This document shows, in pieces, positions 1-64,000 of a DNA stretch of 64,000 nucleotides. The position numbers were made by a program, and so were the translations under genes. Below the pieces are notes generated by a model that was given only the letters and a program-made list of their open reading frames with translations, did no database searches and was not told the origin of the DNA. Each line of letters starts with the position of its first letter. The first letter of the stretch is position 1. The DNA comes from Psychrobacillus glaciei (GTDB lineage Bacteria > Bacillota > Bacilli > Bacillales_A > Planococcaceae), in NCBI RefSeq assembly GCF_008973485.1, contig NZ_CP031223.1, positions 2,542,001 through 2,606,000 of the forward strand, given 5' to 3'.

Positions 1-1010
1 GATAATTCTCTTGATAAATCGGTACTCATTACATCGAGTAAAGAAACGACACGCTTATAATCCATACGTGTAGGACCAATTATTGCAATAGAACCCATTT
101 GCTCTTCACCAATCGCATATGTTGCTGTAATAACACTACAGTCCTCCATAGCTAGATGATTGTTTTCGGAACCAATTCGGATTTGAATTCCTTTTTTATC
201 AACAGGGAAAATACTAGGAATTTGTCTTACATGATCCATCAAGTACATAATACTTCGAGCTTTTTCTAAATCATTAAATTCAGGTTGATTCAACAGATGC
301 ATTTTACCACCGTAGTATACTTTGTCCTCTTGCTCTATCCCCATGGACTTATTAAATGAACTTAAAAGGTTATTAAAATGTCCTACACGCTGTTTTAATA
401 AAGAGTGTGTAACAGCTTCCAACTTTCCGGGAAGATCATGTAAATGAACTCCTATTAAGCTATCGTTTAGCAAATTAACCATTCGTTCAATATCCGATGA
501 AGTATAGATTTCGGGGATTGAAAATACTCGATTTTCAACATGTCCACTATCTGTAACGATTATCGCAACAGCGGAATCATCCGTAAGTGGGACGATTGAA
601 AATCGTTTTACTCGATGTTTTCTAACATCCATTCCTAGTAATATGGAGGTGTAATTCGTTAGTTCAGACAAAATCGTTGCTGATTTACGAATAATTTGCT
701 CCGTCTCCACCATTCGTTCTTCAAACACAGATCGAATTTGCTTAATCTCGTCTTTCGATACTCGTTGTGGAGTTAACATATTGTCTACATAGTAACGGTA
801 CCCTTTTTCAGAAGGGACACGCCCAGACGAAGTATGAGTTTTCTCTAAGAATCCCATGTCTTCTAAATCCGCCATATCATTTCGAATGGTAGCAGGACTA
901 TATGGAACTTCCTCCTTTTTCGAAATTTGACGAGATCCAACTGGCTGAGCGGTTTCAATAAAATCATCTACCGTTACTTGCAATATTAATAATTGCCTAT
1001 TAGTTAGCAT
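1..1010 (-). CDS. hrcA: heat-inducible transcription repressor HrcA (3' end outside window)
   Basis: Reading in from the right, the frame starts at ATG 1010 behind a GAGGTGAT SD and stays open to the window edge (336 codons). HrcA is usually about 340-350 residues, so only the last few are missing. The first ~80 residues form the winged-helix DNA-binding domain (VGSRQISKKEEVPYSPATI, then RNDMADLE); the rest is the GAF-like dimer and inserted region. HrcA binds CIRCE operators and represses the dnaK and groE operons; it becomes inactive when GroEL is titrated by unfolded protein. A perfect CIRCE lies just upstream, so it represses itself. In relatives grpE-dnaK-dnaJ follow, which here would be off the left edge. 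Identification is firm. Confidence 0.96.
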   Translation of the reverse strand, partial: MLTNRQLLILQVTVDDFIETAQPVGSRQISKKEEVPYSPATIRNDMADLEDMGFLEKTHTSSGRVPSEKGYRYYVDNMLTPQRVSKDEIKQIRSVFEERMVETEQIIRKSATILSELTNYTSILLGMDVRKHRVKRFSIVPLTDDSAVAIIVTDSGHVENRVFSIPEIYTSSDIERMVNLLNDSLIGVHLHDLPGKLEAVTHSLLKQRVGHFNNLLSSFNKSMGIEQEDKVYYGGKMHLLNQPEFNDLEKARSIMYLMDHVRQIPSIFPVDKKGIQIRIGSENNHLAMEDCSVITATYAIGEEQMGSIAIIGPTRMDYKRVVSLLDVMSTDLSREL

Positions 1011-1024
1011 GATTATCACCTCTG

Positions 1025-1051
1025 TTAGCACTCGTTCATTGAGAGTGCTAA
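1025..1051 (-). promoter_or_regulatory. CIRCE operator (HrcA binding site)
   Basis: TTAGCACTC, 9 nt spacer, GAGTGCTAA: a perfect match to the CIRCE inverted repeat, placed between the promoter and the hrcA start codon. This is the known target of HrcA. Confidence 0.97.
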
Positions 1052-1062
1052 TACTCATATAA

Positions 1063-1091
1063 AAGGTATCAAATCTAAAGAAAACTGTCAA
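1063..1091 (-). promoter_or_regulatory. sigma-A type promoter of hrcA
   Basis: Minus strand: -35 TTGACA (1086-1091), 17 nt spacer, -10 TACCTT (1063-1068). The -35 is perfect and the -10 is weak. The start point would fall just before or at the edge of CIRCE, the usual arrangement for HrcA control. Confidence 0.7.
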
Positions 1092-1106
1092 CGAATATGA
1101 TTTTAT

Positions 1107-2240
1107 TTATTGAAGAAAATATTGAAATACTTCATTTCCAACAAAACGACCACGACGAGTAAGCTTTACGTAATTATCTTCAATAACAATCAATTGTTTT
1201 CGAACAAGTTCATCTAACTGATTCCCATAAATATCTTGTAATGGCTTTCCAAAACGAATTTTAAATCTTTCTAAAGAAACTCCTGCGTTTTTACGCAATC
1301 CTAAAAACATTTCCTCTTCCATTTTTTCAACTTTCGTAACTTCTTTTTGTAGCATAATAGGTTTTTCATTTGAATCTAAGGTTTGCATATACTTCTTTAA
1401 AGGTCCGTGATTCGAATATCGATTATTATTTACATAGCCATGAGCTCCTGCTCCTAATCCTATATATTCATCATTATCCCAGTAAAGTAAATTATGCCTT
1501 GATTCTTTCCCTTTGAAGGAAAAGTTACTAATTTCATATTGATTGTAGCCCTGTTTTTGCATTTCATCCAATAAGTATCCATACATGTCCGCTTCTAAAT
1601 CTTCCCCTGGTAAAGAAAGTTTTCCTTTTGACATTAAGTTATAAAAAATCGTTTTTGGTTCAACTATCAAAGAATAAGCTGAAATATGAGGAATTTTTAG
1701 TCGAAATACTTCTTTTAAAGAATGCTTCCACTGTTCCATCGTTTGGTTTGGTAAACCATACATTAAATCCATGCTGATAGATGGAAAACCTATCTTTTTG
1801 GCATTTTCAATTACTGCATACACATGTTCGTTCGAATGTGTTCTACCAATTACTTTTAGAAGTTCTTGATCAAATGTTTGAACTCCCATACTTAATCTAT
1901 TTACTCCAGAAGTATGCATTAGTTTCATTTTTTCATATGTTAGCTCATCTGGGTTCGCTTCCGAGGTAAACTCTACAACATCTTTTAAGGGAATGTATTG
2001 ATGGATCAATGAAAATAAGCGCTCTAACTGAGCTTCAGATAAAGATGTAGGAGTTCCCCCACCGATGAAAATAGTTTCAATTGGTTCATCTTTATATTGT
2101 TCCGTATACAATTCCATCTCTCTACCTAATGATTCTATATATTCATCCACCGGCTGGTTATGAAAGAAAAATTTATTGAAATCGCAATAATTACAAATTT
2201 GATGACAAAAAGGAATGTGGATATATACCCCACGTGCCAT
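1107..2240 (-). CDS. hemW: radical SAM heme chaperone HemW
   Basis: 377 residues, normal for HemW. The CX3CX2C iron-sulfur motif is C12, C16 and C19, followed by GGGTPT at 60-65 (SAM-binding loop) and the C-terminal HemN-like domain. HemW is the heme-trafficking relative of the oxygen-independent coproporphyrinogen oxidase HemN; it binds heme and passes it to hemoproteins. The short length and the single Asp after the third cysteine fit HemW rather than HemN proper. The start ATG has an AGGAAG SD. It lies downstream of lepA, as in B. subtilis (hemN/yqeR position), separated by a hairpin. Confidence 0.92.
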   Translation of the reverse strand: MARGVYIHIPFCHQICNYCDFNKFFFHNQPVDEYIESLGREMELYTEQYKDEPIETIFIGGGTPTSLSEAQLERLFSLIHQYIPLKDVVEFTSEANPDELTYEKMKLMHTSGVNRLSMGVQTFDQELLKVIGRTHSNEHVYAVIENAKKIGFPSISMDLMYGLPNQTMEQWKHSLKEVFRLKIPHISAYSLIVEPKTIFYNLMSKGKLSLPGEDLEADMYGYLLDEMQKQGYNQYEISNFSFKGKESRHNLLYWDNDEYIGLGAGAHGYVNNNRYSNHGPLKKYMQTLDSNEKPIMLQKEVTKVEKMEEEMFLGLRKNAGVSLERFKIRFGKPLQDIYGNQLDELVRKQLIVIEDNYVKLTRRGRFVGNEVFQYFLQ

Positions 2241-2256
2241 ATGACTTCCTGCTTTC

Positions 2257-2297
2257 TATAAAAGGAAAAAGGAGGCTACTAGTGCCCCCTTCCTTTT
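2257..2297 (-). terminator. hairpin terminator after lepA
   Basis: A stem of GGAAGGGGGC and its near complement GCCTCCTTTTTCC (minus strand), with a 7 nt loop, is followed by a T-rich tract. It lies directly after the lepA stop, so hemW may depend partly on read-through. Confidence 0.6.
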
Positions 2298-4127
2298 TTA
2301 TTTATTCGGCTCGTCCATCTTCAGAACTGCCATAAATGCTTCTTGCGGAACTTCCACAGAACCAACTTGTTTCATTCGTTTCTTACCTTCTTTTTGTTTA
2401 TCAAGCAATTTACGTTTACGTGAAATATCTCCACCATAACATTTAGCTAAAACATTTTTACCTATTGATTTGATGGTAGAACGAGCCACTATTTTTTGAC
2501 CAATGGCAGCTTGAACTGGTACTTCAAATTGTTGTCTTGGAATAAGGGCTTTTAATTTTTCAACAATCACTTTTCCGCGATCATAAGCAAAATCTTTGTG
2601 GACGATAAAGCTTAAAGCATCTACTTTTTCGCTATTCAGCAGAATATCCATTTTCACTAGTTTCGATTCTTTGTATCCAATTAACTCATAATCAAAAGAA
2701 GCATATCCTTTTGTGCTCGATTTTAAAGAATCAAAAAAGTCATATACAATTTCAGATAATGGAATTTCATAAATGATATTAACGCGGGCTTTAGATAAGA
2801 AATCCATTGTAATAAAATTACCACGTTTACGTTGGCATAATTCCATTACAGACCCTACATAGTCTTCTGGAACCATGATAGAAGCTTTCACAAACGGCTC
2901 TTCAATCGTATCTACTTTTTGGACATCCGGCATCATCGATGGGTTATCTACTTTCATGGTTTCACCATTCGTTAGCTTCACATCATAAACAACACTTGGC
3001 GCAGTTGTGATTAAATCTATTTTAAATTCGCGTTCGATGCGCTCTTGAATAATTTCCATATGCAGTAAACCTAAGAAACCACATCGATAACCAAATCCCA
3101 ATGCTTGAGATGTTTCGGGTTCGAACTCAAGTGCTGAGTCATTCAACTGTAGCTTTTCAAGTGCATCACGTAAGTCAACGTATTTCGTGTTATCAATTGG
3201 ATACAATCCACAGAATACCATAGGGTTCATTTTGCGATATCCCGTTAAAGCTTCTGTTGCAGGGTCAGAAGCTAATGTAATAGTATCCCCAACACTGGAA
3301 TCTCCTACATGTTTCATCGAAGCAGTTAAGAAACCAACATCTCCAACTGTTAGCTCTGAGCGTTGTGTTGTTTTTGGTGTGAATACACCCGTTTCAACAA
3401 CTTCGAATTCTTTACCAGAAGACATCATTTTTATCGTATCTCCAGGTTTAACAGTTCCTTCCATAACTCGGATATATACAATTACGCCTCGGTAAGGGTC
3501 AAATAAGGAGTCGAAGATCAACGCTTTAAGTGGTGCAGAAGGATCTCCAGTGGGTGCAGGAACTTTCTCTACAATTTGTTCTAAAATTTCTTCAATACCT
3601 ATCCCTGCTTTTGCAGATGCAAGAACTGCTTCTGAAGCATCAAGTCCAATTACTTCTTCCACTTCTTTTCTTACGCGTTCTGGATCAGCAGCTGGTAAAT
3701 CTATCTTATTAATAACTGGTAATATTTCTAAATCATTATCTAATGCCAAATACACATTTGCTAGCGTCTGCGCTTCAATACCTTGTGCAGCATCGACAAC
3801 TAAAATAGCTCCTTCACATGCGGCTAAACTTCTGGAAACTTCATATGTAAAATCGACATGTCCAGGTGTGTCAATCAGATGAAAGATATATTCTTCTCCA
3901 TTTTTAGCAGTATACGTTAACTGAACAGCATTCAGTTTGATGGTAATACCTCTTTCTCGCTCTAAGTCCATCGAATCGAGTAATTGGGCTTTCATTTCAC
4001 GAGAAGTCAATGTTTTTGTTTTCTCTAAAATACGATCTGCCAAAGTTGATTTTCCATGGTCAATGTGGGCAATAATCGAAAAGTTACGGATTTTTTTCTG
4101 ACGTTCAATTCTTTGTTCATGATTCAT
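2298..4127 (-). CDS. lepA: elongation factor 4 (LepA)
   Basis: 609 residues, the usual EF4 length. Translational GTPase motifs are in order: AHIDHGKST (P-loop, 20-28), DTPGH (86-90) and NKID (140-143), then the EF-G-like domains and the LepA-specific C-terminal domain with the conserved basic [18 protein letters not shown] segment. EF4 acts on the ribosome in initiation, assembly or back-translocation under stress. Start ATG 4127 follows an AGGAGTG SD. B. subtilis has yqxA between spoIIP and lepA; here that slot is a gene-free stretch. Confidence 0.97.
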
Positions 4128-4394
4128 GCTTGTTCACTCCTAATTAAACTACTAAGAATTATAACAGACAACATGTCGTTAAGTAACGCATAATAGTTCT
4201 CATTTCACAATTTATTGTTATTATGTATTATTTGCACTTTATGCTATTTATTTTTTCCCAGAAATTAATCTTATCAAAAAGCTAGTAGTAAGACAATCTA
4301 GTGGACAAGAAATGCGCAAGCGTAATCTATGCATCTTGTCTTAGCAATAGAAAAAAATAATAAAGTTCATGCACAAGTAAAATGAAAACCACTA

Positions 4395-4610
4395 TTTATT
4401 TGCACCTTCCGAATGCATTTCCACCTAAATGGTTGCTATAAGTACCTTAATATCCGTTATAAGCACGTACACAGGGTCTATAAGCTCCTATTGATGCAAG
4501 TCCTCCTAAATGTTGCTATATGCACCTAAGTCTCCGCTATAAGCACCAAACAGGTCTATATGCTCCTAAAGCGGGCACATAAGCTCCTACCGCTATGAAT
4601 ATACACTTTT
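4395..4610. repeat. degenerate ctataagcNcct repeat array with an 80 bp tandem duplication
   Basis: This array fills part of the 520 bp gene-free gap between spoIIP and lepA. About seven degenerate copies of a motif close to CTATAAGCNCCTA are spaced 20-40 nt apart. They form a higher-order unit: ttgctata at 4433 and 4513, ccgYtataagcac at 4454 and 4534 (both exactly 80 bp apart), and gtctatAWgctccta at 4476 and 4554. The rest of the gap (4128-4394) shows only a short inverted pair, taagacaa/ttgtctta (around 4290 and 4340), and no credible gene. Confidence 0.8.
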
Positions 4611-4655
4611 AACAGGAAAAAAAGATTAAGCTATAATCGCTTAATCTCTTCTAGG

Positions 4656-5450
4656 TTAAGAAGGTATTTGCTGATTGAACATATTTGAAATAGCCTTTGC
4701 TAAAATAGCGATGGAGCGGTCTACCTCTTGTTCGGTGTTATCAACACCTCCAAGTTCCACAACTAATAAATTTTTAGCAAGGTCTTGGTTGTAAACACCA
4801 TCTACTCCTTTACCAGTTTTCACTATAACTCCTCTTGAGATGCCAGGTACTATTTTATTCAATTGATCAGAGAGATTTTGCGCTAGTTGTTCATTCCATC
4901 TGTAGTTTGGATGCTCTCCACCAATAACAAATATAAATTTTGCATAGGTTTCTTCACCACTTTGAAGAGTTGTAACTTTTGCTTTTAGTGCGTCTCTATG
5001 AATATCCAATACAATATCATAATCACTATGTGCTATTGCATTTTTAACAAATGGTCGGATTGTATTATAATTATCCATCACTTCTGGCTTATGATCTTCT
5101 AAAAACTGAGTATCTACTTGATGAAATGCAAATTGGGCAGCTATTTGCTCTTGAAAAGAAGAAATATTAGTAATAGAATCATATACTGCAATTTTATCTC
5201 CTTTTTCCGCAAGTATTGGCCGATAAGCTTCATGAGCATGCGTGAAATACACAAAAGCTGTTTTAGGTTCTATTATTTCAGTGATGTCCGGTTTTGATTC
5301 TAATTGGGCCGCATAAACTACAGGCGTGTCCTCTTTTTTATTTTCTACTTTTTGTTGCGTTGAAAGAGGTGTTTGGATTGTAGCGATAATAATAGGAGTT
5401 AAAAATAATAATAATAAAATGCTCGTTAAATTCTTCAGGGAATTAGCCAT
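4656..5450 (-). CDS. spoIIP: stage II sporulation protein P (SpoIIP), short form
   Basis: 264 residues from ATG 5450, with GAGGAGAG SD 9 nt upstream; a longer TTG start at 5468 would overlap that SD and is rejected. A hydrophobic N-terminal anchor (about residues 6-25) is followed by the amidase/endopeptidase domain, with THAHE at 70-74, DIHRDA at 149-154 and the ELGG glutamate near 232 as the expected zinc and catalytic residues. SpoIIP works with SpoIID and SpoIIM to thin septal peptidoglycan and drive engulfment. B. subtilis SpoIIP is about 400 residues; the missing part is mostly the linker between membrane anchor and catalytic core. Its place downstream of gpr matches B. subtilis. Confidence 0.9.
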   Translation of the reverse strand: MANSLKNLTSILLLLFLTPIIIATIQTPLSTQQKVENKKEDTPVVYAAQLESKPDITEIIEPKTAFVYFTHAHEAYRPILAEKGDKIAVYDSITNISSFQEQIAAQFAFHQVDTQFLEDHKPEVMDNYNTIRPFVKNAIAHSDYDIVLDIHRDALKAKVTTLQSGEETYAKFIFVIGGEHPNYRWNEQLAQNLSDQLNKIVPGISRGVIVKTGKGVDGVYNQDLAKNLLVVELGGVDNTEQEVDRSIAILAKAISNMFNQQIPS

Positions 5451-5471
5451 AATTTCCACTCTCCTCAAATA

Positions 5472-5479
5472 ATCGTATG
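5472..5479 (-). promoter_or_regulatory. possible sigma-E -10 element for spoIIP
   Basis: CATACGAT on the minus strand differs by one base from the sigma-E -10 consensus CATACAAT and lies 20-30 nt before the spoIIP start. No convincing -35 was found, so this is tentative. Confidence 0.3.
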
Positions 5480-5513
5480 ATGAGAAGAGTTTTTTTAGAA
5501 CATTCGGCTTACA

Positions 5514-5544
5514 GTTCTTCTGCGACGAGCATGCACAGAAGAAC
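5514..5544. repeat. perfect 9 bp inverted repeat between gpr and spoIIP
   Basis: GTTCTTCTG (5514-5522) and CAGAAGAAC (5536-5544) with a 13 nt loop. No T-tract follows immediately on either strand, so it may be an RNA processing or attenuation hairpin rather than a terminator. Confidence 0.5.
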
Positions 5545-5602
5545 CACGTGAAAGATTGTCTAATCCATTAGCACGGGTGAAAAAAAGGAGATTATTTCTA
5601 AA

Positions 5603-6619
5603 TTATCTATTAGTAATCCACGTTTCAATTCCCTCTGATAATAAATACGCATATTGTTCCACCCAAGCATCAGTTTCTTTTGGCGTAACAAATAACGATG
5701 AGTTTTTTCCAACAAAGACTTCCTCAAATAGCTTTCTTTTTTCTTCTGTTGGCCAAGTCACCCATTCTCCAAAGATCGGTTGTAACACCTTTTTATCAAG
5801 TGAAGATTTTTTGTTTGATACCATTGGAGTCACTGCTAAAGCAGACGATGGACTTTCTTTTTCTTCAATTTTAGAAGCAATATAATGAATAACATGCTCC
5901 ATTGCATCTGCGTATAGAACCGGACCATCTACTACCATTGGGATACCTATAGCAGTTACTGGTATTCCGTAAACTTCTTCGGAAACTTCTTTTCTTTCAT
6001 TTCCTACACCGGAACCAGGATGAATGCCTGTATTTGTAAGTTGAATAGTTTTACAAAGTCGTTCACTATTTCTCGCTGCAAGTGCATCTAAAACAACGAT
6101 TAAGTCAGGTTGAAACGCTTTACTTATCGCCTCAATAAAATTACTTGTTTCAAATCCAGTTTGTCCGGTTACTCCTGGAGCGTACATAACCACTTTTACA
6201 TTGCTTTCCATTTGCGATATAGAAGAACCTTGTAAATATTCAATCGCTTTCGGACCAATGGCATCAGGAGTAATGGTAGAATTCCCCAAGCCAATTATTA
6301 AGACTTTAGATGATTTAGTTAATAATAAATTTTCATGCATCTCTTCTAGCTTTTGAATAAAAATTTTTTTTAACGCTTCAAAACTTTCTTGATCATCTGG
6401 ATTAACGGTCAAATCAGTTAGTGTTATATATTTCCCTTTTTTCTTTCCTATTCTTTTTTCCCCATTTTCATTTACTTCGATGGAAGTTATTAATACTGCT
6501 CCGTTGCGACTTTCCTCAAATTTTATACCTTCTGAATCTGTTAAAACGTCTTTTTCTTCCGCGGTTCGATGCTTTACCATTTCATCAGATTCATCTAATA
6601 AATCAGTTCGTCCCCACAT
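5603..6619 (-). CDS. gpr: germination protease GPR
   Basis: 338 residues from ATG 6619, which has a GGAGGTGA SD five bases away; an upstream start would place the SD inside the gene. GPR is made as a zymogen in the forespore, cleaves itself at an N-terminal propeptide and degrades small acid-soluble spore proteins during germination. Conserved segments TPDAIGP and LDALAAR carry the aspartates of this unusual aspartate protease; TGIHPGSGVGN and VTPKETD are family signatures. It is followed by spoIIP and is divergent from rpsT. A sigma-G-like promoter lies just upstream. Confidence 0.95.
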   Translation of the reverse strand: MWGRTDLLDESDEMVKHRTAEEKDVLTDSEGIKFEESRNGAVLITSIEVNENGEKRIGKKKGKYITLTDLTVNPDDQESFEALKKIFIQKLEEMHENLLLTKSSKVLIIGLGNSTITPDAIGPKAIEYLQGSSISQMESNVKVVMYAPGVTGQTGFETSNFIEAISKAFQPDLIVVLDALAARNSERLCKTIQLTNTGIHPGSGVGNERKEVSEEVYGIPVTAIGIPMVVDGPVLYADAMEHVIHYIASKIEEKESPSSALAVTPMVSNKKSSLDKKVLQPIFGEWVTWPTEEKRKLFEEVFVGKNSSLFVTPKETDAWVEQYAYLLSEGIETWITNR

Positions 6620-6636
6620 AAAATTCACCTCCAAAA

Positions 6637-6666
6637 TAGTTTGTACAAGTGTCAAGTAAATATTCT
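6637..6666 (-). promoter_or_regulatory. sigma-F/sigma-G type promoter of gpr
   Basis: Minus strand: -35 AGAATA (6661-6666), 17 nt spacer, -10 CAAACTA (6637-6643), close to the sigma-G consensus TGAATA/CATACTA. Forespore expression of gpr in B. subtilis supports the assignment. Confidence 0.55.
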
Positions 6667-6679
6667 TAGCATTTATATA

Positions 6680-6708
6680 TTGCAATTTGTTTTTTCGTTT
6701 GTTAAAAT
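6680..6708 (+). promoter_or_regulatory. sigma-A type promoter of rpsT
   Basis: -35 TTGCAA (6680-6685), 17 nt spacer, -10 TAAAAT (6703-6708). The implied leader is about 65 nt and ends in a strong SD. Confidence 0.5.
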
Positions 6709-6779
6709 AATGCTTGTTGTATTAGACAGTTTTCAACACATTAAAGTATCATCTCAGACCTTATTAGGAGGTGAAAGGT

Positions 6780-7028
6780 ATGCCAAATATTAAATCCGCT
6801 ATTAAACGTGTTAAGAAAAATGAGACATTAAATGCTCAAAATACGAAAGCAAAATCAGCTATGCGTACTGCTGTGAAAAAAGCTGATACTGCTGCACTTA
6901 ATAACGATGAAAACGCAAAAGAACTTATTAAAACTGCGATTCAACAAGTTGAAAAAGCAGCTTCAAAAGGTTTAATTCATAAAAACGCAGCTTCTCGTAA
7001 GAAGTCTCAATTAATGAAAAAAGCGTAA
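6780..7028 (+). CDS. rpsT: 30S ribosomal protein S20
   Basis: 82 residues, lysine- and alanine-rich, starting [15 protein letters not shown], the typical S20 N-terminus. ATG 6780 has the SD AGGAGGTGA upstream; an in-frame GTG at 6771 lies inside the SD and is rejected. S20 is a primary 16S rRNA binding protein of the small subunit. It stands alone on the plus strand between gpr and holA, as in B. subtilis, with its own promoter and terminator. Confidence 0.97.
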
Positions 7029-7032
7029 TTAA

Positions 7033-7072
7033 AAAGACTGATCCGATATCTATCGGTCAGTCTTTCTTTTTT
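7033..7072 (+). terminator. rpsT terminator
   Basis: AAAGACTGA(T)CCGATA pairs with TATCGGTCAGTCTTT around a 2 nt loop, followed by cTTTTTT. Confidence 0.85.
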
Positions 7073-7147
7073 GGGGTTTCTAAACGGATGCCGATTGCTG
7101 CAAGCTCCGAATAACTTTCTTAACTTGTTATGTCCAAATTACTTTAC

Positions 7148-8152
7148 TCATTTCATCAAAAACATTTCTAATATCCTGTCTCGATTAATATTCAATGTTT
7201 TCAACTGTACATCTACTGTTGCAAGATCGTTTAATGTTGTAAGTAGTTTTTTTTCATTTTGTAGACCTGGATTGTCGAATAGTAATTTTACGCGATAAGG
7301 GTGCACCTTTAGTTGATTTGCAATTTGTTGGGCATGGTATCCCTTTTTCTTTAAGTGGCTTACTTGAATCATTAAACGAACTTGTGAAGCTATTAAAGCA
7401 TTCAACTTTAAGGGATCTTCTTTTCGTTTTAATAAATCATGATAAATTTCAATTGCTTCACTTTTATTTCCTGTTAAATAAGCATTTCCCAATGTAAATA
7501 CATCTTGCTCTAATGTTCTTACAAGAAGCATCCTCACTGTTTCGATATCAATTTCAGCTAATTCACCTAAATAAGTGGCTATTTTCAATAATTCGGTTTG
7601 TAAATGGACTAAATTAGATCCACCAACTTCGATTAAAAAGGATAAAGCTTCGTCTGAAATTACTTTTCCCAAATTAGAAACTTCGTGTAATATCCAACTT
7701 CTCAAATCATGTTCCTGTAAACTAGAAACTTCTATAATATCGGCATACTGTTTCATCGCTTTAGTTATTTTTTTCCGTTCATCTAGTTTCTCGTAAGGTG
7801 CAATAAAAACAGTAACTGCTGTAGGTGAAGGATTTTGCAGCCATTGTTCTAATATACTTGTGTCATGGATAACTTTTTCTTTCCCTTTTTCTGTTGCCTT
7901 TAAAAAGAAGGCATTTCGAGCAATGACAAGTTTTTTATCTGAAAAAAATGGAAGCGTATCTGATTCGTAAATAACTTCTTCTACATTTTTTTCTTCTAAA
8001 TCAAAATTAATTACTTCTAGTTCACCGATTTCACTTAATTGTCTTTTTAGTCTTTTTAAAGTCTCTTCAATAAAATAAGCTTCTGTTCCAACTAATAAAT
8101 AAACCACTGATATTTTATTGTTCGCTATTTTTATCCATTTCTCTGAAATCAT
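7148..8152 (-). CDS. holA: DNA polymerase III delta subunit (HolA/YqeN)
   Basis: 334 residues, typical length. The protein begins with the clamp-loader AAA+-like fold (VYLLVGTEAYFIEETL) and ends with the delta C-terminal helical domain. Delta opens the beta sliding clamp and is part of the clamp loader with DnaX and HolB. Start ATG 8152 follows AAGGAGAT. It sits between rpsT and yqzM/comEC as in B. subtilis, where it is called yqeN. Confidence 0.92.
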   Translation of the reverse strand: MISEKWIKIANNKISVVYLLVGTEAYFIEETLKRLKRQLSEIGELEVINFDLEEKNVEEVIYESDTLPFFSDKKLVIARNAFFLKATEKGKEKVIHDTSILEQWLQNPSPTAVTVFIAPYEKLDERKKITKAMKQYADIIEVSSLQEHDLRSWILHEVSNLGKVISDEALSFLIEVGGSNLVHLQTELLKIATYLGELAEIDIETVRMLLVRTLEQDVFTLGNAYLTGNKSEAIEIYHDLLKRKEDPLKLNALIASQVRLMIQVSHLKKKGYHAQQIANQLKVHPYRVKLLFDNPGLQNEKKLLTTLNDLATVDVQLKTLNINRDRILEMFLMK

Positions 8153-8308
8153 CCGGGAAATCTCCTTGCTTTACGTTATTAATCCTATTATACAGTAGAT
8201 TTAGTGAATAATTTGTGACATTCTAGAAGACATCAAAAAATCGATGGTTTGCATATAGATTTTTTGAAGCCATTCCGATATAATTAGGTGGAAATAGGAG
8301 GGGTAACA

Positions 8309-8443
8309 ATGAATGAGTTTGAACAAAATGTACAGTCGAAACGTAACGACGCAATCGACTCAGGCGTAGGTTTCGGTGTCTCCTTTGGATTTTTTACAAT
8401 TATGTTCGCTATTGCAGTAATTATTGAGTTCGTATCTCGATAA
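8309..8443 (+). CDS. yqzM: small membrane protein YqzM
   Basis: 44 residues: a polar N-terminus (MNEFEQNVQSKRND) then one hydrophobic helix (about 22-42). The sequence and location, between comEC and holA and opposite in direction, match B. subtilis YqzM. Function unknown. SD AGGAGGGG is 6 bases before the ATG, and a shared terminator follows. A TATAAT-like -10 lies near 8278 without a clear -35, and a 9 bp inverted repeat caaaaaatc/gattttttg lies near 8233-8264. Confidence 0.88.
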   Translation: MNEFEQNVQSKRNDAIDSGVGFGVSFGFFTIMFAIAVIIEFVSR

Positions 8444-8451
8444 TAAAATGA

Positions 8452-8488
8452 AAAAATGGTTTTGTCTAAAAAGACAGAACCATTTTTT
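8452..8488. terminator. bidirectional terminator between yqzM and comEC
   Basis: AAAAATGGTTTTGTCT, loop AAAA, AGACAGAACCATTTTTTT. A-rich and T-rich flanks make it usable from both converging transcripts. Confidence 0.85.
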
Positions 8489-8490
8489 TA

Positions 8491-10758
8491 TTACGGAGTT
8501 GTTACTAGTATCTCTCCTTTTTTTGTTATCTCTACTTCAATCGATCCATCTGTCCCTGTTTGTAAAAAAGGAAGTTTCAAGTTATTTAAACGTTCTACAA
8601 CTTCTGGATGCGGATGACCATACCGATTACTGTATCCTGCTGAAATAATGGAAATCTTAGGGCGAGTAAGTTCTAAAAAAGATTGTATACTCGATGTTTT
8701 ACTTCCATGATGACCTATTTTTAATAATGTAATTTGCTGAAGTTCTTTTGAATATTTGCGAACAATTTCTTCTTCCCCTTCTTTCTCCAAATCTCCTGTA
8801 AAAAGTCCTTGGAAATGAGCATTTCTCATCGAAAGTACGAGGGAATCATTATTGCCTTCATATTCTAAATCCATTGGATTAATATATTGTAGATGAAAGT
8901 ATTTTGATGCTATTTGATCCCCTTCTTTTTTTTCATATAGAGGAATTTGTTGTCTCTCTACTTCTTCCATTAAATCTTTCATTACTTCCTTCTTATGTGA
9001 GTTTGGAGAAATATGAACTTCTTTTACCCTTATTTCTCTTAATATTTCTTCGGCACCTTCCATATGATCTGCATCCGCATGTGTAATAACTATTGTATCA
9101 ATCTTTGTAATTCCTTTCCCTTTTAAAAATGGTACAACAATTTGTCTCCCTATTTCATACACTTCTTTTGTGTCTTTCCACTTTTCTTGTTCAAATCTTA
9201 ATAATCCCCCTGTATCAATCATGATGACTTCTTTTCGATACGGCATTTCAATAATGGTGCAATCTCCTTGTCCTACATTTAGAAATGTAATTCTAGTGGA
9301 TGCATCCAAATAAGGTGTGATATGCATCATTACCATAGGTAAAATAAGTAAAATGAAACTAAACAGTTTATTTTTTCTTCTCTCCATTGATATAAAAAAG
9401 AGTATTATGCCAAGATAGGCAAGAAAAATGAATGAAAGGGTTGGTTTCATTGGATTCCATAATTGAAAAGGCAGGCTACCTAAATACGTTATTATCTCAC
9501 CCAAAATAGTTCGAAGAGGCTCATAAATGGAAAAAAGTAGATTACTGATAGAAGTTGATGTATACGATAATAGTAAGAAAAAAATATTGGCTGGTAATAC
9601 AATAAAAGAAAATAATGGGACAAAAACTAGATTTGCGAGGAAAGAAGAAATGGATACCTCATAGAATTGATAAACTAAAATAGGATAGACTATGAGCTGA
9701 CAAACAGCCGTTATTACAAATGATTGTCTTAAATAGGAAGTACTACTATTTAAAAGAATAGTAGAATAAATAAGCGAAAAGGCGGCTAAATAAGATAATT
9801 GAAACCCAATTTGATAAATAACCCAAGGGCTTAAGCATACAAATCCAATAACACTTAAAGAAAAAGCATCAGCAATCGCAATTTTCCGCTTCATCAACAA
9901 GCTTACTAACACAATTTCTGTTACAGAAACTGATCGCCAAACAGATGGGGCTCCTCCGGCTAAAAATGCATAAAGAGGGAGTGCAATGATTAATAACCAA
10001 TTTGCCGTTTCCCTTCTTATCCCGATGCGAATGAGCATTTCATGTAAGAGAAGTGTAACTAAGCCGACATGAAGCCCAGAAATAGCAAATAGATGCGTTA
10101 TTCCTAATGTTTGATAGGCATTTTGCAAGTCTGTAGGCATTTGTTCACGACTGCCAATTAATAATGCTTCTGCCTCCGCTTGTAAGGACACAGGGAATGT
10201 CGATTGAATATGTCGCTTTAATTCAAATCGTTTCGCGGCCATAAAACTCACAAAGCCTTTGCTTTCTCTTACATATTGAAAATCTTCTACCTCTACTTGT
10301 CCAACAGCTCCATTACCTTTTATATAATCATCCATATTAAAAGCATATGCATGAGCCAAAGACCGCTTGGGAATTTCTTGTGCAACGATTCGGAAAGTTT
10401 TACCTGAAAGAGATGTGTTTACTAACATTTCTTTTTCTTGCTCTGACTGTATTTTGAGTTGAACATACCATTTATTACGATCATTACCAAGCGCGAAACC
10501 TCGAACAAATCTTCCATTAATTCGATAATCGTCTGTCCACGTAATTTCAGATATATTTACTGTATTAGAAGCCTTTGGAATTGTAGCATTAAAATAGAAA
10601 TAGGTAAAAAACCCAATGAGAATAGTACCTAAAATAAATAAAGCATGCTTCCTCTTATAGATTAACCAAGAAAATACAAGTACAAACATAAACAACATCA
10701 TAGCCGATTCATAAGCAGCGATAGCGGCAATTACAATAAATATTGCAATATATATCAA
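8491..10758 (-). CDS. comEC: DNA uptake channel ComEC
   Basis: 755 residues, normal for ComEC. Two N-terminal membrane helices are followed by an OB-like soluble region, the multi-helix Competence domain (ITHLFAISGLHVGL motif near residue 225) and a C-terminal metallo-beta-lactamase-like domain (about 500-740) with THADADHMEG and GHHGSKTS. ComEC forms the membrane channel for single-stranded DNA during transformation, and the last domain is thought to degrade the other strand. The start is TTG 10758 behind AAAAGG with short spacing, so the start is less certain than the rest. It follows comEB by 14 nt. Confidence 0.95.
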   Translation of the reverse strand: MIYIAIFIVIAAIAAYESAMMLFMFVLVFSWLIYKRKHALFILGTILIGFFTYFYFNATIPKASNTVNISEITWTDDYRINGRFVRGFALGNDRNKWYVQLKIQSEQEKEMLVNTSLSGKTFRIVAQEIPKRSLAHAYAFNMDDYIKGNGAVGQVEVEDFQYVRESKGFVSFMAAKRFELKRHIQSTFPVSLQAEAEALLIGSREQMPTDLQNAYQTLGITHLFAISGLHVGLVTLLLHEMLIRIGIRRETANWLLIIALPLYAFLAGGAPSVWRSVSVTEIVLVSLLMKRKIAIADAFSLSVIGFVCLSPWVIYQIGFQLSYLAAFSLIYSTILLNSSTSYLRQSFVITAVCQLIVYPILVYQFYEVSISSFLANLVFVPLFSFIVLPANIFFLLLSYTSTSISNLLFSIYEPLRTILGEIITYLGSLPFQLWNPMKPTLSFIFLAYLGIILFFISMERRKNKLFSFILLILPMVMMHITPYLDASTRITFLNVGQGDCTIIEMPYRKEVIMIDTGGLLRFEQEKWKDTKEVYEIGRQIVVPFLKGKGITKIDTIVITHADADHMEGAEEILREIRVKEVHISPNSHKKEVMKDLMEEVERQQIPLYEKKEGDQIASKYFHLQYINPMDLEYEGNNDSLVLSMRNAHFQGLFTGDLEKEGEEEIVRKYSKELQQITLLKIGHHGSKTSSIQSFLELTRPKISIISAGYSNRYGHPHPEVVERLNNLKLPFLQTGTDGSIEVEITKKGEILVTTP

Positions 10759-10772
10759 ATTTCCTTTTATAA

Positions 10773-11336
10773 CTATAGTCCGAATAATTCTGTCACCTTC
10801 TCTTCATAAGGTGCCAATTCTTCCTTACTTGCTCCTTTCTCACGAAGTTTTGATATTAGCTCTGTATAAAGGGCAACTTTTTCATCACTTAAGAAGTCAA
10901 TTTTGCGCTCGTCAAATGGCACATGGATAACCTCTACATCTGCTTGTACTAACAGCTTCATGGCATACTCGTTATTTTTATAATTCTGTGCATAATAGAG
11001 TCGAGAAATTCCCGCTTGTATAATCGATTTTGTGCATGGCAAACAAGGAAAATGCGTGACATATAAATCTGCTCCACTTACCGATACACCATACTTAGCA
11101 CATTGCAAGAGAGCGTTCATTTCCGCGTGAATTGTTCGCACGCAATGATTATCTACAACATAACAACCATGATCGATACAATGGTCGCCACCTGAAATAG
11201 ACCCGTTATATCCGCCTGCCATAATTCGACGATCTCGTACGATGGTTGCACCAACCGCTAATCGTGTACATGTACTTCTTAAAGCAAGTAAATGGCTTTG
11301 TGCCATGAAAAATTGGTCCCATGTAATACGCTCCAT
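10773..11336 (-). CDS. comEB: dCMP deaminase family protein ComEB
   Basis: 187 residues from ATG 11336 (SD GGGGGT). The cytidine/deoxycytidylate deaminase zinc site is present: HAEMNALL (His and the proton-shuttle Glu) and PCLPC. Such enzymes convert dCMP to dUMP. In B. subtilis comEB lies within comE but is not needed for transformation. The ~25 C-terminal residues are a charged tail. It lies between comEA and comEC and has a candidate promoter of its own in the 73 bp gap behind comEA. Confidence 0.92.
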   Translation of the reverse strand: MERITWDQFFMAQSHLLALRSTCTRLAVGATIVRDRRIMAGGYNGSISGGDHCIDHGCYVVDNHCVRTIHAEMNALLQCAKYGVSVSGADLYVTHFPCLPCTKSIIQAGISRLYYAQNYKNNEYAMKLLVQADVEVIHVPFDERKIDFLSDEKVALYTELISKLREKGASKEELAPYEEKVTELFGL

Positions 11337-11367
11337 ATAACTACCCCCAAAAATTAATACTTCTCTT

Positions 11368-11397
11368 AGTTTAGTAGTTTGTACAAACATTCGTCAA
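11368..11397 (-). promoter_or_regulatory. candidate promoter for comEB with palindromic spacer
   Basis: Minus strand: -35 TTGACG (11392-11397), 18 nt spacer, -10 TAAACT (11368-11373). The spacer contains the perfect 12 bp palindrome GTTTGTACAAAC (11377-11388), which would sit under RNA polymerase and could be an operator. Confidence 0.4.
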
Positions 11398-11409
11398 CAT
11401 CCCATTCAT

Positions 11410-12042
11410 TTACTTCACAGTAATGAGTGATTCTAGTTTCTCATATGTTTTTTTACCGATGCCTGTTACCTTCATTAAATCTTGCGTTTCTTTAAACAAG
11501 CCTGATTCATCTCGATAAGCAATAATTGCTTCCGCTTTTGCTGGTCCAATACCAGGTAAAGTTGTGAGTATCATTTCATCGGCTTTGTTAATATTAACTA
11601 AGTTTGCACGTTCTACTTGCGGGCTTATGGATTGGTTAATTCCCTCCTCTGTTTCTTCTCCTTCTACAGGGACATAAATAACCATTTCATCTTCCACTTT
11701 TTGTGCATGATTAATACCGTTACTATCGCTCGTTGGTAAATAGCCGCCTGCAAGCTCAATTGCTTTTAAGACCCTGTCTCCAGCTAAAAGTTCATAGACC
11801 CCTGGCTTATAGACTGCGCCTTTTACTTCGACAAATATATGCGTATCTTCTTCATATTCAATTAATGATTCTTCTACTTGGGATGATTCATGATATGGGA
11901 TTGGTTGAATAATTTCAGCTGTGGGATTTGCTGATCTGAGTTGGGAGTTTATAAAGAAAAAAATTACGACAATAACAACAATCGTTGGGAGCAATAGTTG
12001 TTTCTTGTATTTTTGAAAAAAAGAAAGTACCAGTAATATCAT
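11410..12042 (-). CDS. comEA: competence DNA receptor ComEA
   Basis: About 205-210 residues. One N-terminal membrane helix (about 18-32), a SLBB-type domain (FVEVKGAVYKPGVYEL region) and a C-terminal double helix-hairpin-helix (LVNINKADEMILTTLPGIG, then KVTGIGKKTYEKL). ComEA binds double-stranded DNA outside the membrane and delivers it to ComEC. The start is uncertain: ATG 12042 abuts a GAGAGG that looks like the SD, so a downstream non-ATG codon (for example CTG a few codons in) may be used. The divergent comER of B. subtilis is absent. Confidence 0.93.
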   Translation of the reverse strand: MILLVLSFFQKYKKQLLLPTIVVIVVIFFFINSQLRSANPTAEIIQPIPYHESSQVEESLIEYEEDTHIFVEVKGAVYKPGVYELLAGDRVLKAIELAGGYLPTSDSNGINHAQKVEDEMVIYVPVEGEETEEGINQSISPQVERANLVNINKADEMILTTLPGIGPAKAEAIIAYRDESGLFKETQDLMKVTGIGKKTYEKLESLITVK

Positions 12043-12113
12043 CCTCTCGAAATAAGAGGTAAATTATATGGAGTTAAAGAAACTATACTAAATTTACCCC
12101 TATTTGGAAAGTA

Positions 12114-12851
12114 TTATTTTACTGCATGTATAAAAAATCTTTCTACTTCCTCTTTCGATTGTTCCTCAAAAATAGAAGTAGAAACAAAAACAGATGAGAA
12201 TCCAACCTTTTTCAGAAGGTTTTCATACTGCTCTACTGGAAATGCCCGTTGATAATGCGATTCTTCAAATCGCTCATAATAATCTGCATCATCTCGAACG
12301 AAAAAAGTAATATCATGATAAATGGAATGTTGCTCTTCGCCTAACTCAGTATTCCAGATGTAAGCAACCTGGTCATCTTCATAAGTAAAAGGCCCGTCCG
12401 GATAGATCATATCCATTTTATAAAGTGAATGGACATCAAAGAACAATTGACCGCCTTTCACAAGCGAACGGAAAATATGATGAAACGTTTGCTCAACCTC
12501 TTCTAAAGTATTTAAATAATTTAAAGAATCAATTGCAATAACCGCTACATCCATTTCTTCAACGCCATCTAATTCAACCATGGACTGACAAATAAACGAT
12601 ATAGATGTATTATTTTCGACAGTACGATTTTGAGCAATTGTCAGCATAGCCTCAGATAAATCAACACCAAGTACCTCATAACCTGCTTTGGCAAATTGTA
12701 CGCTTAATACACCCGTACCACAGCCGATATCGACTAACTTAGTACCAGCAGAAGGGGGTGCTTCTTTTTGCACCCATTCTGCGTACTTTGCATATGGTAT
12801 ATCTGACATCAATCGATCATAGATAAATGCAAACCGGTCGTACATTGCCAT
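12114..12851 (-). CDS. yqeM: class I SAM-dependent methyltransferase YqeM
   Basis: 245 residues with the SAM-binding motif LVDIGCGTGVL (about 39-49) and acidic DLSEAM after strand 2. This corresponds to B. subtilis YqeM, whose substrate is not established. Its start ATG overlaps the rsfS stop by one base (TAATG), which suggests translational coupling. It is the last gene of the yqeG-yqeM operon here, with about 70 bp to comEA. Confidence 0.88.
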   Translation of the reverse strand: MAMYDRFAFIYDRLMSDIPYAKYAEWVQKEAPPSAGTKLVDIGCGTGVLSVQFAKAGYEVLGVDLSEAMLTIAQNRTVENNTSISFICQSMVELDGVEEMDVAVIAIDSLNYLNTLEEVEQTFHHIFRSLVKGGQLFFDVHSLYKMDMIYPDGPFTYEDDQVAYIWNTELGEEQHSIYHDITFFVRDDADYYERFEESHYQRAFPVEQYENLLKKVGFSSVFVSTSIFEEQSKEEVERFFIHAVK

Positions 12852-13201
12852 TATGCATCGATTCCAACTTCAATCATTGGCGCATCTCCCCAAAGGCGTT
12901 CTAAATTGTAATAAGAACGCTCATCTTTATGGAAAACATGTGCAACAACATCTCCCATATCAACTAAAATCCAACGTGCTTCATCAAAACCTTCTAAACG
13001 TTTGACATTATACCCTGCGATAGTCGCTTGTTCTGAAAGTTCTTTTGCAATAGCTTGCACTTGTCGATCTGAACTTGCATGACAGATTAAAAAATAATCT
13101 GCTAGTAACGATACCCCCTGCATATTAAGTACAACTATATCATCTGCACGTTTGTCGTCGGCTGCTTTATAAGCTATTTCTAATAATGTTGAAGAATTCA
13201 T
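12851..13201 (-). CDS. rsfS: ribosome silencing factor RsfS
   Basis: 116 residues, typical for RsfS/Iojap. Hallmarks are ADDIVVLNMQGVSLLADYFLI and the ARWILVDMGDVVAHVF segment that binds uL14. RsfS docks on L14 of the 50S subunit and blocks subunit joining when nutrients are low. It overlaps yqeK by 4 nt (ATGA), with SD GTGAAGGA inside yqeK. Confidence 0.95.
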   Translation of the reverse strand: MNSSTLLEIAYKAADDKRADDIVVLNMQGVSLLADYFLICHASSDRQVQAIAKELSEQATIAGYNVKRLEGFDEARWILVDMGDVVAHVFHKDERSYYNLERLWGDAPMIEVGIDA

Positions 13202-13773
13202 TCCTTCACTTTTCCTCTCTTTTGCATCAAATCATTGTAACAATGAAATGAATCCGGAAATACCGGTTGTTTTTTTTCAATCAAAAATGTAATACTATGC
13301 GTCAAGCAACTAATCATTGCTTCTTCTAAATCTATTTCAGCTTTTTCTCTTAAAAATTCTATCCCAGGAAATTTCCTACTTGGCTCTATCATATCCGAGA
13401 TATAAATAATCTTCTCTAAATTGGACATCCCTGCTCTTCCAGTGGTATGAAAACGAATAGCATGGAGAATGTCTTTATCCTCGATCAAAAACTCTTTTTG
13501 AGCAACTATACTTCCAACTGGACCATGCCATAATTCAGGATGAAATGCTAATAGAAGCGGGTCTAAGTGCGCTGAAATAATCATTTGCTTTAACCATTCT
13601 TTATCCGCAAATTTCACTACATCATGCAAAATCCCAGCAACTTCAGCATGTTCTGGATTTTCTCCATATTTCTGAGCCAAACGAATAGCTGTTGTTGCCA
13701 CACCTTTTGTATGCTCTAAACGTTTTAATGGCATTCGGTCTTTCATTTGTTCCAAAAGATTATCGAATTTCAT
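13198..13773 (-). CDS. yqeK: HD-domain bis(5'-nucleosyl)-tetraphosphatase YqeK
   Basis: 191 residues. HD phosphohydrolase motif: an early histidine in EHTKGV, ILHDVVK for the metal-binding HD pair, HGPVGS and a later aspartate in YISDMIEP. YqeK enzymes split diadenosine tetraphosphate (Ap4A) symmetrically into two ADP. It overlaps nadD by 14 nt, and its SD (AGAAGGAG) lies in the nadD end. Confidence 0.92.
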   Translation of the reverse strand: MKFDNLLEQMKDRMPLKRLEHTKGVATTAIRLAQKYGENPEHAEVAGILHDVVKFADKEWLKQMIISAHLDPLLLAFHPELWHGPVGSIVAQKEFLIEDKDILHAIRFHTTGRAGMSNLEKIIYISDMIEPSRKFPGIEFLREKAEIDLEEAMISCLTHSITFLIEKKQPVFPDSFHCYNDLMQKRGKVKE

Positions 13774-14335
13774 ATAACTTCTCCTTCTGAATGAAATCTC
13801 TTACTAATTCAGGAATGAGAAACTTAGTTGTCTTTCCATTCTCCAATCGATTTCGTATAAGGGTTGAAGATAATTCAATTTGAGGGATCGCCAATTTAAT
13901 AATAGGATATGCAGTTTCAATCGAAGTATTTGGTCTAGGGACTCCCACTATTTGCACTTTTTCTACAAGCTCGTTAACTCGATACCAATTAGATAAATAT
14001 TCGACTTGATCTCCACCAATAATGAAAAAGAACGTTGTAGATGGCTCTCTCGCTTGTAAGAGTTCCATTGTATCAAATGTATAAGATGTGCCACCACGAT
14101 CCATTTCAATCGTTTCCACAGCCATTTTCGGAACATCTTTAATAGCCAGTTGCACCATTTTCAGTCTCTCAACTTCTGAAACACGCTCGTCCTTCTTTTT
14201 ATGAGGAGGGGTAGCGTTTGGCATAAATCGTAATTCATCTAAATTCAATGCTGACAGGACTTCATTCGCAATGATTAAATGACCAATATGTGGTGGATTA
14301 AATGTGCCACCTAATATCCCTACTTTTTTACTCAT
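13760..14335 (-). CDS. nadD: nicotinate-nucleotide adenylyltransferase NadD
   Basis: 191 residues. The nucleotidyltransferase signature GGTFNPPHIGH is at 9-19 and the SSTLIRNR motif near the C-terminus. NadD makes nicotinate adenine dinucleotide from nicotinate mononucleotide and ATP, a shared step of NAD synthesis. It starts in the stop of the YhbY-family gene (ATGA overlap) with only a weak SD, consistent with coupled translation. Confidence 0.96.
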   Translation of the reverse strand: MSKKVGILGGTFNPPHIGHLIIANEVLSALNLDELRFMPNATPPHKKKDERVSEVERLKMVQLAIKDVPKMAVETIEMDRGGTSYTFDTMELLQAREPSTTFFFIIGGDQVEYLSNWYRVNELVEKVQIVGVPRPNTSIETAYPIIKLAIPQIELSSTLIRNRLENGKTTKFLIPELVRDFIQKEKLYEIR

Positions 14336-14637
14336 GCACGACTCGCTTTTGGCAACTCGATTCTTTTATTATTTTTCGATGGTTTGTATAATACAACTGT
14401 TAAGCCAATTAACTGCACCAGTTCTGCTTTAGTTCCTTTTGCAAGTGCTTCCGCTACATCTTGCTTTTCATCTTCACAGTTTTGTAAAATACTAATTTTA
14501 ATCAATTCACGCACTTCAAGTGCTTCACCAATTTGTTTGATCATTGCATCATTGACGCCACCTTTACCTACTTGAAAAATAGGTTGCAGATGATGCGCTT
14601 GACTACGCAAAAATCTTTTTTGTTTACCTGTTAACAT
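14332..14637 (-). CDS. yhbY: YhbY-family (CRM domain) ribosome assembly RNA-binding protein
   Basis: 101 residues forming a single CRM domain: LTGKQKRFLRSQAHHLQPI, then QVGKGGVNDAMI, a GxxG-like RNA-binding loop. Homologous to B. subtilis YqeI; the family associates with pre-50S particles. It overlaps aroE by 14 nt, with an AGGAGG SD inside the aroE end. Confidence 0.92.
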   Translation of the reverse strand: MLTGKQKRFLRSQAHHLQPIFQVGKGGVNDAMIKQIGEALEVRELIKISILQNCEDEKQDVAEALAKGTKAELVQLIGLTVVLYKPSKNNKRIELPKASRA

Positions 14638-15454
14638 AATTTCCTCCTAATTGCTCTGTTAATCTTTCCACCATTTTATCTGAATTCGGTTTTATTCCGT
14701 TCCAATAAGAAAATGCGATGGCTCCTTGATGCACAAGCATACCTAAACCATTGATTGTGCGAACATTATATTTAGTTGCTTCCTCTAAAAAAGGGGTAAC
14801 TAATGGATTATATACAATATCCGCTACAATTGCATGCTCTTTTATTTTATGGAGGTGAATTGGCAACGTATTTTCTTGATTTTTCATCCCTTGAGGGGTT
14901 GTTTGAATAATAATATCAAAGTCATACAAGCGGCCTTCTGCTTCTTGCAATTCTATGGCTTGTCCGATTTTTAAATCATTCACCAATCGTTCCGCATTTG
15001 CATGTGTCCGATTTGCGATAAAAATATTACTAATTCCTGATTGCTTTAAAGCATGGGCAATTCCTCGAGATGCCCCACCAGCCCCAAGCAATAGTACTAG
15101 AGGTTTGGACGGAATTGGCCCAAGCGACTGGATAAATCCCAATCCATCTGTATTATACCCAATAAATCGATTATCTTCCGATTTCACAACCGTATTTACT
15201 GCTCCGATTCCTTTTGCGGAATCATCTATTTCATCCAAAAAAGGAATAATTTCCTTTTTGTAAGGGACTGTAACATTCCAACCACTGCATCCCAAAAGCT
15301 TGAGCCCTTTAACTGCTTCCTCTAGCTTTCCTTCCTCTACAAGGATTGGAATATAACTCGCATCTATATTACTTTCTTTAAGCCATGCTTCATGCATAAA
15401 AGGAGATAATGAATGCGAGATCGGATTTCCAATTACAGCAAACCATTTTTTCAT
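14624..15454 (-). CDS. aroE: shikimate dehydrogenase AroE
   Basis: 276 residues from ATG 15454 (SD TAGGAGG); an in-frame extension upstream lies within yqeH and is rejected. Motifs: NPISHSLSP (shikimate binding), NVTVPYKKE with the catalytic lysine, NTDGLGF, and GAGGASRG for NADP. It reduces 3-dehydroshikimate to shikimate in aromatic amino acid synthesis. It lies 11 nt behind yqeH in the same operon. Confidence 0.96.
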   Translation of the reverse strand: MKKWFAVIGNPISHSLSPFMHEAWLKESNIDASYIPILVEEGKLEEAVKGLKLLGCSGWNVTVPYKKEIIPFLDEIDDSAKGIGAVNTVVKSEDNRFIGYNTDGLGFIQSLGPIPSKPLVLLLGAGGASRGIAHALKQSGISNIFIANRTHANAERLVNDLKIGQAIELQEAEGRLYDFDIIIQTTPQGMKNQENTLPIHLHKIKEHAIVADIVYNPLVTPFLEEATKYNVRTINGLGMLVHQGAIAFSYWNGIKPNSDKMVERLTEQLGGNYVNR

Positions 15455-15465
15455 CCTATTTCCTC

Positions 15466-16569
15466 CTAAATAAGCGATGGACGAATAGAAACTTCTACTC
15501 CTACAGGTGCATGCGCTGCAACAATTACATCTCCATGCTGAACAGTAATCCATCCAAGACCAGAAAATACAATATCCGTTTTCGGATCTTTAATCTTAAA
15601 TTCATGTCTTACTAAGGGCGGCAATAAATCCACAAACTGCTCAGAAGGTGGAGATAAAAGCTTTCCTTTATGTTCTTTATATAAATTATCCGCGTTTTCA
15701 AGTTTTGTCCGATGAATAGGAATTTCATTTGCAATATGACAAGTAAATGCAGATCTTTTTCCTTTGATAAAATCAAAACGAGATAAACCACCAAGGAATA
15801 ATGTTTGTTCACTATTTAACTGGAACACTTTTGGTTTAATTTCTTTTTTCGGTGTTATGAATTTAAGTTCAGATGGATCTAAGAAGTGTGCCATTTGATG
15901 ATGATTAATAATTCCTGGCGTATCATACAATGCCTTTGTATCGTCTAAAGGAATCTCAATCATATCAAGCGTTGTTCCCGGGAAATGGGAAGTTGTGATA
16001 ACTGCATCCTCCCCAGTCGCATGTTTAATGATTCGATTGATAAACGTTGACTTTCCAACATTGGTACAACCTACCACATAAACATCTTCACCTTTTCTAT
16101 AATGCTCAATTGCATCAATTGCTTCTGGTACTCCTGTTCCTTTATGTGCACTAACAAAAAGGACGTCGATTGGAGAAAGACCTAATTTTTTCGCTTCCTG
16201 CTTCATCCAGTTAATCACTTTATTTTTCTTCACTGATTTTGGAAGTAAATCCGCTTTGTTTGCGATTAAAAGAATTGGATTGTTCCCAACAAAGCGGTGT
16301 AACCCAGGTAACCAGCTTCCATTAAAATCGAAAATATCTACGATTTTAACAATTAGTCCTTTTCTTGTTCCTAAACCATTTAATATCCGTAAGAAATCAT
16401 CATCTGTTAAGGAAACAGGCTGTAATTCGTTGTAATTTTTTAACCGAAAACAACGTTGACAAATAATAGAATCTTTTTCTAAAGAAGATGCAGGTGCATA
16501 ACCTGGATCCCCTATATTTTCTGTTTGAATAGTTGTACCACAACCGATACATTTTGGTGCTTCTGTCAC
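15466..16569 (-). CDS. yqeH: circularly permuted ribosome-assembly GTPase YqeH
   Basis: 367 residues from GTG 16569, preceded by GGGAGGAAGA; this start gives a 4 nt GTGA overlap with yqeG. An N-terminal treble-clef zinc finger (CIGCG ... CQRCF) is followed by a permuted GTPase domain in which NKADLL comes before NVGKSTFIN and DTPG. B. subtilis YqeH is required for 30S assembly. The C-terminal domain resembles RNA-binding TRAP-like repeats in the family. Confidence 0.95.
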   Translation of the reverse strand: MTEAPKCIGCGTTIQTENIGDPGYAPASSLEKDSIICQRCFRLKNYNELQPVSLTDDDFLRILNGLGTRKGLIVKIVDIFDFNGSWLPGLHRFVGNNPILLIANKADLLPKSVKKNKVINWMKQEAKKLGLSPIDVLFVSAHKGTGVPEAIDAIEHYRKGEDVYVVGCTNVGKSTFINRIIKHATGEDAVITTSHFPGTTLDMIEIPLDDTKALYDTPGIINHHQMAHFLDPSELKFITPKKEIKPKVFQLNSEQTLFLGGLSRFDFIKGKRSAFTCHIANEIPIHRTKLENADNLYKEHKGKLLSPPSEQFVDLLPPLVRHEFKIKDPKTDIVFSGLGWITVQHGDVIVAAHAPVGVEVSIRPSLI

Positions 16570-17090
16570 GCTTCTTCCTCCCATGTAACTTGCCCTTTTT
16601 TATCTAAATAGCGAAAAATCCTTCGCTCTACAAGACGGTTAAACTTCGTAATAAAACCATCCGATTTTGCTACCGGAATGACTAATATCGTATGAAGCTT
16701 TTGCCTATTTCCACCAAATACATCCGTTAAAAGCTGATCTCCAATAACAACGACTTCTTCTTTTTTAACAGACATCTTTTTCAACGCTTGCTGAAAAGCC
16801 TTTCCTAGTGGTTTTTTAGCCTTATAAATATACGGAATCCCAAGTGGATCAGCAAATGATTGAACACGCATTTCCTTATTATTTGACACGATTGTTACTT
16901 GAATACCTGCAGCTTTCATTGATGCAAACCATTCGATTAGTTGGGGAGTTGCGTCCGGTCGATCCCATTCAACTAACGTATTATCTAAATCGGTAATAAT
17001 ACCTTTTACACCTTTTTCCTTCAAGAGTTTTGGTGTAATATGAAAGACACTTCTTACAAATTCATTTGGAATAAAATATGAATACAACAA
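16566..17090 (-). CDS. yqeG: HAD superfamily phosphatase YqeG
   Basis: About 174 residues. HAD motifs are DLDNTLV (motif I), VSNN (motif II), the KKPLGK lysine and VIGDQLLTDV (motif IV). B. subtilis YqeG is a HAD-IIIA phosphatase of undefined substrate. The start region has three consecutive TTG codons after GGAGTG; alignment to the B. subtilis protein favours the middle one (17090), but 17087 and 17093 are possible. It heads the yqeG-yqeM operon. Confidence 0.9.
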   Translation of the reverse strand: MLYSYFIPNEFVRSVFHITPKLLKEKGVKGIITDLDNTLVEWDRPDATPQLIEWFASMKAAGIQVTIVSNNKEMRVQSFADPLGIPYIYKAKKPLGKAFQQALKKMSVKKEEVVVIGDQLLTDVFGGNRQKLHTILVIPVAKSDGFITKFNRLVERRIFRYLDKKGQVTWEEEA

Positions 17091-17190
17091 CAAACACTCC
17101 AATTCGGCACTTTTCTTTTAACAATAAGAAATTATATTTTTTACAAAATATCTGTCTATTCTCCAAGGACCTTGCGCTTTTCCTTAACGA

Positions 17191-17973
17191 TTATAGCATA
17201 TTTGCTACTAACTCACCCATTCGGATAAACTTCCCTTCTTGAACTGTCGGAGCAAATTCGATACTATCCTCCGAAAATAACATAACGACCGTTGAACCAA
17301 ACGAAAAATAACCCACTTCCTCGCCTTTGTACCAGTCTTTTGATGTATTCGTAAGTTCGATCGAATTCACAAACATTGCTCCAACTTTGATAAAAAAGCA
17401 ATTTTTCGTATTCGGCATTTCTATTTCAGTTAATAATCGATAGTTACCACTTATTGTGTTTTTACCATACTGCAGTCCCCATTTGTTAACTGGATATGAT
17501 TTACTCCCAAGGATATACTGTCTAAGTACCTTGGCATCGCTAGGTGCATGTATACGATGATATTCAGCAGGACTAAGATATAAAACAATATATTTTCCAT
17601 TTAAATATGCATCTGCTAGTTTTTCAGATCCTAGCATATCTTGTAAAGTATAAGATTTTCCTTTTACATGAAAAACACCATCAATCGAAATAGTCCCGAA
17701 CTTTTCTACTTTCGCATCCACCGGGCTCACCACTGCGCTTTCTAATTGTACAACTGGTCTTGATTCTTGTGTCACATTTCGTATAAAGAATTCATGCAAA
17801 GTAGAGAAATCCTCAATATTATTCGATATTTCTTGTATTGTTATATCAAAATGCTTAATATATGATGGAATCATCTTTTTACTTAATTTTGATTGTGCAA
17901 ATCCTTTGATAATATAGGAGGTCCACTTTCCATTCGTTAATTCAATCATTGATTGGTATAATTTTTCTCTCAT
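17191..17973 (-). CDS. psd: phosphatidylserine decarboxylase proenzyme
   Basis: 260 residues. The conserved HRIHAPSDA segment and the self-cleavage motif FGSTVV (serine becomes the pyruvoyl group of the alpha chain) mark phosphatidylserine decarboxylase, which makes phosphatidylethanolamine at the membrane. It is divergent from pssA, whose product supplies its substrate; in B. subtilis pssA and psd lie together at a different chromosomal site. Confidence 0.96.
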   Translation of the reverse strand: MREKLYQSMIELTNGKWTSYIIKGFAQSKLSKKMIPSYIKHFDITIQEISNNIEDFSTLHEFFIRNVTQESRPVVQLESAVVSPVDAKVEKFGTISIDGVFHVKGKSYTLQDMLGSEKLADAYLNGKYIVLYLSPAEYHRIHAPSDAKVLRQYILGSKSYPVNKWGLQYGKNTISGNYRLLTEIEMPNTKNCFFIKVGAMFVNSIELTNTSKDWYKGEEVGYFSFGSTVVMLFSEDSIEFAPTVQEGKFIRMGELVANML

Positions 17974-17997
17974 TTTAATCTCCCTATGAAAAATAGC

Positions 17998-18026
17998 TTA
18001 CAATTTTTTCTTAACCGAAGTATAAT
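17998..18026 (+). promoter_or_regulatory. sigma-A promoter of pssA
   Basis: -35 TTACAA (17998-18003), 17 nt spacer, -10 TATAAT (18021-18026), 36 nt before the pssA start codon. Confidence 0.7.
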
Positions 18027-18061
18027 GAACAAATATATAATTTGTAAAGGAGTGATTTGCA

Positions 18062-18601
18062 ATGTATTTACAAAGCGTTATGATAAATACAGTAAAAAAA
18101 TTGAAATCACAGGCAGCCAACATGATTACGATTGCGAATCTTGCTTTTGGTGGTGCAGCAATTATGGCAACAATGAATGGACATTACACATATAGCGTGT
18201 TATTTATATTTGTAGCTGGTTTATTAGATCGATTTGATGGAATGGTTGCTAGAAAATTTCAAGTAGAATCTGAATTGGGTAAACAACTCGATTCGATGAG
18301 CGACGTCATCTCTTTTGGAGTTGCTCCAGCATTGCTCTTATATGCATTAGTATTAAAAGATTTCAGTATTGCCGGAATGATTATTACCGTAATTTATATT
18401 GCTTGTGGCGCATTTAGACTTGCACGATTTAATATTTCAGAACCTAATGGGTACTTTACTGGACTTCCAATTACAGTAGCAGGTGTCATCGTAACATTAT
18501 CTTATTTTGCTATCAATTACGTTCCTCCAGTAACTTACATGTTCTTATTTATTTTATTTGCATTTTTAATGATTAGTACATTTACCCTCAAAAAAGTATA
18601 A
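18062..18601 (+). CDS. pssA: CDP-diacylglycerol-serine O-phosphatidyltransferase
   Basis: 179 residues, membrane protein with about 5-6 helices. The CDP-alcohol phosphatidyltransferase signature DGx2ARx8Gx3Dx3D is complete (FDGMVARKF through to SMSD). It makes phosphatidylserine from CDP-diacylglycerol and serine, the substrate of the divergent psd. SD AAAGGAG precedes ATG 18062. Its own promoter and terminator make it a single-gene unit. Confidence 0.95.
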   Translation: MYLQSVMINTVKKLKSQAANMITIANLAFGGAAIMATMNGHYTYSVLFIFVAGLLDRFDGMVARKFQVESELGKQLDSMSDVISFGVAPALLLYALVLKDFSIAGMIITVIYIACGAFRLARFNISEPNGYFTGLPITVAGVIVTLSYFAINYVPPVTYMFLFILFAFLMISTFTLKKV

Positions 18602-18619
18602 ATTTAACTTTTCATCTTG

Positions 18620-18647
18620 AACGGCTGCGACTGCGGTCGTTTTTTTA
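18620..18647 (+). terminator. pssA terminator
   Basis: AACGGCTGC, loop GACT, GCGGTCGTT (9 bp with two G-T wobbles) followed by a run of T. Confidence 0.85.
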
Positions 18648-18729
18648 TTTCCCCAAATTTAACTACTCAGTATTTACCTTTTTATAAGTGCTTATACTTG
18701 TTCCTACGTTCTATTCCCGCATTTTTCGA

Positions 18730-18738
18730 CATATACTA
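18730..18738 (+). promoter_or_regulatory. sigma-E/sigma-K type -10 for sigK
   Basis: CATATACTA fits the mother-cell -10 pattern CATANNNTA. The start point would be near 18745. The -35 is not clear. Mother-cell control of sigK is established in B. subtilis. Confidence 0.45.
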
Positions 18739-18751
18739 ACCCTATAAATAG

Positions 18752-19492
18752 ATGGGGGTGAACACAATCTCTGGTCTCTTTACTGCTTTTATAGGTATTG
18801 TCTCCGAACTTCCGCTCGTTTTAGGTTACTTAAAGGGTCAGGCATTCCATCAGCCTTTTACACCTGAAGAAGAAAAAGTGATGCTTGATCGATTCCTAGA
18901 TGGTGATATGACTGCAAGAGATGAACTGATAGAACGTAATATGCGATTAGTGGCACATGTAGTTAAAAAATTTCACCCAAAACATGAGCTTCTCGATGAT
19001 TATATATCAATAGGTACAATTGGATTGATGAAGGCAGTGAATAGTTATACACCAACGAAAAAAACAAAGTTGGCTACTTATGCAGCTAGATGTATTGAAA
19101 ACGAGATACTTATGTATTTGCGCTCACTAAAAAAAGTTCAAAAAGATGTCTCTTTACATGAGCCAATAGGTATGGATAAAGACGGGCATTCTTTAGAAAT
19201 TACCGATTTACTACCAGGTATTGAAAAAAGCACTGATGAACAACTAGTTGATCAAGAAGATATGAATAAATTATATAAACATTTATCCAATTTAGAAAAA
19301 CGAGAGTTAGAAATAATTGTACGTCGTTACGGCCTTATAGGTTATCAACCGATGACCCAAAAAGAGATATCGAAACAATTGAAAATTTCGAGAAGTTACG
19401 TTTCCAGAATTGAAAAGCGCGCACTTGTAAAACTATATCAATCCTATATACATGAAAAAAACTCTTTTGATGTTAACACCAAAAGAGCTTAG
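18752..19492 (+). CDS. sigK: RNA polymerase sporulation sigma factor sigma-K (pro-sigma-K), uninterrupted
   Basis: Up to 246 residues. Region 2 (GTIGLMKAVNSYTP ... TYAARCIENEI) and region 4 (TQKEISKQLKISRSYVSRIE) are intact. The N-terminal hydrophobic stretch before YLKGQAF matches the B. subtilis pro-sequence removed by SpoIVFB. The gene is continuous, with no skin-like insertion. The start is unclear: the only SD (GGGGGTGA, 18754-18761) lies downstream of ATG 18752, and ungapped alignment with B. subtilis puts the start near the ATC at 18767 (GTG 18758 is another option). Sigma-K directs late mother-cell genes. Confidence 0.95.
   Translation: MGVNTISGLFTAFIGIVSELPLVLGYLKGQAFHQPFTPEEEKVMLDRFLDGDMTARDELIERNMRLVAHVVKKFHPKHELLDDYISIGTIGLMKAVNSYTPTKKTKLATYAARCIENEILMYLRSLKKVQKDVSLHEPIGMDKDGHSLEITDLLPGIEKSTDEQLVDQEDMNKLYKHLSNLEKRELEIIVRRYGLIGYQPMTQKEISKQLKISRSYVSRIEKRALVKLYQSYIHEKNSFDVNTKRA
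19454..19487 (-). terminator. minus-strand terminator embedded in the 3' end of sigK
   Basis: On the minus strand: AGCTCTTTTG, ~10 nt loop, CAAAAGAG followed directly by TTTTTTT (plus-strand A run 19454-19460). The direction fits the small minus-strand gene at 19497-19577, not sigK. Confidence 0.65.
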
Positions 19493-19496
19493 AGGA

Positions 19497-19577
19497 TTAA
19501 TCTTCGCTTGTCTCTGCTATCATTATAAAACCTAGTACTGCAGTAATCAAAATAGACATGGCCATGATAAAGATCAC
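19497..19577 (-). CDS. 26-residue putative membrane peptide convergent to sigK
   Basis: GTG 19577 is preceded by a near-perfect SD (AGGAGGGATATT). The product is 26 residues: a single hydrophobic helix of about 20 residues (IFIMAMSILITAVLGFIMI) ending in the acidic tail AETSED. I do not recognise the family. An extended -10 promoter lies upstream and a terminator lies inside the sigK end, so the unit looks like a complete small gene. It could be a regulatory membrane peptide or a small subunit; no function can be assigned. Confidence 0.6.
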   Translation of the reverse strand: MIFIMAMSILITAVLGFIMIAETSED

Positions 19578-19615
19578 AATATCCCTCCTATATTACAAAA
19601 GCCTTTTATACTCCC

Positions 19616-19624
19616 ATCATAACA
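19616..19624 (-). promoter_or_regulatory. extended -10 promoter for the 26-residue peptide gene
   Basis: Minus-strand TGTTATGAT matches the extended -10 form TGnTATAAT. The expected start is near 19609, giving a leader of about 32 nt. The -35 is poor, as is common for extended -10 promoters. Confidence 0.45.
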
Positions 19625-19670
19625 TATGAATGAATAAATATTACAGAACTTTTTCCTTAACTGATCAATC

Positions 19671-20372
19671 TTAAGAAAATGATAATTTTTCTATGACGCG
19701 CAAAACTATTTCCGTAGAATGTTTTGCTGCAACAGGTAAAAATTCGTCAAAACTTATAGAAGATTCTTTTCCTGCAATATCTGATAACGCACGTATTACC
19801 ACAAAAGGCACTTCAAATTGATGGCAAACTTGTGCCACTGCAGCCGCCTCCATTTCACACGCTTTCATTTGAGGAAAATTATTACGTACAGCTTCCACCT
19901 TCTCAGGATTATGCATAAAAATATCACCAGTAGCAATTAACCCTGTTGCTGATTGGTGTTCTCCTATTTCTCTAACCGCTTCTTCTGAAAGTTTCATTAA
20001 ATGAGCATTCGCTTTAAAAGCTGCTGGCAGCTGTGGAACTTGCCCTATTTCGTAACCGAATGCTGTAACATCTACATCATGATGTCGAACTTCATCAGAA
20101 ATAACAATAGCACCAACATCTAAAGTGGGATCATACCCTCCAGCAGATCCAGTATTAATCACATAGTCAGGTTTGAATTTATTTAACAAGATAGAAGTTG
20201 TCATTGCAGCATTTACTTTTCCAATACCACTTTTCAATAAAATAATTTCCTGGTTTTTATATGTACCCACTGTAAATTCACTATTAGCTATAATGGTTGT
20301 TTCCGCATTTTCAATTTCATCTCGTAATAATTCCACTTCTTGTTCCATTGCCCCAATTACTGCAATTTTCAT
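19671..20372 (-). CDS. mtnN: 5'-methylthioadenosine/S-adenosylhomocysteine nucleosidase
   Basis: 233 residues from ATG 20372 (SD AAGGTGG). [45 protein letters not shown] (catalytic/substrate-binding glutamates) and ALSDIAG (catalytic aspartate) are all present. It cleaves adenine from MTA and SAH in the activated methyl cycle. It lies behind yrrS with a terminator-like hairpin between, so expression may rely on read-through. Confidence 0.96.
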
Positions 20373-20419
20373 CTTGTTTCCACCTTTCTTAAAAAGCACT
20401 CCTTTTAAAATAAGTCAAA

Positions 20420-20444
20420 GACGCCTCTTTCGTCAAGAGGCGTC
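20420..20444 (-). terminator. hairpin at the end of yrrS
   Basis: GACGCCTCTT, loop TCGTC, AAGAGGCGTC: a perfect 10 bp stem overlapping the yrrS stop codon. The following T-tract is interrupted (TTTGACTTATTTT on the minus strand), so termination may be partial. Confidence 0.65.
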
Positions 20445-21125
20445 ATCTAGAGATTTTAGTTTTTCTTTTTTCGTTGGTATCCATCCTTGTCCATCTATCC
20501 ATTCTAATTGAATTCGATAAATTTCCTTTCCATCTTTTGATGTTACGGTGCCAACAGATTTTTGTGGACTTCCACCATTACCTAAATGCTTTACGTACAT
20601 ATTAGAAGCATCTAATCCAGATCCATACGATAGCGCTTTAACTTTTTCAACGTAGTCATCCGATTTACTGTCATAACTGGAGACGTGCTCACCTGTTTGT
20701 GTTGTACCAATAGGTGTCCAAGTTGGGTCAATTGTGACCTCATCGACCTTTGAATTATCCGATGGTTCAGTAACCACCGCTACATTCCCTTCATTTTTTG
20801 ACTCTTCTTCAGCTGAAGACGTTTGATTTTCCGTATTTGCTTCTTCTTCCACTTCGTTACTTTCAGCTGGAATAGCTGCCTTATCTGCTTCATCTGCATT
20901 ATCCGTGTTATCCGCGTTTACATCTTCAGATTTTACTTCTTCGTTAGGGGTTGCTTCCTTTTTTTCCTTTGCAGAGTCCGTTCCTTTATCCGTTACAATG
21001 TTTACAACTACTATAATAATTAATAGTAAAACTACTCCTATAAGGATATTTAAAATGTTGTTCCCTTTTTTCTTCCGGTTGTTTTTGTTTAATCTGGAAT
21101 TCGGTCTATGATTATAATTTGACAT
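20433..21125 (-). CDS. yrrS: YrrS family DUF1510 membrane protein
   Basis: 230 residues: basic N-terminus, one membrane helix (about 25-43), a long acidic low-complexity linker (about 50-140, rich in D, E, N, A), then a C-terminal globular DUF1510 domain (TWTPIGTTQTG ... RIQLEWIDGQGW). B. subtilis YrrS is encoded beside a penicillin-binding protein gene, which is missing here. Function unknown, probably at the cell surface. SD AGGGGG. Confidence 0.85.
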   Translation of the reverse strand: MSNYNHRPNSRLNKNNRKKKGNNILNILIGVVLLLIIIVVVNIVTDKGTDSAKEKKEATPNEEVKSEDVNADNTDNADEADKAAIPAESNEVEEEANTENQTSSAEEESKNEGNVAVVTEPSDNSKVDEVTIDPTWTPIGTTQTGEHVSSYDSKSDDYVEKVKALSYGSGLDASNMYVKHLGNGGSPQKSVGTVTSKDGKEIYRIQLEWIDGQGWIPTKKEKLKSLDDAS

Positions 21126-21210
21126 AGTATTCCCCCTTAATGAATTTGTATATTTTATATGACGAATAAAAAGCTCATTTTGTTTCGTTAAATAAGAATA
21201 ACGCTAGCTA

Positions 21211-21480
21211 CCTTTAAGTGCACCTGGTCTTTTCTATTTCCAGAGTTCTTTGGACGAAACATTGGCTACACTATTAACGAAGAATTTTATGGAGGATCTT
21301 GTGGCAGATGTTTGTCCGTCGCCCTCTTGAAATAGGTAGAGACAAGGTACATTAGGTTTGGATATTGAGAGAATAAATCCTATTCTACTCTTTTAAAAGC
21401 GGACGAAGAGTCAATTTCGTCCGCTCAGTGCTTCTTTAGTAATAGATACTATCTATTTTTTCTCTAGTACCACCTAACTT
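21211..21480 (+). repeat. dispersed intergenic repeat, copy 1 (hairpin-deleted)
   Basis: First of three related copies (others at 39363-39680 and 63151-63490). Shared landmarks: CCTTTAAGTGCA start, TTTCCAGAG, TTTGGACGAAACAT, CTTGTGGC..ATGTTTGTCCGTCGCC, and a perfect inverted repeat AGCGGACGAA/TTTCGTCCGCT (21398-21425). Compared with copy 2 it lacks the internal terminator-like hairpin. No reading frame is conserved among copies. It lies in an 817 bp gene-free gap; 21480-21660 shows nothing recognisable. Confidence 0.85.
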
Positions 21481-21664
21481 AATCATTTAGCCATAAAATG
21501 ATGCGTTCTTTGTCTTTGACGATTGAAATAAAAGGAAAACCAAATAAAGATCAAGAGCTAGCGAATTGAAAGACTTTACTTACCATCGCATACCATTTGC
21601 ATCTCCATCTATACACTCGTTATAGGCATCCGTTCAAAGTATCTTGCTTTTCTTTATTTGACGG

Positions 21665-21755
21665 TTGATCGGAGCGAAAGACGGGGACTCATAGGGGGAT
21701 TGGATTGCTAGCAAATTAAGACCCTCGCCTCACGCGCAGCGAAAAAGCGGTCTTA
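21665..21755. repeat. degenerate GC-rich Bacillaceae-type element (5' part)
   Basis: ttgatcggagcgaaagacgg followed by ggactc and later agaccctcgcctcacgcgcagcg resembles the ttgattggagcg..gcgactcc beginning of the element seen at 62226-62360. Weak and partial. Confidence 0.35.
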
Positions 21756-21768
21756 CTTTCTATTTTAC

Positions 21769-21817
21769 AAAAAATGACTGTAGACAAACTCGATTTTTCC
21801 CGAGTTTGTCTACAGTC
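21769..21817 (-). terminator. long hairpin terminator downstream of greA
   Basis: GACTGTAGACAAACTCG pairs perfectly with CGAGTTTGTCTACAGTC (17 bp, 8 nt loop), followed on the minus strand by ATTTTTTG. It is 126 nt after greA. The same stem is used at 46422-46470. A second small hairpin gaggtaaa/ttttacctc lies at about 21820-21842. Confidence 0.75.
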
Positions 21818-21942
21818 TGAGGTAAACGATAATTTTACCTCTCAGTAGTGAATTACTATCTAAATATGTAGGCTACACCCAAACTGATGAAAACGCTCTC
21901 ACCAGTATGGTGCATAACAATTATGTTTACTGCCTCTCAAAT

Positions 21943-22416
21943 TTAAGATATCGAAATAATTTGAACGTCCATTTCTCCACCAGGAGTGGTGATTTTCACT
22001 TTATCTCCTGTAGTTTTTCCAAGTAAACCTCTTGCAATTGGGGAATCATTTGAAATTAGCCCCTCAATAGGATCTGCTTCCGCTGAACCCACGATTGTGT
22101 ATGATTCTTCGTCTCCATCGGGAATTTCAATAAATGTTACCGTTTTCCCTAAGGAAACTACATCATTATTTTCTTCTTCTTCAATAATTACCGCATTTCT
22201 GATCATCGATTCAATTGTAGATATTCTTCCTTCTACAAATGCTTGATCTTCTTTAGCAGAATCATACTCAGAATTCTCCGAAAGATCACCAAAGCTTCTT
22301 GCAATTTTAATACGTTCTACTACTTCTTTTCGTTTAACTGTTTTTAACAGTTCTAATTCATCTTCTAATTTCTGTTTACCAGCAACTGTCATTGGATATT
22401 GTTTCTCTGTTGACAC
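21943..22416 (-). CDS. greA: transcription elongation factor GreA
   Basis: 157 residues from GTG 22416, whose spacing from GGAG (9 nt) and alignment to B. subtilis GreA fit best; ATG 22422 is only 3 nt from the SD. N-terminal coiled coil with [25 protein letters not shown] signature ([20 protein letters not shown]), then the C-terminal FKBP-like domain ([18 protein letters not shown]). GreA stimulates RNA polymerase to cleave backtracked transcripts. Downstream of udk. Confidence 0.96.
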
Positions 22417-22529
22417 TCTCATACACTCCTTTAAATACACACTTAAACATATTCATGTACCATTCATATGCTGAGATTTTAAATGATATGAATGGTACAT
22501 GAAATAATTGTCAATCCACAATCATCATA

Positions 22530-23168
22530 TTACACAATAACATCAGTTTCAAGAATAGTTTTTATTTTTGTAACCATTAAATCTATTGCAACCTCATTTT
22601 GACCACCCTCAGGGATAATTACATCCGCATATCTTTTGGTTGGTTCTATAAATTGATTGTGCATTGGACGAACGACATTTATATATTGGTCTACTACTGA
22701 ATCTACCGTACGACCTCTTTCATGGATATCACGTAAAATACGACGAATAATACGTAAATCAGAATCCGTATCGACAAATAATTTAATATCCATTAAATTA
22801 CGAAGTCGTTCATCTTCTAATACTAAAATTCCTTCTAAAATTATTACATCTTTCGGTTCTATTGTAATTGTTTCTGTCGAACGTGTATGTTGTGCATAAT
22901 CATATACGGGCTTTTCGACTGCTTTATTATTTAACAAATTATGAATATGCTCAATAAGTAAGTCATTATCAAATGCTAGTGGATGATCATAATTTGTATT
23001 TAAACGTTCTTCAAATTTTAAATGACTTTGATCTTTATAATAATAATCTTGCTCAATAACAACAACAGAATGGTTTTTAAAAACTTCACTTATAGCATTT
23101 GTTACACTCGTTTTACCAGAACCTGAACCACCAGTAATCCCAATAATAAGAGGGGTTCTACTAGACAT
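22530..23168 (-). CDS. udk: uridine kinase
   Basis: 212 residues. P-loop [12 protein letters not shown] (about 10-21), QDYYYKD and NYDHPLAFD motifs typical of uridine/cytidine kinase. It phosphorylates uridine and cytidine in pyrimidine salvage. Its ATG overlaps the stop of the upstream U32 gene by one base (TAATG). Confidence 0.96.
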
Positions 23169-24439
23169 TATTTCATCCCTTTTCTCATCATATTATTTGG
23201 ATACAATTTCACCGGACATTTGAATTGTACAATTTCTAATGGATGTCTTGCTGCATCCAATGTTTGTCCTTTTTCATTCGTTATTTCTTTTAGTACAACT
23301 CGAACATTTTCAATTTCTGGTCCAAAAAATTCCACTTCTTCCCCAGGTTTGAAAAAATTACGTTGTTGCAAAGTAACCATTTGGGTTTCATCATTGTAAT
23401 CTAGTACAAGACCTACAAAGTCAAATCCTAGCTTTTTATCATGTACCCCATACATCTGTTGTTCGAAACCTGGTTCCCCTTCAAAAAATGCCGTGTCCGT
23501 TTCACGATTAGCACACTTTTCAAGTTCTACTAACCATTCTTTTCTCATTTGGAAGTTTTCAGGATCTTCACAGTATACATCAATTACTTTACGGTAAACA
23601 CTTACAACTGTTGCAATATAGTGAATTGACTTCATGCGCCCTTCAATTTTCAATGAGTCAATACCTAATTCGATCATTCTTGGAATGGATTCTACAAGTT
23701 TTAAATCTTTAGGACTCATTGCAAATGGTACGTCATTTGCTTCAAATAAAGCCTGCTCCTCACCGTTTTGTTGCTCATACAAGTCATAATCCCAACGACA
23801 TGATTGACAGCAACCACCGCGATTAGAATCGCGAGCAGTCATATGATTGGAAAGCGTACATCTCCCACTATAAGCAATACACATTGCACCGTGAATAAAT
23901 GCTTCAATTTCAATATCTACTTTTTCCTTCATTAGCTGTATTTCATCACCGCTTGTTTCTCTTGCTAACACAACACGATGTAAGCCCTCTTCTTTCCAAT
24001 ATTGAACGGCTTTCCAATTGGATAAAGATTGTTGGGTACTTAGATGAATTTCTAATCTTGGAGCAGAGTTTCGACAAGTTTCAATAATTAATGGATCCGC
24101 TACAATGATACCAGTTATACCTGCTGATTCAATAGCTTGTAAATATTCTTCCAAGCCATTCATATTTTCATTGTGAGCAAATATGTTCGTTGTTACGTAA
24201 ACCTTTGCTCCATAACTTTTTGCAAATTCCACGCCCTCACGCATTTCATCAATCGAAAAATTCCCTGCATTCGACCGAAGACCAAATTCTCGACCGCCAA
24301 TAAATACAGCATCTGCACCATAATGCACAGCAATTTTCAACTTTTCTAAATTCCCCGCCGGTGCTAATAATTCTGGCTTTTTGGTGATCACTCGTTTGCC
24401 ATCAATTTGTTCACTTATTTTATCTATTTTCGTTGTCAC
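23168..24439 (-). CDS. trhP2: U32 family tRNA U34 hydroxylation protein TrhP2 (YrrO)
   Basis: 423 residues starting at GTG 24439. [14 protein letters not shown] and the U32 cysteine cluster ([13 protein letters not shown], then CCQSC) that binds an iron-sulfur cluster are present. In B. subtilis the YrrN/YrrO pair (TrhP1/TrhP2) forms 5-hydroxyuridine at tRNA position 34 using prephenate; older annotations call it a collagenase-like protease. It sits between trhP1 and udk, as in B. subtilis. Confidence 0.9.
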
Positions 24440-24522
24440 GTGCTACCTTCCCTTTCTTAACTGATAAGAAAGTTCTCTTTTTACTCAGTTATTGTCGCAC
24501 CTATAGGCGTTTTCCACTTACT

Positions 24523-25452
24523 TTAATACACCGTTTCTTTAAAGAAAAATCCGGTATCAAGTGGTCTTAGTGGTGGCTGTATTTCTTCTATTTTTTTGTA
24601 AAGTTCTTTTTTGATCTCTTTATAAGCAGATCGTGAATCGTAAAATGCATCAATCGCTTGACGATAATAACCCGTTATTGTTGTGATATATGCTGGGTCA
24701 TGTAGAACTCCATCAATTTTTAAACTATCTATTTCTGCATCTAAAAGCTCGTCTAATTCATCAATCATGCACATATCGTTAGGGCTGAAAATATGAGTAC
24801 CATTTTGATCCTCATAAATAGGATATTTGTTCGAACGTTCTTTATCATGCAAAAACATATTGTTATTTTTGGAGCGATTTTCTACTTCCATTGCTTTATC
24901 TTGAAATAAGAAATAATTACCTAGTAACGCACGTTTCGATTGAAAAATACATGTCATTCCATGCACTTGGATTTCGATTTGCACTTCTGCATTTTCCTTG
25001 ACTTCTACTATTTCATCTAAACTTAGTTCTCTTGCAAGAACAGCTCTTGTTGCGCCACGTTGCCCCCAATAATTTGCAGTAAAATAATTGGTCGCTGTTT
25101 GTTCGGTATTCCAGTGAAGAGGAATTGCCACTCCAGCTTCTCTTCTCGCTATAATAACGGAAGGATCACCAAATACAATTGCATCGACACCTATCTTCTG
25201 CATTTTTTGGATATAGGGAGCCAATAGATCTACTTTATCATTATGAAAAAGCCCATTCATCGCTACATATATTTTTTTATTATGCGCTTTTGTTAGTTTT
25301 GTTGCAACTTCAATATCTTCCACAGAAAATTCTCCTGCAAGTCGTAAACCAAAAAACTGCTCACCCACTAAGAAAGCATCTGCTCCTGCTTGGATTAATT
25401 CTTTCATATGAATGATGCTGGTAGGAGTTACTAAAAGTTCCGTCTTTTTCAT
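24523..25452 (-). CDS. trhP1: U32 family tRNA U34 hydroxylation protein TrhP1 (YrrN)
   Basis: 309 residues. Paralogue of the neighbouring U32 protein (AGADAFLVGEQFFGLR, VYVAMN-like segment), but lacking most of the cysteine cluster; only one cysteine remains in MTCIFQSKRALLGNYF. It is expected to act with TrhP2 on tRNA U34. Start ATG has an AGAGGTGA SD; it is 4 nt after trmR. Confidence 0.88.
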   Translation of the reverse strand: MKKTELLVTPTSIIHMKELIQAGADAFLVGEQFFGLRLAGEFSVEDIEVATKLTKAHNKKIYVAMNGLFHNDKVDLLAPYIQKMQKIGVDAIVFGDPSVIIARREAGVAIPLHWNTEQTATNYFTANYWGQRGATRAVLARELSLDEIVEVKENAEVQIEIQVHGMTCIFQSKRALLGNYFLFQDKAMEVENRSKNNNMFLHDKERSNKYPIYEDQNGTHIFSPNDMCMIDELDELLDAEIDSLKIDGVLHDPAYITTITGYYRQAIDAFYDSRSAYKEIKKELYKKIEEIQPPLRPLDTGFFFKETVY

Positions 25453-25456
25453 TTTT

Positions 25457-26092
25457 TCACCTCTTTATGCTGATTAGCATGCCATCTCCAACTGGTAGGA
25501 AAGATGTGTCATAGTCCGGATGATCTATCAACCACTCCGTAAATTGATGTTGATTTCGTACCATGGTTCTTTTCCTTCTCGGTACTTCACTCATCGGAAG
25601 GTCGGATAAACCATTTAACAATAAATTATCACAATAAATAACGCCTCCATCTTTTAAAAATGGTGCGTACTTTTCAAAAAACTTTTTATATTGACCTTTT
25701 GCAGCATCAATAAATATTGCATCAAAATGAGTATCCCGAAACAAATCATCGGAAATTTCCAACGCATCACCCTCAATGACTTGGATACGATTATGCAAAT
25801 TTGCTCGCTCGATGAATTGATTTGCAATCACTACTTTTTCTTTATCTCTTTCAATCGTTACAATATTTACATTTTCTAATTTAGATGCAATGCGCATCGA
25901 AGAATAACCAATGGCTGTACCGAGTTCTAAAAGTGAATTAGGTTTTTGCAACGAAAGCAAGTGAATTAATGATTCCATTCCTGTTAATTGCATGATTGGA
26001 ACATGATGTTCCTTTGCGTATTGTTCCATTTCAATAAAAATATCCGCACGTGGTTTTATAAGCTTTTTAATATAATCTTCCTTTGGATCCAT
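25457..26092 (-). CDS. trmR: tRNA 5-hydroxyuridine methyltransferase TrmR (YrrM)
   Basis: 211 residues from ATG 26092 (SD AAGGAG). O-methyltransferase family 3 fold: LELGTAIGYSSMRIA, VTIERD, FDAIFIDAAKGQYKKFF and YCDNLL. In B. subtilis TrmR methylates ho5U34 to mo5U34, the step after TrhP1/TrhP2, matching the gene order here. Confidence 0.9.
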   Translation of the reverse strand: MDPKEDYIKKLIKPRADIFIEMEQYAKEHHVPIMQLTGMESLIHLLSLQKPNSLLELGTAIGYSSMRIASKLENVNIVTIERDKEKVVIANQFIERANLHNRIQVIEGDALEISDDLFRDTHFDAIFIDAAKGQYKKFFEKYAPFLKDGGVIYCDNLLLNGLSDLPMSEVPRRKRTMVRNQHQFTEWLIDHPDYDTSFLPVGDGMLISIKR

Positions 26093-26202
26093 AAAAGTTA
26101 CTCCTTTTTTAAACAAATCAATTACGTCTTTGCGTAATTTTATGCGGTTACCCTACTTAGAGAGTAATTTCTGCAAAGCAAAACGACAATTATTCACAAC
26201 AC

Positions 26203-26240
26203 AGCAGGAGGAGGAATAAAACACGGTTCCTTCTCCTGCT
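26203..26240 (-). terminator. hairpin after mltG
   Basis: AGCAGGAGGAGGAA, 10 nt loop, TTCCTTCTCCTGCT (14 bp, one wobble), 6 nt past the mltG stop. No strong T run follows on the minus strand, so efficiency is uncertain. Confidence 0.55.
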
Positions 26241-26245
26241 ATTAT

Positions 26246-27364
26246 TTATTTCAGATATTTGTCCACATTTTTAAGATGTTCTTCATATGTCTTCGAAAAG
26301 TGATTTTCACCTGTTTTATCCGCAAGGAAATATAAATAATCCGTTTTGGAAGGGTCTAACACTGCTTCTATTGATGATTTCCCAGCATTTGCAATTGGAC
26401 CTGGAGGCAACCCTTGAAATTTATAAGTATTGTAGGGATTATCCACTTCTAAATCCTCAAAAAGTACTCGTTCCTTATGGTTACCAAGTGCGTATAAGAC
26501 AGTTGGATCTGTTTGTAAAGGCATTTTATCCTTTAAACGATTATAAAACACACTAGCAATCAATGCTCTGTCCGTTTGAGCGGTCGCTTCTTCTTCTAGT
26601 AATGAAGAAAATGTTAGTAACCAATGAACGGATTTTTCTTCTGAATGTAGAATCTCGGAATAGTTAGACATCGTTTTATCTGTATTTGTTAACATCGTTT
26701 CCACAATTTTTTCTAATGAAGGTTTTTCTTCATAAAATGGATATGTAGCGGGAAACAAATATCCTTCCAATGCATGCCGTACGTTTTCCCCTTTAATCTC
26801 TTCAGTTAATAAATTCGGATATTTTACCATCATTCGATCCACAAATGCGTCATTAGTTACAAGCGCCAAAAATTCCGCTGCTGTGTAGGTCGTTTTCTTT
26901 TCTACTACTGCTCCAATTTGTTCTAACGTTAATCCCTCTGGAATAGTGATAGAAAAAAGTGGTTTACGATATACTTTGCCTGTTTTTAAGCTCTTAATAA
27001 TTTCATCAAGTGTCATCGATTTTGTTAAATTGTAATCTCCTGCTTGAAAGTCCGATTCATTCTTAAATTTAGCATAGTATTTAAATATCTTTGCATTTTT
27101 AATGATTCCGTTTTTTTCAAGTGTAGAGGAAATTGATTCTAAACCAGAACCAATTGGAATTTGAACATTGACAACCTTGTCAGAATTAGGATCCAATGGT
27201 TTTAAAGCACTTTTCACATAATTATAGGAGACATACCCTCCTATTCCACCAACAATTAATAGAAATAATGTGATAGTAAACACAATCCGTCGAACAAGTT
27301 TCACTTCTTTTTTCTTATTTTTCATTCGGTTAAACATAATTTCTTTTTTGGATTCATTTCCCAC
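26246..27364 (-). CDS. mltG: endolytic murein transglycosylase MltG
   Basis: 372 residues from GTG 27364 (SD AGGGGGAG). Basic cytoplasmic N-terminus, one membrane helix (about 27-47), a LysM-like region, then the YceG catalytic domain with the glutamate in SLLEEEATAQ and the QTDPTVLYALG segment. MltG cuts nascent glycan strands and is thought to set their length. It precedes trmR as yrrL does in B. subtilis. Confidence 0.93.
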   Translation of the reverse strand: MGNESKKEIMFNRMKNKKKEVKLVRRIVFTITLFLLIVGGIGGYVSYNYVKSALKPLDPNSDKVVNVQIPIGSGLESISSTLEKNGIIKNAKIFKYYAKFKNESDFQAGDYNLTKSMTLDEIIKSLKTGKVYRKPLFSITIPEGLTLEQIGAVVEKKTTYTAAEFLALVTNDAFVDRMMVKYPNLLTEEIKGENVRHALEGYLFPATYPFYEEKPSLEKIVETMLTNTDKTMSNYSEILHSEEKSVHWLLTFSSLLEEEATAQTDRALIASVFYNRLKDKMPLQTDPTVLYALGNHKERVLFEDLEVDNPYNTYKFQGLPPGPIANAGKSSIEAVLDPSKTDYLYFLADKTGENHFSKTYEEHLKNVDKYLK

Positions 27365-27408
27365 GGGTTCTCCCCCTTTAATTCCATTTTATTATACAAG
27401 ATAATAGG

Positions 27409-27560
27409 AAAAGCGCAAGCGCCCTCTAAGAGCACTTGGTCTCTCATAAGCTCCTTCCAAGGCATGCCCACCTAAAAAGACGCTATAAGCATCCTTCGCA
27501 ATGCCTATCCGATCCTAAAACTTGCTTATAAGCACCTAGCCAAATCTACAGAGTTCCTAG
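27409..27560. repeat. second ctataagcNcct repeat array
   Basis: In the gap between mltG and yrzB (27365-27779): ctctcataagctcctt (27441), cgctataagcatcct (27481), tgcctatccgatccta (~27502), ttgcttataagcaccta (~27522) and aatctacagagttccta (~27543). Same motif family as 4395-4610. The array is preceded by ggaaaagcgcaagcgcc, a start sequence common in Bacillaceae repeats. 27560-27730 holds nothing recognisable. Confidence 0.7.
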
Positions 27561-27733
27561 CATCCCATTTAAACGATCAAAGTAAGTAAAAGCTTACCAT
27601 TTTTCCATATCAGATATTTGCTAAATCAACTGGCGTCTTGCATTTCTCGGGTTTGCTATGTACAGTGTGTTTTGTAGTCCTTTCTATTAAAAGAAAATTA
27701 CTTGAGTTGATTCATTTAGCTTTATACAAAAAG

Positions 27734-27772
27734 AAAAAGGAGGAATGAGGAGACCTCTTTCCTTCCTTTTAA
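27734..27772 (-). terminator. terminator after yrzB
   Basis: AAAGGAGGAATGAGG pairs with CCTCTTTCCTTCCTTT around a 3-nt loop (one bulge), followed on the minus strand by TTTTTCTTTTTG. It ends the ireB-ruvX-yrzB transcript. Confidence 0.7.
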
Positions 27773-27779
27773 ATGATAA

Positions 27780-28085
27780 TTATTCTTCGTCTTCGTCTTC
27801 GTCCTCTTCTTCTTCATCTAAAAACGTATTTAACATTTCTTCGATCATTTCCCATTCAGGATCCGTCTCAATTGGAAGTAATTCTCCATCTTCTCCGTTT
27901 TCATTAGGGCTGAAAGAAGATGCATGAATTTCTATTTCTTCATTTTCATCTTCCTCAGCACCAATCGGGTAATAAAGAACATATGACTTTCCGAATTCTT
28001 CTGATTCAAAAGTAAATAATACGTTACAAAGCTGCTCATTTCCATTTTCATCTACAACTGTAATATTTTCTTGACCGTGGTCCAT
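27780..28085 (-). CDS. yrzB: DUF1292 protein YrzB
   Basis: 101 residues. DUF1292 core ([32 protein letters not shown]) followed by a strongly acidic C-terminus ending in an E/D run. Function unknown; always beside ruvX and ireB in Firmicutes. SD GAGGTGA; 11 nt after ruvX. Confidence 0.9.
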
Positions 28086-28096
28086 TTGCAGTCACC

Positions 28097-28516
28097 TCAT
28101 CTATTTTTTCTATCAAGAAAGCCTTGTAAAATCATTACAGCGGCCATCTTGTCAATCACTTGTTTCCGTTTTTTACGGCTAACATCAGCATCTATTAACA
28201 TACGTTCTGCAGCCATTGTTGTCAATCTTTCATCCCACATTGTAACTGGAAAGTGAAATTTTTCGGTTAACAACTTTGCATATTGTTCCGATGCTTCAGC
28301 ACGTGGACCAATACTATTGTTCATGTTCTTTGGAAAACCTACAACAAATTCGGTGACGGTATGCTCTTTTACGAGTTCATCAATCCGTTTAAGACCAAAT
28401 TCTAGGTTTGCTTCATCAATTTTAATTGTTTCAATTCCTTGTGCAGTCCATCCGAGCGCATCACTAATTGCAACCCCGACAGTCTTAGAACCTACATCTA
28501 AACCCATTATTCGCAT
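28097..28516 (-). CDS. ruvX: RuvX/YqgF family nuclease (pre-16S rRNA processing, Holliday-junction-resolvase fold)
   Basis: 139 residues. RNase H-like fold with [16 protein letters not shown] at the N-terminus, [16 protein letters not shown] and a late aspartate. E. coli YqgF processes the 5' end of 16S rRNA; a Holliday junction role has also been proposed. It lies 2 nt behind ireB. Confidence 0.93.
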
Positions 28517-28518
28517 GC

Positions 28519-28785
28519 TTAAGCCTCATTATTTTTTTTAATGTAGAACTTCACTAATTCTTCTAAAATTTCATCTCGTTCTAATTTGCGTATCATATTA
28601 CGTGCATCTTGATGGCGAGGAATATAAGCTGGATCACCAGATAGCAGATAGCCAACAATTTGATTAATTGAATTATATCCTTTTTCTTCTAGTGCAGAGT
28701 GAACTTGTAGCATCACATGTTTTACTTCCTGTTCCATAGACTCTTCTGGGAAGTTAAATTTCATCGTTTTATCGAATGAATTCAT
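28519..28785 (-). CDS. ireB: IreB family regulatory phosphoprotein (YrzL)
   Basis: 88 residues from ATG 28785 (SD GAGGTG); longer starts would cross the promoter and are rejected. [15 protein letters not shown] and [18 protein letters not shown] are the family signatures. In Enterococcus IreB is a substrate of the Ser/Thr kinase IreK and affects cephalosporin resistance. First gene of ireB-ruvX-yrzB. Confidence 0.93.
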
Positions 28786-28837
28786 GATCAGCACCTCGCT
28801 TTCAGTTTTAGTAGGCAGTCTTACATATCTATTGTAC

Positions 28838-28866
28838 AGTATAACCGAAATTGGAAATAGTATCAA
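28838..28866 (-). promoter_or_regulatory. sigma-A promoter of ireB-ruvX-yrzB
   Basis: Minus strand: -35 TTGATA (28861-28866), 17 nt spacer, -10 TATACT (28838-28843). Close to consensus and well placed before ireB. Confidence 0.75.
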
Positions 28867-28998
28867 ATACACCTAGGTAAATTTACTCCTATGGTTAATG
28901 TTGGTAAAAAAACATTGCACCTAACTTTTGCCATTGATGGTACGAATCATAAGACTCCAACGCATCTTAAGCCAAGTAGAATTCTCTTTTTCCTAAAG

Positions 28999-31632
28999 TT
29001 AAACAGATCGTATATACTCATAAACAGAATTTAAAGCATTGTCTAGCTTGCTGCCATCTTTTGCTCCCGCCATTGCGAAATCTGGTCTACCTCCACCTTT
29101 ACCTCCACACTGCTCTGCAACAAGTTTGACGATATTTCCAGCATGATAGTTTCCACCGATAATATCTTTTGTGACCCCAGCAGAAATCATTACTTTTTCT
29201 CCATCAACTGCACCAAGGACAATAACTGCTTTTTCAAGTTTTTGTTTTAAATCGTCCATCATTTGGCGTAATTGATTATTATCTTTTGCCTCCACTTTAA
29301 CGGATAGGACTGTAATATCATTGATAGTTTGAGCAGAAGATAAAACAGACGAAGCTTGATTGTTTGCAATCTTAGCAGATAGTGATTCATTCTCTCTTTG
29401 AATACTTTTGAATTCATTCAATGTTTGCGCCAATTTGGTAACTAAATCTTTTGGTTGAGCTTTCAAGAGGTTAGAAGCTTCTAATAATGCATGCTCTTCT
29501 TCTTTCACAACCTCAAATGCACCTTTACCAGTTACCGCTTCTATTCTTCTTGTCCCAGCTCCAATACCACTTTCTGAGAGTATTTTAAAGAATCCAATTT
29601 CAGATGTATTTTTTACATGCACACCACCACAAAGTTCAAGTGAAAATTCACCCATTCGAACAACACGCACGACATCTCCGTATTTTTCACCGAATAACGC
29701 CATTGCCCCCATACTCTTTGCTTCTTCTATATTATGATAACCAGTAAGAACAGGGATGTTTTCCCATACTTTTTCATTAACAATTCGTTCAACTTGCTCT
29801 AATTCTTCTTTTGTTACTTGTCCGAAGTGAGAGAAGTCAAAACGTAAACGGTCTGGCCCAACATAGGAGCCTGCCTGGTTTACATGCGTTCCAAGTACAT
29901 CTTTTAGTGCTTGGTGTAGTAAATGGGTAGCTGAGTGATTTTTCACTGTATGACTTCGTAATATACGATCCACTGTCGCTGTAACTTCCGCGCCAGTTGT
30001 TAATTCCCCAGATTCAACGATAACTGTGTGTAAGTTTTGCCCGTTTGGCGCTTTTTGAACTTCTTTTACAAAACCTCTAAACGTTTCATTTTCAATTGTT
30101 CCATGATCAGCTAGTTGACCTCCACTTTCTGCGTAAAAAGGAGTTTGGGAAAGGATTACTTGAATTTCATCCCCTTCATTTGCACTTTTAGCTAGTACTT
30201 CACCGTGTATTATAGTTGTTATTTTCGTTGCTATCGATAATGTTTCATAGCCAACAAATTCACTTTCATCATGAATATTACTAAAAACTTCGGATTGTAC
30301 TTGCATAGAATCCACATTTTGACGAGCAGCACGTGCACGACTACGCTGAGCTTCCATTTCTTTTTTAAAGCCTTCATGGTCCACCGTCATGTTTGCTTCT
30401 TCTGCATATTCTTCCGTTAATTCGATTGGGAAACCATATGTGTCATAAAGCGTAAATGTTGTTGTACCAGGGATGAAGGATTCTCCTTTTTCACGTTGTT
30501 CTTCTATTACTTTTTCTAAAATAGATAGTCCATCGTGTAGTGTTTCATGGAAACGCTCTTCCTCTGTTTTAATCACTCGCATAATAAAGTCTTGCTTCTC
30601 TTTTACTTCCGGATAGAAATCTTTCATGATTTCACCTACGCCAGGAACTAGCTCGTATAAAAACGGTTTGTCTACTCCTAATTGTTTTGCAAAACGAACA
30701 GCACGACGAAGTAATCTTCTAAGTACATATCCTCTACCTTCGTTCGATGGTAGTGCTCCATCTCCAATAGCGAAAGCAACGGTACGGATATGGTCCGCAA
30801 TTACTTTGAAAGCAATATCATATTCAACCGTTGTATTGTATGATTTCCCAGAGATTTCTTCTGTTTGACGAATAATTGGGATAAATAAATCTGTATCAAA
30901 ATTGGTTGGTACATTTTGAACAACACAGGCCATGCGCTCTAATCCCATACCCGTATCAATATTCTGTTTTGGTAATGGTGTATACGTATTATCTGGATTA
31001 TGGTTGAATTGCGAAAATACCAAGTTCCAAATTTCTAAATAACGTTCATTTTCTCCACCAGGATATAATTCAGAATCATTTAAATCATTCCCGTATGATT
31101 CACCACGATCATAGAATATTTCGGAGTTAGGACCACTCGGACCTTCTCCAATATCCCAAAAGTTTCCTTCTAATCGAATAATACGTTCTTCGGGAATACC
31201 AATTTCATTCTTCCAAATAGTATATGCTTCTTCGTCTTCGGGATGAATCGTTATAGATAATTTTTCAACTTCGAATGCCATCCATTTTTCATCGGTTAGG
31301 AATTCCCAAGCAAAATGAATCGCTTCTTTCTTGAAGTAATCGCCAATTGAGAAATTTCCAAGCATTTCAAAAAAAGTATGATGTCTAGCTGTTTTCCCTA
31401 CATTTTCAATATCATTTGTACGAATGGATTTTTGCGCATTTGTAATACGTGGATTTTCTGGGACTACTCGCCCATCAAAATACTTCTTCAACGTAGCAAC
31501 ACCGCTATTAATCCATAGTAGTGATGGGTCATTGATTGGTACAAGTGGAGCAGACGGTTCTTGGGTATGTCCTTTTTCGATAAAAAAGTCTAAATACATT
31601 TGTCTAATTTGAGCACCTGTTAATTGTTTCAT
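28999..31632 (-). CDS. alaS: alanyl-tRNA synthetase
   Basis: 877 residues. Class II catalytic domain at the N-terminus ([19 protein letters not shown]), editing domain with [11 protein letters not shown] and the [13 protein letters not shown] zinc-site segment, then the C-Ala domain. It charges tRNA-Ala and hydrolyses mischarged Ser and Gly. ATG 31632 follows AGGAGG. A T-box leader and a strong promoter lie upstream, so transcription responds to uncharged tRNA-Ala. Followed by the ireB operon with its own promoter. Confidence 0.98.
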
Positions 31633-31664
31633 ACATTTTTCCTCCTAAATGAATAAAATGAAAT

Positions 31665-31903
31665 CAAAAAAGCCTTCATCCCTAAAAAAAGGGACGAAAG
31701 CTGTTATTCTCGCGGTACCACCCTAGTTACACAACAATTCATGTCGTGTCTCTCAAGTAACCTTAACGCGGCTAAACGGCAGGTATTAGCTGCACTCAAG
31801 AGTAGCTTTCCAACTTGTTAGTTTCTGAAGATTCTTTCAGCCAAGGAATCTTTCTCTTTTTCAGGTAACAAGTGTACTTTCTCTGTCATCATTTTGCTCT
31901 ATG
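31665..31903 (-). promoter_or_regulatory. T-box riboswitch of alaS
   Basis: The T-box core AACTAGGGTGGTACCGCG (31711-31728) is followed by a terminator stem AGCTTTCGTCCC/GGGATGAAGGCT with TTTTTT (31665-31702). In stem I the 5' side has AGTA (S-turn) and the 3' side reads GAAAGCTACTC, giving a candidate GCU (Ala) specifier codon. It fits uncharged tRNA-Ala sensing. Confidence 0.93.
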
Positions 31904-31909
31904 CATTTG

Positions 31910-31938
31910 ATTATAAAAAACTATCGACCGGATGTCAA
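31910..31938 (-). promoter_or_regulatory. consensus sigma-A promoter of the alaS T-box transcript
   Basis: Minus strand: -35 TTGACA (31933-31938), 17 nt spacer, -10 TATAAT (31910-31915): fully consensus. The -35 overlaps the stop codon region of recD2. Confidence 0.9.
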
Positions 31939-34352
31939 TTATCCATCTCTAAGAAATCATATGGGGAAATTCCATTCATCCCGGTTAACGGATCAATTAA
32001 ATGGCAATTTTCTGCAGATAAGAAAGTTGTTTCTGTTGTTATTTCATCCATAACTTTTTCTCTCTGTTCATCTATTTTTTCCTTCTTTTCCTCACTGACG
32101 CTTAAACGATCTTTTAAAGTTGTTAATCGTTGCAAATCATCAGTACGTTCTACTCCAAATTTAAAAACTTCGGGATCTCCACATAATATTAAAAAGTTCT
32201 TTGCTCTTGTAATGCCTGTATATAATAAATTTCTTCGAAGCATTTTCATATAGCTTCTGGTGACAGGCATAATCACGGTTTGAAATTCACTACCTTGGGA
32301 TTTATGCACGGAGCAACAATACGCTAAAGTAATTTGATTCAAATCATTCTTTTCATACGTCACTTCATTGCCATCAAACGAAATAACTAGCATTTCCTTT
32401 TTCTCCACTGTTTCAGCGGCTTTGAAAATACTTACGACTTCCCCCATGTCTCCGTTGAACACATTGCTTTCTGGCTGATTGACGAGTTGCAATACTTTGT
32501 CGCCAATACGGTAAATCGTTTCTCCAAATACCATTTCTTTTCGTTTTCCATCTGTATTTGGATTCACCATTTCTTGCATCATTTTATTTAATGCATCGAT
32601 ACCAGCTGGCCCTCTATACATAGGTGCAAGTACTTGAATATCTCTTATCGAATGTCCTTTTGCTAAAGCACTTTTCAACACTTGTTCTACTACTTTCGGA
32701 ATTTGTTCTGTAGAAGCTTTAATAAATGAACGATCTTTCGTTTTGTCTAACAGCGTTTTCGGAACAGTTCCTTTTTTCATTTCGTGAGCTAGCTCAATAA
32801 TAGAAGAACCTTCTGATTGGCGATAAATATCTATTAATTCAACAGTTGGGATTCTTTTAGAAGCTAATAAATCTTTTAATACCTGCCCTGGTCCAACAGG
32901 AGGTAACTGGTCTTGGTCCCCTACAAAAATGACTTGTGCATCTTTAGGAATAGCTTTTAATAATTGATGCCCTAGCCAAGTATCTAACATGGATGTTTCA
33001 TCTATAATAATTAGTTTTCCTTCAATTTCTTTTCCTTCAGAATCCGCATCTTCCTGGCCGTTAAATCCTAATAAGCGGTGGATTGTCATTGCTGGCAATC
33101 CGGTAGATTCGCTTAAACGTTTTGCGGCTCTACCAGTGGGTGCAGCCAATACAACAGGAAATGGTTTTTTATCTTTTGCCCATTCTTTTGGTTCTAAAGA
33201 AAGTCCATGAAGTTCTGCATATAATTCAACTATTCCTCGTACGACGGTGGTCTTCCCTGTCCCAGGTCCACCTGTTAAGAGTGTCATGCTGGCATTTATA
33301 GCCGTTTCGATCGCTTTAACTTGGGTTGTTGCATATTGGACGCCTAATCTTTCTTCAATTCCCCCAAGGTGTTTTTTCATCTCAGCAAGGGGGAATTTAT
33401 GGTGAGTATCATTTTCATTCAATAACGTTTCGATTTTAGAACTTATCCCTACTTCTGAAAAATAAAGTGAAGGGATGTAAAAACGATTCACTTCCCCAAC
33501 AATTCGACTTTCCTCGGCTAATTCGAAGCAGCACTTCGTTATCGCTTCGAAAGTGATTTCTTCTCTTTGTGCACTTTCTAATAATCTTTTAACAGATTCA
33601 AGTAATTGCTCCGCGTATAAAAATACATGACCTTCACTTAATGAAGCAGATTGCAATAAGTGAAAAATGGCAGCTTTAATACGATCAGGGTGATTTCCTT
33701 GAATGCCAAGTTTATAGCCCAGTTCATCTGCCCGAATAAATCCAACGCCTTCCACTTCCTCGATAAGGCGATATGGGTTCTTTGTCAATACATCTATCGT
33801 TTCCTCTCGGTAAGCTTGATATATTTTCATCGCGATTTGGGGACCGAACCCCCATTCATTCAACTGAATCATCACTTTTTCTAAACCTAGATTTTGCTCT
33901 AAAACAGCTCTCAATGTTTGTTTTTTATCTTCTGCCAATCTTGGAATGATGTCCAATACAGCAGGGTCATCTAGAATTCTATTGATGGCATTTTGACCAA
34001 GTTTTTTGACAATTTGTTCTGCTGTTTTTCTGCCGATTCCCGGAAACATATCACTCGATAAATAATGGACTATACCTTGTTCAGTAGCAGGAACTTCTTT
34101 TTGAAAGGTCTCTACTTGAAATTGCACGCCATATTTAGGGTGATTTTTTACAAGTCCAGTAAATTTATAGGATTCTTCTAATACGAGTTGTGGAAAATAA
34201 CCGGTCACAATTATTTCTTTTTCTATGTAGGTTGTATTAGTGGATTTAATTTTTAGTTTTATAATAGAAAACAAATTTTGGGGATTGTGAAAAATTGAGA
34301 CGATAGGACGACCCGTAATAAATTGTTTTTCATTATTCATTTCGTTTGTCAT
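31935..34352 (-). CDS. recD2: ATP-dependent RecD2 DNA helicase
   Basis: 805 residues from ATG 34352 (SD GGAGGCG); the 16-codon extension upstream lies in a structured non-coding element. RecD2-specific N-terminal helix-hairpin-helix region (GIGRKTAEQIVKKLG, GVGFIRADELG), then SF1 helicase motifs TGGPGTGKTT (near 360), IIDETSMLD, VGDQDQLPPVG and HKSQGSEF. RecD2 unwinds DNA 5' to 3' and acts in mismatch repair and fork maintenance in B. subtilis. Equivalent to yrrC. Confidence 0.95.
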   Translation of the reverse strand: MTNEMNNEKQFITGRPIVSIFHNPQNLFSIIKLKIKSTNTTYIEKEIIVTGYFPQLVLEESYKFTGLVKNHPKYGVQFQVETFQKEVPATEQGIVHYLSSDMFPGIGRKTAEQIVKKLGQNAINRILDDPAVLDIIPRLAEDKKQTLRAVLEQNLGLEKVMIQLNEWGFGPQIAMKIYQAYREETIDVLTKNPYRLIEEVEGVGFIRADELGYKLGIQGNHPDRIKAAIFHLLQSASLSEGHVFLYAEQLLESVKRLLESAQREEITFEAITKCCFELAEESRIVGEVNRFYIPSLYFSEVGISSKIETLLNENDTHHKFPLAEMKKHLGGIEERLGVQYATTQVKAIETAINASMTLLTGGPGTGKTTVVRGIVELYAELHGLSLEPKEWAKDKKPFPVVLAAPTGRAAKRLSESTGLPAMTIHRLLGFNGQEDADSEGKEIEGKLIIIDETSMLDTWLGHQLLKAIPKDAQVIFVGDQDQLPPVGPGQVLKDLLASKRIPTVELIDIYRQSEGSSIIELAHEMKKGTVPKTLLDKTKDRSFIKASTEQIPKVVEQVLKSALAKGHSIRDIQVLAPMYRGPAGIDALNKMMQEMVNPNTDGKRKEMVFGETIYRIGDKVLQLVNQPESNVFNGDMGEVVSIFKAAETVEKKEMLVISFDGNEVTYEKNDLNQITLAYCCSVHKSQGSEFQTVIMPVTRSYMKMLRRNLLYTGITRAKNFLILCGDPEVFKFGVERTDDLQRLTTLKDRLSVSEEKKEKIDEQREKVMDEITTETTFLSAENCHLIDPLTGMNGISPYDFLEMDN

Positions 34353-34383
34353 GCTAACGCCTCCAGATTGTAAAACAATTTCG

Positions 34384-34452
34384 CCTTGGCGTATTTTCAT
34401 CCAGGTTTTGAATTGAACTAGCTCAATTCAAAATCTGTGTCATCCGCCAAGG
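34384..34452. repeat. nested inverted-repeat element between yrrB and recD2
   Basis: Inner stem CAGGTTTTGAATTGA (34402-34416) with TCAATTCAAAATCTG (34423-34437), 15 bp with one wobble and a 6 nt loop; outer stem CCTTGGCG (34384-34391) with CGCCAAGG (34445-34452). The two arms form a cruciform-like structure. A further small hairpin attcagca/tgctgaat (~34465-34485) follows at the yrrB stop. No T-tract. Confidence 0.7.
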
Positions 34453-34491
34453 GCTTTAACTTCATTCAGCAAATGTTTCTGCTGAATAAAG

Positions 34492-35148
34492 TTAATTACG
34501 AAGAGAGATCATATCATGCACATAGCGTGCTTGATCATAAGTTGGTTGTATCGTAAATGCTTGTTTTAAATGATAAAGTGCCGCTTCCGTATTTGGAGTA
34601 GACACAGCATATAAAACACCTAAATTATAGTGTGCATCCGCATTTTCAGCTTCTGCTTCTAATATTTCTTTTAAAATTGGTTCTGCTTCTTTAAACATTT
34701 CAAAGCTTGCTAATGCTATTGCATAGGTTAGCTTTATTTGACTATCATTCGAGTCTAGTTCATATGCTCGTTGTAAATAAGGTAGCGATAACTTTGTTTG
34801 TCCTGTTTTTTCAAAGCTTTTGCCTAACATGAAATAGGAATCTGGACCTTCAATTCCATTTGAAATAGCTTTTTCATACAGTTTTGCAGCTTCCTCATAA
34901 CGTTCTGCATCATAATACAAATTTGCTAGACTATAGTATGCTGTAGCTGCATGTTCATCTAACGTCATTGCTTTTTGAAAGAATCTTTCCGCTCGTTCAT
35001 TTTCATTCATAGATGCAAGCAAATTACCGAAATTTATATATCCAATTGCCTCTTCCGGATTTTCTTCGATAGCTTTTGTAAATAATTCAACGGCTTTTTC
35101 ATAGTTTTCTTCTTGAATAGCCTGTATTCCTAATTCATTGTAATTCAT
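34492..35148 (-). CDS. yrrB: tetratricopeptide repeat protein YrrB
   Basis: 218 residues from ATG 35148 (SD GGAGGAAG). Built almost entirely of TPR units of 34 residues (NYEKAVELFTKAIEENPEEA, RYEEAAKLYEKAI, FKEAEPILKEILEAEAENA), about six repeats. B. subtilis YrrB lies at the same place; it is a protein-interaction scaffold of unknown partner. No signal peptide, so cytoplasmic. Confidence 0.9.
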   Translation of the reverse strand: MNYNELGIQAIQEENYEKAVELFTKAIEENPEEAIGYINFGNLLASMNENERAERFFQKAMTLDEHAATAYYSLANLYYDAERYEEAAKLYEKAISNGIEGPDSYFMLGKSFEKTGQTKLSLPYLQRAYELDSNDSQIKLTYAIALASFEMFKEAEPILKEILEAEAENADAHYNLGVLYAVSTPNTEAALYHLKQAFTIQPTYDQARYVHDMISLRN

Positions 35149-35161
35149 ATACTTCCTCCAA

Positions 35162-36283
<1,122 letters not shown>

Positions 36284-36299
36284 TCATTTCAATTATTCG

Positions 36300-37436
36300 T
36301 TAAGAACCTAGAATAATTTTACTTATTTTATTTGCTGCTTCTCTTACCTGCTCCACTGTGTTATTTATACCAAAACTAAATCGAACTGAATTTCGGAGCT
36401 CCGGTGTATTTTCACCAAACATAGCAACTAAGACGTGGGATGGATCAATAGAACCGGCCGAGCATGCTGAACCACTGGAAGCATCAATTCCCGCTAAATC
36501 CAGCTGGATTAAAAATGTCTCGACATCTGTTTTTGGAATGCTAATGTTTATAACATGGGGCAGAACGTTTTTCAGTGAGCCATTGATGGTGAACTCAACA
36601 CCTTTACTTTCCAGTTGGTGTAGAAAAGCATTTTTCAATTCCTTGTAAGAATTGATCGTTGATTCTAAATTTTGTTGTTTTAACTCAACAGCTTTTGCAA
36701 ATCCAATTACTGCCGGTACATTTTCTGTTCCAGCACGTTTCTGTCTTTCTTGCTTCCCACCATATAATAATGGTTTCAAATGAATCGCTTTTCGTTGATA
36801 TAAAAAGCCAATTCCCTTTGGTCCATTAATTTTATGACTTGAAACACTTAGCAAATCAACTTGTAAATCGTTTACATCTAAAGCAATCCCACCATACGCT
36901 TGTACCGCATCTGTATGAAAATAGGCAGGATGATCATTTAATAACTCACCAATTTCATGTATCGGTTGAATAGACCCAACTTCATTGTTTCCATACATGA
37001 CTGAAACTAAAATAGTATCTTCTCGAAGTGCATTTTTCAATTCACAAACATCGATTATTCCTTCTTTATTTACAGGTAGATAAGTGACTTCAAATCCTTC
37101 GCGTTCTAGTTGTTCACAAGCATGAAGTACTGCATGATGCTCAATTTGTGTCGTAATAATATGCTTCCCTTCAATTCTACGTGCATAAGCTGTGCCGAAA
37201 ATAGCATAATTATCGGCTTCTGTTCCGCCGCTTGTAATGATAATTTCTGTTTCATGGGCACCAATACTTGTAGCAAGGGTATTTCTTGAATCATCCAATT
37301 TTTTTCGTGCACTTCTTCCAGTTTGGTGGATACTTGAGGCATTGCCAAATTCTTTATTCATTTCTACCGTAAATGTTTTGATTACTTCTTCCGCCATAGG
37401 GGTTGTAGCTGCATGATCTAAATATATTCTAGTCAT
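36300..37436 (-). CDS. yrvO: cysteine desulfurase (IscS/NifS-type, YrvO)
   Basis: 378 residues from ATG 37436 (SD AAGGAG). MTRIYLDHAATTP, PLP lysine in SSHKINGPKG, and catalytic cysteine in SSGSACSAGS. It takes sulfur from cysteine to a persulfide. Next to mnmA it is expected to feed tRNA 2-thiolation. It lies 14 nt behind cymR, which controls cysteine metabolism. Confidence 0.95.
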   Translation of the reverse strand: MTRIYLDHAATTPMAEEVIKTFTVEMNKEFGNASSIHQTGRSARKKLDDSRNTLATSIGAHETEIIITSGGTEADNYAIFGTAYARRIEGKHIITTQIEHHAVLHACEQLEREGFEVTYLPVNKEGIIDVCELKNALREDTILVSVMYGNNEVGSIQPIHEIGELLNDHPAYFHTDAVQAYGGIALDVNDLQVDLLSVSSHKINGPKGIGFLYQRKAIHLKPLLYGGKQERQKRAGTENVPAVIGFAKAVELKQQNLESTINSYKELKNAFLHQLESKGVEFTINGSLKNVLPHVINISIPKTDVETFLIQLDLAGIDASSGSACSAGSIDPSHVLVAMFGENTPELRNSVRFSFGINNTVEQVREAANKISKIILGS

Positions 37437-37449
37437 TTCAAACTGCTCC

Positions 37450-37872
37450 TTAAATATAAAACATATATCCAGCGTTCGCTGGATCTTCATCTGTATGTTG
37501 CGCTAAATCCTCAATAGTTGTTGTATCCAACACATTTTTTACTGCATCTCGGATACGCATCCATAACTCGCGTTGTGGCAACTCTTCCTCTTCAATTCCT
37601 TCTACTATCTGAATTGGACCTTCAAGTACACGAATAACGTCACCTGCCGTGATTTCATTTGGCTCCCTTGAAAGCATATACCCACCGTATGCACCTCTAA
37701 CACTTTTAACAAGTCCCGCATTCCGTAATGGTGAAACAATTTGTTCTAAATATGCTTCCGATAAATTATGGTCTGCTGCGATTTGACGAAGTGCAAGTGG
37801 TCCTTCTCCACACTGTTTGCCTAATGCTATCATAATCGTTAAACCATACCGTCCTTTTGTTGAAAACTTCAA
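37450..37872 (-). CDS. cymR: Rrf2 family cysteine metabolism repressor CymR
   Basis: 140 residues from TTG 37872 (SD GAGGTGG), aligned with the B. subtilis MKISTKGRYGLTIM start. Winged helix in the first ~80 residues; RGAYGGYML wing and ITAGDVIRVLEGPI match CymR. It lacks the three-cysteine cluster of IscR-like members, as expected. In B. subtilis CymR acts with CysK to repress cysteine uptake and synthesis genes. Confidence 0.92.
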   Translation of the reverse strand: MKFSTKGRYGLTIMIALGKQCGEGPLALRQIAADHNLSEAYLEQIVSPLRNAGLVKSVRGAYGGYMLSREPNEITAGDVIRVLEGPIQIVEGIEEEELPQRELWMRIRDAVKNVLDTTTIEDLAQHTDEDPANAGYMFYI

Positions 37873-38053
37873 TATATTCCACCTCATTAGAAATCTAAAT
37901 CGCCTTAGCGTATTCGGGTCCGGGTATTTCACCAAACATAAAAAATTCTTTCCCTAGTATAGCATAATTACATGACAGAACGACTCCAAAATGACTTTTA
38001 AACCAATCTTCGATATAATTAAAGAACAGATGTTTGAACAAGGAGAGATCATT

Positions 38054-39340
38054 TTGAGCAATGAACCTTTAGCATATCGAATGAGACCAGAAACAATAGA
38101 TGAATTAGCAGGCCAGCAGCATGTCATAGGCAAAGATACCGCTTTATATAAAATGATAAAAAACGGGCACGTCCCTTCTATGCTTTTATACGGTGATCCT
38201 GGCGTCGGTAAAACTTCACTTGCTTTCGCAATCGCAGGCACGACTAAACTCCCTTTTGTTGCTCTAAACGCTACTAAAGCCGGCAAAAAAGATGTAGAAG
38301 ATGTCGTGGCAGATGCACGATTAACCGGGAAAGTCATTTTGTTTTTAGATGAAATCCATCGATTCAACAAGCTGCAACAGGATACACTTTTACCTCATGT
38401 AGAAAACGGATCTATTATACTAATTGGTGCAACAACTGAAAATCCCTTTCACGATGTAAATCCGGCAATACGATCCCGTTGCGGAGAGATTAAACAATTA
38501 AAGCGTTTAACAGCTGAAGATGTTGATATGCTTCTTGAAAGAGCATTGGAGGATAAGATTAAAGGGCTTGGAAGAATGCAAATTGACCTAAAGATCGAAC
38601 AAAGAAAGAAAATAGCAGAAGCAGCAAATGGGGATGCAAGAAAAGCCTTAACACTATTAGAATCCACGATATTCGCAAGCTTTGAAGAAAATGGTGTGAC
38701 AAAAGTGGAAGATTCTATATTGAATAGTCTAGTAGATAGAGTCGGCGTGTTTGGAGATAAAAAAGGATCTCATTTTTATAATCTTTTATCTGCACTGCAA
38801 AAATCGGTCCGCGGAAGTGATACAGATGCCGCTCTTTATTACCTTGCACATTTACTAGAGAACGGAGATTTAGTCGCTGTTTCGAGAAGATTGCTCGTCA
38901 TGAGTTATGAAGATATTGGTCTTGCGAACCCTACTGTTGGACCACAAGTTCTAGCTGCAATTCAAGCCGCTGAAAGACTAGGGCTACCAGAAGCACGTAT
39001 ACCACTCGCTAATGCGGTAGTGTTAATGTGTTTATCAGAGAAATCAAACTCTGCATATGCTGCTTTAGATACAGCGATTACAAGTATTCATCAAGGAAAA
39101 ACTGGAGACATCCCGAGCCATTTAAAAGATACGCATTACGCTGGAGCAAAAGACCTTGGGCACGGAGGATACATTTATCCGCATAATCATAAAATCGGTA
39201 CTTTTGGTGGCTGGGTCAACCAAACCTATCTACCAGATAATTTAGTTGGAACAAAGTTTTATAAACCAATAGAAGCTGGCGAAGAAAAACGTCTTGCAGC
39301 TATTTACAGTCGTTTGGAGAAGTTTAGAACGGAGAAATAA
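38054..39340 (+). CDS. rarA: replication-associated recombination protein RarA (MgsA family)
   Basis: 428 residues from TTG 38054 (SD AAGGAGAG). Clamp-loader-like AAA+ ATPase: RPETIDELAGQQHVIG, Walker A GDPGVGKTS, Walker B FLDEIHRFNK, sensor GATTENPF, then the tetramerisation domain (YYLAHLLENGDL, SYEDIGLANP). RarA acts at stalled forks. It is divergent from cymR and followed by the second copy of the dispersed repeat, whose internal hairpin could end its transcript. Confidence 0.95.
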   Translation: MSNEPLAYRMRPETIDELAGQQHVIGKDTALYKMIKNGHVPSMLLYGDPGVGKTSLAFAIAGTTKLPFVALNATKAGKKDVEDVVADARLTGKVILFLDEIHRFNKLQQDTLLPHVENGSIILIGATTENPFHDVNPAIRSRCGEIKQLKRLTAEDVDMLLERALEDKIKGLGRMQIDLKIEQRKKIAEAANGDARKALTLLESTIFASFEENGVTKVEDSILNSLVDRVGVFGDKKGSHFYNLLSALQKSVRGSDTDAALYYLAHLLENGDLVAVSRRLLVMSYEDIGLANPTVGPQVLAAIQAAERLGLPEARIPLANAVVLMCLSEKSNSAYAALDTAITSIHQGKTGDIPSHLKDTHYAGAKDLGHGGYIYPHNHKIGTFGGWVNQTYLPDNLVGTKFYKPIEAGEEKRLAAIYSRLEKFRTEK

Positions 39341-39362
39341 TGAATAAGAAAAATACTAGTGT

Positions 39363-39680
39363 CCTTTAAGTGCATCTGGTCTTTACTATTTCCAGAGTGC
39401 TTTGGACGAAACATCAGCTACACTATTAACGAAGAATTTTAGAGAGGATCTGGAAGTAAATGCGTCACTTCCAGGTCCTCTCTTTTCAGTAATCTTGTGG
39501 CGGATGTTTGTCCGTCGCCCTCTTGAAATAGGTAGAAACAAGGTGCATTAGGTTTGGTTAATGAGAGATTAGATACTTTCCAATTCTTTTAAAAGCGGAC
39601 GAAGATACAATTTCGTCCGCTCAGCACTTCTTAATCAATAGATATTATCTATTTCCTCAAATTCCACCAAATCTAATTAT
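39363..39680 (+). repeat. dispersed intergenic repeat, copy 2 (full form)
   Basis: Same landmarks as the copy at 21211-21480, but with an intact internal hairpin at 39444-39480 (GAGGATCTGGAAGT/ACTTCCAGGTCCTC then TCTTTT), a good plus-strand terminator after rarA. The 3' stem AGCGGACGAA/TTTCGTCCGCT is at 39594-39621. AAGTGC near the start and GCACTT near the end are inverted. The remainder of the gap to 39855 shows nothing recognisable. Confidence 0.88.
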
Positions 39681-39855
39681 CTACCCACTGATTCATTTAT
39701 ACATTTCACCGAGTGCCGTGGTCTAAAGAGAAGCCACAGTATTACCCGGGGAATATTCGGAGATCTATACTGACGTTCGTTCGTATCTTTCTTTAAAAGA
39801 GTTGATCCATGCAAAAAATATTCACAGCGTCACAATTTATAGTTCACAAAACAAT

Positions 39856-39890
39856 AAAAATCCAGCTAAAAAATCTTTAGCTGAATTTTT
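39856..39890. terminator. bidirectional terminator after the 64-residue gene
   Basis: AAAAATCCAGCTAAA, 5 nt loop, TTTAGCTGAATTTTT; A/T flanks allow use on both strands. Confidence 0.75.
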
Positions 39891-39916
39891 ATCAGAAACC
39901 TAATAAAGTCGATAGG

Positions 39917-40111
39917 TTAAACACCCATTTTTCTTCTAGTATTGCTCACTTTTTTTGTCTGTTGGCTCTTTGCTTTTTGATTGGTTATGGAGCCGTTACC
40001 TGTTGATTTACCGCCAGAAGCTTGATTTTTCTTTTCTTCAAGTCTTTGTTTTACCGCTTCTTGTAAGGTCATTTTCTTTTTCGGAGCATCTTGGTTGTTT
40101 GTTTCAGTCAT
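39917..40111 (-). CDS. small basic hydrophilic protein, unknown
   Basis: 64 residues, start ATG 40111 with a strong GAGGAGGGG SD. Rich in K, Q, N, S; no cysteine, no membrane segment; MTLQEAVKQRLEEKK could be a short helix, the rest looks disordered and ends in RRKMGV. It has its own terminator. I do not recognise the family. Good SD and terminator favour a real gene. Confidence 0.7.
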   Translation of the reverse strand: MTETNNQDAPKKKMTLQEAVKQRLEEKKNQASGGKSTGNGSITNQKAKSQQTKKVSNTRRKMGV

Positions 40112-40189
40112 TTTTATCCCCTCCTCAGTTGGTCACTATTGTAATTGCTTTAATTATAGTATAGGCTATAAGGAAAATATTTCAACTAA

Positions 40190-40951
40190 TTATTGCACGC
40201 GATTAATAGGAATTGATTTTGTTATGTCATTTATTACCCAACTTGCGCAAATTAAACCTACGGAAGATGGAACGAATGCATTCGAAGATGGCGGCATTTT
40301 TGCTTTACGAATTGCTGCATCTGGTTTCCCCACCGTCTCAACTACATCTTCGCGAACAATTATAGGGCTTTCATCTGAAAAGACAACAGGAATTCCTTTT
40401 GTAATACGATCTTCTTTGCGAAGTTTTGTTCGAATGATTTTTGCAATTGGATCAGTATGTGTTTTCGATATATCCACTATTTTGAAACGAGTTGGGTCCG
40501 TTTTATTTGCTGCACCCATACTGGAGATTATTTTAATCCCTCGCGATAAACATTCTTTCATCAAGTGAATCTTATAGATAATTGTATCCGAAGCATCAAT
40601 TACATAATCAATATTCATAGCAAAAAATTGTTCATACGTTTCATCTGTATAAAACATATGCATATCAATTACTTCACAAGCTGGATTAATATCCGCAATA
40701 CGCTCTTTCATTACTTCTGACTTAGAACGTCCAACGGTAGAGATATATGCCACTAATTGACGATTAATATTGGTAATATCTACATTGTCTTTATCGACTA
40801 ATATTATCCGTCCGACGCCACTTCTGGCACAAGCTTCTGCAGCAAACGATCCTACTCCTCCAACACCTAAAATAGCAACCGTCGTATTCTTCAATAAATT
40901 GATTCCTTCTGTCCCAACTGCAAGTTCATTTCTTGAAAATTGATGTAACAT
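40190..40951 (-). CDS. tcdA: tRNA threonylcarbamoyladenosine dehydratase TcdA
   Basis: 253 residues from ATG 40951 (SD GGAGTG). E1-like ThiF fold: GVGGVGSFAAEACARSG for ATP, then DKDNVDITNINRQ. It dehydrates t6A37 to the cyclic form ct6A using ATP. B. subtilis YrvM sits at the same place beside aspS and 6S RNA. Confidence 0.92.
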   Translation of the reverse strand: MLHQFSRNELAVGTEGINLLKNTTVAILGVGGVGSFAAEACARSGVGRIILVDKDNVDITNINRQLVAYISTVGRSKSEVMKERIADINPACEVIDMHMFYTDETYEQFFAMNIDYVIDASDTIIYKIHLMKECLSRGIKIISSMGAANKTDPTRFKIVDISKTHTDPIAKIIRTKLRKEDRITKGIPVVFSDESPIIVREDVVETVGKPDAAIRKAKMPPSSNAFVPSSVGLICASWVINDITKSIPINRVQ

Positions 40952-41100
40952 TTTAAAACACTCCATTTATATCAGATTAGTCGGATTAATAATTTTAAAA
41001 ACGTGAAAAGTCTCGCTAAGCCATGCAAAGGGAGCTTCCCTGATGCGACCATTGGAAATGAAAATCATTATGTAGAAAAGTATTTATTTCTATTGCCATG

Positions 41101-41336
41101 AAAAACCCCCCAGCATTTCTTGCTAGAGGGATTAAAATTGAATTAGGACGAATCCCGATCGTGCCGACAAATAGAGCGTATCGTTTTGAACCCGCAAGTA
41201 GCAGGTGGGTGTCCTCTTTACTATTTCTGGCGTCCCGTTGAAGGGCATGTCATACATAATAAAAGTTAGACTCCCGACGATTTAATTGTTCGGTCAAAAC
41301 TGATTGGCATGCTGCGAACACATCAGGATTCGTATT
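41101..41336 (-). ncRNA. ssrS: 6S RNA (bsrA type)
   Basis: About 235 nt transcript between aspS and tcdA, the location of bsrA in B. subtilis. The 5' end ACGAATCC (41325-41333 region) is the exact complement of GGATTCGT near the 3' end (41148-41156 region), giving the closing stem; the middle has the long open bulge expected of 6S. A terminator (CCCTCTAGCA/TGCTGGGGGG then TTTTT, 41101-41130) ends it. 6S RNA binds sigma-A RNA polymerase as a promoter mimic. Upstream 40952-41100 shows nothing recognisable. Confidence 0.8.
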
Positions 41337-41342
41337 ACTTGT

Positions 41343-41371
41343 ATAATAGCACATGTTTTTTGAAACATCAA
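41343..41371 (-). promoter_or_regulatory. promoter of the 6S RNA gene
   Basis: Minus strand: -35 TTGATG (41366-41371), 17 nt spacer, -10 TATTAT (41343-41348); predicted start 41336. Confidence 0.65.
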
Positions 41372-41391
41372 TAATTACATTGCGTTATTAT

Positions 41392-43161
41392 TTAACTATT
41401 CTGAACAAAAACATTTAGGCTTAATTCCTTAAGTTGGGCTGTAGCTACTGGACTAGGTGCTTGTGTTAACAAGCAACTTGCACTTGCAGTCTTAGGGAAA
41501 GCAATTGTATCGCGTAAGTTTGTACTTCCAGAAAGAAGCATTACTAATCGATCTAAACCAAATGCTACACCGCCATGTGGTGGTGTTCCATATTCAAATG
41601 CTTCCATTAAGAATCCAAACTGCGCTTTAGCCTCTGCATCCGAGAAACCAAGAATCTCAAACATTTTTTCTTGGACATTTCTTGAATAAATACGAAGTGA
41701 ACCTCCACCAAGCTCGTAACCATTCAAAACTAGGTCATAAGCTTGAGCACGTACTTTACTTGGATCTGTGTCCATTAAAGTAAGGTCTTCGTCGAATGGT
41801 CGCGTAAATGGATGATGAGCTGCATAATAACGCCCTTCTTTTTCGTCGTATTCAAATAACGGCCAATTGACAACCCATAAAAATTCAAATCGGCTTTCAT
41901 CAATTAAGCCTAGCTCTTTCCCAAGTTTTAATCGAAGTGCACCTAACGCATCTGCTACTACAGATTTTTTGTCCGCTACAAACAATAGTAAGTCTCCGGA
42001 AGATGCTTCCAATTTTCCGATTAAGCCCGTAGCAGCTTCTCCTTCGAAAAACTTAGCGATAGGTCCTTTAAGACCTTCTTCGTCGACTTTTAACCATGCA
42101 AGACCTTTTGCCCCGTATACTCCTGCAAATTCACCAAGAGCATCGATATCTTTTCTGGAATAGTTATCAGCTGCACCTTTTACATTGATTGCTTTTACTT
42201 GACCTCCATTTTCAACTGCAGAAGCAAATACTTTAAATGGACTTTCTTTCACGATTTCAGATAGGTCAACTAATTCTAATCCGAAACGAACATCTGGTTT
42301 ATCAGAACCGAATCGATCCATTGCTTCATCATAGTCCATCCGATTGAAAGGAATTGTCACATCTACACCTTTTACATCCATCATGATCTTTTTCATCATG
42401 CGTTCATTCATCTCGAGAATATCATCCATCGATAGAAAACTCATTTCCATATCGATTTGTGTGAATTCTGGTTGACGGTCTGCACGTAAATCTTCATCGC
42501 GGAAGCATCGAGCAATTTGGTAATACTTTTCAAATCCAGATACCATTAACATTTGCTTAAATAACTGTGGAGACTGTGGTAAGGCATAAAATTCTCCTCC
42601 ATGCACACGGCTAGGAACTAAATAATCACGTGCTCCTTCTGGAGTAGATTTTGTTAAAATAGGTGTTTCCACCTCTAAAAACCCTTCATCATCTAAGAAA
42701 CGTCTCACTGTTTTAGTAATATCTGATCTCATTTTAAAAGTGTCATACATAACTGGTCTTCTTAAATCTAAGTAACGATATTTTAATCGAATATCTTCTC
42801 CAGCATCTGTCTGATTTTCAATAGCAAAAGGAGGGGTTTTTGCTTCATTAACAATAACTATTTCTGTTGCATGAACTTCTATAGAACCAGAAGACATATT
42901 TGGATTTACTTGATTTACTGCACGTGCAACTACCGTCCCATGTACTTCGATGATAAATTCATTACGGATTTTTTCCGCGATTTGAATAGCAGTTTCCGAA
43001 ATTTCCGGGTTAAAAACTACTTGCACAAGACCAGAACGATCTCTTACATCTACGAATATTAGCCCACCTAAGTCTCTTCGTTTTTGTACCCAACCGATTA
43101 ATTGTACTGATTCTCCAATAAGATGTTCATTTAATTCGCCACTAGTATGTGTTCTTTTCAT
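41392..43161 (-). CDS. aspS: aspartyl-tRNA synthetase
   Basis: 589 residues from ATG 43161 (SD GGAGGAAG). N-terminal OB-fold ([18 protein letters not shown]), class II motif 2 ([18 protein letters not shown]), bacterial GAD insertion domain (about 290-420), and motif 3 ([12 protein letters not shown]). Whether it is discriminating or also charges tRNA-Asn cannot be told here. It lies 20 nt behind hisS under the same T-box. Confidence 0.97.
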
Positions 43162-43181
43162 AATACTTCCTCCACTCAAGC

Positions 43182-44450
43182 TTAAATGCTATTTTTCAGT
43201 TTTTCTACTAATTCATTCCACGGAACAAGCTGTTGTTCTCCATTCGATAAATTTTTCAGCATTGCACTTTCTTTTTCTATTTCATCCTCACCAATAACAA
43301 GCACAAATTTTGCTTTTAGGCGATCCGCTGATTTCATTTGGGTTTTGATTTTTCTATCTAAATAATCCATTTCTGCTGTAATATTATTTTGTCGAAATAC
43401 GTTTGTAAGCTCGACTGTTTTTTTCTTCGCAGTCTCACCCATACCGATTAAATATACATCTAGATTAGAAAGATCTGCCCATTTATTATTTTCCGCTTCC
43501 ACTGCAAGCAGAAGTCGTTCAATACTCATTGCAAAACCAATACCAGGCGAATCTGGCCCACCAAGTTCTTCTACAAGCCCGTTGTAGCGTCCCCCTCCAG
43601 CAAGTGTTGTAATAGCACCAAAACCTTCAGCAGCACTCATAATCTCAAATGCTGTGTGATTATAATAGTCAAGCCCTCTAACTAAATTAGGGTCTACTTC
43701 AAATGGAATGTTCAAAATGGACAAATACTCTTTTACTTTTTCAAAGTAAGCTGCTGACTCTTCATTTAAATAATCTGCTAAAGAAGGGGCAGTTGCCATT
43801 AATGAATTGTTGCGATCCACTTTACAGTCCAAAATGCGAAGAGGATTTTTTTGTAATCTATTTTGACAATCGGAACAAAAATTTTCTATATGCGGCTCAA
43901 AATGATCAACTAGCGCTTTTTTGTGTGTAATTCGGCTCTCTGTATCACCTAGCGAGTTTATAACAAGTTTTAGCTTTTTGAGTCCAGCTTTTTGATAAAC
44001 AGCCATTGCGAGAGAAATTACTTCCGCGTCAATTGCCGGATCCGCACTACCAATGGCTTCTATACCAAACTGAACAAATTGTCTATATCTTCCCGCTTGC
44101 TGTCTCTCATAACGGAACATCGGTCCCATATAATATAATTTTACCGGTTGATCCGGGTAACCAAACATCTTATGTTCCACAAATGCACGTACTGCTGAAG
44201 CTGTTCCTTCAGGTCTTAACGTTAAGGAACGATCACCTCTATCTTGAAATGTATACATTTCTTTCTGCACAATATCAGTAGTATCTCCTACACTTCTTGT
44301 AAATAATTCGGTATGTTCAAAAATCGGAGTCCGTATTTCTTTGTATTGATACAGACTACATGTTTCACGTATTAACTCTTCCACTACTTGCCATTTGCCT
44401 GTTTCTGATGGCAAAATATCTTGTGTTCCTCTAGGTACTTTAATGTCCAT
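43182..44450 (-). CDS. hisS: histidyl-tRNA synthetase
   Basis: 422 residues. Class II motifs: [12 protein letters not shown], motif 2 [14 protein letters not shown], histidine-specific [11 protein letters not shown] and GGGRYNGL, then the anticodon-binding domain. SD AAGGGG. First gene of hisS-aspS, controlled by the T-box upstream. Confidence 0.98.
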
Positions 44451-44475
44451 GGCAATTGCCCCTTTCTATTGCAAA

Positions 44476-44746
44476 TAAAAAAGCCCTCATCCCTTGCTAA
44501 ATAGCAAGGGACGAGAGCTTGTATTAGCTTCCGCGGTTCCACCCTAGTTGGCCAAAAATAATTGACCCTCTCTTTTCTGGATAACGACCAGTACCGTTTC
44601 TGCCTACTAAAGAATATCTCTTTCGACAAAAAACCTCTCGAATGTTGTTCACTGAGTGCGTATGTAGGAAAGATTTCAGCCACGTCTTTCCTTCTCTTTT
44701 CATCCGTTGAAAACAGTTACTTTTTCGGTCATCGGCTTGATTTTGA
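44476..44746 (-). promoter_or_regulatory. T-box riboswitch of hisS-aspS
   Basis: T-box core AACTAGGGTGGAACCGCG (44532-44549), terminator with stem AGCTCTCGTCCCTTGCT/AGCAAGGGATGAGGGCT and TTTTTT (44476-44519), stem I with AGTA S-turn. A CAU near GAACAACATTCG could be the His specifier but pairing was not resolved. A TATAAT -10 is at 44753-44758 with a weak -35. Confidence 0.9.
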
Positions 44747-44855
44747 TTTTTAATTATACCTTATCTTAATGACAGGAATGAAATAAGTCAACCCTTTTCA
44801 ATAAAAGGTAGAAATTTTATGACAGAATATTTACAATAGGATTAGGAGGGATTCA

Positions 44856-46388
44856 ATGATCGACAAACTAATGCATAAAATGACAATTTTCATTCTTACT
44901 ATTGCACTAATTATTCCCATCATTCATGTGTATGCACAAGAAAATGAAGTGACCGTAAATATTTCTTCCCTTAAAGTTCGTTCTGGTCCTGGTCTTACAT
45001 ACGATATTATCGGCACTGTCGGACAAAATGACAAGCTTACTGTAATTGGAAAAGAAAGTGACTGGCTTCATATTAAATTTGGTAACTCTACGGGATGGGT
45101 TGCTAGCTGGTACACGAAGTCTGAATCAATTGAAATGACCAATAAGCAGGTTGTTTCCAAAGTAAACAAATTAAATGTGCGATCGGAGCCGTCTTTATCT
45201 TCAGCAGTAATTGGTCAATTACAAGAAGGAAGTCAAATCTCAGCCTTTAAAACAGAGGGGGATTGGATAGAAATACTCTTCAACGATCAAAAAGGATGGA
45301 TACATAGCGAGTATGTTACGATTGTTGACCAAGTAATCAAGGACGAGCCTAAAGTAGAGACTTTTTCTACAGGAGAATTTTTTTTAGTTTCCGTTGATGT
45401 GTTAAATGTTCGTTCAAAAGCAGATCTTTCTTCCAAAAATATTGGACAAGTATTAAAAGATGAGTCGTTCCCAATAATTGAAAAAAATCATAATTGGGTG
45501 AAAATCCAATTAGAAAATGGGAAAAAAGGATGGGTTTATAGTTTTTATGGCAGCTATACAGAACAGCCAAAGCCATCCAAGTCAATTACAACTACTCCAA
45601 ATGAAACAATTAAAATTCTATATAACGGAACTAATTTACGATCTCAAAGCACCACAAGTAGTGACGTTGTTGATCGTGTAGATGCTGGTCAATCATTTAC
45701 CGTTTTAGAAAAAATAGATGATTGGTATAAAATTGAACTGACGAATAATACGATAGCTTATGTAGCTAGCTGGGTTGTTTCTTCAAATGATACTTTACCA
45801 ACTTCTACTAAAGAACCATTAGCAAAGCGAGAAAAGGGTACGTTAAAAGGACTGACACTAGTTATTGATGCTGGCCATGGAGGAAATGACCGTGGTACAA
45901 CGGGCGCACTAGGTACAGATGAGAAAGATATCACTCTCTTAACCGCAGAGTTATTGGCTTCTAAATTGCAAGCAGCTGGTGCAAATGTCATGATGACTAG
46001 AGAGTCTGATGTATATGTAGATCTTCGTAAACGTGTTTCTATTGCTCACCAGGCTGCAGCTGATGCTTTTATTAGTCTTCATTATGATGCAATCGAAAAC
46101 AGTTCTGTTCATGGTTTTACGACCTATTACATGCACAATTATCAGAAAGAACTTGCTTCTTATGTGCATAAAGAGCTTGGTGACATGGTTTCACTGAATG
46201 ATCGTGGAATACAACAAGGAAACTATTTAGTTCTTCGAGAAAATAAACAAAAAGCAATATTAATAGAGTTAGGTTATTTAAGTAATCCATCTGAGGAACG
46301 TCAATTGACTACCGCACAATTTAGAGAACAGGCAACTCGTGGAATATACAACGGAGTGATCAATTATTTTGATGCACAAATAAACTAA
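44856..46388 (+). CDS. SH3b-domain N-acetylmuramoyl-L-alanine amidase (YrvJ-like)
   Basis: 510 residues. Signal peptide (about 1-28, ending VYAQ), four bacterial SH3 domains (about 30-80, 98-150, 172-225, 245-305, each with LxVRSxxxxSSxxIG-type repeats) and a C-terminal Amidase_3 domain (about 328-510) with the zinc histidine in DAGHGG, SLHYDA and catalytic glutamate in LIELGYLSNP. It cuts the amide bond between MurNAc and the peptide; the SH3b repeats bind the wall. SD AGGAGGG. Divergent from hisS; same place as yrvJ in B. subtilis. Confidence 0.94.
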   Translation: MIDKLMHKMTIFILTIALIIPIIHVYAQENEVTVNISSLKVRSGPGLTYDIIGTVGQNDKLTVIGKESDWLHIKFGNSTGWVASWYTKSESIEMTNKQVVSKVNKLNVRSEPSLSSAVIGQLQEGSQISAFKTEGDWIEILFNDQKGWIHSEYVTIVDQVIKDEPKVETFSTGEFFLVSVDVLNVRSKADLSSKNIGQVLKDESFPIIEKNHNWVKIQLENGKKGWVYSFYGSYTEQPKPSKSITTTPNETIKILYNGTNLRSQSTTSSDVVDRVDAGQSFTVLEKIDDWYKIELTNNTIAYVASWVVSSNDTLPTSTKEPLAKREKGTLKGLTLVIDAGHGGNDRGTTGALGTDEKDITLLTAELLASKLQAAGANVMMTRESDVYVDLRKRVSIAHQAAADAFISLHYDAIENSSVHGFTTYYMHNYQKELASYVHKELGDMVSLNDRGIQQGNYLVLRENKQKAILIELGYLSNPSEERQLTTAQFREQATRGIYNGVINYFDAQIN

Positions 46389-46421
46389 GCTGTAATGTCC
46401 CAAAAAGGTTGTTATAAATCA

Positions 46422-46470
46422 GACTGTAGACAAACTCGATAAAAACTGAGTTTGCCTACAGTCTTTTTTT
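46422..46470 (+). terminator. amidase terminator, sharing its stem with 21776-21817
   Basis: GACTGTAGACAAACTCG pairs with TGAGTTTGCCTACAGTC, loop of about 7 nt, then TTTTTTT. The 5' arm is identical to the hairpin downstream of greA. Confidence 0.85.
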
Positions 46471-46589
46471 AGAGATAATATGTATTTTGATTATCGTCCT
46501 GCGAAGCCAGTGTTCATAGTACTTTAAAGAATTAAATAATGCCGCGGATTTCCTTTTCAGGTGGAAGCGTTCGTTGTGATGGCTAATCT

Positions 46590-46690
46590 GTCTCCGAGGA
46601 TCGAAGGCTAAGAGCGCCACATCGTGTGGCAACGCCTTCGTGACCAACATCCTGTTGGCCTCCGTCTGGAGTCGCCACCTTTCACTTTAA
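46590..46690. repeat. nested hairpin element
   Basis: CGAAGGC (46602-46608) pairs with GCCTTCG (46634-46640) and encloses GCCACA-TCG-TGTGGC (46616-46630); next to it is CCAACA-TCC-TGTTGG (46644-46658). It is the GC-rich part of a 900 bp gene-free stretch; 46700-46930 shows nothing recognisable. Confidence 0.7.
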
Positions 46691-46936
46691 TCCATTAAGT
46701 GAGTAGTATCAGACAAGAAGATTTAGCCCAGCTATCGCTAAGAGGATAGAATTAGTTTAAGTAAACGTAGTGATCATGAATCCTGTAATCGTTGCTGAAT
46801 ACGAAATACTATTGCTTTTTAAAATTTTGGTGAAATTTTGTGCATCCGGATAAAATATAGTTCTCTAACTAATGTCCATAGGATTTACATGTCATCTATC
46901 TTACTAAGCAATTATAATTCTCCCCATACATACTAG

Positions 46937-47080
46937 TTGATTGGTGCGCAGGCGACGACTTCTGCGGGAATAGCAGATGTTTAGTGCACTGAAAGAGAAA
47001 CGAAAGGCCCCGCAGGAACGCAGTGACGAGGAGACTGAAGCCATGCCCGCGAAAAGCGTCCGCCGTAGCGGAAAGCAACG
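46937..47080. repeat. GC-rich Bacillaceae-type intergenic element, full-length
   Basis: Begins ttgattggtgcgcaggcg, then gacttctgcgggaatagc, ggccccgcaggaacgcag, cgaggagactgaagcc, and ends gcggaaagcaacg. This architecture (ggcgacgactYctgcggga ... ccccgcaggaacg ... gcggaaa) is a well-known abundant repeat in Bacillaceae genomes (recalled, not searched). Internal complementarity ctgcggg/cccgcag suggests a folded RNA or DNA hairpin. Confidence 0.75.
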
Positions 47081-47169
47081 TCATTCAAATGCTACTCTTC
47101 TTAAAAGTACCGGACATCTTTTTGCCCGGTTTTTCTTATTAATTAGAACGGAAGTATAATCGATTACAG

Positions 47170-47214
47170 AAAAAAGGACCGTGAAGTGATCCAGTCACTT
47201 TACGCTCCTTTTTT
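47170..47214. terminator. terminator after relA-dtd (works in both directions)
   Basis: AAAAAAGGACCGTGAAGTGA, loop of 5, TCACTTTACGCTCCTTTTTT; 79 nt after dtd. Its stem closely resembles the internal hairpin of the dispersed repeat copy at 63261-63294. Confidence 0.85.
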
Positions 47215-47292
47215 CTAGCTGTAATAGTGTAAGCTAATGTTTAGTACAATGCGCGCAGAGAAATGTAAAGATAAGGTGGATTTACAATTCGC

Positions 47293-47730
47293 TTAGGCTT
47301 CTAACATGATTGTCACAGGTCCATCATTTGTAAAAGTAACATCCATCATAGCGCCAAAGACGCCAGTTTCTACAACAAATCCTTTATCGCGTAACTGATG
47401 ATTAAAAAGTTCCCATAATGGCTTTGCAACCTCTGGACGTGCAGCATCAATGAAGCTTGGTCTCCTACCTTTACGTGTATCTGCGTATAATGTAAATTGA
47501 GAAACGGAAAGTATGGAACCCCCACTTTCGGTAATAGAGTGATTCATTTTACCATCTGAATCTTCAAATAGACGTAACCCAGTAATTTTATCCACTAAAT
47601 AACTTATTTCTTTTTCGGTATCTGTTGTTGTAATACCGACTAATAATAAATACCCGTGGTCGATGGAACCAGTTACTTTACCATCCACTGTAACAGAAGC
47701 ATTTTTGCATCGTTGAAGTAGAACCTTCAT
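47293..47730 (-). CDS. dtd: D-aminoacyl-tRNA deacylase
   Basis: 145 residues. Signature [10 protein letters not shown] (catalytic SQxT) and the Gly-cisPro-like NDGPVTI near the C-terminus. It removes D-amino acids (and Gly from tRNA-Ala) from tRNAs. It lies 15 nt behind relA, the usual Firmicutes order. Confidence 0.95.
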
Positions 47731-47745
47731 GCTAAGAAAACCCCT

Positions 47746-49938
47746 TTAATTAATAATACGTTGAACCGAATATACATCTGGCAATTGCTTTATACGATCG
47801 GCCACTTTATGCAAATGAGCAATATTTGTAATTTTAATCGTCAAATGAATAGTTGCTATATCGTTTTCTGATTTTCCAGTAACAGCTGCAATATGTGTCT
47901 TCGATTCATTTACAACTTGTAACACTTCATTTAATAAGCCAGGTCGGTCAAATGCAGATACCTCGATATCCACTTGATAATCTTTTTTCACGGATGTATC
48001 TGTCTGCTCCCATTCCACTTCTATAATTCGTGATTGGGACTCATCATTTTGTACATTCGGACAATCTGCACGATGTACCGATACACCTCTGCCTTTCGTG
48101 ATAAAACCAACTATTTCATCCCCTGGTACTGGACTACAACATCTGGAAAGACGAATAAGTAAATTTTCTATCCCTTTTACAATAACGCCAGACTCAGTTG
48201 ACTTTGTAACAACGGGGGCTTTCATTTCAGTGGTAATTTTTTCTAACGCTTCTTCTTGATCACGTTTTTTACGCATTTTCTCAGCTAAACGATTTACTAC
48301 TTGTTGGGCTGTAATTCCATTAAAACCTACTGCAGCGTATAAATCCTCTTCCCCGGCAAATGCATATTTTTCACAAACTCTTTTAATATTTTCGGCAGTC
48401 AATACTTCTTTCAATTCAAACTCTTGTGCTTTAATTTCTTTTTCAACTTGTTCTTTACCTTTTATCACATTTTCGTCACGAAGTTGTTTTTTAAAGAACT
48501 GTTTAATTTTATTTTTCGCTTGAGAGGATTGAGCAATTTTTACCCAGTCACGACTTGGACCAAATGATTGTTTAGAAGTTAATACTTCTATAATGTCTCC
48601 TGTTTTTAGCTTGGTATCAAGCGGAACCATTTTACCATTTACTTTCGCACCGATTGTTTTATTACCAACTTCTGAGTGAACACGATAGGCAAAATCAATT
48701 GGAACAGAACCAGCAGGAAGTTCAATTACATCACCCTTAGGAGTAAACACATAAACCATATCGGAAAATAAATCAAATTTCAATGATTCCATAAACTCTT
48801 CTGCATTCGATGATTCCTGTTGAAATTCAAGGATTTCTCTAAACCAGGTTAGTTTAGAATCAATTGTTTGTTTGTTTACTTCCACTTTTTTTCCTTCTTT
48901 ATATGCCCAATGTGCTGCAACTCCGAATTCTGCAATATTGTGCATTTCTTCCGTTCGGATTTGAACTTCTAGTGGGTCTCCGTTTGGTCCTATTACAGTT
49001 GTATGAAGAGATTGATATAAATTTTGTTTCGGCATCGCAATATAGTCTTTAAATCGACCTGGCATAGGTTTCCATAGCGTATGAATAACACCTAAAACAG
49101 CATAACAATCTTTTATACTATTCACGATAATTCGCATAGCTAGTAAGTCATAAATTTCATTGAACTGTTTATTTTGGACAACCATTTTTCGATAAATACT
49201 ATAAATATGCTTTGGTCTACCTGATATATCTGCATCAACTTCCATCTCATCTAGTTGAAGCCGAATATCATTCATAACATTTGTTAAGTATGACTCACGC
49301 TCAGTACGTTTTTTCTTCATAAAATTTACAATTCGATAATATTGTTGTGGATTTAAATAACGAAGGGATGTATCTTCTAACTCCCATTTAACTGCAGATA
49401 TCCCTAATCGATGGGCTAGAGGGGCAAATATTTCTAACGTTTCATTCGAAATACGACGTTGTTTTTCTTCAGGTAAATGTTTTAGTGTACGCATATTATG
49501 TAGACGATCCGCAAGTTTAATTAATATAATGCGTATATCTTGAGCCATTGCGATAAACATTTTACGATGATTTTCTGCTTGCTGTTCTTCTTTCGACATA
49601 TATTTAATTTTGCCGAGTTTTGTCACACCTTCGACTAATAGTGCAACTTCTTCATTAAACTCCCGAACGATATCTTCCCGTGCATATTCCGTATCTTCCA
49701 CAACATCATGTAAAAAGCCAGCAGCAACTGTTTCTGGATCCATTTGAAGATCAGCAAGAATTCCGGCTACCTGAATTGGATGTAAAATATATGGTTCACC
49801 AGAATTACGAAATTGTTCTCGATGAGCATGCTCTGCTAGATTATATGCTTTTTTGACAAATTCAACATGCTCTCCGTTCATATACGTGGAGAGTGTATCG
49901 AAAACATCTTCTGCTGTCTTCACTTGATCTTTTGCCAT
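47746..49938 (-). CDS. relA: bifunctional (p)ppGpp synthetase/hydrolase RelA (Rel)
   Basis: 730 residues, long RSH type. HD hydrolase domain with [10 protein letters not shown] (about 75-84), synthetase domain with [12 protein letters not shown] and the YQSLHTTV loop, TGS domain ([17 protein letters not shown]), zinc-finger/RIS segment ([11 protein letters not shown]) and C-terminal ACT domain. Makes and degrades the stringent alarmone. ATG 49938 follows AGGTGAT. Confidence 0.97.
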
Positions 49939-49994
49939 GCTAAATCACCTGATTTCGTTATATTTCTAGAATAGTATATAAGCTATATTGTATA

Positions 49995-50021
49995 TAAAAA
50001 AAGATGGACTTGTAAAGTCCA
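49995..50021 (-). terminator. terminator after apt
   Basis: Minus strand TGGACTT, loop of 3, AAGTCCA, then TCTTTTTTT. Ends the recJ-apt transcript about 85 nt past apt. Confidence 0.7.
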
Positions 50022-50103
50022 CCCTAGTTTGAAATCAATAAATGAGTTCGGAGGTGTATTCACAGACTGAATGCAAGCATTTCTCATCCGCCTGGTTCGA
50101 TAT

Positions 50104-50616
50104 TTAGTATTGCATTAAAGTACAAATATCGTAGTTACCTAATTTGTTTCTACCATCAAGGTATGTTAACTCGATTAAAAAAGCGCAACCAACTACAACT
50201 CCACCTAGTTCTTCCACTAGTTTAATCGTTGCTTCTATTGTTCCACCAGTTGCAAGTAAATCATCTACGATTAATACCTTTTGCCCTGGTTTAACTGCGT
50301 CTTTATGCATGGTCAAAACATCTTTACCATATTCTAAACCATATTCAGCACGAATGACTTCTCGAGGAAGTTTGCCTTCTTTTCGTACAGGAGCAAAACC
50401 AACTCCAAGTGCGTACGAAACCGGACATCCAATAATGAATCCACGCGCTTCTGGTCCTACAATAATATCAGCATTTACTTTTTTCGCATACTCGACAATT
50501 TGGTCTGTTGCATATTTATATGCTTCGCCGTTATCCATAATTGTTGTAATATCCTTAAAACTAATACCCGGTTTTGGCCAATCTTCGACAGTTGTTACAT
50601 ATTGCTTTAAATCCAT
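50104..50616 (-). CDS. apt: adenine phosphoribosyltransferase
   Basis: 170 residues. PRPP-binding motif [13 protein letters not shown] and [10 protein letters not shown]. Converts adenine plus PRPP to AMP. SD GAGGAGGAG; overlaps the end of recJ by 10 nt, the usual recJ-apt arrangement. Confidence 0.97.
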
Positions 50617-52961
50617 ACTTGCTCCTCCTCAGGAACGGTTTGTACTGCTTTTCGCTCTTCAAACCATTGTTTCAGCTCCATATACGGGGCGTATAATAGC
50701 TTATGTTCAAGTTCTATCTTTTTCGCTCTTTGTTTATAGGCTGGTGCTTCAGATAAATCTGTTTTAGCCAGATGATCGTTCAAAACCAACATCCCATTGT
50801 CTATTCTAACAAAATTAAGTTCAAAAAACACCTTTGACATAAAATTAATTGTATTTTGACTCCAACCAGTTTGTTTGGACAGCTCATGGATATGTTGCTT
50901 TAAAGCAAATGTTTTGCGTTTCGCTAAAAAAGAAAAATACCACTTGAATTGATCTCTAGATGGAATGCCTTCAAAATAAGTAGAATCCTCTGCGTAGAAA
51001 TGCGCATATATCCTTGACCAATCATGGTATTCGAGTAGTTTATTCAACAAAGTTTCATCCGCAGGCAAATCTAGTAATGTTACATAGTCAGATTTTATTT
51101 GCTGCTCGATCACGTCCGTATACTGCCAAATCTTCTCTTTGATAAATGTGGAGAAATGAGAAATAGTTGCTTCATGAAAGGCAACAAATATATTTTTTTC
51201 AAGTGAAATCATTGGAAGCCAGCGATTCACTTGACGAATTCCCCGAATATCAAATAGCTGCCAATCATTTGTTTTGACATCTTGAATCATTAGCTGAGGT
51301 TTTTTAAGGCCATTCCATTCATTAATCTGTAAATCACCTATAAACGAAAGTTTAGCTGTTGGTGAAATTTCATCTGCTAATTCACCCATTCCAAAACCAA
51401 TTGCATCTAACACACTTGTGTCTTGTTTAAGCTCCATCTTCACATGATTTTGCGCAGAACCAATTTTCCGAACGGACGCAACTTCCACTTTTTCTATGCA
51501 ATAGACCGGTTTTGCAAAGCCCATTCCAAATGGAGCAAGTTTTTGTAAAGATTCAATAGCTTCTGTTGTAATTTCATGCATTTCAAGTGGCACGTCAATT
51601 AAAACAACAGGTATTAACTGTTCATCTGTCAAACATTCTTTCGCTTGAGCTTGTAATCTATTTTTAAATTCCTCTAAATTCTCTAGAGGAAAAGTCATAC
51701 CTGCCGCCATGGGATGCCCACCAAAATGAGGAATTATATCACCATTTTTCGCAAGTTCTTTATACATATGGAATCCTTCAATACTTCTAGCAGAGCCCTT
51801 TGCAAGCTGTTTTTCTTCATCGATTCCTAACACAATTGCCGGTCGATAATATTTTTCTACAAGTTTCGATGCTACGATACCTAATACACCTGGATTCCAA
51901 TCATTTTTACCTACTACAATAACACTTGGTCCAGCTAAGATGTTCTCTTTCTCAATCATTGCTACAGCTTCATCTGTAATTTGTTTAACAATTGCTTGAC
52001 GTTCTTTATTCTTCTCATTCAACATGTTAGCGATCGATAATGCATGCGTTTGTTCGTCTGTTAAAAATAATTCTACTCCTGGGGATGCTTCCCCTAGTCT
52101 TCCAACCGCATTTATACGAGGACCGAACATAAATCCGATGGACTCTTCGTTTATGGTTGAAATTTCCACTCCACTAACATTCGCAAGTGCTTCTATTGCT
52201 AAAGAATTTGCTCGTTTCATTTGTTTTATACCTTTTTGAACAAAATAACGATTTTCATCGGTCAATGACACTAAATCCGCAATAGTACCGATAGCAACTA
52301 AATAAAATAACTCTGTCGGAATTTCTCCAGTTAGTGCATGTGCTACCTTAAATGCCACACCTACTCCAGCTAAATGTGGAAATGGGTAAGTAGTACCCTC
52401 AAGTCCAGGATGTATAATAATATCTGCTACCGGAAGTTCTTCCCCTGGTTCATGATGGTCAGTGACAATGACGTCCATCCCAAGACTTTTTGCAAATTGA
52501 ATTTGTTTGAGCCCTGAAATACCATTATCGACAGTAATTATTAGTTTAACCCCTTCGTCAAACGCCTCTTGAAATAAGCGCTCGCTCGGTCCGTAGCCAT
52601 CAATAAATCGATTGGGAATTTTAAAAATTACATCTGCCCCTAATGATAAAAGTGTTTTCATCATTACTGTAGTACTCGTAATTCCGTCTGCGTCATAGTC
52701 CCCATATACCATAATTCTTTCTTGTCGATCGATTGCTCTATGGACACGTTCTACTAAATGATCCATCCCATTCAGTAGAAATGGATTATGTATATTTTCT
52801 TCCGTTAAGTGTAAAAAACTATTTGCTTCCTGTATTGTCTGAAAGCCTCTTGAAACTAAAACTTTTGCGCATACTCGAGGTATAGATAGTTCTTTTTCAA
52901 AAGTAGAAACGAGTTTATCATCTGGTCTCGAAATAGACCATCTTTTCTTTGATTGAATCAT
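50607..52961 (-). CDS. recJ: single-stranded-DNA-specific exonuclease RecJ
   Basis: 784 residues, long Firmicutes form. DHH motifs [29 protein letters not shown]1 domain with [10 protein letters not shown], an OB-fold, and a ~200-residue C-terminal domain typical of Bacillus RecJ. It degrades single-stranded DNA 5' to 3' in recombination and repair. SD GAGGAAG. Confidence 0.95.
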
Positions 52962-53014
52962 TTTTTCACTTCCTCAGACTTTATTATACTACAAGAAGTG
53001 ATATAGCTTGATGG

Positions 53015-53048
53015 AAAAAAAACCTTTTGACATTTGCCAAAAGGTTTT
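53015..53048 (-). terminator. terminator between lapA-domain gene and recJ
   Basis: AAAACCTTTTG, loop of 8, CAAAAGGTTTT, with an A run on the left (T run on the minus strand). Confidence 0.85.
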
Positions 53049-53052
53049 CTGT

Positions 53053-53403
53053 TTAAATCGGCTCATTTTCGTCTTTTACAATAACTGAATCCCCAGCACC
53101 ACTAATACGATTTTCTTGCTGTACACCTAATTCAGTTTGAAGTGATCCGATAAATGCCTCTTTCTTTCCTAGCTCTTTCTCTAATTGTTTTACTTTACGC
53201 GAAAGAACAAATGAGCGATATATTGCAACAGAACCACTAAGCAGCGCTCCTAAAAGTGCAGAACCTAAAATGACCAAGATCAGCGGCCACTCTGCTGTTC
53301 CAAATACATAATCCACAGGAACTGCGCCTACGTTATAAACAGCAAATAATGCAATCATCAGAGCGAATAATAATCCAAATAATAATGACCATTGAAATTT
53401 CAC
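53053..53403 (-). CDS. LapA-domain membrane protein (YrvD-like)
   Basis: 116 residues from GTG 53403 (SD AGAGGTG). Two membrane helices (about 6-27 and 39-62), then a short coiled coil (SRKVKQLEKELGKKE) and a polar tail: the LapA/DUF1049 arrangement. Related E. coli LapA acts in lipopolysaccharide assembly; a role in Gram-positives is unknown. Between secDF and recJ, as yrvD in B. subtilis. Confidence 0.85.
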   Translation of the reverse strand: MKFQWSLLFGLLFALMIALFAVYNVGAVPVDYVFGTAEWPLILVILGSALLGALLSGSVAIYRSFVLSRKVKQLEKELGKKEAFIGSLQTELGVQQENRISGAGDSVIVKDENEPI

Positions 53404-53428
53404 TTCAGCACCTCTTTCTAATTTTCAT

Positions 53429-53471
53429 AAAAAAATGGAACAGAATATATACATGATATACCCTGCTCCAT
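53429..53471 (-). terminator. terminator after secDF
   Basis: ATGGAACAG pairs with CTGCTCCAT (one mismatch, 19 nt loop), followed on the minus strand by TTTTTTT. Confidence 0.65.
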
Positions 53472-53502
53472 CCATTTGACAACCAAATTGGAAAACTAAC
53501 TA

Positions 53503-55776
53503 TTATACGACAGGCTCATCAGAACCCCATTTTTTTTCTTCTTTTTTCACTTCAATTCCACCAGTTTTACGTAATTCTTTCACTTTTAGATCAAACCATA
53601 TTTGAGCTGCGATAAAGATAGAAGAATACGTACCAGCAATTAAACCAATTAATAAAGCAATCGAGAAGTTTCGAATACCTTCTGCACCAAATATTAGAAG
53701 TGCTACAGTTACTAAAATAACGGTTAACACGGTATTCACAGAACGACCAAGTGTTTGTCTTAAAGACTTATTAACAATCGTCGCAAGTTCTTCTTCTGTT
53801 GTAATCTTTTTGCTACGATGTAAGTTTTCACGAATACGGTCAAATGTAACAATTGTATCATTTATCGAGTAACCGACAATCGTTAAGACAGCTGCGATAA
53901 ATGTTATATCTACTTCTAAACGTAAAATACTAAAAATAGATACCATTAAGAATGCATCATGGACTAATGAAATGATCGATGCAAACCCCATTCTCCATTC
54001 AAAGCGGAATGCCACGTAAATAACGATACCTAAGGCCGCTATAAGAAGTGCCTTGATTGCATTTTTCGCCAACTCTTTACCTACTGTAGGAGAAACACTA
54101 CTAACATTTGGGTCTATGCCGAACTGTTGAGTCATTTCCGTTTTTAATTTTTTTATTTCATCTTGTGTAAAGTCTTGTTTATAACGAATGACCGCTACGT
54201 TACTTTTATCTCCAGAAAGAACAATATCTTCAGAAGGTAAGCCAATTTTTTCAATTTTTTCCGCAACAAACTCTTTCGTTAATGTCTCTGTTGATTGAAG
54301 TTCAACTCGGGTCCCTTTTGAGAAGTCGATTCCTAAGTTTAGGTGAATAGTACTCAACAGAATTATACCTGCAATTGTTAAGACAATCGATAAAGTATAA
54401 AATATTTTACGATTATGAACAAAGTCAATACGATCAAACTTAGTAGATAAGTCAAGGGTATCCACTTCCTCTTCAGGAGGATGAATGCGTTTCTTCGGAA
54501 TACCAAACCACCCAGGCTTATTATCAAAATATCCACTGTTTACAAGTAACCCTAACAATATTCTTGAAGCCCATACTGCTGTGATGAAAACGACTAAAAT
54601 ACTAATGATTAACAACGTTGCAAAACCTTTTACAGAACTTGTACCAAAGAAGAATAGCACTGCTGCTGCTAAAAGCGTTGTAATATTCGCATCAAAAATA
54701 GCTGTGAATGCCTCTTTTGCTCCAGTATCAAAAGCCTTTTTAACGGATTTACCAACTCGTAATTCTTCCCTTATCCGCTCATAGGTCAGGATATTGGCAT
54801 CTACGGCCATCCCCACTCCGAGGACAATTGCTGCGATACCTGGAAGTGTTAACACACCGTTAATCCAATCAAATACTACAAGGATTAAGAAAATATACAC
54901 AACTAATGAAATAACAGCAACTAAACCAGGTAAGCGATAGTAGAAAAGCATGAAAATAAAGATCGCTGCAACCCCTATAATACCCGCCAATATTGTACTA
55001 CTTAATGCTTGAGATCCAAATTGCGCTCCTACAGATGTGGAATATATTTCCTTTAACTGAACAGGTAATGCTCCTGCATTTAATATACCTGCTAAACTTT
55101 TTGTCTCTTCTACAGTGAATGAACCTGAAATTTCTACACTATCTGAGCTAATTCTTTGTGAAACTCTTGGTGCAGAAATAAATTTAGGATCCTTTTTTAA
55201 AATCTCTGCCGCATATGAATCTCCATCTTGATAATCTAACCAGATAGCTAAAACATTATATGGAGCAGGTTTTGCAGCTAATTCAGAAGTAACCTCTGCA
55301 AATTTGTTAGCGTCCTTTAATTTTAGTGTTACAATTGGTTGCCCTTGTTGATTAAAAGCATCTTTTGCTCCACCTTGTTTTAAATCATTCCCATCCAGCA
55401 TAATATTATCATCTGAATCACGGAAAGTAAGGTTTGCTTCGGTAGATAGAAGTTCGCGTGCTTTGTTTTGATCTTCTACTCCAGCAAGTTGAACCCGAAT
55501 ACGATTTCCACTTTCAACTTGAATGCTAGGTTCATTTACACCTAATGCGTTAATACGGTTATCTAAAGCAGCTGCCGTATCTGTTACAACTTTTTCCGTA
55601 ATTTTTTGGTCTTCTTTACCTTTTAAAGGCTCAACTTGATAAAGAACTTCAAATCCACCTTGTAAATCTAAACCAAGTTTAATGTTATTTAAGACACCTG
55701 CAACAGTAGGACTGATTGTCCCTGCAAAAATAACGATGAGTAACAAAAACGCTACTATGCGCCCTCTAGCTTTCAT
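53503..55776 (-). CDS. secDF: fused protein translocase subunit SecDF
   Basis: 757 residues: SecD and SecF in one chain, as in B. subtilis. SecD part with GLDLQGGFEVLY and the ALPVQL-containing P1 region, six helices with GVGMAVDANILTYERIREE; SecF part (from about 450) with GIDFSKGTRVEL and VGYSINDTIVTFDRIREN. The aspartates and arginines of the D4/F4 motifs carry the proton path. It uses the proton gradient to pull secreted proteins out of SecYEG. SD AGGAGG. Confidence 0.97.
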   Translation of the reverse strand: MKARGRIVAFLLLIVIFAGTISPTVAGVLNNIKLGLDLQGGFEVLYQVEPLKGKEDQKITEKVVTDTAAALDNRINALGVNEPSIQVESGNRIRVQLAGVEDQNKARELLSTEANLTFRDSDDNIMLDGNDLKQGGAKDAFNQQGQPIVTLKLKDANKFAEVTSELAAKPAPYNVLAIWLDYQDGDSYAAEILKKDPKFISAPRVSQRISSDSVEISGSFTVEETKSLAGILNAGALPVQLKEIYSTSVGAQFGSQALSSTILAGIIGVAAIFIFMLFYYRLPGLVAVISLVVYIFLILVVFDWINGVLTLPGIAAIVLGVGMAVDANILTYERIREELRVGKSVKKAFDTGAKEAFTAIFDANITTLLAAAVLFFFGTSSVKGFATLLIISILVVFITAVWASRILLGLLVNSGYFDNKPGWFGIPKKRIHPPEEEVDTLDLSTKFDRIDFVHNRKIFYTLSIVLTIAGIILLSTIHLNLGIDFSKGTRVELQSTETLTKEFVAEKIEKIGLPSEDIVLSGDKSNVAVIRYKQDFTQDEIKKLKTEMTQQFGIDPNVSSVSPTVGKELAKNAIKALLIAALGIVIYVAFRFEWRMGFASIISLVHDAFLMVSIFSILRLEVDITFIAAVLTIVGYSINDTIVTFDRIRENLHRSKKITTEEELATIVNKSLRQTLGRSVNTVLTVILVTVALLIFGAEGIRNFSIALLIGLIAGTYSSIFIAAQIWFDLKVKELRKTGGIEVKKEEKKWGSDEPVV

Positions 55777-56008
55777 ATGTATATTTCCTCCTAATAAGCT
55801 TCAATAGTCATCGAATGTAGCAAAATAAATGATAGTATACGAGGAAGAAGTTTCTCAACCACCTCATGAGACTGGTATTTCACTTCGAATGGATGTCGCC
55901 TGAAGCTATACAATTACTAAATAAATATGTGTATATTTTCTAAAACTACAAAAAACGCAATATATTTATTATGAAACACGATGCGCTCAGTGTCAAATAA
56001 CGAATTGC

Positions 56009-56323
56009 TCATTCAACTTCTTTTTTTGGATTTAATAATAATTGCAGTTCTTCTTGATTTATTTCTGAGAACCAGTTCGATGTTTTCGAGTTTTCAATTT
56101 GTTCAAACGTCATAAACTCTGCTGGAGATATAGAAAGTATATCGTTCACAATATGGTGAAGGGGCACTTCTGGCACAATTTTCTTTTTCCACTTTTTCGT
56201 AATACAAAAATTCCATATATCTTGCTCAGAAACCTTTTTATATCTATAGACTTCGAACTCACTTTTCTTACTTTCTAAAGCAGGTAGTACATGTAAATAA
56301 ATTTCCTCGTAAGTGATTTTCAA
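56009..56323 (-). CDS. comN: post-transcriptional regulator ComN family
   Basis: 104 residues from TTG 56323 (SD GAGGTG). The sequence EQDIWNFCITKKWKKK followed by LHHIVNDILSISPAEFMTFEQIE matches the ComN/YrzD family, and location between secDF and the spoVB-like gene is the same as in B. subtilis. ComN there promotes accumulation of comE mRNA and localises to division sites with DivIVA. The comE genes are in this same window. The 230 bp before secDF holds no evident gene. Confidence 0.75.
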   Translation of the reverse strand: MKITYEEIYLHVLPALESKKSEFEVYRYKKVSEQDIWNFCITKKWKKKIVPEVPLHHIVNDILSISPAEFMTFEQIENSKTSNWFSEINQEELQLLLNPKKEVE

Positions 56324-56415
56324 AATACCGCACCTCATCTAAAGAATAATGTACCAACTAGTAAGCATATTGTTATTGTAAACGATGTTCCTGTATTTGA
56401 GAAGGAAGTGTTTAA

Positions 56416-57942
56416 ATGTCTACTTTTTTAAGAGGATCCATTTTGTTAATGTTCGCCATCTTTTTATCCAAATTTTTAGGTTTTATTTATCGCATGCAGT
56501 TTGTCCGTTTAACAGGAGAAGAAGCTTACGGCATTTATATGACTGCTTATCCTGCTTTCATTTTCTTTTTGTCCCTTATTCAGCTTGGAATACCGATAGC
56601 AATGTCCAAAATTATTGCTGAACTAAGAACAAGAAATGCAGTTTCAAGTTATTTTTCCGTCATGCGAACATCGGTAATTGTCACTGTTATATCTATTCTA
56701 GCATTTACTCCTATTTTCCTTTATGTCACACCATTTATTTCTGAAAATTTATTGAAGAATGATGCCATTACAATGACACTCTATGTCACCATCGCTATAG
56801 TACCAATAGCTGCCGCTGGAGGAATCTTAAAAGGTTTCTTCCAAGGAATTGCACGTATTGAAGAAACGGCTGTTTCCCAGCTAATGGAACAAATAATACG
56901 AATTCTACTTATTACTTTTTTATTACCTCTCCTACTTCACTCTGCTTCCCCTAAAGAAGCAGCGGCTTATGCAATGGGTATGTCTTTACTTGGAGAGATT
57001 GCGTCTTTACTTTATTTGAGATGGAAGTATGTAAAATGGAAAGCCAAGCAAGCTATTAGAAAAGCTTCAAACGCTTATCCACTTTCTCCACTTTTATCGA
57101 TTGCTCTCCCTTCGTCAGGTAGTAAATTATTTGGATCTTTTACATGGTTTTTAGAGCCCATTATTTTCATCAAAGCTCTAGCAATAACTGGTATTACAAG
57201 TGTTGCCGCAACTACCCTATATGGAGTTATCTCGGGTGTTTTAGTACCATTACTACTCTTTCCGTCTTTTATCCCTTACGCACTGTCTGTCGTATTAATC
57301 CCAGCTGTAAGCGATGCTTTTGCAAGAAGAAACAATTCGCTTTTAAAAGAAAGAATTCATCTATCCTTAAAATTCTCTACCTTAACAGGCTGTTATGCTG
57401 CTACACTCTTTTATTTACACGGTGGAGAACTTGTTTCTGCCCTATTTCATGTAGAAAATGCTACAACATATATGAAAATTTTGTCACCTATTTTTTTCTT
57501 TTATTATATCCAAAGTCCATTGTTCTCTATTTTACAAGCATTAAATAATTCTAAAGCAGCATTTTTTAACTCTCTATATGGTGGAGTAGGTAAATTATTG
57601 TTACTATTTTTTCTTGCTTCTCAAGCATCTATTCAAGAAAAGGGAGCAATTGTTGCGATTGGTTTTGGTGTATTAATCACTTCATTTTTACATATTGCTT
57701 CGTTAAAACAGAAAAAAGAAGCACAAATTGGCTTCTCCTTTTTTGCTCTTCCATATGTCATATTTTTATTCACCATTATTTCACGGCCATTTTTCTTTTC
57801 TATTGGAGAACACTCTTTAATCTTGGATTGTTTATTTACCTTGCTCTATTTAACGGTTGGATTAGTTTTATTCGGACAAATTAAAAGAAAAGAAGTCAAC
57901 GTCATTCTACAAATTCTACGTACATCTAAAAAGAAGTTTTAA
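56416..57942 (+). CDS. spoVB: SpoVB-like polysaccharide flippase (MOP superfamily)
   Basis: 508 residues with about 14 membrane helices. N-terminus FLRGSILLMFAIFLSKFLGF and GILKGFFQGIARIE are typical of the SpoVB/MurJ-like MOP transporters. B. subtilis SpoVB is needed for spore cortex synthesis and may move lipid-linked precursors. SD AAGGAAG. The only plus-strand gene in this part; its 3' end overlaps yrbG by 17 bp. A paralogue role (YtgP-like) cannot be excluded, but the neighbourhood matches spoVB. Confidence 0.85.
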   Translation: MSTFLRGSILLMFAIFLSKFLGFIYRMQFVRLTGEEAYGIYMTAYPAFIFFLSLIQLGIPIAMSKIIAELRTRNAVSSYFSVMRTSVIVTVISILAFTPIFLYVTPFISENLLKNDAITMTLYVTIAIVPIAAAGGILKGFFQGIARIEETAVSQLMEQIIRILLITFLLPLLLHSASPKEAAAYAMGMSLLGEIASLLYLRWKYVKWKAKQAIRKASNAYPLSPLLSIALPSSGSKLFGSFTWFLEPIIFIKALAITGITSVAATTLYGVISGVLVPLLLFPSFIPYALSVVLIPAVSDAFARRNNSLLKERIHLSLKFSTLTGCYAATLFYLHGGELVSALFHVENATTYMKILSPIFFFYYIQSPLFSILQALNNSKAAFFNSLYGGVGKLLLLFFLASQASIQEKGAIVAIGFGVLITSFLHIASLKQKKEAQIGFSFFALPYVIFLFTIISRPFFFSIGEHSLILDCLFTLLYLTVGLVLFGQIKRKEVNVILQILRTSKKKF

Positions 57943-58564
57943 GTTGAATATATAAAGAATCATTTTCATAACTGCAATAAAATACTTTCTTTTCATCGTC
58001 AATTAACTGTTCTTTCAATTCTTCTCTTAACCACTTTTTGTCCTTACCGAGTCTTTGAAGATGATCTTCTTGAATATCCCCGTCTACGATAAGTGGAAAA
58101 ACGAATTGTTCACTGTCTTTTTTAAAGATAGACAAATTTCCAGATGGTTCTAAAAATGCATAGTTAACAGATTGAATTGATCCTATTTGTTGTTCTCTTA
58201 ACTGTTGTAGTAAATCATCCAAATTATAACGTTGTTTTCTCATTTCTTTTTCATTAATAATACCATCTTTCACAATAATGGATGGCTTGCTTTCTATTAC
58301 ATCTCGGAATTTTTTATTTTTCAATGAAAGATAGGAAACAGTAATTTGAATTATTAACAAAATAATCATAGGTAAAACTGCATGAAAAAAATTACTTTTA
58401 GGATCATCCAAAGCAAAGGCGCCAACTTCTGTAATTAGTAAAAAAACGACTAAGTCAAAAATGCTCAGTTCGCCTACTTCTCTTTTACCCATTAAACGAA
58501 GGATACCTAAAATTAGCCAATACAGTATAAACGTACGAATAATAATGATGAGAATATCGTTCAT
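57926..58564 (-). CDS. yrbG: DUF421 membrane protein YrbG
   Basis: 212 residues. Three N-terminal helices with RLMGKREVGELSIFDLVVFLLITEVG, then a cytoplasmic DUF421 domain with KPSIIVKDGIINEKEMRKQRYNLDDL. Family members occur around spore formation and germination (YetF/YdfR-like). SD GAGGTGA. Convergent with the spoVB-like gene. Confidence 0.9.
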   Translation of the reverse strand: MNDILIIIIRTFILYWLILGILRLMGKREVGELSIFDLVVFLLITEVGAFALDDPKSNFFHAVLPMIILLIIQITVSYLSLKNKKFRDVIESKPSIIVKDGIINEKEMRKQRYNLDDLLQQLREQQIGSIQSVNYAFLEPSGNLSIFKKDSEQFVFPLIVDGDIQEDHLQRLGKDKKWLREELKEQLIDDEKKVFYCSYENDSLYIQLKTSF

Positions 58565-58596
58565 CCTATCACCTCAACATTACTTTGCCCAATAAA

Positions 58597-58633
58597 AAAG
58601 AACTTACTCATAAAAATTGAGTAAGTTCTTTTA
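58597..58633. terminator. terminator after yajC
   Basis: AAAAGAACTTACTCA, loop of about 7, TGAGTAAGTTCTTTT; usable in both directions but best placed for the queA-tgt-yajC transcript. Confidence 0.85.
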
Positions 58634-58635
58634 TA

Positions 58636-58896
58636 TTATTCCGAGATAACTCGTCCTACTGCAACTCGTTCAAATTGTAAACGAGTACCATCTGCTACTA
58701 CTACAAAAATAGTTTTATCATCTACTGCATCTACCTTCGCGTGTAAGCCACCAACTGTAATAATTTGGTCTCCACGTTTAAGATCATTTTGCATTCGTGA
58801 TGTATTTTTTTGTCGCTTTTGTGCTGGACGAATGATGAAAAACCACATCACAGCGAACATTGCAACAATCGGCAATAAGCCTGTTAAACTTCCCAT
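58636..58896 (-). CDS. yajC: preprotein translocase subunit YajC
   Basis: 86 residues: one N-terminal helix (LLPIVAMFAVMWFFIIRPA), QKRQKN, then a small beta domain (GDQIITVGGLHAKV). Accessory subunit that joins SecDF. SD AGGAGGGG. Downstream of tgt as in most bacteria. Confidence 0.96.
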   Translation of the reverse strand: MGSLTGLLPIVAMFAVMWFFIIRPAQKRQKNTSRMQNDLKRGDQIITVGGLHAKVDAVDDKTIFVVVADGTRLQFERVAVGRVISE

Positions 58897-58939
58897 ATAT
58901 TTTATCCCCTCCTTTTTCTCTATTTACAGTATACAAGAA

Positions 58940-60079
<1,140 letters not shown>

Positions 60080-61120
60080 TTAATAGTTCCTTCCTTTAAT
60101 AAACATTGCATCACCGAAACTGAAAAAACGGTAACGCATGTTAATTGCTTCATTGTATGCATCTAATATAAAATCTCTTGAAGTAAGCGCACTCACTAAC
60201 ATTACTAGTGTAGATTTTGGTAAGTGAAAGTTAGTAATCATCCCATCAATGCATTTAAATTCATATCCTGGATATATGAAGATGGATGTCCAACCACTGT
60301 CGTCTTCTATCTTTCCTTCAAATTTTGTTGCAACTGTTTCCAAAGTTCTTGTTGATGTTGTTCCGACAGCAATAATTTTTCCACCTGCGTTTTTCACTTC
60401 ATTAATCGTTTGTGCAGTTTCTTTAGAAACGCGATAAAATTCTGAATGCATTTCGTGATCATTAATCGAATCTACACTAACTGGTCGGAATGTGCCAAGC
60501 CCAACATGAAGCGTCACAAAAGCTATTTTAACACCCTTTGCTCGAATTTCATCTAAAAGTGATTTTGTAAAATGAAGTCCTGCAGTTGGTGCTGCAGCTG
60601 ACCCTTGTTCTTTTGCATAAACCGTTTGGTAGCGGTCTTTATCTTCCAACTTTTCGTGAATATAAGGTGGAAGGGGCATTTCACCAAGCTGATCTAACAC
60701 TTCGAAAAACAAACCTTTATACTCCATTCGGAATATTCGTCCGCCGTGCTCTTTTAGTTCTGTACAAACTGCGGTTAATAGACCATTGCCAAATGTAATT
60801 TTTGTTCCTATTTTTACACGCTTTGCAGGTTTCACCAGTGTTTCCCAATGATCGCCTTCTATTTGCGTTAACAAGAGAACTTCTACATGTGCCCCAGTCT
60901 CTTCTTTTATGCCCATTAAACGAGCTGGCATTACCTTCGTGTCATTTAATACTAGACAGTCTCCTGCATTTAATTCACCGAGAATTGCAGAAAATGTTTC
61001 ATGTTTAGTTAAATTGTTTGGATAATCCGCTATTAGCAGTTTACTGCTTGTCCGGTCAAGAAGCGGGGTTTGTGCAATTAACTCTTCTGGTAAATCAAAA
61101 TCAAAATCTTCTACTTTCAT
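60080..61120 (-). CDS. queA: S-adenosylmethionine:tRNA ribosyltransferase-isomerase
   Basis: 346 residues, typical. [35 protein letters not shown] and GEMPLPPYI are QueA signatures. It turns preQ1-tRNA into epoxyqueuosine-tRNA using SAM. SD AAGGAAG; 14 nt behind ruvB. Confidence 0.97.
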
Positions 61121-61134
61121 ATAGCTTACTTCCT

Positions 61135-62148
61135 TTACAAGTTATCTCTTTCAATTGGTAATGGTAATCCTAAGTGTTCATAAGCGAGCGACGAAACAAT
61201 TCTTCCCCTTGGAGATCGTTGGATAAAACCAATTTGCATTAAATAAGGCTCATACACATCTTCAATGGTTGTAGATTCTTCCCCTATGCTCGCTGCTATT
61301 GTGTCTAAACCAACAGGGCCTCCTCTGAAGCGTTCAATCATAGCTGTTATCAGTTTATGGTCAATATGATCCAAACCTCTTGGATCGACTTGCAAAAGTT
61401 CTAATGCTTCCCTGGCAATATCCAATGAAATATGTCCATTCCCTCGAACTTGTGCATAATCTCTCACACGTTTAAGTAAACGATTTGCAATACGTGGAGT
61501 TCCTCTTGCACGTCTCGCAATTTCTCCAGCAGATTCATAGTCGATTGAAGCATTAAATAACTCTGCACTTCTTACAACAATCGAAGTTAAAGCCTCTTCA
61601 TCATAAAAATCGAGTCTTAATAACACACCAAAACGATCTCGGAGTGGAGCTGATAATGCACCTGCTCTTGTAGTGGCACCGATTAATGTAAAAGGCGGCA
61701 AGTCCAATCGAACACTGCGAGCAGATGGGCCTTTTCCAACAACGATATCTAAACAAAAGTCTTCCATCGCCGGATAGAGTACTTCCTCAATCGAGCGATT
61801 TAACCGATGAATTTCATCTATAAATAAAACATCTCCAGGTTCAAGCGAACTAACAATAGCAGCTAAGTCTCCTGGTCGCTCAATTGCAGGACCACTCGTC
61901 ATTCGTATTTGGACATTCATTTCATTTGCAATAACAGCTGCAAGTGTTGTTTTACCAAGTCCAGGAGGTCCATACAATAGACAGTGATCTAAACTTTCAC
62001 TTCTCATTTTGGCAGCTTTGATGAAAATTTCTAAATTATTTTTTATCTTATCTTGCCCAATGTATTGGGATAATAATTGTGGACGAAGCGATTGCTCAAA
62101 TGGCTCATCAAAATTAGAAACTTCACTTGATATTACACGATCTGTCAT
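61135..62148 (-). CDS. ruvB: Holliday junction branch migration helicase RuvB
   Basis: 337 residues from ATG 62148 (SD AAGGAGG). AAA+ motor: [36 protein letters not shown] (sensor 1 and arginine finger region), C-terminal winged helix with [14 protein letters not shown]. Works as a hexamer with RuvA to move Holliday junctions. A 310 bp insert with a GC-rich repeat separates it from ruvA. Confidence 0.98.
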
Positions 62149-62225
62149 TTCTAGAACCTCCTTACTTACTTGAGTTAATTTCATAAATAGCATTTAATTA
62201 TTAAAACACGAACAATACTTAATTT

Positions 62226-62360
62226 ATTGATTGGAGCGACAGGCTGCGACTCCAACGGGATGAGTGAGACAGATGAGACATTGCAAACGACGCGAATGCG
62301 GCGGTGATGGCTCATCGCTCACCCCGTGGAAAGCGTCTGCCTATAGCGGAAATCATGCTG
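62226..62360. repeat. GC-rich Bacillaceae-type element between ruvB and ruvA
   Basis: Begins ttgattggagcgacaggctgcgactcc, later gcggtgatggctcatcgctcacccc and gtggaaagcgtctgcctatagcggaaatca. Same family as 46937-47080; its 3' half is shared with 63563-63628. It fills the ruvB-ruvA gap (62149-62458). Confidence 0.75.
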
Positions 62361-62458
62361 ATTTATGAAGAGCATATTATATATTCATACTTTTCACTTT
62401 AATATTGCTCGTGTTTTATGCACTAAATTTGAATTATGAAATTGATTCACTTACTTAC

Positions 62459-63079
62459 TCACTTACTTGAAAATAATAATTGAAGTGCTTTTTTGATGAA
62501 ATGATCAGTTGTTTGAAGAGTATCATTCCCTTTTAATAATGGACGAATTTTCGTCAATTCACGTTCTGAATAACCTAACGCAGTTAATGCAAGCATGGCC
62601 TCTTCTAACTCATGATTTGCATGACTTGAGTCAAATAATGTTGGTTCGTCTTTTGTAAAATCGAATTGTTCCACATCTATTAAATCATTTAATTTCCCTT
62701 TTAAGTCTAAAATCATTTGTCGAGCAGTCTTTTTCCCAACTCCAGGAAATTTCACTAAAAAGGATTCATCTTCACGTTCTATTGCTTGAATAACATGATT
62801 TGGTTCGCCACTCGTTAAAATTGCTAGAGCTCCTTTTGGACCAATACCAGAAACAAGAATAAGCTTTCTAAATAACTCTCTTTGCGAGAGATCTAAAAAA
62901 CCCATTAATTGCTGTGTGTCTTCCCTAACATGAAAATGTGTATACACTTGAATCACTTCTTCACTTTTTCGAAAAGCAAATGGATTTGGTGTAAAAAGTT
63001 GATAACCAATTCCTTGTTGTTCTACTACCACATATTCAGGTGTAACACGGGTCACCTGACCTTTTATGTAATCATACAT
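62459..63079 (-). CDS. ruvA: Holliday junction DNA-binding protein RuvA
   Basis: 206 residues. N-terminal OB-fold (MYDYIKGQVTRVTPEYVVVE), acidic-pin region, two helix-hairpin-helix motifs (LVSGIGPKGALAIL, FPGVGKKTARQMILDL), flexible linker and C-terminal RuvB-binding domain (EEAMLALTALGYSERE). SD GAGGGAT. Upstream of ruvB but separated by a repeat. Confidence 0.97.
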   Translation of the reverse strand: MYDYIKGQVTRVTPEYVVVEQQGIGYQLFTPNPFAFRKSEEVIQVYTHFHVREDTQQLMGFLDLSQRELFRKLILVSGIGPKGALAILTSGEPNHVIQAIEREDESFLVKFPGVGKKTARQMILDLKGKLNDLIDVEQFDFTKDEPTLFDSSHANHELEEAMLALTALGYSERELTKIRPLLKGNDTLQTTDHFIKKALQLLFSSK

Positions 63080-63150
63080 GCTATTTATCCCTCACAATCG
63101 TCAGACCTATTATAGCATAATAGTATAGACAATAAAAAAAACGAAAGGAA

Positions 63151-63490
63151 CCTTTAAGTGCATTTTGTCTTTACCATTTCCAGAGTGTTTTGGACGAAAC
63201 ATTTGATCCTGAGGTAACTCGTAGCAAAAAAACTGGCTATACTTTTACCATTAAAGTTTTGGATCGTGAAGTGACTGCATCACTTCCAGTTCCTCTTTTT
63301 TGGTAATCTTGTGGCGGATGTTTGTCCGTCGCCATCTTGGAATATGTAGAGGCAAGGTGCATAAGGTTTGGTTTAATGAGAGAATAAATCCTTACCTATT
63401 CTTTTAAAAGCGAACGAAGATACAATTTCGTCCGCTCAGCACTTCTTTATCAATAGATGCTAACTATTTTTTCTAAGTTCCACCAACTAC
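63151..63490 (+). repeat. dispersed intergenic repeat, copy 3 (longest)
   Basis: Same landmarks as copies at 21211 and 39363. It carries extra sequence after TTTGGACGAAACAT (gatcctgaggtaactcgtagc...) and an internal hairpin at 63261-63294 (GGATCGTGAAGTGA/TCACTTCCAGTTCC then TTTTTT). In the 3' stem (63409-63436) one base is changed (AGCGAACGAA), giving a mismatch. Lies in the 640 bp gap upstream of ruvA. Confidence 0.88.
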
Positions 63491-63562
63491 TTCTAAACTC
63501 TCTTTATTAGCACTAGTTCATTATTTTGACCTAGCATTTTGTCTTATTTACTTTTCGCGTTA

Positions 63563-63628
63563 ATTTCCGCTGCAGGCGGTGATGGCTCATCGCTCACCCC
63601 ACGGAAAGCGTCCGACTGCAGCGGAAAT
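63563..63628. repeat. fold-back element with 13 bp terminal inverted repeats
   Basis: ATTTCCGCTGCAG (63563-63575) and CTGCAGCGGAAAT (63616-63628) are perfect inverted ends around gcggtgatggctcatcgctcacccc..ggaaagcgtc, which matches the 3' half of the element at 62226-62360. Confidence 0.8.
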
Positions 63629-63673
63629 CAATCTGTTCTTCGCTCACAAGTTTATATAATTTCTTATTCTTCA

Positions 63674-63705
63674 AGAAAAAAGGTCGCTCTTTAAATGAGC
63701 GACCT
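63674..63705 (-). terminator. terminator of the gene at the right edge
   Basis: AGGTCGCTC, loop of 7, GAGCGACCT; on the minus strand TTTTTT follows. Confidence 0.85.
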
Positions 63706-63721
63706 ACGCTAATTCATCTTC

Positions 63722-64000
63722 TTATAAGTGACTTAAATTATAGCATAATTTTGGCCATTCTGTTAGCGCTTTATTTGTATATGGAATTAGTTGATCAATA
63801 AATTTTTGCTTTCTCTCTATTGGCAACGCATATGCATATAGCCATTCCCTATATAATTCATTGGGATACATCAAAGCTTCTTTATGTTTTAATACTACCT
63901 TTTCTAATAATGGAAATTCATGAATCAAAAAATAAATGTCATAGTCAATTGCAGGAAGTACACGATGCACCCACAAGATGTCTTCCACTTCCTTTGGACC
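63722..64000 (-). CDS. unrecognised protein, C-terminal part (start outside window)
   Basis: The frame runs in from the right edge (GPKEVEDILWVHRV...) and ends at 63722, so at least 92 residues are visible and an internal GTG near 63988 is not the start. The part is rich in aromatic residues (YDIYFLIHEFPLLEK, REWLYAYALP) and looks globular and cytoplasmic. It does not resemble BofC, which follows ruvA in B. subtilis. No family assigned. A terminator follows directly. Confidence 0.7.
   Translation of the reverse strand, partial: GPKEVEDILWVHRVLPAIDYDIYFLIHEFPLLEKVVLKHKEALMYPNELYREWLYAYALPIERKQKFIDQLIPYTNKALTEWPKLCYNLSHL

Follow-up and report, generated by a model that had tools for sequence, protein, structure and literature searches.

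Transposition of IS91 has been modelled, in the portion of text available from PMC5714925, as proceeding through a circular single-stranded intermediate, with completion during replication of the target. Small elements of this family are not new in principle, since short derivatives of IS801 move: fragments of 229, 360 and 679 nt do so, and the targets of IS801 are GAAC, GGAC, CAAG and CGAC (PMC3189936, in the part available). Helitrons are rolling-circle transposons with a 3´ hairpin followed by CTRR, which insert at A|T (between A and T) and form large non-autonomous families (PMC4778049, as far as its accessible text goes). Finally, the transposons of the IS200/IS605 type enter the lagging-strand template (PMC6006769, in excerpt).

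The repeat family described below, found in the chromosome of Psychrobacillus glaciei, has points in common with each of these systems. The explanation that best accounts for all the data jointly, and that we hold to be highly probable, is that the repeats are non-autonomous IS91 elements, mobilised in trans and inserted as a single strand 3´ of terminators, on the lagging-strand template.

The repeat family and its long hairpin

The window, that is, the whole stretch of 64,000 nucleotides that was analysed, corresponds to positions 2,542,001–2,606,000 of a 4.33-Mb chromosome in which dnaA lies at base 22. A preliminary description had reported in it a structured repeat family of three copies, at 21211–21480, 39363–39680 and 63151–63490. 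The sequence blocks quoted for these copies are present, on the + strand and between genes, and all of them could be located, although the 5´ arm of the 3´ stem of copy 3 carries one change (AGCGAACGAA). However, the copies had been drawn too short, at 270–340 bp. The alignment of 56 copies with their flanks placed a sharp 5´ border at TAAGAAAAACGCAAGCG, which precedes the earlier start of 39363 by 18 nt, and the true starts of the three copies lie at a TAAGAAAAACGC-like sequence (39345, 21193 and 63133). Beyond the earlier 3´ end, the similarity continues through several alternative modules to a second border, ...CATATACTTTCTTATCTT, which is well preserved in part of the copies; the three elements run on to approximately 39847, 21764 and 63670, each adjoining a hairpin. 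The following features were delimited in the window:

39345..39847, + strand (transposase sense, −): copy 2, whole putative non-autonomous element; start from the 56-copy alignment, end uncertain by about 10 bases
39363..39549, + strand: copy 2, conserved long-hairpin module, from the 56-copy consensus fold and pair counts in relatives
39594..39621, + strand: copy 2, short stem-loop AGCGGACGAAGATACAATTTCGTCCGCT
39852..39894, − strand: terminator-like hairpin abutted by the left end of copy 2, with the tail TTTTGTGAAC; the end of copy 2 was set where this stem begins
21193..21764, + strand: copy 1, whole element; end set by eye, then the hairpin ACTGTAGACAAACTCG...CGAGTTTGTCTACAGT
63133..63670 (genome 2605133 to 2605670), + strand: copy 3, whole element of 538 bp; left-flank hairpin GGTCGCTC..GAGCGACC
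27405..27728, + strand: shorter element, alike in its right end but with another interior, adjoining a hairpin-like stretch; end set by eye
46472..47138, + strand (transposase sense, +): putative non-autonomous element with another interior, ending in the IS-type right end ACCGGACATCTTTTTGCCCGGTTTTTCTTA (extent set, and IS compared, by eye)
46592..46658, + strand: Bacillaceae-1 RNA (Rfam RF01690), inside the preceding element, 75.7 bits
47162..47293 (genome 2589162–2589293), − strand: remnant of the long-hairpin module, 23.9 bits

The family is also far larger than first reported: a covariance model has at least 129 matches in the genome (E of 0.001 or better), and the three copies are among them. 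The model is palindromic, and nine opposite-strand duplicates were removed by hand from 138 matches at this threshold; the resulting 129 copies are a lower bound because 150 of 2303 candidates were scored. A BLAST search with copy 2 against its own genome gave 41 near-full-length matches (at least 279 of 318 bases; among 223 candidates, 40 were scored), and 94 genomic sites matched a 16-nt core when one mismatch was tolerated, compared with 0 for a reversed-pattern control, so that chance is excluded. Beyond this genome, BLAST with copy 2 found matches in 18 of 61 genomes. The model of the long hairpin was matched in 28 of 200 genomes of the host family, belonging to three of 19 genera, with 152 unmatched genomes of the family not itemised; all of the 19 same-genus genomes itemised, the present one included, have a match. 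Rfam gave no match to the repeat with the window at gathering score or with one full element at E up to 1.

The 48 elements whose two ends could be paired by pattern span 187 to 1140 in length, most of them 0.4–0.9 kb (the elements of the three window copies are ~0.5 kb), and 11 of these 48 abut another copy head-to-tail. The left borders of the repeats are often degenerate: 48 of 108 5´ ends were pattern-paired with a 3´ end, some of them spuriously, which counts against the explanation proposed here.

Folded with RNA parameters, the consensus (380 nt, −138 kcal/mol) forms over its first ~200 nt one long hairpin, which every full copy carries, and after it the AGCGGACGAA stem. Within this hairpin, GGACGAAACAT is paired to ATGTTTGTCC, which belongs to the same module. 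In copy 1, most of the hairpin tip has been lost by internal deletion. The hairpin was drawn by eye before pairs were counted in 17 sequences from relatives, a set of 29 having been reduced by leaving out L001, L002, L007, L009, L018, L061, L062, L075, L078, L079, L081 and L087 (L085 and L088 had been omitted before the set of 29). In these sequences 88.7% of the pair cells are paired, compared with 37–47% when the partner is slid; both sides have changed in 17 of 55 pairs, compared with 7.0 in shuffles (0 of 500 reach 17), and the covariation score is 0.188 versus 0.096. Support is highest at the tip, where three helices hold 10 of the 17 double-changed pairs, with none in helix 2 and one in helix 3. 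RNAalifold, applied to a mixed alignment, found 15 tip pairs, 13 of them with both sides changed, and nothing more, because copies of the host lineage and those of relatives differ by a bulge. Based on the paired cells, the double-changed pairs and the covariation score, the pairing of the hairpin is conserved, as DNA or as RNA. The structured repeat of the preliminary description is therefore real and keeps its pairing through compensatory changes.

These compensatory changes would suit a family of regulatory RNAs or sRNA genes with alternative folds, spread by ordinary duplication, which was the reading favoured at first. However, a structure of single-stranded DNA would predict conserved pairing equally well. 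No promoter-like site was found around copy 2 with a sigma-70 pattern, the only one searched, and at least 129 copies with a sharp 5´ border, ends like those of an IS91 element, tandems and a direction set by replication rather than by genes (see below) speak against it, so that a regulatory RNA family is considered very unlikely.

Other features were observed in the same DNA. A module, GGAGTGAAAGGTGGCGACTCC..GGAAAGCGTCCGCCTG..GGAAATCA, which we take to be a common intergenic repeat of Bacillales, lies at 63556–63640 of the window and in the 3´ part of many elements, in several species. Ordinary 6S RNA and two T-box leaders occur at 41148–41332 (−), 31687–31898 (−) and 44504–44741 (−). Partial DnaA-domain matches of similar size at 838152, 1856496 and 2184585 of the genome (270-aa frames) are perhaps, at a guess, an IstB-type gene in several copies.

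An IS91-type partner with the same ends

The search with the second border led to copies in the genome that are bounded by CATATACTTTCTTATCTT and also contain an open reading frame. This frame encodes a 428-aa protein that matches the Pfam pair PF04986/PF14319 (Y2_Tnp, 1.5e-41; Zn_Tnp_IS91, 7.5e-19) and the NCBIfam model NF033538 of the IS91 family (2.3e-90); Y2_Tnp and Zn_Tnp_IS91 were its sole matches above cut-off, with no helicase domain among them. The autonomous insertion sequence (IS) is present in four copies, 98–100% identical, whose alignment delimits an element of ~1.56 kb with the left end AAGATAAGAAAGTATATG, bearing the hairpin ACCATGAACACTGGGTTCATGGT, and the right end GGACCGGGCGTCTTTTTGCCCGGTTTTTCTTA.

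The border CATATACTTTCTTATCTT of the repeats is the boundary of the four IS copies as well. Read in the transposase sense, the better preserved repeats start with AAGATAAGAAAGTATATGG, as the IS does, and end in a hairpin plus GTTTTTCTTA; the complement of AAGATAAGAAAGTATATGG occurs 21 times exactly and 42 times with up to two mismatches, some of these being the IS copies. In relatives, the right end of the repeat at locus L071 agrees with that of the IS at all but one of 32 bases, and L064 and L070 carry recognisable variants of it. A hairpin is found at the right (origin) end in 26 of the 31 loci given, with TTTTCTTA or TTTTTCTTA, a count that leans towards hairpins since the best-folding TTCTTA site within 420 nt was taken. 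Because their ends match those of the IS copies, the repeats are best read, from sequence, as non-autonomous, MITE-like elements of the IS91 family rather than as switch-like RNAs, with an HUH/Y2 transposase and a zinc-binding domain in an autonomous partner that has the same ends. What counts against this explanation is that the repeats do not take their interior from the present IS.

A mobile, MITE-like origin had already been suggested as an alternative in the preliminary description, on the grounds of inverted AAGTGC and GCACTT. The kind of element was thus anticipated correctly, but those hexamers are not its ends, since the borders lie elsewhere and the autonomous relatives lack target duplications: one of 4 nt was seen in one of 24 (of 26 loci given, these 24 had both ends). 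The classical MITEs that DDE transposons give rise to, which have terminal inverted repeats, would likewise be small, non-coding and of high copy number, and the element does have the short complementary ends TAAGAAA/TTTCTTA, although by eye these amount to 7–8 bases and no more. With target duplication so rare and the ends common to an IS with an HUH transposase, we give such an origin practically no credence.

Some elements carry another interior. The element at 46472–47138 lies after a hairpin with a T-tract (46422–46463) and runs against the replication fork, and its Bacillaceae-1 RNA belongs to a set of at least 67 genomic matches above cut-off (380 candidates, of which 150 were scored). 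Among 68 listed matches, 20 lie inside long-hairpin elements, all running with the fork, and the other 48 divide 29 to 19 relative to it. The Bacillaceae-1 RNA looks like cargo of mobile elements, a 67-nt piece of it and not the repeat itself. It was described as a candidate RNA, and the words 'transposon' and 'IS91' are absent from the text of PMC2864571.

Landing sites and orientation

In the transposase sense, the left end is usually preceded immediately by a stem-loop with a T-tract. Relatives of the IS were collected from GTDB genomes, giving at least 59 loci, of which 48 were given (match from residue 1), 44 were placed and four were unplaced. A stem of at least 6 plus a T-tract precedes the left end in 37 of the 44 placed loci. 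In control windows the rate is 4–5% (47 of 1115 for the same strand, 56 of 1115 for the opposite one), these windows being 300–1500 nt upstream in the same loci and mostly gene sequence. The seven loci without a stem of 6 count against the proposal. An alternative left-end pattern with shorter windows had given 19 of 44 at stem 6, with a control of 2.0% of 1084, and was superseded by the better anchor. The loci are nearly all from Bacillota (Planococcaceae-type genera, Rossellomorea, Bacillus, Paenibacillus, Cohnella, Sporomusa, Lentibacillus, Fundicoccus and others), with several insertions per species in some (Rossellomorea, Cohnella, Sporomusa) and one from a Schekmanbacteria MAG, with a stem of 5.

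The repeats of P. glaciei show the same arrangement. With a stem of at least 6 plus a T-tract, 23 of 37 non-tandem left flanks are positive, compared with 0 and 1 of 37 right flanks scanned on the one and the other strand; at a stem of at least 5, the figures are 27 versus 5 and 5 (37 each). About ten of these 37 3´ ends are, by reading, spurious internal matches or duplicates, and the mechanical counts were kept. At copy 2, the hairpin 39894–39852 has 20 pairs, three of them G-C, and the region 39250–40000 contains two terminator-like sites, compared with a mean of 0.4 in shuffles. Three of the four IS copies begin directly where a repeat has its right end, and the fourth is preceded by another hairpin with a T-tract. 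The right end of an element would thus serve as a target in the same way as a terminator, since both these three IS copies and 11 of 48 repeats in tandem are found there. The right-end stems targeted by the three IS copies are short (scores of 5 and 4 for the two scored), so that insertion can do without a strong stem, or else the T-tract weighs more.

The bases at the junction were also compared. In autonomous relatives, the left flank is A in 21 of 24 and the right flank T in 19 of 24, with both (A|T) in 18 of 24, and in the repeats of P. glaciei the right-flank base is T in 35 of 52, compared with 0.35. In the four IS copies of this genome the base preceding the left end is C instead of A, and the one that follows the right end is T three times and C once. 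This C and the short right-end stems of the repeats slightly lower our confidence in the explanation. Their target is TTAC or TCAC, compared with a T-tract followed mostly by GA or AA, and mostly A|T, in relatives. A GAAC/CAAG-like target is a feature of IS91 too, and lies outside the definition of the family in Pfam and NCBIfam. The GAAC/CAAG-like tetranucleotide of characterised IS91 members was not seen at the targets of the relatives or of the IS copies in P. glaciei.

In three Paenibacillus loci (L172, L173 and L175), arrays of short units lie upstream of the transposase, as in TTATTTAAACATATAAGAATTTATATG..GGGGTTAGCGAAGCTAACCCC of L173. They may represent minimal left ends repeated in tandem, with hairpins resembling terminators.

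Group IIC introns insert downstream of intrinsic terminators, and a retroelement of this type would have both post-terminator insertion and a strand bias in common with the repeats. However, the Rfam group II intron models had no match to one full element at E up to 1, and the ends of the repeats equal those of an IS91 element, which leaves an intron-type origin extremely unlikely. The IS91 reading is retained in what follows.

The copies of P. glaciei point, in the transposase sense, with the movement of the fork in 121 of 129 cases, taking dnaA as the origin and the point opposite as the terminus. In relatives the counts are 7 of 7 (G003), 57 of 61 (G004), 47 of 52 (G008) and 29 of 29 (G015), based on the matches listed (7 of 16, 61 of 104, 52 of 90 and 29 of 66, respectively), with one listed match on contig 4 of G004 omitted. 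Over the five species, 261 of 278 listed copies follow replication. In G003, G004 and G008, the start of the sequence record differs from dnaA, and it is at dnaA that the direction flips.

The orientation could instead stem from gene direction or from selection, the elements still being derived from IS91 and the lagging-strand template playing no part. Most genes point the way replication proceeds (256 of 370 open reading frames of at least 100 aa in the DNA examined run with the fork), and an insertion between genes must pass selection to survive. However, the elements, with arrays collapsed, run 83 to 5 with the fork. At convergent gene pairs, where one terminator per direction is expected and transcription predicts 1:1, 37 elements run with the fork and 5 against it (p = 4e-7), and all seven elements between two lagging-strand genes still run with it. 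Usable context was lacking for seven of the 88 elements in these gene-context counts, which place the terminus at 2,095,000, where the copy direction flips, and are circular for copies near that point; the copy at 2,109,356 runs against the fork when the terminus is placed half a chromosome from dnaA. A cruder gene caller, since superseded, had given 98 of 103 with the fork and 39 to 4 at pairs with a sense gene upstream and an antisense gene downstream. On these counts, gene direction does not explain the orientation bias, and the rival account is considered unlikely, although selection after insertion could add to the bias. The strand entered is the lagging-strand template. The tendency of the repeats to lie behind terminator hairpins, nearly all in one direction relative to replication, suggests that terminators are the landing sites of these mini-transposons.

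Proposed mechanism and comparison with known systems

The repeats retain both of the ends handled by the transposase, with a non-coding and strongly folding cargo. In the mechanism proposed, the transposase, acting in trans from the four near-identical autonomous IS copies, would free one strand of a repeat element, and the freed strand would join a target of hairpin plus T-tract, mostly at A|T, at a time when the lagging-strand template exposes it as a single strand. Read in the transposase sense, the element finishes on the right in a hairpin plus TTTTTCTTA, and its target consists of a hairpin plus T-tract, so that an intrinsic terminator would resemble the element's own end, and the element would enter immediately 3´ of the terminator. 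Once inserted, it would present a similar target again, giving rise to head-to-tail tandems, and since the lagging-strand template is single-stranded at the fork, nearly all copies would come to point with fork movement. From these patterns we infer the action in trans of the IS transposase, the single-strand insertion with its chemistry, and the recognition of the target as a terminator DNA hairpin rather than via transcription. The ~200-nt hairpin might act as a single-strand origin that turns the transferred strand into duplex, a speculation to which a small chance is given.

The weakest link of the argument concerns other genomes. At E of 1e-30, the transposase was found in three of 61 genomes (P. 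glaciei, one of another genus of the family and one of another family). No transposase of this type was found in the other 18 same-genus genomes searched (E of 1e-30 or better), all of which have repeats, and mobilisation by the IS is a weak claim there because the enzyme is missing. Either the non-autonomous families persist longer or spread further than their enzyme does, or they use another one. A wider generalisation, towards which the data incline us with some reserve, is that a Bacillota-wide IS91 clade uses intrinsic terminators as attachment sites, with a right end that is a terminator mimic and an A|T site linking it to the Helitrons. In this view the transposase would read the hairpin and T-tract of a terminator in single-stranded form on the lagging-strand template, and non-autonomous families of high copy number would profit from it.

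Terminator targeting together with the replication-linked orientation of a family of more than 100 copies is what seems new here. Neither appeared among the open-licence PMC papers found by joining IS91 with terminators, judging by their titles and the beginnings of their abstracts. If the mechanism holds, the transcription signal behind many operons would also be a landing platform for transposons, providing safe intergenic insertion, and an intergenic repeat of more than 100 copies would be explained together with its strand bias. Moreover, a curated 'RNA family' such as Bacillaceae-1 could be transposon cargo.

The IS91 family (IS91, IS801) shares its transposase family with the IS partner (Pfam PF04986 and PF14319; NCBIfam NF033538), as well as the lack of target duplications and a hairpin in the right end. 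In contrast to the targets described for IS801 in the available part of PMC3189936, the IS relatives studied here use a hairpin plus T-tract, mostly at A|T. Furthermore, unlike the IS801 fragments, the repeats make up a family of their own, high in copy number and with its own cargo, and are not fragments of the present IS. Group IIC introns differ in being RNA-based, with ribozyme domains, none of which was matched in one full element.

With the IS200/IS605 and REP elements, the likeness lies in an HUH enzyme, the lagging-strand template (PMC6006769, in part) and palindromic derivatives, and the present family would offer a test for fork-coupled transposition of IS91, as documented for IS200/IS605 members in the same excerpts. 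The difference is that the partner transposase here is of the IS91 type. IS200/IS605 and REP elements also have other ends and targets.

The Helitrons are resembled in the rolling-circle type, in the large non-autonomous families, in the hairpin near the 3´ end (followed by CTTA here, compared with CTRR) and in the A|T insertion of 18 of 24 relatives. The differences are the absence of the Helitron helicase domain from the 428-aa transposase, a bacterial host, a target that bears a hairpin and, for the IS copies of P. glaciei, insertion at C|C or C|T rather than A|T. If the mechanism is correct, the A|T site and the hairpin-CTTA end would draw the bacterial IS91 elements nearer to the Helitrons.
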